From: Candidatus Moraniibacteriota bacterium
Lineage (GTDB): Bacteria > Patescibacteriota > Minisyncoccia > Moranbacterales > DUUL01
DNA: 35,609 bases
Direction of reading: 5' to 3'
NCBI GenBank assembly: GCA_012841575.1
Contig: DUUL01000011.1
Coordinates: forward strand, 1-35,609
In this document: positions 1-35,609 of the stretch, piece by piece
Layout: each line of letters begins with the position of its first letter
How positions within the stretch are numbered: the first letter of the stretch is position 1
Translations under genes and position numbers: made by a program
The notes under the pieces: model-generated
Database searches by the model: none
Told to the model about the DNA's origin: nothing
The model's input: only the letters and a program-made list of their open reading frames with translations

Positions 1-243
1 TAAATGACAAACAGTACAAGGAACTGAAATATCATTACCAAAACTATTCTTACAAGCAGTTTTAACCCCACAAGGAACTAAAGGTCCTTTAAATAAAAGA
101 AAGCTTGTTCCTTCCATTCCTTCCTCGAGACAACTAGGAGTGTCTCCGGTTGCTGATTCATCAGCTTGTAAGGAGAGGGGAAGAAAGCTAAGGGTAGAAA
201 GAAAAAGAAGAGAGAGAATAAGTTTTTTGGGGAGAGATGGCAT
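1..243 (-). CDS. Secreted pilin-like protein, N-terminal part (cut by window edge)
   Basis: The minus-strand frame opens with ATG at 243 and stays open to the window edge (81 codons). The first 26 or so residues form a signal peptide or membrane anchor: basic KK, then a Leu/Ser-rich hydrophobic core ending near LSLQA. The mature part is Cys-rich (TPSCLEEG, VPCG, TACKNS) and ends in PCTVCHL at the edge. That motif resembles the PCTxCHL signature I associate with small pilin-like membrane proteins common in Patescibacteria, where a second hydrophobic segment follows. No Shine-Dalgarno sequence precedes the ATG. The family call rests on this motif only, because the C-terminus is missing. Confidence 0.6.
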   Translation of the reverse strand, partial: MPSLPKKLILSLLFLSTLSFLPLSLQADESATGDTPSCLEEGMEGTSFLLFKGPLVPCGVKTACKNSFGNDISVPCTVCHL

Positions 244-304
244 TAAAGAAAAGGTTAATTTCTGGCTAGTACTACTGTTTTTGTTTTGAGAAAAAGGAAA
301 ATAG

Positions 305-332
305 TTTTAAAAATTAAGCACTTTGCTTAATT
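305..332 (-). terminator. Rho-independent terminator of the solute-binding protein gene
   Basis: A perfect 9-bp stem (312-320 with 324-332, loop CTT) lies just past the stop codon. On the minus strand it is followed by five T residues. Confidence 0.6.
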
Positions 333-341
333 GGAACAAAA

Positions 342-1685
342 CTACTCTACTCCTCTTAAGACATTAATACGTGTATCGGCGGTGTCAAGTGAATCTTGGA
401 CTGTAGCATAGCCATAATTCACTGCTTCAATCATGTCATTGAGGATTTTATCAATGGCTGATTCATCTGGTTGGCGCCAAGATTTGGCTGTGATGGCCTG
501 GCGAGCAAAAATGCCACGAAACTCTTCGTTTTTTTGCTCTTCAATTAAATCTTTTCGTGCGGCTGGTTTGTTAGTTATGTTAAGATATTCTCTGGCGGGG
601 TCAAGAAGAGACTGATGCGTTGGTTTTAGTGTAAGATAATTGACAAATGACCAAGCCTCTCTAATCCGGTCTTCATTGGTGTAGTTAGCACTAGGGTCAA
701 TATCGAGACTAGGTATTTTTTTATCTTTTACAACAGCAAGACCCCAATAATTGGGGAAGTTAACTTGACTAGTTTGATTGAATTGAGGAACGGGAGCAAT
801 GTCAAATTGCAAGCCGGGATCTAAACTTTGCAAGCGATCTTTTAGGTAGGAGTAGTTGATCATCATTGCTGTTTTGCCGAAACGAAAACTGTCGATAGAA
901 TAATCCATTTTTGAATTCCAAGTGTAAACATCAGAACTACCTCGAGAAAAATCTGTAAAAAATTGCAGAGCAGAGTTGCCTGGGTTGCTGTCAAAAGAAG
1001 TTGGCTCGTTTAATCCTTTATCTAGATCAGCTCCACGTTGCATAGCCATTAGCATAAAAATATCTCCAGCTCGATTAATTGCACCTGGATCTTTAGCTCT
1101 TCCTAGGGCAATAGCGGACTGATTAATGTTGCCATAGTCATCAATTTTAGTGAGAATTTTGGTTTGCTCTCTTAACTCGTCCCAAGTGCGTGGTGGATTA
1201 GTGATGCCGGCTTGGTTGAATATTTTTTTATTGTAATATAAAGCTAGAGTGTCGCAATAAAGAGGCATTGCGTAGATTTGATTTTGACTGACGAAGTCTT
1301 GATAGGCGACGTCAACAAAGCTGTCGCGAAAAATTCTAAGAAACTGGTCGGAGACGGGCAGGGGAACAATTTTATTTTGATGTTTAGTTAAGCCAGTATT
1401 TTTAATGTAAATAATATCAGGAGCACTACCGGAGGCTAGAGATTCTAGCAATTGTTTTTCGTAGTCATCGAAGTTGGAGGAAAGTTTACGAAAGGTAATG
1501 TTGCGAATTTGAGGGTTTAGTTTTTTGTATTGACTGATAGCTGCTTGAAAAGTGCTAGAGTCATCAAAAGTACCCCAAATTTCCAAATCCATTTTGTAGG
1601 GAAGGGAAAATCTTTTCTTTAAGCAACCAGAAAGAGGCAAGGTGATTAAAATAATCAACAGAAAAAGAGCAATTCTTGTTTTCAT
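342..1685 (-). CDS. Extracellular solute-binding lipoprotein (ABC sugar-binding type)
   Basis: A 447-residue protein with a lipoprotein signal peptide: a hydrophobic stretch, then LPLSGC with the lipidated Cys at residue 21. The body looks like a family 1 (MalE/UgpB-type) solute-binding protein: LEIWGTFDD near the start, GSAPDIIYI, then YYNKKIFNQAGI...PPRTWDELREQTKIL, and a C-terminal region with WSFVNYLT. It should bind an oligosaccharide or similar solute outside the membrane and deliver it to an ABC permease. No permease or ATPase gene lies beside it; such orphans are frequent in CPR genomes. It is a single-gene unit between the gyrA terminator and its own terminator. The substrate cannot be told from sequence. 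Confidence 0.85.
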   Translation of the reverse strand: MKTRIALFLLIILITLPLSGCLKKRFSLPYKMDLEIWGTFDDSSTFQAAISQYKKLNPQIRNITFRKLSSNFDDYEKQLLESLASGSAPDIIYIKNTGLTKHQNKIVPLPVSDQFLRIFRDSFVDVAYQDFVSQNQIYAMPLYCDTLALYYNKKIFNQAGITNPPRTWDELREQTKILTKIDDYGNINQSAIALGRAKDPGAINRAGDIFMLMAMQRGADLDKGLNEPTSFDSNPGNSALQFFTDFSRGSSDVYTWNSKMDYSIDSFRFGKTAMMINYSYLKDRLQSLDPGLQFDIAPVPQFNQTSQVNFPNYWGLAVVKDKKIPSLDIDPSANYTNEDRIREAWSFVNYLTLKPTHQSLLDPAREYLNITNKPAARKDLIEEQKNEEFRGIFARQAITAKSWRQPDESAIDKILNDMIEAVNYGYATVQDSLDTADTRINVLRGVE

Positions 1686-1760
1686 TTTTAATATTTGTTT
1701 AGTAGAGTAAAGGTCGATAATTTTTCACTCTCAGTTTAGCAGAGATTTATTTCTTAAGCA

Positions 1761-1790
1761 AACAAAAAACACCCAGAGGTGTTTTTTGTT
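1761..1790 (-). terminator. Rho-independent terminator after gyrA
   Basis: A perfect 13-bp stem (1761-1773 with 1778-1790, loop CAGA), rich in A on one arm and T on the other, lies 17 nt beyond the gyrA stop. It could stop transcription in both directions. Confidence 0.85.
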
Positions 1791-1806
1791 ATTAAAATAT
1801 CGTTGG

Positions 1807-4266
1807 TTAAATCAAGGTCCCGGCCGCTACTTTTTCACCTGTTTTTAAGCGCATTACCCGAACTCCCTGAGTAGCACGTCCTAGAATTGGAATGCCGGCA
1901 ACTTGAGTGCGGATAATTTGTCCGCGATTGGAACTGGTAATTAAGTCCATTTCTAATTCTTGTTTGTCTAAAATGAAGGCACTAATAATTTTTCCAGTTT
2001 TGGTAGTTATTTTCATAGTTTTAATGCCCATCCCCCCCCGAGATTGTTGTTTGTATTGTTTAAGGGCAGTTCTCTTTCCATAGCCATTTTCAGAAATAAC
2101 CAAATATTGAGGAAATTCAGCTGTAGCAGGAACAACATTCATACCAATAACTTGGTCTTCTTTTTTTAATTTAATGGCCTTTACTCCAGCGGCAGCTCTT
2201 CCCATAGGACGAACTTGTTTTTCGGAAAAGCGAATGGCTTGTCCGTTTGCAGTGGCAAGGATGATGTCATCTTGTCCAGAAGTAGGACGAACCCATTGAA
2301 GTGAATCTCCCTTGCTTAAATTAATAGCGATTAATCCAGAACGACGTACTTTTTCAAAGTCTTTAAAAGAAGTTTTTTTGATTTTCCCCTGAACGGTTTG
2401 CATTACAAGATATTTGTAGCTATCTTCTTTGCGTCCTTTTGTGATGGCAGTAATTTTTTCGTCAGGAGAGATTTGCAAAAAATTAACAATCGCTTGTCCT
2501 TTTGCAGTGCGAGAAGAAACTGGAATTTCATAGGTTTTTAGAGAAAATACCTTACCGTTATTAGTGAAGAAATATAAGTCATCATGAGTCATGGCACTGA
2601 TCACTTTATCAATCGCATCATTTTCTTTTATATTGCCTCCAATTACTCCTTTACCGCCTCTTTTTTGAACGCGGAAAGTTTCTGGTGGCAGGCGCTTAAT
2701 ATAGCCGTCTTGCGTTAGGCTGATAACAGTTTCTTCATCAGGAATTAAGTCTTCTTGGGAGAAATCACCAACAGCTCCTTTCATAACGGCGGTTCGGCGA
2801 CTAGATCCATATTTAGTTTTTAATTCTGACAATTCATTTTTGATAATAGCTAATATTTTTTGCGGATCGGATAAGATAGCGTTTAATTCTTTAATTAAAG
2901 CTAATTTTTCTTTTAATTCATCCTCAATTTTTTTGCGTTCTAGCCCTGCCAAAGTTTGCAATTTCATCTCTAAAATTGCTTCAGCTTGTCGATCGGAAAA
3001 TTTGAAATTTTTAACTAAATTTTTGTGAGCAACTTCTTTATTAGCAGATTTTTTAATAGTCTCAATAATTTTATTGATGTGGTCAAGAGCCTTTTTTAGT
3101 CCCTCTAGAATGTGAGCACGTGCTTCTGCTTGCTTTAGTTCAAATTGAATGCGACGAGTGGTAACATTTTGGCGGTGACTGATGTATTGTCCAATAATAT
3201 CTTTTAGATTGAGAATGCGCGGTTCAATTCCATCAACCAATGCTAGCATGTTGAAGTGAAAAGATTTTTGCAGTTCAGTTAGGGAGTAAAGCTTATTGAG
3301 AACTTTTTTGGGGAAAGCGTCTTTTTTAAGATCAATTACAATGCGCACTCCGTTTTTATCCGATTCATCTCGCAGATCTCTAATGCCTTGCAACTTTCCA
3401 TCTTTAACTAAGTTAGCAATTTTAACGATCATTGCTGCCTTATTTGTTTGATAGGTAACTTCACTAACAATAATTTGAAAGTAGCCATTTTTGTGTTCAA
3501 CAATCTCCGCTTTAGCACGGGTAACAATGCCACCTTTGCCGGTTTGATAGGCAGCCAGTAAGTCTTTTTGATTGTAAATAATACCACCAGTAGGAAAGTC
3601 GGGTCCTTTGATGTGTTTAAGCAAATCTTCAATGGAAGTTTCAGGATGATCAATCTGATGAGTGATTCCGTCAACTAGTTCTTTGAGGTTGTGTGGAGGG
3701 ATGTTTGTTGCCATTCCAACTGCAATCCCCATCGTTCCATTGAGGAGTAATTGAGGCAATTTCCCGGGCATAAAAACTGGCTCTTTGCGGCTGCCATCAT
3801 AGTTATCAGCCCAGTCAACCGCTTCTTTGTCTAAATCAATCATCATCTCATCAGCAATAGCTGCTAGACGAGCTTCGGTATAACGCATAGCAGCTGCGCC
3901 ATCTCCATCCATCGAGCCAAAGTTACCTTGACCTTCAATGAGGGGATCTCTTAGGGAGAAGTCTTGTGCCATTCGAACCATTGTTTCGTAAACTGCGCTA
4001 TCGCCATGAGGATGGTATTTACCCAAAACTTCACCGACGACAGTGGCGGATTTACGAAATTTAGCAGAATGCTTTAGACCAAGTTTCCACATTGCATAAA
4101 GAATGCGTCTCTGAACTGGCTTGAGTCCATCGCGAGCATCAGGCAATGCTCGAGAAATAATCACACTCATTGCATAAGAAAGATAGGATTCCTCCATTTC
4201 TTTTACAATTGGTCGAGGCATAATCTTTCCGACAGGATTTTGATTTTCAGGTAAATTTTTGGACAT
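1807..4266 (-). CDS. gyrA: DNA gyrase subunit A
   Basis: An 819-residue type IIA topoisomerase breakage-reunion subunit, which with GyrB introduces negative supercoils. The N-terminal winged-helix/tower domain has the catalytic Tyr129 in [11 protein letters not shown]. The quinolone-determining segment [15 protein letters not shown] has Ser90 and Glu94 at the positions of E. coli Ser83 and Asp87, so no classical resistance change at Ser83. A long coiled-coil spans the middle. The C-terminal beta-pinwheel carries the GyrA-box QKRGGKG (about residue 540), which separates it from ParC. The start has no Shine-Dalgarno sequence and sits in AAAATCAATG. gyrB is not in the window. Confidence 0.97.
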
Positions 4267-4476
4267 TGATTTTAGTTAAATGGTAGAAAGTAAGTAGTAA
4301 ATATTTTGCAAGTGGAGCGATTTATCAAGCAAAAAAATTAATTCAGTTCTGAATTTTAAATAAAAATATTTATTTTTTAAGCTTTTACTTGTTAAGTATA
4401 GCGCCAAAGTGAAAGAAAAGCAACCAAAGACTAAATATATTCTTTATCGATATTTAAAGTTTAAACGAGAATGAAA

Positions 4477-4500
4477 AACCGTCGAAGGTTTTCGACGGTT
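4477..4500 (-). terminator. Rho-independent terminator of the small two-gene unit
   Basis: A perfect 10-bp stem (4477-4486 with 4491-4500, loop GGTT) is followed on the minus strand by a T-run. It lies about 40 nt past the stop of the 68-residue membrane protein. Confidence 0.8.
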
Positions 4501-4539
4501 GGGGGTTGAGATTTCCAGGGGATTATTAAATTATTAATC

Positions 4540-4746
4540 TTAGTCTTTTTTAATCCCCAGTTGTATTTTGTAGATTAGATTTGATTCCACAATGGAAGTC
4601 ACAAACCATGTTGCAAATGATGCTATAAAGATTAGTATTGTTAGGTAGTTTATTTGAAAAAACAATATGAATAAAAAAACAATCGAGTTTACTAAAGAAA
4701 AAAACTGAATTGTTTTAATTTTCTTAATTTTTTCTTTTTCTTTCAT
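4540..4746 (-). CDS. Small two-helix membrane protein, unknown function
   Basis: 68 residues from the ATG at 4746. I chose this start because GAGGTGA lies 4-5 nt upstream; a longer frame back to 4824 has no such site. The protein has a Lys-rich N-terminus (KEKEKIKKIK), then two hydrophobic segments (about FSLVNSIVFLFILFF and YLTILIFIASFATWFVTSIV), and a short basic tail. It is the second gene of a unit with the 113-residue gene upstream, 25 nt apart, and both are followed by one terminator. I recognise no family. Confidence 0.65.
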   Translation of the reverse strand: MKEKEKIKKIKTIQFFSLVNSIVFLFILFFQINYLTILIFIASFATWFVTSIVESNLIYKIQLGIKKD

Positions 4747-4771
4747 TGAATCACCTCGAATTACCTTTTTT

Positions 4772-5113
4772 TCATTTAAAAATTGGCAAACGCAGATTTT
4801 TCTGACTGTGCCCAGACCCACCAACTACTTTCAGCAAGAATAATACTCGCAATATGTGAAATTCACTTTTTATTCTTGCTTGGAAAATTGGCCCTGATAC
4901 AGAGCCAATGATACCACCCTCTGCTAATCTTGAGAGGGAGATGTTGTAGCGGTTAAGGAAATCTCCTTGACAAGTAGCTCCTAGCGGAACTTTTTCTGCC
5001 AAAGAGATAATTTCTTTGGTTATATTCTTAGCATCTTTTGCTAGAAGTGGGTGGGGTTGACTCGTTTGTCCCACTCTTTCCACATTAACTCTAAGGCAAT
5101 AAAAGTTTTTCAT
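4772..5113 (-). CDS. Hypothetical protein with strong Shine-Dalgarno site
   Basis: 113 residues, unrecognised. The ATG is preceded by a textbook AGGAGG 6-7 nt upstream, unusual for this window and the main reason I accept the gene. The sequence holds KEIISLAEKVPLG, a YNISLSRLAEGGIIGSV stretch and a basic C-terminus (SQKNLRLPIFK). There is no signal peptide and no clear membrane helix. It heads a two-gene unit with the small membrane protein below. The segment KEIISLAEK faintly recalls KEIISILADK in the unknown protein at 15006-15341, but similarity does not extend far. Confidence 0.6.
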   Translation of the reverse strand: MKNFYCLRVNVERVGQTSQPHPLLAKDAKNITKEIISLAEKVPLGATCQGDFLNRYNISLSRLAEGGIIGSVSGPIFQARIKSEFHILRVLFLLKVVGGSGHSQKNLRLPIFK

Positions 5114-5155
5114 TGCTTCCTCCTTTTTCTTTTTTAAAGAACTTCTTTTTTAAGA

Positions 5156-5184
5156 TGAAAAAATCCTAGCCCAAAACTAGGATT
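5156..5184 (-). terminator. Rho-independent terminator of the metallo-hydrolase unit
   Basis: Stem AATCCTAG (5162-5169) with CTAGGATT (5177-5184) is followed on the minus strand by a T-run. It ends the transcription unit 6465-5211 and sits just upstream of the next minus-strand gene. Confidence 0.85.
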
Positions 5185-5210
5185 AAAGCAAGGGATTTTG
5201 TGTTTTCTGT

Positions 5211-5477
5211 CTATTCTATGCCGCCAACTTTTGCTGCACGCTGTTTGCCCAGTTCAGTGGTTACTGAATCAGTTTGACGTAATTCGGGTAAGCTTTGACG
5301 GAAATTTTCTGCAGTTTGATTGGTTTTAAAGCCAGGATTAAGAGCTTGTCCCATGTTGTAACTGGTAATAAGTAGCCAAACTGAAACAAGGAGAACGCTA
5401 ATAACGGCGGTGGCAAGATAAGCAACTCGGCGGCGTACATTCTCTGGTTGTCGTAATAAATTTTCTAAGTAATCCAT
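5211..5477 (-). CDS. Small single-pass membrane protein, unknown function
   Basis: 88 residues. An N-terminal cytosolic part with Arg cluster (ENVRRRVAYLA) precedes one transmembrane helix (about residues 20-39, AVISVLLVSVWLLITSY). A polar exterior tail follows. It lies 17 nt downstream of the metallo-beta-lactamase-fold gene and ends in the shared terminator, so it is probably co-transcribed. Such short one-helix proteins are common in CPR genomes and mostly uncharacterised. No function is proposed. Confidence 0.7.
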   Translation of the reverse strand: MDYLENLLRQPENVRRRVAYLATAVISVLLVSVWLLITSYNMGQALNPGFKTNQTAENFRQSLPELRQTDSVTTELGKQRAAKVGGIE

Positions 5478-5494
5478 TTTGTTTATTGATTTGA

Positions 5495-6151
5495 TTATTC
5501 AATGCCCATTAAGATTATATGATTTTCTTTTTCGTCGGTGTCTTTTTTCTTAAGATTAAGCTTAGTTTCCACTTGTTTGCCTTCAGCACCAAAGAGACTG
5601 AGGAACTCTTTTTCATCTGCAACGTCTATAGTAGAATCTTTCATTTTATAATGCATTGGAATAATTACAGATGGTTCAATATGAGCGGAGATTTTTTGGG
5701 CGGTTTGTGCGTCTATAGTATAAGTTCCTCCAACGGGAATCATGAGAATGTCGATATCACCAATTTCCTCGACTTGCTCTTCACTAAGAGGGTGACCTAG
5801 GTCGCCAAGGTGACAAACGCGCATTCCTTCTGATTCTATAATGAAAATAGTGTTTCGTCCGCGCAAAGCTCCTTTTTGATCGTCGTGAAAGGACTCTAGA
5901 CCAATAATGCTAATTCCCTGTAAGGTGTATTCGCCAGGAGCATCTACTAAGAAAAAGCCTTCTCTCAGACCTTGAGTATTGCTGTGATCGGAGTGACTGT
6001 GAGAAGATAGAACAATATCAGCTTTGCCTTGGGGAGGCTTTAGTCCAACTGACTTATCAAAGGGATCGAGGTATATAGTAACATCTTGATCGCCTCTTTT
6101 TGGTTTAGTCTGGATTTTAAAACAAGAATGTCCGTAGTAAGTAATGAGCAT
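5495..6151 (-). CDS. Metallo-beta-lactamase-fold hydrolase (UlaG-like)
   Basis: 218 residues. The N-terminus MLITYYGHSCFKI and the metal motif HSHSDHS (His51, His53, Asp55, His56) mark the compact UlaG/Lactamase_B_3 branch of the metallo-beta-lactamase superfamily. HLGDLGH and the late PMHYK supply further ligands. Members are Zn- or Mn-dependent hydrolases acting on phosphoester, lactone or nucleic-acid substrates; the substrate here is unknown. The domain is full length. It is the middle gene of a three-gene minus-strand unit, with one-helix membrane proteins on both sides. Confidence 0.88.
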   Translation of the reverse strand: MLITYYGHSCFKIQTKPKRGDQDVTIYLDPFDKSVGLKPPQGKADIVLSSHSHSDHSNTQGLREGFFLVDAPGEYTLQGISIIGLESFHDDQKGALRGRNTIFIIESEGMRVCHLGDLGHPLSEEQVEEIGDIDILMIPVGGTYTIDAQTAQKISAHIEPSVIIPMHYKMKDSTIDVADEKEFLSLFGAEGKQVETKLNLKKKDTDEKENHIILMGIE

Positions 6152-6184
6152 GACTTTAATTAATCAATAGTTAGTGTCGATATG

Positions 6185-6223
6185 TGGAAGCTATCTAAAT
6201 GGAAGCTATCTAAATGGAAGCTA
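6185..6223. repeat. 15-bp tandem repeat, about 2.6 copies
   Basis: The unit TGGAAGCTATCTAAA is repeated twice exactly with a third partial copy, in the gap between the 76-residue membrane protein and the metallo-hydrolase gene. Most simply it is a slippage repeat. Confidence 0.9.
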
Positions 6224-6234
6224 TTATCTAATTT

Positions 6235-6465
6235 CTAAGGACGACTTTGCAGGTTTTGACTTAGATCAGTTTTAATTAAGGAGTTTTCGTTACCGGGGAA
6301 CATTTGCAAAAAAACAACGGATAGAAGAATTGCAGCAATGACAAGCAGAAAAATGCTTTGCCAGCGCCAGTTAATGATCTTTTCAATAATTTCATAAAAC
6401 TTAAACTTAAGCGCAAAAAGCTTACCTTTCTCTTCCGTGAGTATACTAATTTCCGAATTTTTCAT
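6235..6465 (-). CDS. Small single-pass membrane protein, unknown function
   Basis: 76 residues with a charged cytosolic N-terminus (ILTEEKGKLFALKFKFYEIIEKIINWRW), one transmembrane helix (about residues 36-54, SIFLLVIAAILLSVVFLQMF) and a short polar tail. It is the first gene of the minus-strand unit leading into the metallo-hydrolase. I do not recognise it. The membrane segment and reading-frame context support it being real, but homologs were not checked. Confidence 0.6.
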   Translation of the reverse strand: MKNSEISILTEEKGKLFALKFKFYEIIEKIINWRWQSIFLLVIAAILLSVVFLQMFPGNENSLIKTDLSQNLQSRP

Positions 6466-6591
6466 TATTTTTCTTTAGGTTGATTTTACAATTTGAATTT
6501 GTTTTTCAGTAAACAATGCAATTATAGCAAAAGTTAAATTCTTTAGCAAATCTTGAAGTTGGTCAATTGTACAATGCTTAAAGGGCAAAAC

Positions 6592-6619
6592 TTGCACAGT
6601 TAATTTTTTCTGTTAAGAT
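6592..6619 (+). promoter_or_regulatory. Probable promoter of ndk
   Basis: TTGCAC (6592-6597) and TAAGAT (6614-6619) are separated by 16 nt, about 30 nt before the ndk ATG. Confidence 0.5.
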
Positions 6620-6648
6620 TGAGGAAGATAATTTTAACTTATAAAATA

Positions 6649-7278
6649 ATGGCAATTAAAAACAGTGAAATTAAACTCTCTAAGGAGAGAACATTGGTTG
6701 TTATTAAGCCGGATGGAGTTCAGCGAACATTGATCGGAGAAATTATTAAGCGTTATGAAAGAACTGGTTTAAAATTGGTTGGGTTAAAAATGATAGCCCC
6801 TTCAGAAGAAATGGCAGTCAGACATTACTACGAAGTAGGCGGTGATGCTTGGATAAAAGAAGTGGGGCGTAAGGCAGCAGAGGCGTATGAGAAAAAAGGT
6901 GAAAAATCTCCTTATGCGACTTTTGAAGAAAATGGGCAAGCAATCTTAAAGGCCAATGCTAAATATCTAAGCTCTGGTCCGGTAATCGCTATGGTTTGGC
7001 AGGGCGCTGGTGCAGTAGAATTAGTGCGTAAAATAACTGGTTCAACCGCACCCTCTTTGGCTGATGTAGGTACCATTCGAGGAGATTTTACTTTAGATTC
7101 CTATGCTTTAGCGGACACTGATCGTCGAAGTATTCGTAATTTAATACATGCCTCTGGAACGCCAGAAGAAGCTGCAATGGAAATTCCGATTTGGTTTGAG
7201 GAAAATGAACTTCTGGACTACCGTTTAATATTGGAGCAGATTCTTTATGATGTTAATCTGGACGGAATTTTAGAATAG
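6649..7278 (+). CDS. ndk: Nucleoside diphosphate kinase, long form
   Basis: Transfers the gamma-phosphate from ATP to NDPs through a phosphohistidine. The core is clear: TLVVIKPDGVQRTLIGEII at the N-terminus and the active-site His157 in NLIHASGTPEEA, with GTIRGDF before it. I start at ATG 6649; the frame continues up to a TTG at 6619, which overlaps the likely -10 box. The protein is 209 residues against roughly 140-150 for the usual family. The extra length is an insert around residues 60-105 plus a C-terminal tail. An extended NDK like this is frequent in CPR and some archaea. It has its own promoter and terminator. Confidence 0.94.
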   Translation: MAIKNSEIKLSKERTLVVIKPDGVQRTLIGEIIKRYERTGLKLVGLKMIAPSEEMAVRHYYEVGGDAWIKEVGRKAAEAYEKKGEKSPYATFEENGQAILKANAKYLSSGPVIAMVWQGAGAVELVRKITGSTAPSLADVGTIRGDFTLDSYALADTDRRSIRNLIHASGTPEEAAMEIPIWFEENELLDYRLILEQILYDVNLDGILE

Positions 7279-7348
7279 TGCTAAAATGACCGAGCAAATT
7301 CGATGTTAGGGTAGGGGACATAGATAAGAAAAAATAAAAACTGAAATA

Positions 7349-7386
7349 AAAAGGATTACGCGGCTTAAATAGTCGCGTTTTCCTTT
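7349..7386 (+). terminator. Probable terminator of ndk
   Basis: Stem ACGCGGC (7358-7364) with GTCGCGT (7372-7378) is extended after two T-T mismatches by AAAGGA/TCCTTT. It is followed by a T-rich but interrupted run. Confidence 0.55.
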
Positions 7387-7406
7387 ATTTAAGCTAAAAT
7401 TAGAGC

Positions 7407-7435
7407 TTGACAAAAATCATTTTTTCGATTAAAAT
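7407..7435 (+). promoter_or_regulatory. Sigma70-type promoter upstream of lepB
   Basis: TTGACA (7407-7412), a 17-nt spacer, then TAAAAT (7430-7435). This implies an untranslated leader of about 180 nt before lepB. The leader (7442-7625) is A/T-rich and has a tandem GTGGACTAAT near 7550-7570; I see no riboswitch in it. Confidence 0.7.
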
Positions 7436-7625
7436 AAGCATTAAGCTTTAAAAAGAAAAATTGGCACAAGATGCTTTTCTAGTTTTGTCGTGTTTGTCAA
7501 GAAAAAAGAGTTTTTAATTACTTTCAATCGAAGAAGTTTTAAACTTAAGTGGACTAATGTGGACTAATTTAGCTAGAGTCAATAATAATTAGTTTTGTTT
7601 TAAATAAATTAAAAATTTTAAGCCG

Positions 7626-8255
7626 ATGAATTTACGAATATTTAATAAAAAATCAAAAAATCAAGAGAATTCCCGGGAGTCTAAAAGTTCTTTTTTTCGA
7701 GAACTAATTACCTTTGGATTCCTGGCAGTTTTTGTGGTTTTGCCGATTAGGGTTTTTGTTTTTCAGCCATTTTTTGTTAGCGGTCAATCAATGGAACCGA
7801 ATTTTCATGACGGAGAGTATTTAATTGTTAATGAGTTTGGCTATAAAAGTAAGGTTATGGCGGGAAATAAGGAAGTAATGTCTTTAAAGCGGTTTAATGA
7901 TTTTGAAAGAGGGGATGTCGTAGTCTTTCGTTATCCACTTAATCCCAATGAGTTTTTTATCAAGCGAATAGTTGGTCTACCAGGAGAAAAAGTGAAGGTG
8001 ACAGATGGAAAGGTTAAAATTTATAATGAGGAGTTTCCGTCGGGATTTACCTTGGAAGAAAGTGCTTATTTGCCAGATAGCGCATTAACACGTGGTGAAG
8101 AGGATTTTGAGTTGGGTGAAAACGAATTTATTGTTTTGGGAGACAATCGTTTACATAGTAGCGACTCACGTAGTTGGGGGAAATTAGATGGAGACTATAT
8201 TGTGGGAAAGGTTTTGTTACGAGGTTGGCCACTTTCAGAAGCAAGATTTTTCTAA
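7626..8255 (+). CDS. lepB: Signal peptidase I
   Basis: A 209-residue membrane-bound serine protease that cleaves signal peptides of exported proteins. A cytosolic basic N-terminus is followed by one transmembrane helix (about residues 27-48). The catalytic Ser55 lies in SGQSMEPNF and the general-base Lys113 in FFIKRIVGLPGE. The conserved GDNRLHSSDSR box is present near the C-terminus. All S26 family boxes are intact and the length is normal for a single-helix enzyme. No Shine-Dalgarno sequence precedes the ATG. It is likely transcribed alone from the promoter 180 nt upstream. Confidence 0.95.
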   Translation: MNLRIFNKKSKNQENSRESKSSFFRELITFGFLAVFVVLPIRVFVFQPFFVSGQSMEPNFHDGEYLIVNEFGYKSKVMAGNKEVMSLKRFNDFERGDVVVFRYPLNPNEFFIKRIVGLPGEKVKVTDGKVKIYNEEFPSGFTLEESAYLPDSALTRGEEDFELGENEFIVLGDNRLHSSDSRSWGKLDGDYIVGKVLLRGWPLSEARFF

Positions 8256-8331
8256 AATTTACTTTCACTTAACATCGTATTTATTAAAAACTTAAGGACA
8301 GTTTGTTATTTTTGATTATTAAATTATTTCT

Positions 8332-9693
8332 ATGGCAAGAAAAAAAACAGCTTTGAAAAAAAGTGGAGCAGCTAAAAAGGGAAAGACAGCTAAGCCAAAA
8401 AAATCAACAGGAAGTAGAAAGAAATTTCAAACGGTAAGAGGGATGAGAGATATTTTACCTCAAGAACAACCTTATTGGCAAAGAGTACGCAAAGCGGTGG
8501 AAAAAGTGGCGAATGATTATGGTTATCAAAGAATTGATTTGCCACTAGTTGAATATCGACAACTATTTGAGCGGGGAGCTGGTGCTACAACCGACATTGT
8601 AGAAAAAGAGATTTTTAAATTCAAAACTCGTGGTGGCGATGATGTGGCTTTGCGTCCAGAAGGGACACCATCTGCAGTGCGTGCCTATTTGCAACACGGA
8701 ATGCAGACTTTACCTAAGCCAGTCAAACTTTTCTATATCGGACCAATGTATCGCTTTGATCGACCACAAGAAGGGCGCTACAGAGAGTTTTTTCAATTTG
8801 GGTTTGAGGCGATTGGAGAAGGCGACTCTATTTTGGATGCGCAAATAATTCAATTGGCGTTAAGAATTTTTCATGTCTTAAAGATTAAAAAAGTTTCTTT
8901 ACAAATAAACAGCATTGGTTGCAAGGAGTGTCGTCCTAGCTATAATAAATTATTGGTTAGTTATTTAAAAAATTGTCGCTCTTCTTTGTGCATGAATTGT
9001 AAGCAACGATTAAAAAAGAACCCATTAAGAATTTTAGATTGTAAAGAAGAGAAATGCGCAAGGGTAATCAAGCAGGCGCCACAAACAATTGATCATCTTT
9101 GTGATGATTGTAAAAATCATTTTACTTCTCTTTTGGAGTGCTTAGACGAAATTCAAGTTCCTTATGTGCTAAATTCCTATCTAGTAAGAGGTTTAGATTA
9201 TTATTCCCGTACAGTATTTGAGTTTTTTGTTGAAAGCAAGGAAACGCAATCTCAAGCGGCTTTAGGTGGTGGTGGGCGCTATGACTATTTGGTGAAATTG
9301 CTAGGCGGATCTGACACGCCAGCGGTTGGTTTTGCGATGGGGATGGATCGTTTGGTTGCTCAAATGAAAGAGCAGAAAGTGGAAGCTTTTGAGCCTCCAA
9401 CACCGCGAGTTTATCTAGCGCAATTGGGAGACTTAGCTAAGAAAAAATCACTAAGAATTTTTGACGAACTAGAACGCTCTGGTATTCAAGTTGCAGAGAG
9501 TTTTGGGCGGGGCAATTTGCGTTCTCAGTTAAAGCAAGCTGATAGGCTAAAAGCACCGATTGTTTTGATTATCGGACAAAGAGAGGCGTTAGATGAAACA
9601 GTTATCCTGAAAGATATGGCGAGTGGATCGCAGGAGGTGATTACTTTTGCAAAAATTGTTAAAGAAGTCAAAAAGAGAGTCAAAAGGCTGTAA
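8332..9693 (+). CDS. hisS: Histidyl-tRNA synthetase with basic N-terminal tail
   Basis: A 453-residue class II synthetase. Motif 1 begins after FQTVRGMRDILP; motif 2 is seen around YRFDRPQEGRYREFFQFGFE; HisA-type motif LVRGLDYYSRTVFEF and motif 3 GFAMGMDRLV follow; the C-terminal anticodon-binding domain is complete. About 30 residues of Lys/Ala/Ser-rich sequence precede the catalytic core. The insertion domain holds Cys pairs (GCKEC, LCMNC, DCKEEKC, LCDDC), as in some Firmicutes-type enzymes, and may bind a metal. It is followed 29 nt later by the HIT gene. Confidence 0.96.
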   Translation: MARKKTALKKSGAAKKGKTAKPKKSTGSRKKFQTVRGMRDILPQEQPYWQRVRKAVEKVANDYGYQRIDLPLVEYRQLFERGAGATTDIVEKEIFKFKTRGGDDVALRPEGTPSAVRAYLQHGMQTLPKPVKLFYIGPMYRFDRPQEGRYREFFQFGFEAIGEGDSILDAQIIQLALRIFHVLKIKKVSLQINSIGCKECRPSYNKLLVSYLKNCRSSLCMNCKQRLKKNPLRILDCKEEKCARVIKQAPQTIDHLCDDCKNHFTSLLECLDEIQVPYVLNSYLVRGLDYYSRTVFEFFVESKETQSQAALGGGGRYDYLVKLLGGSDTPAVGFAMGMDRLVAQMKEQKVEAFEPPTPRVYLAQLGDLAKKKSLRIFDELERSGIQVAESFGRGNLRSQLKQADRLKAPIVLIIGQREALDETVILKDMASGSQEVITFAKIVKEVKKRVKRL

Positions 9694-9722
9694 ATTTTGT
9701 AACAATTAATTCCAATTAATTA

Positions 9723-10070
9723 ATGTGTATTTTTTGTAATATTGCAAAAAGCCCTGATAGTTTAATTTACGAGGATGAGCTTGTTGTAGCCTTTAAGGAC
9801 ATTAGACCGATTGTGCCAGTTCATATTTTAGTAATTCCGAAAAAGCACATCGCAAGCATTAATGAATTGCCGGATGGGGAAGAGGGCGATTTAATTGCTG
9901 GCAGACTTATTAATGTGGCAAAGAAGATTGCCCAAAAAGAAGGAATTGCTGAAAACGGCTATAAATTACTTATTCGAACGGGCAATCATGGTGGGCAAGA
10001 GGTGCAGCACATTCACTTGCATCTTTTAGGTGGCGGAAGAATGAAAGAGGGGATTGGCTTGGCAAGTTAG
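9723..10070 (+). CDS. HIT family (HinT-like) nucleotide hydrolase
   Basis: 115 residues of the Hint/PKCI branch: N-terminal CIFCNIA, the RPIVPVHILVIPKKHI segment, and the histidine triad HIHLHLL with His96, His98 (nucleophile) and His100. Members hydrolyse purine nucleotide phosphoramidates such as AMP-lysine. The CxxC at Cys2/Cys5 is a usual Hint feature. It lies between hisS and rpsU, probably in the same transcript as hisS. Confidence 0.93.
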   Translation: MCIFCNIAKSPDSLIYEDELVVAFKDIRPIVPVHILVIPKKHIASINELPDGEEGDLIAGRLINVAKKIAQKEGIAENGYKLLIRTGNHGGQEVQHIHLHLLGGGRMKEGIGLAS

Positions 10071-10132
10071 GAAAAGTGTGCTATTAAATTTACGAATGAT
10101 TAAATAGTTAAGTCTAGAAAGGAAGGTTATTT

Positions 10133-10387
10133 ATGGTAGAGGTAAGACAAAAAGATCGAGAAACAGCGGACTCTTTGGTGCGTCGTTTTACACGAAATAT
10201 TCAACAGGGAAAAGTTTTGACTAAGGCGAGACAGAATCGTTTTTTTTCAAAGAAGAAAAATAAGCGACAACTGCGTCAAGATGCTAATTATCGGGCGCGA
10301 ATGAAAAGAGCAGTTGATAAACTTAAGAAAATGGGTCTTTTTGAAGAAGATAAGATGAAGGATTTGAAACGCAAGATTAAAGATTAG
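10133..10387 (+). CDS. rpsU: 30S ribosomal protein S21
   Basis: An 84-residue very basic protein with the S21 pattern: VEVRQKDRETADSLVRRFTRNIQQGKVL, then a Lys/Arg-rich helical tail. The tail is somewhat longer than E. coli S21 (71 residues). S21 sits in the 30S platform near the anti-Shine-Dalgarno region and aids initiation. A clear AAGGAAGG lies about 8 nt before the ATG. A terminator follows directly. Confidence 0.92.
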   Translation: MVEVRQKDRETADSLVRRFTRNIQQGKVLTKARQNRFFSKKKNKRQLRQDANYRARMKRAVDKLKKMGLFEEDKMKDLKRKIKD

Positions 10388-10412
10388 AGAATTCTTCTTT
10401 TTAGTTGATTAC

Positions 10413-10443
10413 AAAAAGCCGACAGAAATGTCGGTTTTTTTCT
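10413..10443 (+). terminator. Rho-independent terminator of rpsU
   Basis: Stem CCGACA (10419-10424) with TGTCGG (10429-10434), GAAA tetraloop, followed by a run of seven T. Confidence 0.85.
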
Positions 10444-10573
10444 GGGAAAAACTTGTCTTCGGACAGATGAAAGAGCTGTTCCAGCCCAAAAAGTTTATGC
10501 TAAGTGTGGCTTTCGCAATTTAATGGTTTATGATGGAAAGCATCAAAGGCGTACTTATTGGCTGCTGGGATGA
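10442..10573 (+). pseudogene. C-terminal remnant of a GNAT acetyltransferase
   Basis: An open frame with no start codon reads from the rpsU terminator to TGA at 10571-10573. The last 36 residues are DERAVPAQKVYAKCGFRNLM and about 15 more ending TYWLLG. The pattern N/D-x-x-A-x-x-x-Y-x-K-x-GF is the acetyl-CoA-binding alpha4/beta5 end of GCN5-type acetyltransferases. The rest of the domain is missing, cut at the terminator hairpin, so this looks like a decayed or deleted gene. The remainder of the gap to pyrF (10574-10732) holds only A/T-rich sequence. Confidence 0.55.
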
Positions 10574-10732
10574 AAAGTGGTGGAGAGAGTCCAAAAACTC
10601 TTTCCGCTAGCTTCTTAATATTTTCCTTGCATTTTTTGGATTTATCTATAAAATTAGTCATTATTAGCAGGCTACCAATGAAGGAGCTTGTTTTTTGTAA
10701 CTTGATATATAAATGTATAAACGGAGGTTGTG

Positions 10733-11542
10733 ATGAGTGAGTTTAGACCGATTGTTTTGGCAATGGATGGATGTAAGTCGGCAATGGATCTTGTGGTGAA
10801 GACGACTTGCATTATGAATAATCCCGATGTCGGTAAGTTTGTTGGATTAGTAAAAATTAATGACGGTAACTTTAAGCCAGACATGTCTGCACCAATGATA
10901 AGTCAGGCATTACAAGTTGTGGCGGAGGTTACTAGAGTTAATTTTGGGATTTTTAATGATCTAAAACTAGGAGATGTTAGCACTACAATGGCCAACTATG
11001 CTCGTTGTTTTAAGGATCATTCTCCAGAAATTATGACGGTAAGCACTATTATCGAGCCTAAAGGATTTCTGGAGGTTCGGCGCGAGCTACCCAACACAAA
11101 AATTGCACTGTTTAGTGTTCCAACAGACATGACATCGGAGCAGTGTCAAAGGAAATATTGGCTTACTCCAGAGGAGAGGATTCTTCAAGACATAATTTTC
11201 TTCCTTGAAGAGTGGGAGAAATTAGCGCAGGATCATGACATTCCAACTGAAACCCCATTCGATTTAGTTGTCTGCTCTCCAAGAGAGTTGGATTACCTAA
11301 AAATTGGAGTGGGTGATAAGTTGGGCTTTGTTTGTCCAGGGATTCGTGATTCCTGGATGAATAATGATCATCAAAGGAGGACCACTGGAGTTTACGAGGC
11401 GTTGAGTAAAGGAGCTAACTGGTTGGTAATGGGTTCCCAATTGCTTAAAGGGAATCCTGAAGCAGGAGTTTCTGCTGAGGAAAGTCAAAAAAGAACACTG
11501 GAGGAAATTCAGCGCTTTATGGCTGATAATAAAATAAGCTAA
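10733..11542 (+). CDS. pyrF: Orotidine 5'-phosphate decarboxylase-like protein
   Basis: A 269-residue TIM-barrel protein that should decarboxylate OMP to UMP. It has the family active-site pattern DxKxxD in FNDLKLGDVSTT, an early LAMDG strand with substrate Asp, LVKINDG with a Lys, and the late VCPGIRDSW plus DHQRRT and the phosphate-binding VMGSQLLKG. ATG 10733 is chosen because GGAGG (10723-10727) lies 5 nt upstream; the GTG at 10730 is too close. No other pyrimidine gene is in the window. A helical insert (about residues 130-170) makes it a little long. The family call is firm; OMP as substrate is inferred. Confidence 0.85.
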   Translation: MSEFRPIVLAMDGCKSAMDLVVKTTCIMNNPDVGKFVGLVKINDGNFKPDMSAPMISQALQVVAEVTRVNFGIFNDLKLGDVSTTMANYARCFKDHSPEIMTVSTIIEPKGFLEVRRELPNTKIALFSVPTDMTSEQCQRKYWLTPEERILQDIIFFLEEWEKLAQDHDIPTETPFDLVVCSPRELDYLKIGVGDKLGFVCPGIRDSWMNNDHQRRTTGVYEALSKGANWLVMGSQLLKGNPEAGVSAEESQKRTLEEIQRFMADNKIS

Positions 11543-11560
11543 TTAAGTTTTTGATTTTTT

Positions 11561-11590
11561 AAAAGGACTTCAATGGAGGTCCTTTTTTAA
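11561..11590 (+). terminator. Rho-independent terminator of pyrF
   Basis: Stem AAAAGGAC (11561-11568) with GTCCTTTT (11579-11586), extended inward by T-G, T-A and C-G pairs, followed by more T. Confidence 0.85.
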
Positions 11591-11650
11591 ACCTTGAATT
11601 TCTATTGTGTTTCAGTTAGACTAGATTTAGTTGATTATTAAAGTAAAATA

Positions 11651-12103
11651 ATGACATTAAAAGAACAAATTCAAACTGATTTCAAAGAAGCATTTAAGGC
11701 AAGAGAGGATGTGCGTAAGAACACACTCTCAACTTTAATTTCAGAAATTAAAAATAAAGAAATTGAAATTGGTGAGCGAGAAAAGGGACTTTCCGACGAA
11801 GGAATTTTGGCAGTGATTCAAACAGCGGTGAAGCGACGACGAGACTCAATTGAGCAGTTTAAAGCGGGTGGAAGAGAGGATTTGGTGGCTAATGAAAATG
11901 CTGAGTTGGAAATTTTGGAAAAATATTTGCCGGAGCAGATGGATGAGAGCACCTTAGAAGCAGAGGTAAAGCGGATTTTAGAGGAAGTTGGTGTGCAGTC
12001 TAAAGCAGAAATGGGTAAAGCAATAGGAGCGGTAATGGCACAGTTAAAAGGCAAGGCGGATGGTAATCGTGTGAAGGCGATGGTGGAAAAATTATTGCAG
12101 TAA
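11651..12103 (+). CDS. yqeY: GatB/YqeY domain protein
   Basis: 150 residues matching the YqeY family: LKEQIQTDFKEAFKAREDVRKNTLSTLISEIKNKEIE at the start, the central RRRDSIEQFKAGGREDL, then EKYLPEQMDE and a C-terminal helical GatB-like tail with GAVMAQLKGKADG. YqeY resembles the tRNA-contacting tail of GatB, and its role is not settled. Its place directly before gatC and gatA fits a link with tRNA-dependent amidation. ATG is in AT-rich context without Shine-Dalgarno. Confidence 0.92.
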   Translation: MTLKEQIQTDFKEAFKAREDVRKNTLSTLISEIKNKEIEIGEREKGLSDEGILAVIQTAVKRRRDSIEQFKAGGREDLVANENAELEILEKYLPEQMDESTLEAEVKRILEEVGVQSKAEMGKAIGAVMAQLKGKADGNRVKAMVEKLLQ

Positions 12104-12157
12104 AATTATTATGAACTATCAAACACTCACTTTCTTAACTACTCACTAAACAAATCA

Positions 12158-12469
12158 ATGACAAATAAAATTATTTCTCGAGAAGAAGTCGAAAAAACTG
12201 CCCAGCTGGCGCGGTTGGATTTAACAGAGGAAGAAAAAGATCATTTTGCCAGTGATTTAAACAGCACTTTAGACTATTTTAAGAGCTTTAGTGATGTTGA
12301 TGGAAAGGTGATTGAAAAGGTAAGCATTAATGGCTTAATGGAAAATCAATTACGAGAAGATGAGCTATTAATCAACAATCAAGAAGAACAGGAAGAGGAA
12401 AAGAAGAGAATTAAGGATTCATTTCCTCAGGCCAATGGGGATTATTTAAAAGTGAAGAGTGTTTTGTAA
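12158..12469 (+). CDS. gatC: Asp/Glu-tRNA amidotransferase subunit C
   Basis: 103 residues: ISREEVEKTAQLARLDLTEEE opening, FASDLNSTLDYFKSFSDVD, then an acidic region and the conserved LRED; the end holds YLKVKSVL. GatC wraps around GatA and stabilises the GatCAB complex that converts Glu-tRNA(Gln), and often Asp-tRNA(Asn), to the amidated form. gatA follows after 37 nt; gatB is not in the window. The start lies in AAATCAATG without Shine-Dalgarno. Confidence 0.93.
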   Translation: MTNKIISREEVEKTAQLARLDLTEEEKDHFASDLNSTLDYFKSFSDVDGKVIEKVSINGLMENQLREDELLINNQEEQEEEKKRIKDSFPQANGDYLKVKSVL

Positions 12470-12506
12470 TTAAAAATTAAGTTACCGGTTCTTCCGGCAT
12501 TCAAAG

Positions 12507-13937
12507 ATGATTAAAGAATTAAATCAAAAAATTCAGTCTAGAGAGCTAAGTTGTTTGGATTTAAATAAAGAATACCTAGCAATTATTAAGGAAAAAAATG
12601 AATCACTGAGAGCTTTTTTGGAGGTTTATGAAAAAGAAGTTCTGGCACAAGCTGAGGCGGTGGATAAAAAAGTAAATCGCAAGAAAAAAATCGGCTTATT
12701 AGAAGGAATTCCCTATGGCTTAAAAGATAATGTTTGTTTGCAGGGCAAGCGAACTAGTGCTGGGTCACGGATGTTGAATAATTATCAAGCGGTTTATGAC
12801 GCTACCGTAGTCAAGAAATTGAAGGAGGCGGGGGCGATTGTGATGGGAAAAACTAATATGGACGAATTTGCAATGGGTTCTTCAACGGAGAGTTCCGTTT
12901 TTGGTCCAACTAAAAATCCTTGGGACGAAAGTCGGGTGCCGGGTGGTTCTAGTGGAGGCAGTGCGGCAGCAGTGGCAGCAGAAATGGTGCCGTGGGCGTT
13001 GGGATCGGATACAGGTGGATCAATTCGGCAACCAGCAGGTTTTTGTGGAGTGGTTGGGTTTAAGCCGACTTATGGAAGAGTGTCGCGTTATGGCTTGATT
13101 GCAATGGCTTCTAGTTATGATCAAATTGGTCCGCTTGCAAAAACTGTAGAGGATGTCGCATTGATTTATCAAGTTATTAAGGGAAAAGATGTTAAAGATA
13201 ATACTACCATTGAAAAATCAGAGGCGGATCTTGAGGACAATTTTTCCTTGAAAGGTAAAAAAATTGGAATAGTTAAGGAATTTTTTGATAGTGAAGGACT
13301 AGACAAAAAAGTGAAAACAACGGTGGAGAAAAGAATTGAATTTGCTAAAGAGCAGGGGGTGGAAATTATTGAAGTAAAACTAGACTATTTTAAGCATTCT
13401 TTAGCGGTTTATTATATAATGATGACTGCTGAGATTAGTTCTAACTTGGCACGGATGGACGGTATTCGTTTTGGTTTTAATGAGTCATTAGAAAAAGACG
13501 CAAAGGCAAAAGATATTTTGGATGTTTATAATTTTTCTCGAGAAATGGCGCTGGGACCAGAATCAAAACGACGAGTTATTTTAGGCACCTATGTTTTGAG
13601 TGCGGGCTATTACGACGCTTACTACAAAAAAGCACAAAAAATAAGAGAAATTATTAAACAAGAGGTTAAAAAAGTTTTTGAGCAGGTAGATGTTTTAATT
13701 TCCCCCACTTCACCCAAACCAGCTTTTAAATTAGGAGAAAAAATTAGTGATCCTTTGCAGCTTTACTTAGAAGATATTTATACGGTGGGAGCAAATGTGG
13801 CGATGATTCCTGGAATTTCAATCCCGGCAGGAATAGTTTCGGAAGATGGAAAAGATCTGCCAGTCGGCTTGCAACTTCTTGGTAGATGGTGGGAAGATGA
13901 AAAGCTTTTGAGTTTTGCCAAGGCGCTGGAATTATAA
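12507..13937 (+). CDS. gatA: Asp/Glu-tRNA amidotransferase subunit A
   Basis: A 476-residue amidase-signature enzyme that releases ammonia from glutamine for GatB. The Ser-cisSer-Lys triad is visible: Lys73 in YGLKDNV, Ser148 in PGGSSGGS, and the nucleophile Ser172 in SDTGGSIRQP. Length and C-terminus (LPVGLQLLGRWWEDEKLL) are normal. A 25-nt stretch inside the gene (13412-13436) occurs again, identically, at 35146-35170. Confidence 0.97.
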   Translation: MIKELNQKIQSRELSCLDLNKEYLAIIKEKNESLRAFLEVYEKEVLAQAEAVDKKVNRKKKIGLLEGIPYGLKDNVCLQGKRTSAGSRMLNNYQAVYDATVVKKLKEAGAIVMGKTNMDEFAMGSSTESSVFGPTKNPWDESRVPGGSSGGSAAAVAAEMVPWALGSDTGGSIRQPAGFCGVVGFKPTYGRVSRYGLIAMASSYDQIGPLAKTVEDVALIYQVIKGKDVKDNTTIEKSEADLEDNFSLKGKKIGIVKEFFDSEGLDKKVKTTVEKRIEFAKEQGVEIIEVKLDYFKHSLAVYYIMMTAEISSNLARMDGIRFGFNESLEKDAKAKDILDVYNFSREMALGPESKRRVILGTYVLSAGYYDAYYKKAQKIREIIKQEVKKVFEQVDVLISPTSPKPAFKLGEKISDPLQLYLEDIYTVGANVAMIPGISIPAGIVSEDGKDLPVGLQLLGRWWEDEKLLSFAKALEL

Positions 13938-14000
13938 ACTAAGCTTTACTAAGATTCACTTTAGTTTGCTTTTTTAAGAGGTTGTTGATTTCATAGACTG

Positions 14001-14915
14001 ATGCTTTATCAAAGGCAATTGCAATACTTTCAAGAAGCACTAAAAAGCGGACGATTAAGTCATGCTTATTGTTTGGTGGGTCCAGAGGGAACTGGAAAAC
14101 TATCTTTAGCACAGGAATGGATTGAATTGCTTAATGAACTTAATTCAGAAGAAAGAGATGTTAACTTTTCCAATGGTCATCCGGATATTTTTGTAATTAA
14201 GCCAGTTATCGAAGAGAAGAAAGGGAAGATTAGGAAAAAAGACATTTCTCTGGAGCAGGTGCAAGATGGTTTAGAAAAAATCAGTTTTTTCCCTTATCAA
14301 GCAAAATATCAAATTATTTTAATTGAAGAGGCAGAGCGACTAACGATCAAAGCGGCTAATAGTTTGCTAAAATTAATTGAGGAGCCGACTGAGAAAGTAA
14401 AAATTTTTATTCTTTCGCATAATGAAGAAAAAATTTTGCCAACAATTCGTTCTCGTTGTCAGATAATCCGCTTAGCACCAGAGAGTGAGGATAAGATTAG
14501 AGATTATTTGCAGAAAAAATATTCGACTGAAACAAAAGCGGAGATCGATGCAGTAATAGCAATTTCGGACGGTAAAGTTGAGAAAGCAGAGCAGTATTTA
14601 AATGATCGGGAGCTGAGAGAGAAGATGGAAGAAATGAGAGCTGATTTTGCAACAGCCTTGCGAGGCGGGAAATTGACTGGATTTAAGTTAGCGGAGGAAT
14701 TGGGGAGCAATCGCACAGAATGTTTGTTGATGTTAGATGAGGCAGTGAGTTATTTGAGGAAGTTATTACTTAATTTGATTAGCAAGGAAGAGCAAGTAAG
14801 AGTTATTCGTAAGGTTTATACAATTTTAGAGCGGGCAGTTTTATTGCGTCATCAGATTGCTACAACCAATGTTAATCAGCGGTTACAACTGGAAAATTTT
14901 TTTGCACAGATTTAG
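14001..14915 (+). CDS. holB: DNA polymerase III subunit delta'
   Basis: A 304-residue AAA+ clamp-loader subunit. It has a P-loop GPEGTGKLS (residues 28-36), YQIILIEEAERLTIKAANSLLKLIEEP (Walker B/sensor region), and the SRC motif in TIRSRCQIIRL that supplies an arginine finger to the neighbouring subunit. The four-Cys zinc module usual between Walker A and B is absent. The C-terminal collar helices are present. It probably follows gatA in one transcript (63-nt gap). Confidence 0.9.
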   Translation: MLYQRQLQYFQEALKSGRLSHAYCLVGPEGTGKLSLAQEWIELLNELNSEERDVNFSNGHPDIFVIKPVIEEKKGKIRKKDISLEQVQDGLEKISFFPYQAKYQIILIEEAERLTIKAANSLLKLIEEPTEKVKIFILSHNEEKILPTIRSRCQIIRLAPESEDKIRDYLQKKYSTETKAEIDAVIAISDGKVEKAEQYLNDRELREKMEEMRADFATALRGGKLTGFKLAEELGSNRTECLLMLDEAVSYLRKLLLNLISKEEQVRVIRKVYTILERAVLLRHQIATTNVNQRLQLENFFAQI

Positions 14916-14918
14916 CTA

Positions 14919-14951
14919 TTGACAAAAAGCAGTTTATTTGATACAGTATCA
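14919..14951 (+). promoter_or_regulatory. Sigma70 promoter with palindrome over the -10 box
   Basis: TTGACA (14919-14924), 17-nt spacer, TACAGT (14942-14947). The 13-nt palindrome TGATACAGTATCA (14939-14951) covers the -10 element, a typical place for a repressor operator. The promoter starts 4 nt after the holB stop and serves the unknown gene at 15006. Confidence 0.7.
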
Positions 14952-15005
14952 TAATCAATCACATGGGTGGTTGATTTGTTTTTTTACTAAAAAAAGAGGA
15001 GAAAA

Positions 15006-15341
15006 ATGGAAAAGAGGAGTATTTTTTGGTTGGAAAATCGCAAGGCTCCTTTGCTTTACTATGAAAAAAGCAAACACCTTATTCATTCAGCCAGCTTTGT
15101 TTGCTGGGCAAACGCAAAAGAGTGTTGTTTGGTTTTTGCAGGTGATCAGTTTAGTAGTTTTAAGGAAATAATCTCTATATTAGCAGATAAACATTGGTTA
15201 CCTCCTGCTGATTATTGCACCAATTACTATTTCGGAGAAATAGTAAGACTTGGGGATAAGGTTTTTGTGGAAGCCGATACCCCTGAGGTTTGTCGGAAGA
15301 TTATCTTGGATGCACTTGATACCACTACTGTCGTTAACTGA
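15006..15341 (+). CDS. Hypothetical protein with its own promoter and terminator
   Basis: 111 residues, unrecognised. GAGGAG lies 4 nt before the ATG. The protein is soluble-looking and aromatic-rich, with IFWLENRKAPLLYYEKSKHL, FVCWANAKECC, LVFAGDQFSSFKEIISILADKHWLPPADY, and a C-terminal EADTPEVCRKIILDA. Five Cys are scattered without a clear metal motif. It stands as an independent unit: sigma70 promoter with possible operator upstream and a strong terminator after the stop. This architecture is richer than that of the housekeeping genes around it. No function is proposed. Confidence 0.65.
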   Translation: MEKRSIFWLENRKAPLLYYEKSKHLIHSASFVCWANAKECCLVFAGDQFSSFKEIISILADKHWLPPADYCTNYYFGEIVRLGDKVFVEADTPEVCRKIILDALDTTTVVN

Positions 15342-15365
15342 CGATAGTAGTATAAAAATCACTCC

Positions 15366-15392
15366 CCCGCTGGGTTTCCTGGCGGGTTTTTT
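15366..15392 (+). terminator. Rho-independent terminator after the 15006 gene
   Basis: A 9-bp stem starting CCCGC (15366-15370) and ending GCGGG (15382-15386), loop TTT, followed by six T. Confidence 0.85.
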
Positions 15393-15463
15393 ATTTAAAT
15401 AATTGCAAAATAAGCAGTTTTGTTTTAGGCTTTTAGAGTGCCTGGTTATATTAATTTTGAGCA

Positions 15464-16492
15464 ATGATTAAAGAAAGTAAAAAAGTTTTAGTGGGTTTTT
15501 CTGGCGGAGTAGACTCAACAATGAGCGCTTACTATTTACAACAAGCTGGTTTTAAAGTAACAGCAATCTACTTTAAATTTCTAGAAAACAAAAAGGCAGA
15601 AAAATTAGCAGAGCAGTTAGCGCAGAAGCTAAAAATTGAGTTAATTAAAAAAGATTTAAGGCGAGAATTTAGAGAAAAAGTAATAAATCAGTTTATCAAT
15701 AGCTATTTGATAAATGAAACACCTAATCCTTGCGTGTTATGCAATCCAGAATTTAAATTTCACTATCTTTTAAAAACAGCACAAGAGTTGGGTATTTCAC
15801 AGGTGGCAACTGGTCATTACGCGCAAATTAGCAGGAAGGCGGGGAAAATTTGTTTGCTGAGAGGAGTGGATGAACTGAAGGATCAATCCTATTTTATTTA
15901 TCGATTAAATCAGGATCAGTTAAAGAAAATTATTTTTCCCTTGGGAGACAAAAAGAAAGAAAATATTGTTCAAGAAGCAATTAGCTTGAAACTGAAACCA
16001 AAGGCTAAAGAGTCTCAAAATGCTTGTTTTTTGACCACAGATAAGAGTGCGCAGGAGTTTCTATTGAGAAAAATACCAGCAAGAAAAGGAGAAATTATTG
16101 ATGAAAAAGGCATAGTTTTGGGTTGGCATCAAGGTGCATTTAATTTTACTTTAGGTCAAAGAAAGGGCTTGGGAATTTCGGGAGGACCTTATTTTGTGAT
16201 TGGAAAAAAGGAAAATAAAATATTGGTTTCTAAGAATAAGTTGCATCAGAATATTTTTTGCAAAGAGGTTGTTTTTAATAAGACTCATTGGATTGGCAAA
16301 GAACCAAGTGAAACAAAAAAATTTCAAGCAAAGATTCGTTATTTAATGAAAGGTGAAAATTGCCAGTTAAAGAAGTTGGGGGGAGGAAAGTGGAAGGCTA
16401 TTTTTAACAAACCAGTTTGGGCTCCGGCAAGAGGGCAGTCACTGGTAGTTTATGAGAAAGATAGAGTCTTGGGGGGAGGAATAATTTTCTGA
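15464..16492 (+). CDS. mnmA: tRNA-specific 2-thiouridylase
   Basis: 342 residues. MnmA makes the s2 group of wobble uridine 34 in tRNA-Lys, -Glu and -Gln. Features: PP-loop SGGVDS (residues 13-18), catalytic Cys90 in ETPNPCVLCN, the persulfide Cys188 in ESQNACFL, and the central-domain FTLGQRKGLGISGGPYFV. Both Cys are present, so the enzyme looks active. No sulfur-donor cysteine desulfurase is seen nearby. Confidence 0.95.
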   Translation: MIKESKKVLVGFSGGVDSTMSAYYLQQAGFKVTAIYFKFLENKKAEKLAEQLAQKLKIELIKKDLRREFREKVINQFINSYLINETPNPCVLCNPEFKFHYLLKTAQELGISQVATGHYAQISRKAGKICLLRGVDELKDQSYFIYRLNQDQLKKIIFPLGDKKKENIVQEAISLKLKPKAKESQNACFLTTDKSAQEFLLRKIPARKGEIIDEKGIVLGWHQGAFNFTLGQRKGLGISGGPYFVIGKKENKILVSKNKLHQNIFCKEVVFNKTHWIGKEPSETKKFQAKIRYLMKGENCQLKKLGGGKWKAIFNKPVWAPARGQSLVVYEKDRVLGGGIIF

Positions 16493-16494
16493 CT

Positions 16495-16523
16495 TTGCTA
16501 ATTATGAACTTATCATCTATGCT
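16495..16523 (+). promoter_or_regulatory. Possible promoter of the coiled-coil gene
   Basis: TTGCTA (16495-16500), 17-nt spacer, TATGCT (16518-16523), 37 nt before the ATG at 16560. The boxes are imperfect. Confidence 0.4.
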
Positions 16524-16559
16524 AAGAGGACTAAGTAGAAAAAATAATTTTTAAAATCA

Positions 16560-16862
16560 ATGGTGAATTTAAGTGATAAGGGGAAAATTCGTGGACTAGA
16601 CAATCTCATTCGATCAATAGAGGTGAGTATGAGTGAATTAGAGAGTGATAGAAAAAGATTAGAGCGTAAAGTTGCAGAAAGGGATTTGCGCTTAAGAGTT
16701 ATTAAGAAGGAGATGGAGCGATTGCGTTTAGAGCGAGGTGACTTGGATTTGAGTAACGAGCAAGACAAGAAAAAACTGTTTTCAATTGAAGAGGAGTTGA
16801 GTTCACTAAAAAAACAACTTCAAGTTAAGCTGGCAGAGAGAAGAACGAGAGAGCGGTATTAA
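16560..16862 (+). CDS. Small coiled-coil protein, unknown function
   Basis: 100 residues, almost entirely charged heptad-like helix (IRSIEVSMSELESDRKRLER, then a KEMERLRLERGDLDLS stretch and EEELSSLKKQLQVKLAERR). No signal peptide or membrane segment. The ATG lies in AAAATCAATG, the same start context as gyrA, gatC and hpf, which supports the start. It converges on the membrane-protein gene at 16885-17406 with only 22 nt between stops. Low complexity prevents a family call. Confidence 0.6.
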   Translation: MVNLSDKGKIRGLDNLIRSIEVSMSELESDRKRLERKVAERDLRLRVIKKEMERLRLERGDLDLSNEQDKKKLFSIEEELSSLKKQLQVKLAERRTRERY

Positions 16863-16884
16863 AAGAGACGGAATTAACGAAGGC

Positions 16885-17406
16885 TTAAATGGACTTTTTG
16901 TTAAGCGTCTTAAAAAATGCAAGTGCAATTAGTCCTCCAGCAAGAGCTGTTACTAGCTGTGGCCAGGAAAACATTTGTAATAAGGGGGTTGTGGAGGAAG
17001 AGAAGATTAAGGAGGAGATAATGAATAAGATTGAGAATTTAATTAAACTAGCAAATATCATCGAAGCCAGTTTATTTTTTACTAAAGAGGCGCTTAAGAT
17101 TAGGGCGACGTTAGCTAGGATAATAAAAGGAATCATTGTTGCCATTGGTGCAGGCAGGAGACCATTTATAAGAGCAATACTAGAGGGGAAAATTGCAATA
17201 AGAGCGGCATTGATAAATCCTAAACGCCAAGCAGCTAAGAATAAAGTGGCATTAACAATTGAGCCAGTTATCCATTGATTGGCGGGAGTGTGAGCTAGTA
17301 AAGCCGGAGCGATAACTGCAACTAACAGGAGCAGCCCTGTTTCTACTAATTTGCCCACTTCAGTTGAGACAAAAACTGAGTTTAGTGCTAGAATTTTAGT
17401 TTTCAT
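16885..17406 (-). CDS. Multi-pass membrane protein of the hydrogenase-associated (ECF S-like) type
   Basis: 173 residues, about five hydrophobic helices. The segments NQWITGSIVNATLFLAAWRLG, PSSIALINGLLPAPMATMIPF and SWPQLVTALAGGL resemble a CPR/Firmicutes family that databases often label 'iron hydrogenase' although it has no Fe-S motif; its shape is closer to a small transporter S-component. It starts 10 nt after the TM1266-type regulator, so the two are one unit, divergent from nuoE-nuoF. There are no Cys residues, so a redox-metal role is unlikely. Confidence 0.7.
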   Translation of the reverse strand: MKTKILALNSVFVSTEVGKLVETGLLLLVAVIAPALLAHTPANQWITGSIVNATLFLAAWRLGFINAALIAIFPSSIALINGLLPAPMATMIPFIILANVALILSASLVKNKLASMIFASLIKFSILFIISSLIFSSSTTPLLQMFSWPQLVTALAGGLIALAFFKTLNKKSI

Positions 17407-17416
17407 TTAATTTTAA

Positions 17417-17686
17417 TTATTTAGTTAGGAAATTAATTTTAGCAACAATTCCATAAAGATTATTTATTTTTTCATTAAAAAGATTAAGTTCTTTACTGGA
17501 TCCTTGGCAGATTAAAGTAATTACTGCAGTGCAACCTTCAATGCATTTTGGTTGTAGATTAAGTCCAGTTCGAGCTAGAATTAAGTTGCTATTTTTAGTT
17601 AAAATAGAGTTGATGTTGGGGGCTTGAGTGACGCGATCTTTTATTAAAATGCCAATTGTTGCTAGGTGGGTTTTTGAGTTAAGCAT
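17417..17686 (-). CDS. TM1266-type iron-only hydrogenase system regulator
   Basis: 89 residues with an ACT-like ferredoxin fold pattern: HLATIGILIKDRVTQAPNIN, SILTKNSNLILARTGLN, CTAVITLICQGS, and LYGIVAKINFL. This matches the small regulator family named after TM1266, found beside FeFe-hydrogenase genes. Cys residues in the central CIEGC could sense ligand or metal, which is inference. It heads a two-gene minus-strand unit sharing an 87-nt control region with nuoE. Confidence 0.75.
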   Translation of the reverse strand: MLNSKTHLATIGILIKDRVTQAPNINSILTKNSNLILARTGLNLQPKCIEGCTAVITLICQGSSKELNLFNEKINNLYGIVAKINFLTK

Positions 17687-17742
17687 AAAAATTAGTTGAT
17701 TTATTATTTAATGATAGCATAGCACAAATTTTCAGTTTATTG

Positions 17743-17748
17743 TATAAT
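17743..17748 (+). promoter_or_regulatory. -10 box in the shared intergenic region, for nuoE
   Basis: TATAAT preceded by TG (extended -10), 25 nt before the nuoE ATG. The -35 region (TAGCAC, 17 nt upstream) is poor. The gap 17687-17773 must also hold the divergent promoter for the regulator gene. Confidence 0.5.
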
Positions 17749-17773
17749 TAGAACAAAGTTTTAATAAATAAAA

Positions 17774-18217
17774 ATGACAACTCAAAATATTCTTTTGCAC
17801 TATTCTCCACAGCGCAGGAATTTATTACCAGTAATTAAAGAGGTTAGTCGGGAAGAGGGTTTTGTTTCTGAAACAGCTGCTGATTTAATTGCTAAATATT
17901 TTAATTTAACTCGAGCGGAGGTTTTAAGTGCAGCAACTTTTTACAGCGAAGTGAAGACGAAAAAGCAACCAGAATTGATAATCAAGGTTTGTGATGGGGC
18001 AAATTGCAATTTAAAGGGATCTGAAGAAACGCTGCGACAAATCGAACTTTTTTTGGGACAAAAAGAGGGTGATGAACATAATGCGCTAGTGAAAATTGAG
18101 CGAGTAAGTTGTTTCGGACAGTGCTTATCTGGACCAAATGTGCAAATCGGAGAAACAATTTATGATAAAATTTTTCCAGATAGGGTGATTGATTTGTTGC
18201 GAGGCTATTTGGAGTAA
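17774..18217 (+). CDS. nuoE: NuoE-like thioredoxin-fold [2Fe-2S] subunit
   Basis: 147 residues, the family's usual small form. An N-terminal helical bundle (RNLLPVIKEVSREEGFVSET) precedes a thioredoxin-like ferredoxin domain with Cys73-x4-Cys78 (CDGANC) and Cys113-x3-Cys117 (CFGQC), the four [2Fe-2S] ligands. ATFYSEV is the conserved turn before it. In complex I or bifurcating hydrogenases it pairs with the NuoF flavoprotein for NAD(P)H chemistry. nuoF follows after 7 nt. No other complex I subunit is here, so it probably belongs to a soluble NADH-linked enzyme. Confidence 0.9.
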   Translation: MTTQNILLHYSPQRRNLLPVIKEVSREEGFVSETAADLIAKYFNLTRAEVLSAATFYSEVKTKKQPELIIKVCDGANCNLKGSEETLRQIELFLGQKEGDEHNALVKIERVSCFGQCLSGPNVQIGETIYDKIFPDRVIDLLRGYLE

Positions 18218-18224
18218 AAATGAC

Positions 18225-19475
18225 ATGAAAAAACAAAAATCAATAAAAATAATTACAAAATATTGGGGAGAAATTGATCCGAATTCTCTTGAAAGTTATC
18301 GTCGAAAAAGCGGATATGAGGCGTTAAGAAAAGCTTTGCGACAAGATTCAGAAGTGATTTTGCAAGAAATCATTAAGTCTGGCTTGCGCGGCAGAGGTGG
18401 CGCAGGTTTTTTAACTGGAGCTAAATGGCAGTTAGCGGCTGAAAAGAATTCTTCTAAAAAATACTTTATTGCAAACTTAAATGAGTCTGAGCCAGGAGTC
18501 TTTAAGGATCGTCTTTTAGCGGAAAATAACCCTCATCAAATAGTAGAAGGGTTAATTATCGCAGCTTATGCCGTGGGTGCAACAAGGGCCTTTATTTACC
18601 TTAATCCTTGTTATAAGAAGGCAAAAATGCTATTGGAAAATGCTCTTCGAGAAGCCTATGAGAAGAAAATCTTAGGAAAATCAGTAATGGGAAGCTTCTT
18701 TGAATTAGAGATTGAAGTTTTTGAAGGTGCAGGTTCTTATGTATGCGGAGAAGAATCGGCTTTAGTTAATTCTATGGAGGGGCGACGAGCTGAACCGAGA
18801 AAGCGCCCGCCCTTTGTTTGCGAGCAAGGGCTAGAAAATTTTCCAACAGTGGTTAATAATGTGGAAACACTGGCCAATATTCCAGAGATAATTTTGAATG
18901 GAGCGGACAATTATCGCCACTTGGGAGCAATTGATTCTCCCGGAACAAAGCTATTTTGTATTGATGGATCAGTTGAATCACCTGGTTTATACGAAGCTTT
19001 ATTGGGAGTAACCACTAGGGAGTTAATTTATGATTATGCTGGTGGAGTACAAAGAGGGAAGGATTTTTTACTAGCACAAATTGGTGGTGTTGGGGGTTTT
19101 TTTGCACCGACAGGACTTTTGGATGAACCTTTAGTTTATGGTCGCAATACTAAGTTAGCATTGGGTTCGGGTGGAATTTTAGTTTTAGATAAGATGGTTG
19201 ATTGGAAAAAATTAATGGTTTCTTGGATGAGATTTTTTCAACGGGAGTCTTGTGGTAAGTGTGTTCCTTGTCGTGAGGGTACTTTTCGAGCATTAGCAAT
19301 TTTACGTCGCTTGGAGCAGGGTGATTTTTCTGAGGATGACTTAAAAGATTTGAAAAAGATAATCTGGGCACTAGAAAAAACTTCTTTCTGTGCTTTTGGT
19401 CGATTTGCCGCCAATGGCATTAAAGAAGTTATGCGATATGAATTAGTGCAGGATTTTAAGGAGAGATTGATTTGA
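18225..19475 (+). CDS. nuoF: NuoF-like NADH-binding flavoprotein
   Basis: 416 residues from ATG 18225. This start follows GGAG (18211-18214) located in the end of nuoE, indicating coupled translation; a longer frame to 18189 overlaps nuoE. FMN/NADH sites: GLRGRGGAGFLTGAKW, NESEPGVFKDRLL, GAGSYVCGEESALVNSMEG. An SLBB-like segment follows, then the [4Fe-4S] ligands Cys343, Cys346, Cys349 (ESCGKCVPC) and Cys389. It lacks the extra N-terminal and C-terminal Fe-S domains of HydB-type subunits. It ends before a terminator with no catalytic subunit after it. Confidence 0.92.
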   Translation: MKKQKSIKIITKYWGEIDPNSLESYRRKSGYEALRKALRQDSEVILQEIIKSGLRGRGGAGFLTGAKWQLAAEKNSSKKYFIANLNESEPGVFKDRLLAENNPHQIVEGLIIAAYAVGATRAFIYLNPCYKKAKMLLENALREAYEKKILGKSVMGSFFELEIEVFEGAGSYVCGEESALVNSMEGRRAEPRKRPPFVCEQGLENFPTVVNNVETLANIPEIILNGADNYRHLGAIDSPGTKLFCIDGSVESPGLYEALLGVTTRELIYDYAGGVQRGKDFLLAQIGGVGGFFAPTGLLDEPLVYGRNTKLALGSGGILVLDKMVDWKKLMVSWMRFFQRESCGKCVPCREGTFRALAILRRLEQGDFSEDDLKDLKKIIWALEKTSFCAFGRFAANGIKEVMRYELVQDFKERLI

Positions 19476-19500
19476 GCAAATTTTTCTAATCATAACTAAG

Positions 19501-19518
19501 CCTAGATGAAAATCTAGG
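19501..19518. other. Short perfect hairpin downstream of nuoF
   Basis: CCTAGAT-GAAA-ATCTAGG. No T-run follows, so it is not a terminator on the plus strand by itself; it may protect the 3' end of the nuoEF transcript. Confidence 0.5.
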
Positions 19519-19566
19519 AAAGATGAGGGTTAAATTAATTTTCAGAAAAAACTCAAATTAGATAAT

Positions 19567-19596
19567 AAAAAAGAACCGCGTTTGCGGTTCTTTTTT
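19567..19596. terminator. Bidirectional terminator between nuoF and efp
   Basis: A perfect 13-bp stem (19567-19579 with 19584-19596, loop GTTT) with an A-run on one arm and T-run on the other, between convergent genes. Confidence 0.9.
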
Positions 19597-19610
19597 GCTC
19601 CAAGCATTTT

Positions 19611-20177
19611 TTATTTTTTCCCAGCACGTTCAGCATATTGACCAGTTTGGGTATTAACTCGAATAATATCACCAGTCTCAATAAAAAGAGGCACGCTAAC
19701 TTTAACTCCAGTTTCTAGAGTGACTTGCTTGGAGCCTCCATCAGCAGTATTGCCCTTAATTGAGGGCGGAGCCTCGGTTACTTCCAGGTCAATTTTAATA
19801 GGCAATTCAATGTTAATCGCCTCTCCTTCGAAATAGAGAACGCTAACTAAAGCACCTTCCTTGAGAAACCCAGAGCCTTCTCCAATTATTTCCCCCGATA
19901 ATTCGAATTGTTCATAGGCTTCATTGTCCATGAAATAGAATTTTTCTCCATCTTGATAAAGGTATTGTGCCTCTTTGGATTGAATTTCTGCCGCCTCAAC
20001 CTTATCGTTACCCTGGAAGGTTTTATTTAAAATGGCACCAGTGCGTAGATTACGCAATTTTGTTCTTAAAACAGCACCAGCTCTCCCCATTTTAGAGTGT
20101 TGATCAAAAATAACCGTGAAGGGATCACCATCTACAACAATTCTTTTTCCCGTTTTAATTTCATTAAGACTCAACAT
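19611..20177 (-). CDS. efp: Elongation factor P with Arg at the tip position
   Basis: 188 residues with three EF-P domains: N-terminal KOW-like barrel, central OB fold (YQDGEKFYFMDNEAYEQFEL) and C-terminal OB fold. EF-P relieves ribosome stalling at polyproline. The N-domain loop that reaches the peptidyl centre reads SKMGRAGA, giving Arg32 where Lys is modified in E. coli-like factors. Arg32 is the residue rhamnosylated by EarP in some proteobacteria; no EarP gene is in the window, so modification is unknown. It is the last gene of the rpsF-ssb-rpsR-efp series. Confidence 0.95.
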   Translation of the reverse strand: MLSLNEIKTGKRIVVDGDPFTVIFDQHSKMGRAGAVLRTKLRNLRTGAILNKTFQGNDKVEAAEIQSKEAQYLYQDGEKFYFMDNEAYEQFELSGEIIGEGSGFLKEGALVSVLYFEGEAINIELPIKIDLEVTEAPPSIKGNTADGGSKQVTLETGVKVSVPLFIETGDIIRVNTQTGQYAERAGKK

Positions 20178-20210
20178 TTATTTTATTTATTTTGACAAAG
20201 GTTATTTAAA

Positions 20211-20450
20211 TTAACGAGCAACAAAAGGCAGTAGTCCAATTACACGAGAGCGCTTAATAGAGCGAACCAAGGCACGTTGATGTTTAGCACAGGTGCCAGT
20301 TTTCTTGGGAGGAATAATTTTTCCAACAGTATTAATAAAGCGACGCAAAAAAATAATATCCTTATAGTCGACTTGTTTAATGTTGTGATTGCACAGATAG
20401 CACTCTTTCTTGGTAGCTGTTTGTGGTGTATTACGGGAAGCTTTATTCAT
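20211..20450 (-). CDS. rpsR: 30S ribosomal protein S18
   Basis: 79 residues: YKDIIFLRRFINTVGKIIPPKKTGTCAKHQRALVRSIKRSR is the diagnostic S18 core (two adjacent blocks). It keeps the zinc-type ligands Cys17, Cys20 (CYLC), Cys54 and His57, which many bacterial S18 proteins have lost. S18 binds S6 in the 30S platform, and rpsF lies two genes upstream. It starts 18 nt after the ssb stop. Confidence 0.96.
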   Translation of the reverse strand: MNKASRNTPQTATKKECYLCNHNIKQVDYKDIIFLRRFINTVGKIIPPKKTGTCAKHQRALVRSIKRSRVIGLLPFVAR

Positions 20451-20468
20451 AATTAGTTAAGTAAATTA

Positions 20469-20951
20469 TTAAAATGGAATATCTTCAATGCGAACTTCTT
20501 CTTTATCATCATCAATGTTAATGGTTGGAATCTCTTCTGGTGCAGGGACATTGATGTTGCTATTTTCTTGATTGTTAGCGGGAGGAGCTTGGTTAGGATT
20601 AACACCAGGCTGAGAATTTCCTCTTGGACTAAGCATGATAACGTTATCAGCCACAACTTCAGTCCAGTATCTTTTTTGTCCTTGCTGATCATCATAGCTA
20701 CGATGAGTTAGGCGACCCTCAACATAAATCTTTTGCCCCTTAGTTACGTACTGCGAGATTATTTCAGAAAGTTTTCCCCAGGCAACAATATTGTGAAACT
20801 GAGATTCTTCCTTCGCTTCTCCAGTGTTCTTGTCTTTCCAACGACGGTTAGTTGCTAGACGAAATTGAGCTACAGTTTGTCCAGAAGGAATTGTTCTTAA
20901 TTCAGGAGCACTAACGATGTTTCCGATGAACATTACTTTGTTAAGATCCAT
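20469..20951 (-). CDS. ssb: Single-stranded DNA-binding protein
   Basis: 160 residues. The N-terminal OB fold (about 1-108) has NKVMFIGNIVSAPELR, QFRLATNRRWKD, FHNIVAWGKLSEI, and KGQKIYVEGRLTHRSY. A Pro/Asn/Gln-rich linker follows, ending in the acidic tip IEDIPF, equivalent to the DDIPF peptide that recruits replication and repair proteins. Gene order rpsF-ssb-rpsR is the common bacterial arrangement. Confidence 0.96.
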   Translation of the reverse strand: MDLNKVMFIGNIVSAPELRTIPSGQTVAQFRLATNRRWKDKNTGEAKEESQFHNIVAWGKLSEIISQYVTKGQKIYVEGRLTHRSYDDQQGQKRYWTEVVADNVIMLSPRGNSQPGVNPNQAPPANNQENSNINVPAPEEIPTINIDDDKEEVRIEDIPF

Positions 20952-20997
20952 TGTTTTGTTTTTTTAATAATTATAATTTAAAAGTGACTAAGTTAGC

Positions 20998-21717
20998 TTA
21001 AATATCCAAAATCTCATCTAACTTCTTGTCTAAGTCTTCTAAGCTAGCTTGCTTTTTAGTTGGTCGACGTTTAACCTCTTCTTTTTCTGATTCAGTAGTT
21101 TGTTCAGGAGAGCTTGAAGGTTTTTCTTCTTTTTTCACTTTAGGGGAGGTTGATTTTTCTTCAACTTCTTCGCTTTTCTTGTCCTCTTTGTCGCCTAAAG
21201 TAGCAACAACTTCTTCTTCAATGGAGGATTCTTTCTCTTCCTCTACTATTTTTTCCTCTTCTTGTTTCGGTGAAGTTTCAGTTGGCACTGTTGATTTAGA
21301 AATAACTTCTTTTTCTAACTCATCTGATTTAGAGGTTTTTTTAGCAGGAGTTGTTTTTGGGTCAGCTTGAGCTGTTACTGGTTGCTCTGCAGAGGTATCT
21401 TCCTGAAGTTCTCTTTTCTCTAGAGCTGGCAAATCATCTGCTTTAACAATTAAGTAGCGAGCAACAGAGTGATTAAGGTTTAGTTCAGATTTCAACTCTT
21501 TAAGAGCTTCAGGCTTGCCATCTACTTCAAAGCGGAAAACTGAATAAAAACCGTAACGCTCTTTTCTAATTTCATAGGCCAATTTTCTTTTTTGATAAAA
21601 TAACTGATCGGTAATTTTCCCAGCCGTTTTTTCAATCAAATTTTTAACCTCAGTGCGAATCTTGTCTAAATTTTCAGTGTTAGATTGTAAAATCAGGAAA
21701 TTGATCTCGTATTGCAT
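20998..21717 (-). CDS. rpsF: 30S ribosomal protein S6 with long acidic C-terminal extension
   Basis: 239 residues against about 95-135 for usual S6. The first 100 residues are a complete S6 fold (YEINFLILQSNTENLDKIR, AYEIRKERYGFYSVFRFEV, NHSVARYLIVKAD). Residues from about 110 on are a low-complexity tail rich in Glu, Lys, Ser, Thr and Pro, ending in LEDLDKKLDEILDI, a short helix. The tail is likely disordered and exposed at the 30S platform. It is the first gene of the rpsF-ssb-rpsR-efp series. The antisense Ser-rich frame at 21026-21370 is a shadow of the tail. Confidence 0.93.
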   Translation of the reverse strand: MQYEINFLILQSNTENLDKIRTEVKNLIEKTAGKITDQLFYQKRKLAYEIRKERYGFYSVFRFEVDGKPEALKELKSELNLNHSVARYLIVKADDLPALEKRELQEDTSAEQPVTAQADPKTTPAKKTSKSDELEKEVISKSTVPTETSPKQEEEKIVEEEKESSIEEEVVATLGDKEDKKSEEVEEKSTSPKVKKEEKPSSSPEQTTESEKEEVKRRPTKKQASLEDLDKKLDEILDI

Positions 21718-21854
21718 GATTTTTAAATTTATAAATTATAAATGATTAGCATTAGAATAATCTCAATTGCGTTCACAATATCTATAAAGGATAAATATGA
21801 AGTTAGATAGAGAAAACAGTGATCTTAAAAAGTGATATTTTTTCTAAAACAAAA

Positions 21855-21911
21855 TCCACCAGTTGGCGGTAGTGGTTTTTCTAATTCCCGATAGGCGGGA
21901 CGGAAAAACAC
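21855..21911. repeat. Palindrome-rich intergenic segment, possibly REP-like
   Basis: In the 339-nt gap between rpsF and map lie two nearby imperfect palindromes: one around CCACCAGTTGGCGG, and a longer one in which TTTTTC pairs with GAAAAA around an inner CCCGATAGGCGGG. A further A/T palindrome (ACTAAATTTAGT) lies near 21926. G+C content is locally higher than its surroundings. I see no gene here. Confidence 0.4.
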
Positions 21912-22056
21912 AGGGACTTTTTAAAACTAAATTTAGTTTAGTGATTTTTTCAAAAAAGTCAAGAAAGAGTTGCCATTTTTCAAAGTAAGAGGTAAGCTTA
22001 AGGGGAAAATAAAATAGATAATTGAGGGTTGGATTTTGAATTGAATAATTTTGTTT

Positions 22057-22824
22057 ATGGCAAAAGTAACCAAAAAATCTAAGAGAGAAATCAGGCAATT
22101 GCGAGAGGGTGGGAAGATTTTGGCAGAGACATTAGCCTTATTAACAGAAAAATTAGAGAAAGAGGGTGGGGGCGAAATTTCAACTAAGGCACTAGATCAA
22201 TTGGCTGAGAAAAATATTCGAAAATACAGAGCAGAGCCTTCTTTTTTGGGCTATAATAATTTTCCTGCAAGTTTGTGTGTTTCTTTAAACAATGAGATTG
22301 TTCACGGAGTGCCTAAGGAAGAGCGAATTATTCAAGAAGGTGACTTAATTAAACTTGATTTGGGAGTGAAATACAAAGGCTTGTTTACGGATTCAGCAAT
22401 TTCTTTACCGGTGGGACAAGTTAGCAAAATCGCCTATCGCTTAATTGATGTAACGCGTCAGAGTTTGATGATTGGTTTGGAGCAAATTTATCCTGGCTTT
22501 TGTTTAGGTAACTATGGGGCGGCTGTTGATCGCTATGCTCGAAAAAATGGATTTTCTACAGTTAAAAGCTTGGTGGGTCATGGGGTAGGATATGCTGTCC
22601 ACGAGCCACCACAAATTACTAATTTTGGTAAAGTGGGGGAGGGTTTGAAAATTGAAGAGGGAATGGTTTTAGCACTGGAGCCAATGTTAAATGAAGGGAA
22701 AGATGGGATAAAACTGGCTCTGGATGAACTTACTTTTTTAACAGAGGACGGTAAGTTATCAGCTCACTTTGAACACACTGTCGCTGTAACTAACAATGGT
22801 TGTGAAATTTTAACAGAACTTTAG
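22057..22824 (+). CDS. map: Methionine aminopeptidase, type I
   Basis: 255 residues from ATG 22057 (the frame extends only two codons to TTG 22051). It removes the initiator Met co-translationally. All five metal ligands are visible: Asp101, Asp112, His175, Glu208 and Glu239, in KLDLGVKYKGLFTDSA, GHGVGYAVHEPP, ALEPMLNEG and HFEHTVAVT. There is no N-terminal SH3-binding or zinc extension, so it is the short bacterial form. No secY-adk context here, unlike many bacteria. Confidence 0.95.
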   Translation: MAKVTKKSKREIRQLREGGKILAETLALLTEKLEKEGGGEISTKALDQLAEKNIRKYRAEPSFLGYNNFPASLCVSLNNEIVHGVPKEERIIQEGDLIKLDLGVKYKGLFTDSAISLPVGQVSKIAYRLIDVTRQSLMIGLEQIYPGFCLGNYGAAVDRYARKNGFSTVKSLVGHGVGYAVHEPPQITNFGKVGEGLKIEEGMVLALEPMLNEGKDGIKLALDELTFLTEDGKLSAHFEHTVAVTNNGCEILTEL

Positions 22825-22887
22825 GTATAGATACTTCAACAGACTTAAGCTAAGATCTGCAGTTAGTTTTTACTCAAAGATTAAAAA

Positions 22888-23298
22888 ATGAAACAGAAAA
22901 ATCAAATAATAACAAGCTATTATATTGGCTTGGATTGGGGAGAAGCACGTTGCGGGTTAGCTTTAGCTGATAGTGAATTAAAAGTGGCAACAGCTTTGGA
23001 GGAAATTGCAACGAATAAATTGAAAGAGCGATTGTCTTGGTTTAGGCAAGAATATGGCAATCCGATTATTATCCTGGGTGTTCCAGGAAAAGGTCATTTA
23101 ACCGAAAATTGGAATAAAATTAAAAAAATAAAACAAGAGTTAGAAGGAGAAGATTGGATTGTGGAAACTCATGAGGAGTTTTTTTCCACTAAAGAGGCGA
23201 TTAGTAACCTTAAAGCTGCTCAAAAGAAAAAAATTAATAAACGTGACAATATGGAAGCGGCACGGATAATTTTGCAAAGCTGGTTGGAAAAGAGCTAA
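22888..23298 (+). CDS. ruvX: RuvX/YqgF-family RNase H-fold nuclease
   Basis: 136 residues: YYIGLDWGEARCGLALAD (first catalytic Asp16), IIILGVPGK, an acidic ETHEEFFSTKEA, and the last acidic motif in RDNMEAARIILQSWLE. These match the YqgF fold, a putative Holliday-junction resolvase also tied to 16S rRNA processing. The second strand motif (usually VVGLP) is conservative. It is 63 nt after map. The in vivo substrate is inferred from the family. Confidence 0.88.
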   Translation: MKQKNQIITSYYIGLDWGEARCGLALADSELKVATALEEIATNKLKERLSWFRQEYGNPIIILGVPGKGHLTENWNKIKKIKQELEGEDWIVETHEEFFSTKEAISNLKAAQKKKINKRDNMEAARIILQSWLEKS

Positions 23299-23312
23299 AA
23301 ATATGCTATAAT
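23284..23312 (+). promoter_or_regulatory. Extended -10 promoter of the glycosyltransferase gene
   Basis: TTGGAA (23284-23289), 17-nt spacer, TGC-TATAAT (23307-23312). The 17-mer TAAAAATATGCTATAAT is identical to the promoter of the RNA at 26720. Confidence 0.75.
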
Positions 23313-23350
23313 TAAGGGGTGTGAGAAATTTTTTATTCTTATTAATTACA

Positions 23351-24136
23351 ATGGAAAATAATCAAAAAATGGAAAATAAAAAACCGATGTATTCAGTAGT
23401 TATTCCCACTTATAATGAAAGTAAGCGTTATAAGGAGATGGTGGCGCATTTGCATTCAATTGAAGACTATTTTTCTTCTTTGGGACAAAGTTACGAAGTG
23501 TTGATTGTTTTGGATGGACCAACAGATGGAACGGATAAGTTAGTAAAAGAGCAAGCGGAAAAATTTAAAGAAATAAGGATAATTGATCGAAAAGAGAATC
23601 GAGGAAAAGGTTATTCTGTGCGAGAAGGACTGATGGAAGCGCAGGGACAGATCAGGCTATTTACTGATATGGACGGAGCCACTCCCATTAAAATGCTGGA
23701 TCGGATGATTCCTTTTTTTCAAAATGGCGCAGATATTGTTATTGGGTCGAGAGATATTGTTGGAACTGAAATTAAAAAGCATCAACCTAAATGGAAAGAG
23801 TTCTTGGGTAATGTAGGCAATATTCTTATCCAGGTAGTTGCTGGATTGTGGGGCATTAGAGATACGCAATGTGGATTTAAGGCTTTTACAGAAAAAGTAG
23901 TAAAAGATATTATCCCAAGAACAACAGTTGATCGTTGGGGAGTTGATTTTGAAATTTTGGTTATAGGGAAGAAACGCGGATTTTCCATTAAAGAAGTTCC
24001 GGTAGAGTGGTTAGATGCGGGCAGTAGTTTAGTTGGAATTTCTGGCTACATTGACACCTTACGTGAGTTGGCAAAGGTTCGTTGGAATTTGATGCGGGGA
24101 ACCTATCGCCTAAAAGAAGATTTAGAGCAGAACTAG
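23351..24136 (+). CDS. Family 2 glycosyltransferase, dolichyl-phosphate-glucose synthase-like
   Basis: 261 residues from ATG 23351; the longer GTG start at 23321 would overlap the transcript start. GT-A fold: YSVVIPTYNESKRYKEM, VLIVLDGPTDGTDKL, NRGKGYSVREGL, the DxD-type FTDMDGATP, then IVIGSRDI, QCGFKAFT and DRWGVDFEILV. This pattern is that of enzymes adding a sugar from UDP/GDP-sugar to a polyprenyl phosphate. There is no membrane helix. It likely supplies lipid-linked sugar for cell-surface glycans. Its stop codon overlaps the convergent gene's stop. Confidence 0.88.
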   Translation: MENNQKMENKKPMYSVVIPTYNESKRYKEMVAHLHSIEDYFSSLGQSYEVLIVLDGPTDGTDKLVKEQAEKFKEIRIIDRKENRGKGYSVREGLMEAQGQIRLFTDMDGATPIKMLDRMIPFFQNGADIVIGSRDIVGTEIKKHQPKWKEFLGNVGNILIQVVAGLWGIRDTQCGFKAFTEKVVKDIIPRTTVDRWGVDFEILVIGKKRGFSIKEVPVEWLDAGSSLVGISGYIDTLRELAKVRWNLMRGTYRLKEDLEQN

Positions 24137-25071
24137 TTCAATTTGAATTCTTTCGGTGTGGCAGATTCAAATTCATACTTCTCACCATCTAGATATTGAA
24201 ATTTCAATTTATGCGCATGTAGGAGCTGACGACTAAGGTCTTGATTGAGAGCTTTAGTCGTTTTTGTCTGGTATTTTTTGTCGCCCACAATTGGATGACC
24301 AATAGAGTGGAGGTGTACTCTAATCTGATGCTTACGTCCGGTTTCAATTTTGACTTCTAGTAAGGAGCGATCAGTCATTTTTTTAAGCACTCGCCAGTGA
24401 GTGATAGCCTTTTTGGGATTAATCAGTTTTGAAGAATGTTTGCTGGTTGATTGCTTAGTCAAGTCAGATTTGGATTTTCCGATTGGAGTTTGAATGGTGG
24501 CATTGTTTTTCTTAGGGTGACCCCAAACGCATGCCAAGTAAGTTTTTTCAATTTTCCTTTCTTTAAATTTTCGCTTGAAGAAATTAAATGCCTGTTGACT
24601 TAAGGCTATAATTAGCAGACCAGAGGTTTCCTTGTCTAAACGATGAACAATTCCAGGGCGAAGAGGATCATCACCTAAAACTTTAATTGTGGGGAAATAA
24701 GCAATTAAACCGTTCACTAAGGTGTTTTGACGAGGAGAGACATTCGGACGATTGTCTGGATGAATTGCTAATCCAGCCATTTTTTCAATGATTGCAAAGT
24801 GTTTATTTTGGAAAATGACTTTAAAGGGAATGTTTGGATTAGGTAAAAGCTTTATCTTTGTTGATTGGCTTAGTGAGAAAAAATTTTCAATAAGCCTGAT
24901 TTCATCGTTTTTACGCAACTTATAAGAACGACTAACAGGCTGATTATTGAGGAGGACTTTTCCAGCAGCAATTTTCTTTTGAACAAAATTGCGAGTAAGC
25001 TTGGGATATTTATGCGCTAAAAATTGATCAATTCTTTTACCAGCTGAGTCTTGAACAACAATTTTTCTCAT
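24133..25071 (-). CDS. rluD: RluA/RluD-family pseudouridine synthase
   Basis: 312 residues from ATG 25071. An N-terminal S4 RNA-binding domain (KRIDQFLAHKYPKLTRNFVQ, VLLNNQPVSRSYKLRKNDEI) precedes the catalytic domain with the nucleophilic Asp in GIVHRLDKETSGLL, plus KTYLACVWG and GRKHQIRVHLHSIGHPIVGD. It isomerises uridines in rRNA; the RluD positions (helix 69) are the best guess given the S4 domain. Stop codons with the preceding gene share the CTAG at 24133-24136 in opposite directions. Confidence 0.93.
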   Translation of the reverse strand: MRKIVVQDSAGKRIDQFLAHKYPKLTRNFVQKKIAAGKVLLNNQPVSRSYKLRKNDEIRLIENFFSLSQSTKIKLLPNPNIPFKVIFQNKHFAIIEKMAGLAIHPDNRPNVSPRQNTLVNGLIAYFPTIKVLGDDPLRPGIVHRLDKETSGLLIIALSQQAFNFFKRKFKERKIEKTYLACVWGHPKKNNATIQTPIGKSKSDLTKQSTSKHSSKLINPKKAITHWRVLKKMTDRSLLEVKIETGRKHQIRVHLHSIGHPIVGDKKYQTKTTKALNQDLSRQLLHAHKLKFQYLDGEKYEFESATPKEFKLN

Positions 25072-25133
25072 AGTAGAATGTAGAATAATATAGAAAAGCA
25101 ATAGAAGCTATACGAAATCTAGTTAAATTAGCT

Positions 25134-25162
25134 TTGACAAGAGGTTGAGATTTTGTTAGAAT
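25134..25162 (+). promoter_or_regulatory. Sigma70 promoter of the basic membrane protein gene
   Basis: TTGACA (25134-25139), 17-nt spacer, TAGAAT (25157-25162), 38 nt before the ATG at 25200. Confidence 0.75.
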
Positions 25163-25199
25163 AGACAACTTTTATTAAGACTACTTTTATTTATTTATT

Positions 25200-26657
25200 A
25201 TGTCAAAGGGAAGAAAAAATAAGCGTTATTCAAAAGCTCATAAAAAGACATTGAAGGCCGATGCTTTAACTAAAGTTAAGGATAAAAATAAAGCTGAATT
25301 CGAAAAAAATAAAAAGAATAAGAGTATTCTATCAACTAAAACCGAGAAGCAGAGCAGTGAAGACAGGACGAGAGAGATTCTTGGTAAAAAAAGGGAGAAT
25401 AATGGAAGAAATGAGAGTAAAAAGAAGAGTCGTGATAGGAAAAAAAATAAAAAGTCTATCATTGAAAATAGTGCAAAAGGTTTCTTGTTGAATAATAAGC
25501 TTAAAAGGATAGCTCTAATGACGTTAGCTGTTTTAGGGTTTTTTGCGATATCCCTTTATTTTTATAAAAAAGGAGGCGAGGAGGCCAATTGGGGAAGGGG
25601 GTTAAATAAGAATATAGTTGCTGAGGCTGAAGATGAGCCAATAGAAGCAATAGATCAGTTACAAATTGACAAAAAAAGAACTAATAGAGAAGAAAGAAGA
25701 CAAAGAAGGAAAAAAGTTGAGCGTTTTAATACAGATAAGTGGTTAGTTTACAAAAATGCTCTTTATGGATTTCAATTGAAATATCCGAGTGATTGGGATA
25801 AGCCAATTAATATAAAAGGGACAAATACAGATAAGTGGGCGCAGAAGTTTGTTTTTAGAAAGAAGCAAGAGAAATTAGTTCAGGTTGATAATTCAGTTGA
25901 AAATGGATCGGATAGTCAAAAGGAAGGTTTCAACATTGTAGTCTATCCGCGTGAGTCAATTAGTGAGCTTTTTGAAACAGAAGAGCTAGCGTTAAAAGTA
26001 AGACAAAGTTTTATTGATGAATATCAACTGCAAGTGCTTAATTCAGAGGTTAGAAGTCAGAAAGATGCTTTATTTCTCCCGCAAAAAAATAAAGGAAGTC
26101 ACTGCAAGACAAATAGCTTAAGAGGGCATTTCAGAGATCTGAGTCAATTTGAAGCAGATGAAATTAGCATTCCTCTTGAGGATGAGTGTTTTGAGTCAAC
26201 ACTACTTTTTACTATTACTGGAGAGGAGTATGTTTATAATATTGTTCCGATTTTAAAGGAAGATTTAACAGTGGATGAAAATAATCTTGAGACAAAAAGT
26301 GTTTCTCAGTTAACTAAGGAGATTTTGCCGGAATTTTTTACAATTGCAAAAGAATTTGAGTTAATAGAAATTGTAATCCCTGAGCCAGTTGTTAAGCAGG
26401 AACCTAAAAACAATAAAATTGAGGCTAGAAAAAAAGCGCCAATGCCAGTTTCCTATAAAAAGGTTGATGGAAAGCTGGTTTGTGCAAAAAAGAATGATAA
26501 ACCAAGAAAGAGTAAGAAAAATAACAAGGGAAAGATTCATATGGACATGGAGTGCTGTTTAGATCCAGATGAAATTCCTAATCCGCATTGTACTTATGAA
26601 GCCAAGAGATACCAAAAGTTCTTAAAGAATCCACCCAAGAAAGACGATGATGATTAG
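25200..26657 (+). CDS. Single-pass membrane protein with basic cytosolic N-terminus, unknown function
   Basis: 485 residues. The first ~100 residues are extremely Lys/Arg/Asn-rich. One transmembrane helix follows (about 105-124, IALMTLAVLGFFAISLYFY). The exterior part has another basic stretch, then a folded domain beginning YKNALYGFQLKYPSDWDKP, a pattern like PsbP/DcrB-type domains seen in many secreted CPR proteins. Near the C-terminus is MDMECCLDPDEIPNPHCTY, a Cys-rich motif, before an acidic tail. No enzymatic motif is seen. It has its own promoter and ends where the promoter of the RNA at 26720 begins. Confidence 0.8.
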   Translation: MSKGRKNKRYSKAHKKTLKADALTKVKDKNKAEFEKNKKNKSILSTKTEKQSSEDRTREILGKKRENNGRNESKKKSRDRKKNKKSIIENSAKGFLLNNKLKRIALMTLAVLGFFAISLYFYKKGGEEANWGRGLNKNIVAEAEDEPIEAIDQLQIDKKRTNREERRQRRKKVERFNTDKWLVYKNALYGFQLKYPSDWDKPINIKGTNTDKWAQKFVFRKKQEKLVQVDNSVENGSDSQKEGFNIVVYPRESISELFETEELALKVRQSFIDEYQLQVLNSEVRSQKDALFLPQKNKGSHCKTNSLRGHFRDLSQFEADEISIPLEDECFESTLLFTITGEEYVYNIVPILKEDLTVDENNLETKSVSQLTKEILPEFFTIAKEFELIEIVIPEPVVKQEPKNNKIEARKKAPMPVSYKKVDGKLVCAKKNDKPRKSKKNNKGKIHMDMECCLDPDEIPNPHCTYEAKRYQKFLKNPPKKDDDD

Positions 26658-26684
26658 TGGTGAAGCAGAATTGCTGAAAAAGGC

Positions 26685-26713
26685 TTTACAACTTCTTAAA
26701 AATATGCTATAAT
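26685..26713 (+). promoter_or_regulatory. Strong extended -10 promoter of the 26720 RNA
   Basis: TTTACA (26685-26690), 17-nt spacer, TGC-TATAAT (26708-26713), giving a start near 26720. Confidence 0.8.
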
Positions 26714-26719
26714 CGAGCT

Positions 26720-26978
26720 TCTAATGTTCTTTCATTTATAAAATTTGCCCATCTTTCCCACATGGAGGTGAAAATGGAAAAATGGCGACATTAAAACATG
26801 CGCTTTTTAGCGCGCAAACCGCACCAACATTAAGGAGGTGCGGTACAAGGCGTACCGAAAGGGCGTCAGTAGGGGAAATGAAAAAAATTCAAGTGGCGGT
26901 AAGACATATGCGCTTACCAAGAAGCCATAAAAGAAGATTCTCTTCCCCTTAGCCCGGCACTTTTGCTGGGCTTTTTTT
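26720..26978 (+). ncRNA. Stand-alone structured non-coding RNA, unrecognised class
   Basis: About 260 nt between a strong promoter and a strong terminator, with no recognised protein. Helices I can pair: CCATCTTTCC (26749-26758) with GGAAAAATGG (26776-26785), one mismatch, with CAC/GTG inside; TGCGC (26799-26803) with GCGCA (26812-26816); ACCGCACC (26818-26825) with GGTGCGGT (26837-26844); 26849-26867 closing a GAAA tetraloop; AGGGGAA (26871-26877) with TTCCCCT (26943-26949), which encloses TGGC/GCCA and GGTAAG (26898-26903) with CTTACC (26913-26918). G+C is well above the neighbourhood. It lacks the conserved cores of RNase P RNA, tmRNA, SRP RNA or 5S rRNA. A 56-codon frame (26782-26952) runs through it but looks non-coding. 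Confidence 0.7.
26951..26978 (+). terminator. Rho-independent terminator of the 26720 RNA
   Basis: Stem AGCCCGGCA (26951-26959) with TGCTGGGCT (26964-26972), one G-U pair, loop CTTT, then a run of seven T. Confidence 0.9.
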
Positions 26979-27001
26979 ATTTAAAAACTAGGTGAGTGCT
27001 A

Positions 27002-27574
27002 TTAGTTTTTATTGAAAATTTTTGATTTTAAAGATGTTATAAGAGAAGGGGAATATTTAGTGATAATTTTCTTGACAATAAAGACAAAAATTATAATAAC
27101 GATTAAAACAGTAACTCTTTCTGACCAGGTTTTTATAGAGCCCAATGCACCACCAGAAAAATAGCCAATTAGCAAGTGAGATGTTGCCCACAAAAAAGCA
27201 CTAGTGACATTCCAAAGAAAAAACTCTTTTTTGTTCATCTTTGAAAGACCTGCAATAAATGGAATAATAGGACGAAGCAGACCAATGAATCTGCCCCAGA
27301 AAACACTTTTCCCGCCGTGTTTTTTGAAAAAATACTCTCCTTTTTCTAGATTAACATATTTAAGCCAACGGTAATTTTTTTGAAAAATAACCTTTCCCTT
27401 TGTGCCAAGCCAATAGCTAAATCCGTCGCCTAATATTGCGCCGAAAGTTACAAACCAAATAAGCTTACTAATTTCAAGATAGCCGTGTGCGGATAAAAAC
27501 CCTGCTAAAATTACCAAAATAGATCCCGGCAGGATTGAGCCAATAAAAGCTAAGGATTCAAGTAAAGCCACCAT
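27002..27574 (-). CDS. DedA-family membrane protein, N-terminus interrupted by in-frame amber codon
   Basis: 190 residues from ATG 27574. DedA (SNARE-associated) pattern: LLESLAFIGSILPGSILVILAGFL, GAILGDGFSYWLGTKG, FKKHGGKSVFWGRFIGLLRPIIPFIAGLSKM, and a later FLWNVTSAFLWA; four to five hydrophobic helices. Family members are polyprenyl/phospholipid scramblase-type proteins. The same frame continues upstream from ATG 27643 as MNFLELILPAYESLGSLGY, then TAG (27584-27586), then LVL and the ATG at 27574. The upstream piece fits the missing family N-terminus, so a nonsense change (TGG to TAG would suffice), a sequencing error or readthrough is likely. The annotated start may give a shortened product. 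Confidence 0.85.
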   Translation of the reverse strand: MVALLESLAFIGSILPGSILVILAGFLSAHGYLEISKLIWFVTFGAILGDGFSYWLGTKGKVIFQKNYRWLKYVNLEKGEYFFKKHGGKSVFWGRFIGLLRPIIPFIAGLSKMNKKEFFLWNVTSAFLWATSHLLIGYFSGGALGSIKTWSERVTVLIVIIIFVFIVKKIITKYSPSLITSLKSKIFNKN

Positions 27575-27836
27575 TAGAACAAGCTAATAGCCCAATGAAC
27601 CGAGGCTTTCATAGGCGGGGAGAATTAATTCTAAAAAATTCATTCTAATTAATTTACTGGGAAAAATTTTAGTTTATAAGTAAGCAAGGGAAGTATTAAG
27701 ATTAGCATTAAGATTGTTGAAAATAAGTTAAGTGGGTGAAAAATCTTAATGTGGTTTTTAAATTAATAAAAACCCGATGAGGGTGTGGTTGAGAGATTTT
27801 TTAGGAGATAAAAAGAGCACTTTGCAAAATGTTTTT

Positions 27837-27857
27837 AAAAACCCCGCACCAGGGCGG
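27837..27857 (-). terminator. Possible terminator after tRNA-Ser
   Basis: On the minus strand CCGC pairs with GCGG around CCTGGT, followed by GG and five T. The stem begins in the last bases of the tRNA. Confidence 0.45.
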
Positions 27858-27939
27858 AAGGAGTGGGATTCGAACCCACGGTATCTTGCGATACAGCAGT
27901 TTTCAAGACTGCCACCTTCAACCACTCGGTCATCCTTCC
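27855..27939 (-). tRNA. tRNA-Ser (UGA anticodon)
   Basis: An 85-nt class II tRNA. Acceptor GGAAGGA pairs with TCCTTCC, discriminator G. Anticodon loop CTTGAAA gives TGA, reading UCA serine codons. The long variable arm TATCGCAAGATA and T-loop GGTTCGAATCC are present. CCA is not encoded, so it needs CCA-adding enzyme. Confidence 0.96.
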
Positions 27940-28004
27940 GCTCTACCGCGGGGGAAATTACTTCATTCAAACAAAAAATATCTTTCCTTAACTGGAAGGT
28001 CTAG

Positions 28005-28086
28005 TGGGCGAGAGAGGACTCGAACCTCCATGAGTTGCCTCACCAGCTCCTAAGGCTGGCGTGTCTACCAATTTCACCACTCGCCC
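28005..28086 (-). tRNA. tRNA-Leu (UAG anticodon)
   Basis: An 82-nt class II tRNA. Acceptor GGGCGAG pairs with CTCGCCC, discriminator A. Anticodon loop CTTAGGA gives TAG, reading CUA leucine codons. T-loop GGTTCGAGTCC is present and CCA is not encoded. It lies 65 nt upstream of tRNA-Ser on the same strand, probably one transcript. Confidence 0.96.
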
Positions 28087-28111
28087 AATTAGTTAATAAA
28101 ATTTTAAACAA

Positions 28112-28513
28112 CTACTTTCTTGGTCCAGTTGCAGATGCTGGTGCGACACAACCAGTTTTTTGAGCTAAATTTTCCAATGAATGCGCTCCTGGTTGCACTG
28201 ATCCATCTTTAAATTTCCAGGTTGGATAGCCTTGAATTCCTTCATCTTGACACTTTTTTTGATTTTTCTCGCAATCAACATGGTTAACTTGGTCAAATCC
28301 TTCTCCAAAAATTTCTCGTTGTGAGTTGCAATAAGAGCACCATTGTGTGCCATACATCACGGCGCCATTGTCTGTTAAGCATTGGGCAAAGGAGGCTAGG
28401 TCATCATTTATCGGAGGAGTCTCTATTGATTGCTCAGCTGTCTTTTCATTTTGACAACCAGTGAGAAAAATTGTCATTAATAAAAGAGCTGGGAAGAAAT
28501 ACTTTAATTTCAT
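28112..28513 (-). CDS. Thioredoxin-like lipoprotein (VKOR-associated type)
   Basis: 133 residues with lipobox LTGC (Cys20). The thioredoxin-like domain has Cys59-x2-Cys62 in TQWCSYCNSQREIFG, then VDCEKN, KKCQDEGI and the cis-Pro region IQGYPTWKFKDG. This layout resembles the thioredoxin domain fused or paired with vitamin K epoxide reductase for periplasm-side disulfide formation. No VKOR gene is in the window. It is anchored outside the membrane and probably helps oxidise Cys-rich secreted proteins, which is inferred. Confidence 0.85.
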   Translation of the reverse strand: MKLKYFFPALLLMTIFLTGCQNEKTAEQSIETPPINDDLASFAQCLTDNGAVMYGTQWCSYCNSQREIFGEGFDQVNHVDCEKNQKKCQDEGIQGYPTWKFKDGSVQPGAHSLENLAQKTGCVAPASATGPRK

Positions 28514-28588
28514 AATTTTTAAAATAATATTAATTAAAACTGATGGCGGGTTAAGCTGGGACTTTAAAAAGCTAATCAGTTGATTAAT

Positions 28589-29119
28589 TTAACGGACAAC
28601 GGGCTTGCTTTTTTTCTTAGCCAAACTAATTAAGAATTTTTTATTTTCACTTAAGTTGATAAAGTCGTCCGCTTCCTCAATTAACTTTCCAGAACAAGAC
28701 TCAGCAAAAGCCATAACTTCAACTCGAACTCCTTTATTATATTGCAGGTATTTAACCATAGGAATGTAATCACCGTCGCCACTAACTAGAACAACCACAT
28801 CAAGATTATTGGCTAATTTAATTGCGTCAATCGTGATGCCAACATCCCAGTCGCCCTTACGCATTCCACCTTTGAAAATTTGCAAGTCTTTTGTCTTAAC
28901 CTCAAAGCCGGCTTTTTCCAAAGATTCAAAAAATTTCTCTTCAGTGCCTTCTTCTGTTTTGATGCCATAGCCGATAGCGCGAATTAGTTTTCTTCCCGCC
29001 ACTGCTTCTTTTAGAATTTCCTTAAAATTAGTTTTTTTGTGATAAAGTACGCGTGCGCTGTAGTACATGTTTTGAATGTCTACTAAAACTCCAACGCGTT
29101 GGTCAGCAAATTTACTCAT
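28589..29119 (-). CDS. NYN-domain (LabA/DUF88) protein
   Basis: 176 residues with a PIN-like NYN nuclease fold: RVGVLVDIQNMYY (first Asp14), GDWDVGITIDAIKLAN, VVVLVSGDGDYIPMVKYL, VEVMAFAES and LIEEADDFINL. Acidic residues at the strand ends would bind metal. Members of the LabA-like group are predicted RNases, with roles in RNA processing. It begins 4 nt after the rpsO stop and shares its transcript, pointing to a translation or RNA-related task. Basic C-terminus (KKKSKPVVR). Confidence 0.9.
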   Translation of the reverse strand: MSKFADQRVGVLVDIQNMYYSARVLYHKKTNFKEILKEAVAGRKLIRAIGYGIKTEEGTEEKFFESLEKAGFEVKTKDLQIFKGGMRKGDWDVGITIDAIKLANNLDVVVLVSGDGDYIPMVKYLQYNKGVRVEVMAFAESCSGKLIEEADDFINLSENKKFLISLAKKKSKPVVR

Positions 29120-29123
29120 GATT

Positions 29124-29393
29124 TTAGGCCTTAAGGTCCAATTTTTTAGTAACTTTTAAATATTTTTCTTCGTCACTACTTTTTAAGTGTTTGAGTAGTT
29201 TTTTTCTTTGAGCGATCATTCCTAAAAGTCCTTTACGAGAGTGGTTATCCTTGGGGTTGCTTTTTAGGTGTTTTACTAATTCCTCAATTTTTCTAGTAAA
29301 AAGAGCAATTTGTACCTCAGCGGAACCAGAATCATTGGTGTGTCGCTGATAGTCTTTCATTGTGTTCTTTTTTTGTCGAGCAGTTAATGTCAT
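29124..29393 (-). CDS. rpsO: 30S ribosomal protein S15
   Basis: 89 residues from ATG 29393, the usual length. The frame extends further to 29474, but GGAAGGTG lies 6-7 nt before this ATG and the upstream residues do not belong to S15. Core: YQRHTNDSGSAEVQIALFTRKIEELVKHLK, NPKDNHSRKGLLGMIAQRKKLLKHLK. S15 nucleates the 30S platform by binding the 16S three-way junction. A leader hairpin upstream may allow autoregulation. Confidence 0.95.
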   Translation of the reverse strand: MTLTARQKKNTMKDYQRHTNDSGSAEVQIALFTRKIEELVKHLKSNPKDNHSRKGLLGMIAQRKKLLKHLKSSDEEKYLKVTKKLDLKA

Positions 29394-29399
29394 GTTTTT

Positions 29400-29436
29400 A
29401 CACCTTCCGATCGTGTTATTAAAACTCGAATCGGAA
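29400..29436 (-). promoter_or_regulatory. rpsO leader hairpin next to the ribosome binding site
   Basis: On the minus strand TTCCGAT-x-CG pairs with CGATCGGAA (29405-29413 with 29427-29436, one bulge); the GGAAGGTG ribosome binding site overlaps the 3' arm. This is the layout of S15 autoregulatory leaders, which differ in sequence between lineages. Regulation is inferred. Confidence 0.5.
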
Positions 29437-29610
29437 CGTTTTAAATTAATATTTAAGCTTGTCCAGGTTAACACAAATGAGATCAGTTGGCAAGGGGCTT
29501 TTTGTTTGGTGATTATGGTTAAATGTGATATGATTAGCGATGGAATTATCTTGGGTAAAGTATGAACTGGGTGTTTTCAGAAAGTTTATCAAAAAGCTCA
29601 AATAAATTAA

Positions 29611-30546
29611 ATGAGAATACAAGAACAAGTTTTATTGAAGCAACATTGTACTTTTCGGGTTGGAGGGCCAGCTAAATTTTTTGTTGAAGTAACTTCACTG
29701 GACGAGTTAAGAGAGGCGATTGGTTGGGCAAAGAAAAATCAAGAGAAGATTTTTTTATTGGGAGGCGGAAGCAATGTTTTATTTATGGATAGTGGCTTTA
29801 GTGGTTTAGTTATTAAGCTTAAAAATCTTGGTTGTGAGTTGAAGGGAGATTTCAAGATAGAATGTCAGGCGGGGGAGCTGTTGGGAGGATTGGTAAGAAA
29901 AAGTTTGGAAGTTGGATGTAGTGGGATGGAATGGGCGGCAGGAATTCCTGGAACAATTGGTGGGGCAATTAGAGGAAATGCTGGTGCTTTTGGTAAGGAG
30001 ATTAAGGATGTTGTAATTTTAGTGGAGGCTTTTAAAATAGTTGGTGATCATTTGGAAGTGCAAAAATATACTACGAAAGAATGTAAGTTTGACTATCGGA
30101 ATAGTTTATTCAAAGAGACAGAGGATTTAATTATTTGGCGAGCGGAATTTAAACTAGAGCCAGGTAATAAAGAAGATTCTTTACGAGAAGTAAGGGAAAT
30201 TTTGAATCGGCGCAAAAACAGTCATCCAGCGGGAGCAATGTCTGCTGGTTCAATGTTTAAAAACCCCTTAGCACCGAAAAAGGTAGTTAAGCTTTTTGAA
30301 GAAGACAAGCAAACAATCAGTCGAGGAGGGAAGGTTCCTGCAGGCTGGTTAATTGAGCAATGTAATTTAAAAGGCAAGCGCATTGGTGGAGCAGAGGTAA
30401 GTCAACAACAAGCAAATTTTATTGTTAATACGGGCAATGCGACATCAGAAGAAATAATGATTTTATTAAGTTTAATTAAAACCAAGGCGCGTAATCAGTT
30501 CGGAGTAAAATTAGAAGAAGAAGTGCAGATAGTGCATAGTGAGTAA
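29611..30546 (+). CDS. murB: UDP-N-acetylenolpyruvoylglucosamine reductase
   Basis: 311 residues. MurB reduces UDP-GlcNAc-enolpyruvate to UDP-MurNAc for peptidoglycan. FAD-binding motifs: FRVGGPAKFFVEV, LLGGGSNVLFMD, GMEWAAGIPGTIGGAIRGNAGAF and FDYRNSLF. The proton-donor Ser lies in SAGSMFKNP, and the C-terminal Glu in KLEEEVQIV. It looks like the short type IIb form. The ATG is in an A/T-rich context without Shine-Dalgarno. Confidence 0.95.
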   Translation: MRIQEQVLLKQHCTFRVGGPAKFFVEVTSLDELREAIGWAKKNQEKIFLLGGGSNVLFMDSGFSGLVIKLKNLGCELKGDFKIECQAGELLGGLVRKSLEVGCSGMEWAAGIPGTIGGAIRGNAGAFGKEIKDVVILVEAFKIVGDHLEVQKYTTKECKFDYRNSLFKETEDLIIWRAEFKLEPGNKEDSLREVREILNRRKNSHPAGAMSAGSMFKNPLAPKKVVKLFEEDKQTISRGGKVPAGWLIEQCNLKGKRIGGAEVSQQQANFIVNTGNATSEEIMILLSLIKTKARNQFGVKLEEEVQIVHSE

Positions 30547-30599
30547 TTAAAGCAACTAAGGAATAGCTACTTATTTTTTTAAAAATTAATTTTAAATCA

Positions 30600-30926
30600 A
30601 TGAAAATACGCTATTTATTAAAGAAAATAACATTAAGTGATAGAGAGAAAGATTATTTAGAAAAGAAGATTCAGCGCTTTGAGAAGTATTTTAGAAGTTT
30701 AACTGAAAGTACACTTCAAGCAGAAGTAGAGGCAGAGAAAGACACAAAAGGGATTTGGCGGGTGGAGTTGATGATTAAGTCTCCCTACAATCTCTATCGA
30801 GTTTCAAAGAAAGGTAAGACTTTTTTAGAAGCAGTTGATTTAGCGGATGCAGCTTTACAAGCGCAGGTTAGAAAGGGGCGAGAGAAAATAAAAGAACGTA
30901 GAAGAAAGGCTGAGAGGAAGGGTTAG
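30600..30926 (+). CDS. hpf: Ribosome hibernation-promoting factor, short form
   Basis: 108 residues of the S30AE/YfiA family: a beta-alpha-beta fold with SDREKDYLEKKIQRFEKYF, AEVEAEKDTKGIWRVELMIK and GKTFLEAVDLADAALQAQVRK, and a highly basic tail. It would bind the 30S A and P sites in stationary phase. The dimerising C-terminal domain of long HPF is missing, and the last 20 residues are Lys/Arg-rich. The start context is AAATCAATG. Confidence 0.9.
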   Translation: MKIRYLLKKITLSDREKDYLEKKIQRFEKYFRSLTESTLQAEVEAEKDTKGIWRVELMIKSPYNLYRVSKKGKTFLEAVDLADAALQAQVRKGREKIKERRRKAERKG

Positions 30927-30963
30927 TTATGGGTTGGTGTAAAATAATTGGGTTTTAATTAAT

Positions 30964-31455
30964 ATGCAAATCAACTTAAGACTCAGAGACAAAATTTTTC
31001 TGGCTATTTTAGCAGTGATGCTTTTGTTGTTTATGGTGCAAAAAATCACTTCTTTTGGCAAGCCAGAAGAAGCAAAAAAGAATGATTTGGTTGTAGTTGA
31101 GATTGGAGAAAAAGCAACTCTCCAGGTTTTAGTTGCAGACACTCCTCAAAAGCAATTTCAAGGCTTGAGTGGGGTTGAACAACTAGATAGCAATAAGGGC
31201 ATGTTGTTTGTTCATGAAAATTTGGGTCGTCGAGCCTATGTTATGCGAGAAATGAAAATTGATTTAGATTTTATTTTTATTCGAGATGATCAAGTGGTAG
31301 ATATGGCAAAAAATATTGCTAGAGAGTATCAAGGAGAGATTGCTGGAGAGGCGGATTATAATTTTGTCTTAGAAGTAAACTCTGGTTGGATTAGTCAAAA
31401 TGACATTCAGCTTGGCGATAGAGTTAAAATTTCAGGTTTGTCAGAAAATAATTAA
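30964..31455 (+). CDS. DUF192 membrane-anchored protein
   Basis: 163 residues. One N-terminal transmembrane helix (about 10-27, IFLAILAVMLLLFMVQ) precedes a DUF192 domain: LQVLVADTPQKQFQGLSG, KGMLFVHENLGRRAYVMREM, DLDFIFIRDDQVVDMAKNI and EVNSGWISQNDIQLGDRV. The family is widespread and exterior-facing, without a known activity. It lies 37 nt after hpf and 13 nt before the next gene. Confidence 0.88.
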   Translation: MQINLRLRDKIFLAILAVMLLLFMVQKITSFGKPEEAKKNDLVVVEIGEKATLQVLVADTPQKQFQGLSGVEQLDSNKGMLFVHENLGRRAYVMREMKIDLDFIFIRDDQVVDMAKNIAREYQGEIAGEADYNFVLEVNSGWISQNDIQLGDRVKISGLSENN

Positions 31456-31468
31456 GAGTAAGTTTTTA

Positions 31469-31807
31469 ATGAAAGAGCCTAGAAATACTGCAGAATATTT
31501 TTGGACGATGCATTCAAAGAAAAAGCTTTTTCAATATGCGTTAAGTCCGGGAGTTATTAAGCGAGCTTTGCGTTTTCCCGATCGAAAAGAAGAAGGAATT
31601 GCTGAAGATACAATAGCGGTGATGAAGGATCGTAGCACTAAGTCTGTTGAAAAAGAGATTTGGGTAATGTATCAAAAGACTAGTGGAATGAAGAAAAAAA
31701 TAATCTCCGCTTGGATTTATCCAGGGAAAAGTCCACGTAATCGCAAGGAAATTTTCATTCCGGAGGATGTTTTGGCGGAGTTGAAAAGTGAAAAAATGAT
31801 TAACTGA
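31469..31807 (+). CDS. Small conserved-looking protein, unknown (possible RelE/Barnase-like fold)
   Basis: 112 residues from ATG 31469, 13 nt after the DUF192 stop; the frame continues to 31400 but would overlap. Blocks: EYFWTMHSKKKLFQYALSP, VIKRALRFPDRKEEGI, EIWVMYQKT, KKIISAWIYPGKSP and EIFIPEDVLAEL. The order HSK-helix-RxxxP-strand-ISAW recalls the PBECR/RelE-like small nuclease fold, but no antitoxin gene is adjacent. It is a likely operon partner of the DUF192 gene. The fold statement is inference. Confidence 0.75.
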   Translation: MKEPRNTAEYFWTMHSKKKLFQYALSPGVIKRALRFPDRKEEGIAEDTIAVMKDRSTKSVEKEIWVMYQKTSGMKKKIISAWIYPGKSPRNRKEIFIPEDVLAELKSEKMIN

Positions 31808-31821
31808 CTTTAATGATAAAT

Positions 31822-31850
31822 AAAAAAACCGTAGACAGTACGGTTTTTTT
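31822..31850. terminator. Bidirectional terminator between convergent genes
   Basis: A perfect 12-bp stem AAAAAAACCGTA (31822-31833) with TACGGTTTTTTT (31839-31850), loop GACAG. Confidence 0.9.
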
Positions 31851-31874
31851 GTTGTTATTTAGCTTTAAGAGTTT

Positions 31875-32822
31875 TTACAAGAAGATCGGAGAAACATTAG
31901 CACGCTTGTTGCTGGTGTAGGTGTTGTTGTTGATAATTTTCAGACTTTTATTCCAATTTTTGTCTGAAAATTTACCCTTTTGAACGCGAGCAATACCATA
32001 GGAACCGTTTTTGTAGAGCTTATTTTTATCAATTTTTACCCAACCTAATTTACCGCGTGTTTTCACTTCAATGCCATCTTTGCGATTTTCACGAATAGTG
32101 TTCTTTCTGATTTCTAAATCACTTCTATCAATAGCGACTTTAATACCCACTCCGTCATTTTTCTTAATGCGATTGTTTCGAACAGCACCCTTGCTTTTCT
32201 CAGCTAAATCAATGCCATCTTTATCGTTTTTTAGAACTTGATTATTTTCAAGATGAACAGCTCTTTTTTCAGAAAAAATTCCAGTCCAGCCATTATTTTC
32301 GATTTTAGTATTTACCACAACCAGCTTGTCTTTTTTGGAAGCTCCTTTTTTGGCGCGTATTCCATCTTCATCATTATTGCGAATTAAACAGTCTTTAATT
32401 AATACTCCAGCATCCTTTCCAATGTAAACACCCACTTCTCCTTTTTCCAGAGTGACATTTTTAAGTGCAGAGTCGTTTTTCATTGTTGCGACTGGCTTAT
32501 TACTATTTTTTGCACGAATGACAACTTCTCTATAGTTGCTGCCAGAAACTTCTACTTTCTCTGGAAGATAAATATTTTCTCTATAGTTTCCTTTTCGAAT
32601 TTTAACATTCTTATTTTCTTTTTCTGCCAAATTAATTGCATCTTGAATTTTAGTAAAGGGGTAATTATAGGAACCATCCATCTTATTTTTAGCTTTAGTG
32701 TCTACATAAACGTAGCTTTTTTCAGCTGAATTAACAGTAGTTGTTCCAAAAATTGGAAGTGCAATTAAGGTAAAAATAATGATTTTGCTTGTTAAGTGCA
32801 AAGGGGAAAAATATTTTTTCAT
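31875..32822 (-). CDS. Secreted right-handed beta-helix protein
   Basis: 315 residues with a Sec signal peptide (about 1-33, ending TVNSA-EKS). The mature part starts like DUF1565 (YVYVDTKAKNKMDGSYNYPF, TKIQDAINLAEKEN) and continues as PbH1-type coils with NNDEDGIRA, NNGWTGIFS, NDKDGIDLA, NDGVGIKVA and NRKDGIEVK, about 22-24 residues each. Such beta-helices bind or cleave polysaccharides; no catalytic residue is evident. The protein is strongly basic. It ends with a short non-helical tail. It is a single-gene unit. Confidence 0.85.
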   Translation of the reverse strand: MKKYFSPLHLTSKIIIFTLIALPIFGTTTVNSAEKSYVYVDTKAKNKMDGSYNYPFTKIQDAINLAEKENKNVKIRKGNYRENIYLPEKVEVSGSNYREVVIRAKNSNKPVATMKNDSALKNVTLEKGEVGVYIGKDAGVLIKDCLIRNNDEDGIRAKKGASKKDKLVVVNTKIENNGWTGIFSEKRAVHLENNQVLKNDKDGIDLAEKSKGAVRNNRIKKNDGVGIKVAIDRSDLEIRKNTIRENRKDGIEVKTRGKLGWVKIDKNKLYKNGSYGIARVQKGKFSDKNWNKSLKIINNNTYTSNKRANVSPIFL

Positions 32823-33046
32823 TGAATTAATAATTTAGTAATTAAATAGAATATTTAGGATATTCTTAGTTGATTTTACAAATAGCTCTATTTAAATCAA
32901 AAAATAGTAGTTTGGCTAGCTTAGGATATTTTATAAAATTTGTCAATTTAAAGTTCATTTTAAATTTATCAATTTTTATGAGTCTGAAATGTTTATTTTT
33001 TAAATAATATTTTATGAAACTGGCGGGAAAATAGCATCTGATTTGG

Positions 33047-33075
33047 TTGACTTTTGAGTGGCTAATTGTTAGATT
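33047..33075 (+). promoter_or_regulatory. Sigma70 promoter of trpS
   Basis: TTGACT (33047-33052), 17-nt spacer, TAGATT (33070-33075), 20 nt before the ATG; a very short leader. The gap 32823-33046 is A/T-rich with no gene seen. Confidence 0.6.
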
Positions 33076-33095
33076 GAAAGATATTAAACGATTTT

Positions 33096-34130
33096 ATGAA
33101 AGACGCAAAGTTACAAAAGAAAAGAGTTTTAACTGGTGATCGACCAACTGGCTGTTTACATTTGGGTCATTACATTGGTTCTTTAAAAAGTCGCTTAGAA
33201 TTACAAGATTCAGGAGAATACGATCAATTCATAATGATTGCTGATGCGCAAGCATTAACGGACAACGCGAAAAACCCAACTAAAATACGCCAGGGAGTTT
33301 TGGATGTAGCTTTGGATTATTTAGCTGTGGGATTGGATCCTCAAAAGAGCACAATTTTCATTCAATCAACAATTGCTGAGTTGGCGGAGTTGAATTTATT
33401 TTTCTTAAATTTAGTAACAGTGGCACGTTTACAGCGGAATCCAACTGTGAAAAATGAAATGAAGCAAAAAGGTTTTGGAGCGAATGTGCCCGCTGGATTT
33501 TTGACTTATCCAGTTAGTCAAGCGGCTGATATCACTGCTTTCAAAGGAGAGTTGGTGCCGGTGGGTGAGGACCAGTTGCCCTTGCTAGAGCAAGTAAATG
33601 AAATTGTGCGTAGATTTAATAATATTTATGGAAAAGAAAAGAATGTTTTGGTGGAGTGTGAGCCGTTACTTTCGAAAACAACTCGTTTGTCTGGGATTGA
33701 TGGAAAGGCAAAGGCGAGTAAATCTTTGGATAATGCAATTTTTCTTTCTGATTCTGCGGAGATGGTAAGGCAGAAGGTGATGCAAATGTATACTGATCCA
33801 GAACACATTAAAGTGTCTGATCCAGGGAAGGTGGAAGGGAATATTGTGTTTGAGTATCTGGATGCTTTTGATGAGGATGAGGATTTTGTGGCTGATTTGA
33901 AGAGTCGTTACGCAAAGGGTGGTTTGGGAGATGTGGAATGCAAAAAACGTTTGATTGAAGTTTTGGAAAAATTACTATCACCTATTCGGCAAAGGCGAAG
34001 GGTTTTGGAAGAAAATCCACAAGAAATTATGAAAATTTTAGAAGAAGGTTCAAATAAGGCTCGCAAGGTGGCACAAGCAACAATGCAGGAAGTGCGTCGA
34101 GCGATGATGATTGATTATTTTAGAAATTAA
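33096..34130 (+). CDS. trpS: Tryptophanyl-tRNA synthetase
   Basis: 344 residues, a normal class I TrpRS. The HIGH-type motif is HLGH (residues 22-25) in [55 protein letters not shown] and the KMSKS equivalent KASKS in [15 protein letters not shown] follow. It charges tRNA-Trp in the cytosol. The C-terminal anticodon-recognising helices are complete. It is followed by tRNA-Met on the same strand. Confidence 0.96.
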
Positions 34131-34171
34131 TGTGTTAGTAAAGAAAATTTTATTGAATAAAAATTAGAATT

Positions 34172-34244
34172 GGGCCCGTAGCTCAGGGGTTAGAGCAGTC
34201 GGCTCATAACCGATTGGTCATTGGTTCAAATCCAATCGGGCCCA
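34172..34244 (+). tRNA. tRNA-Met (CAU anticodon)
   Basis: A 73-nt tRNA. Acceptor GGGCCCG pairs with CGGGCCC, discriminator A. D-arm GCTCAGGGGTTAGAGC, anticodon loop CTCATAA (CAT), T-arm ATTGG-TTCAAAT-CCAAT. The paired first acceptor bases argue against an initiator tRNA, and overall it looks like elongator Met; a lysidine-modified Ile tRNA cannot be excluded. CCA is not encoded. Confidence 0.95.
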
Positions 34245-34295
34245 CAACAATAGAAGAGAATTGGCTCAGTAAGCCCACTGAGTCTCCATTGTTGT
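34244..34295 (+). other. Two-part hairpin directly after tRNA-Met
   Basis: ACAACAAT (34244-34251) pairs with ATTGTTGT (34288-34295), and inside GGCTCAGT (34263-34270) pairs with ACTGAGTC (34277-34284, one G-U). It begins at the tRNA discriminator, so it may guide 3' trimming or end transcription, though the T-run is short. Confidence 0.5.
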
Positions 34296-34427
34296 TTGAC
34301 ATTTTAGTAAAGGATATTGCAGAGATGTTGTGAATTTAATGTAATGTTTTGCGTTGGTGGGTGTGGTTTTGTTGATAATAAAAGAAAAAGGAGAGGATAA
34401 AGTGGTTACTGGATATGGATATTTTTT

Positions 34428-35153
34428 TTGGTAGGGATAATGTTTTCTAATACTATTGCTTCAGCTTCCTCAAAAATTTGTAAGGACACCAGTGGTGGTG
34501 TGTATAAAGAAAACATCATTACTCAGAGGGAATGGTACGTATCAGATACAAAGGGTGTCCCATTAGAATTATTTGAAAAGTGGGATCGTGAATTTTCTCC
34601 TAACCAAGGAGAATTCACGTGGCAAAAAGATCCTACTTTTTCAACTGTAGGACCATCTTGGGCTCCAAAATTTTTAGAGCACAAGGATGAGTCAATAGTC
34701 AGAATAGTCCAAGGGCAAGATGGCCCGGAGGTATACGTGGAGAAGAAAAAAACTGATTCACGTATAAGCTTTTATAAAACAATATTTTTTTGGGCCGTTG
34801 TGGCCTACATATTGTTTATGGGCGTTTTAAGTGGACTGATGAACAAAGAGTTTATTTTCTTTTTTCTATTAATATTATTTTGTTCAGTATTAGGTTCGTT
34901 GAGTGGTTCTCTTATGCTGACATATACTTTAATAGGTCTAACATCAATTATAATTTCCTCATTCAATAAATTACCCAATAACTGTGGAAGGCTTATTTAT
35001 AATTTTTTGGTAGGCGCATCCGCACTCTTGGGTGCCATAGTCAATATTCTATTTTTTGGTCGGGGAGACTTTACTATTGTGGCCCCGTTGTCTATTTTCC
35101 TTGTTGCGGGTTTCGCCTTGCAGCGAGCAATTTGGATCTTTAGACTTATATAA
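34428..35153 (+). CDS. Secreted/membrane protein of unknown function, signal peptide split by a T8-tract frameshift
   Basis: The open frame gives 241 residues (TTG 34428, or ATG 34440). After a hydrophobic start ending IASASS come about 90 exterior residues (REWYVSDTKGVPLELFEKWD, FSPNQGEFTWQKD) and then about four transmembrane helices. A better start lies in another frame: AAGGAGAGG (34386-34394) and GTG 34402 read VTGYGYFF, then run off at TAG. One extra T in the T8 tract (34422-34429) would join GTG to this frame and give a complete signal peptide. The gene may thus be switched off or phase-variable, or the base count may be wrong. Family unrecognised. Confidence 0.65.
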   Translation: MVGIMFSNTIASASSKICKDTSGGVYKENIITQREWYVSDTKGVPLELFEKWDREFSPNQGEFTWQKDPTFSTVGPSWAPKFLEHKDESIVRIVQGQDGPEVYVEKKKTDSRISFYKTIFFWAVVAYILFMGVLSGLMNKEFIFFFLLILFCSVLGSLSGSLMLTYTLIGLTSIIISSFNKLPNNCGRLIYNFLVGASALLGAIVNILFFGRGDFTIVAPLSIFLVAGFALQRAIWIFRLI

Positions 35154-35205
35154 TGATGACTGCTGAGATTGGGTTCGCCTTGCAGCGAGCAATTTGGATT
35201 TTTAG
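35112..35205. repeat. 62-bp-spaced direct repeat flanking a gatA-identical stretch
   Basis: 35112-35143 and 35174-35205 are identical over 32 nt except one C/T change. The segment between them contains 35146-35170, 25 nt identical to gatA 13412-13436. The second copy could encode an alternative ending FALQRAIWIFRYWRFS for the membrane protein. Confidence 0.85.
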
Positions 35206-35210
35206 GTATT

Positions 35211-35298
35211 GGCGGTTTAGCTAGCCATTGCTAAAAAATCTACCGCAGACTTGTTTAATAAATCGCAATTGTGCGAGGCATTGCAAGTCTGCTTTTTT
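35211..35298 (+). terminator. Hairpin-rich region ending in a terminator
   Basis: GCGGT-TTAGC (35212-35221) can pair with GCTAA and ACCGC (35230-35246). Overlapping it, GCAGACTTG (35245-35253) pairs with CAAGTCTGC (35284-35292), enclosing TCGCA-ATTG-TGCGA (35263-35276), and is followed by six T. The terminator reading is secure; a small structured RNA is possible. The rest of the gap (35299-35484) shows no gene; a 25-codon GTG frame at 35356 is not supported. Confidence 0.6.
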
Positions 35299-35484
35299 AT
35301 TAAGATATTTTTTTAGATGGATTAAGATAATATAAAGTATTAATCAGAAAGAAGAGTGGCTAAACGACAAGAGGGAATGGAGAAGCTATGGAGTAGCAGT
35401 GCCTATTACAGAAATATGAAGAACCGTGAATGAGTTAGATTGGAATACAAAGACTCTTTTGCTTTTTTGTCCTCTTTAATGCAT

Positions 35485-35513
35485 TTGGCAAAGGGGCTGT
35501 TCTCCTATACAAT
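35485..35513 (+). promoter_or_regulatory. Probable promoter of the last gene
   Basis: TTGGCA (35485-35490), 17-nt spacer, TACAAT (35508-35513), 37 nt before the ATG at 35551. Confidence 0.6.
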
Positions 35514-35550
35514 GCAAGTGAAAGAAATTTTAATGTATTACTAAACTTTT

Positions 35551-35609
35551 ATGAAAAAAACTGTAGTTTTTTTGACACTTATGCTAGTGGGATTTTTTGT
35601 GCAATCTCA
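35551..35609 (+). CDS. Secreted protein start (cut by window edge)
   Basis: ATG at 35551 opens a frame reading MKKTVVFLTLMLVGFFVQS to the edge: a basic start and hydrophobic core typical of a Sec signal peptide. Nothing beyond the signal peptide is visible, so no family can be given. Confidence 0.6.
   Translation, partial: MKKTVVFLTLMLVGFFVQS

Follow-up and report, generated by a model that had tools for sequence, protein, structure and literature searches.

A candidate stand-alone small-RNA gene, probably non-coding, between two genes of a Candidatus Moraniibacteriota bacterium

Intergenic trans-acting small RNAs of bacteria have their own promoter, a structured body of 50-300 nt and an intrinsic terminator, and they are often poorly conserved between genera. 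Very little has been described of small RNAs in lineages with small genomes, most of them uncultured. We analyzed a window of 35,609 nucleotides (the whole stretch of DNA examined) from a bacterium of one such lineage, whose small genome of about 1 Mb is rated 95% complete. Between two genes of this window lies a unit on the plus strand (26685-26979) which consists of a promoter, a structured stretch of about 255 nt and a terminator. On balance we favor the reading that the unit is a stand-alone non-coding small-RNA gene of about 255 nt, probably a fast-evolving and lineage-specific regulatory RNA. The anatomy given in a preliminary description of the unit is largely right.

The sigma-70-type promoter TTTACA-N17-TATAAT (26685-26713, +) carries an extended -10 TG, as the preliminary description had it, and matches the consensus at 11 of 12 positions. 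In shuffled sequence 0.03 promoters of this quality (11/12 plus TG) are expected per strand; only two were observed in the window, and the other starts 66 bases ahead of the gene at 25200. Thus, the element at 26685-26713 is very likely a real promoter. The strong terminator described earlier is also present: AGCCCGGCACTTTTGCTGGGCT followed by a T run (26951-26979, +), with a 9-bp G+C-rich stem. From the positions of these two elements, the transcript would start about 7 nt past the -10 element and end in the T run (26720-26979, +). The label "strongly expressed" would draw its whole support from the promoter match.

The gene upstream of the unit (25200-26657, +) ends ahead of the promoter, and the gene downstream, which encodes a VTT/DedA-domain protein, is convergent on the opposite strand. 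Therefore neither flanking gene can be the coding part of the unit, and the unit is not the leader of the next gene, in agreement with the preliminary description. The mark of a stand-alone small RNA, its own promoter and an intrinsic terminator around a gene-free stretch, was found here. The G+C content of the unit is 43-45% vs. about 35% in the neighborhood, and the higher figure bears out the locally raised G+C first noticed. The upstream gene encodes a lysine-rich protein of 485 aa with one probable membrane segment and no Pfam family; its C-terminal motif H[LM]D[LM]ECCLDPDE.PNP.C.Y is kept and is common to its relatives in the order. Near the window end there is a 35-bp direct repeat (94%; 35109-35205, +), and the 25 bases between its copies (35146-35170) are identical to 13412-13436, inside a 476-aa ORF at 12507. 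This repeat is possibly an assembly artefact or a local duplication.

The unit is unusually stable in folding. The whole unit has a predicted energy of -86 kcal/mol (z -4.6), and 1 of 200 dinucleotide shuffles was equally stable. When 230-nt stretches on both strands of the window were ranked for folding, the stretch 26796-27025 (+), terminator included, came first of 618 and the stretch 26720-26949 (+), without the terminator, came sixth; the background z was taken from 10 shuffles per stretch, and the exact ranks are rough. The tRNA region 27831-28060 and the ORF at 4772-5113 also rank near the top. The latter, on the minus strand, encodes 113 aa without a Pfam family behind a strong ribosome-binding site (AAAGGAGGAAGCAATG) and contains several long inverted repeats; few stretches of the window fold as strongly as its mRNA (z -6.3 for 4831-5060 minus, -3.8 for the whole). 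The minus strand of the unit also folds well (z -3.8), as inverted repeats would give, so that the fold does not fix the strand of the unit; the promoter and terminator do.

The structure was predicted from one sequence with an energy model. A long-range helix between ATGTTCTTTC (26724-26733) and GAAAGGGCGT (26857-26866) is predicted to close the 5' domain (26724-26866, +) with a pairing probability of about 0.8. Within this domain lie the 5' hairpin (26745-26788, +; about 0.7-0.8), a hairpin GCGCT-TTTT-AGCGC (26800-26813, +; about 0.7-0.8) and a hairpin ACCGCACC/GGTGCGGT (26818-26844, +). This last hairpin is backed by the base-pair probabilities, and its loop and 3' stem carry TTAAGGAGGTG (26830-26840). 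The 3' arm (26871-26949, +) has an AGGGGAA/TTCCCCT closing stem around GTGGC/GCCAT (26893-26928) and GGTAAG/CTTACC (26898-26918), with an AAGAA bulge. The base-pair probabilities are 0.83-0.99 for the closing stem and 0.92-1.0 for the two parts of the enclosed arm, and this element of the preliminary description is well reproduced.

Two other elements of that description fared less well. The helix with a GAAA tetraloop (26849-26867) appears as a minor conformer, about 18% of the ensemble; the partner favored for its 3' strand is 26724-26733. The long-range helix and the tetraloop hairpin are mutually exclusive; the pair could be a switch or could reflect mere uncertainty of the energy model. 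It was also claimed that a hairpin loop holds both a GGAGGTG and an AUG. The loop of the 5' hairpin, AUGGAG, does include the start of the first Shine-Dalgarno-like motif GGAGGTG (26764-26770), with GGAG unpaired at 0.8-0.95; the GUG is paired, and the AUG in question is not in the loop but 3' of it within the hairpin.

We searched for relatives of the unit at several levels. In Rfam 15, no family reached its gathering score within the unit and nothing credible was seen up to E 10; the best score was 22.8 bits vs. a threshold of 99, and the only Rfam matches of the window are tRNAs. The proposal that the unit has no known RNA core (RNase P RNA, SRP RNA, riboswitches and the like) agrees with this search. 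The unit is single-copy in its genome by blastn. Among 57 relatives and 384 class genomes, blastn gave only short, chance-like matches of about 14-37 nt, and nine of the best, when inspected, looked unrelated. A covariance model of the unit, a weak probe when built from a single sequence and so of limited force in its negative results, found only its own sequence in 124 order genomes and two outside matches of 15.9 bits in 286 class genomes, both of which looked unrelated on inspection. With looser filters it gave one match (E 0.97) in the 36 nearest relatives. All its outside matches were weak (10.9 to 15.9 bits).

The genomes searched belong to other genera of the family, to the order and to a sample of the class, with no same-genus genome among them; scanning of the GTDB collection with the upstream-gene protein and ribosomal protein S15 gave no close relative. 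The inspected relatives of the upstream gene have no counterpart of the unit downstream, and the covariance model finds none in those loci. Phages, plasmids and viral contigs, also by pattern search, gave no credible match, and nothing in the literature bears directly on the unit. Such an RNA may be confined to the genus or narrower, or may evolve too fast for the searches used. Since the searches turned up no second member, the structural evidence comes from folding of the single sequence. A new class would comprise several independent members with covarying pairs; blastn and the covariance model gave one copy in several hundred related genomes. Of the proposed "stand-alone structured RNA of an unrecognised class", the self-contained, non-Rfam and non-coding-looking RNA stands, and the word class does not.

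The main rival, which we regard as unlikely, is that the unit is a short-peptide mRNA or a dual-function RNA, encoding MEKWRH or a 56- or 24-codon frame, whose hairpins control ribosome-binding sites. The six-codon ORF MEKWRH* (26774-26794, +) has GGAGG five bases ahead of its ATG, and this good ribosome-binding site and ATG suggest that at least a short peptide may be translated; MEKWRH could be a leader peptide. The promoter and terminator would also serve an mRNA, and the ribosome-binding motifs are partly paired. However, six codons are insufficient to judge, and the second, strongest Shine-Dalgarno motif has no start codon. The longest ORF (56 codons; 26782-26952, +) was judged not coding. 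Its codon log-odds of -0.019 per codon is under the minimum of 0.012 among 123 real segments of that length in the window (median 0.361). This frame matched no protein family; searches of the order and of plasmids gave it no credible relative, nor did a search of phages with its 24-codon end. These non-coding statistics support a unit that does not look protein-coding.

A less probable explanation is that the unit is a decayed leader or attenuator, formerly the 5' leader of a gene since lost or inverted. Such a leader would run from a promoter to a terminator and hold a strong ribosome-binding site, a short ORF (here one with W, R and H codons) and two helices that exclude each other, all of which the unit has. 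The relatives of the upstream gene carry different downstream neighbors. However, the downstream gene is convergent, no known leader family was matched, and the promoter and helices show no visible decay.

If the unit is a small-RNA gene as we favor, its Shine-Dalgarno-like motifs point to a possible role. Two GGAGGTG motifs fall in an 80-nt span inside the unit, vs. two in all the rest of the window, 71 kb counting both strands; the Poisson P of this clustering is 2.7e-5, for a motif picked after the sequence was seen. The second motif sits in TAAGGAGGTG, a 10-nt Shine-Dalgarno sequence when judged by the canonical 16S end rather than by this genome's own; it is half in a loop and has no start codon at usable spacing. 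The motifs suggest that the RNA contacts ribosomes or pyrimidine-rich RNA. The RNA might pair in trans via its exposed purine-rich loops, GGAG (26764-26767) and UUAAGGA (26830-26836), which are complementary to pyrimidine-rich RNA, in principle including the 3' end of 16S rRNA. We hold such trans pairing, with its putative partner, to be the likeliest mechanism, if still a doubtful one. Target prediction against 32 start regions of the window gave a best z of -2.6 in 192 tests, which is chance-level. It is quite improbable, in our estimate, that the unit is a ribosome-docking RNA, lineage-specific in a small-genome bacterium, whose hairpin-borne Shine-Dalgarno sequence without a start codon would occupy the anti-Shine-Dalgarno of 16S rRNA and tune translation.

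Two further explanations are very improbable, to an equal degree. One sees in the unit what is left of a guide RNA from an IS200/IS605-type (TnpB) element, or the RNA of some other mobile element. The 3' arm with AAGAAGCC is reminiscent of the right ends of such elements, and the frame 26809-26925 is open. This frame has no family match, the unit is single-copy, and neither phages and plasmids nor the pattern search of viral contigs gave a match. The TnpB zinc-ribbon family is unmatched in the window's genome and above cut-off in 1 of 131 order genomes; TnpB was thus not found here and is all but absent from the order. The explanation is mostly refuted. The other is a diverged housekeeping RNA (SRP RNA or 6S RNA). 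The small SRP RNA family (RF00169) has no match in this 95%-complete genome; the SRP RNA may be lacking or of another type, may lie on an unassembled contig, or may have diverged. However, RNase P RNA was found elsewhere in the genome, no SRP or 6S match was seen in the unit up to E 10, and a housekeeping RNA should be recognizable in sister genera, where the covariance model finds none. A CRISPR-linked RNA was rejected, as the window has no repeat array.

We infer that the unit is transcribed, folds as modeled and regulates. Its present value is that of a candidate, one sequence without relatives; if expressed and kept within the genus, it would offer a practical way into the study of RNA regulation there. 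Compared with known systems, the unit is like the CsrB/RsmY-type sponge RNAs in its GGA motifs in hairpin loops. Unlike them, it has only two clear loop GGA motifs, and no CsrA was detected in its genome, which leaves a CsrB-like sponge unsupported. Leader-peptide attenuators likewise combine a promoter and a terminator with a ribosome-binding site, a short ORF and helices that exclude each other; unlike them, the unit has no same-strand downstream gene. It differs from the intergenic trans-acting small RNAs in that it matches no family and that any target or chaperone would be hypothetical, and it is like them, as a kind and not as any single family, in its own promoter, structured body and intrinsic terminator.
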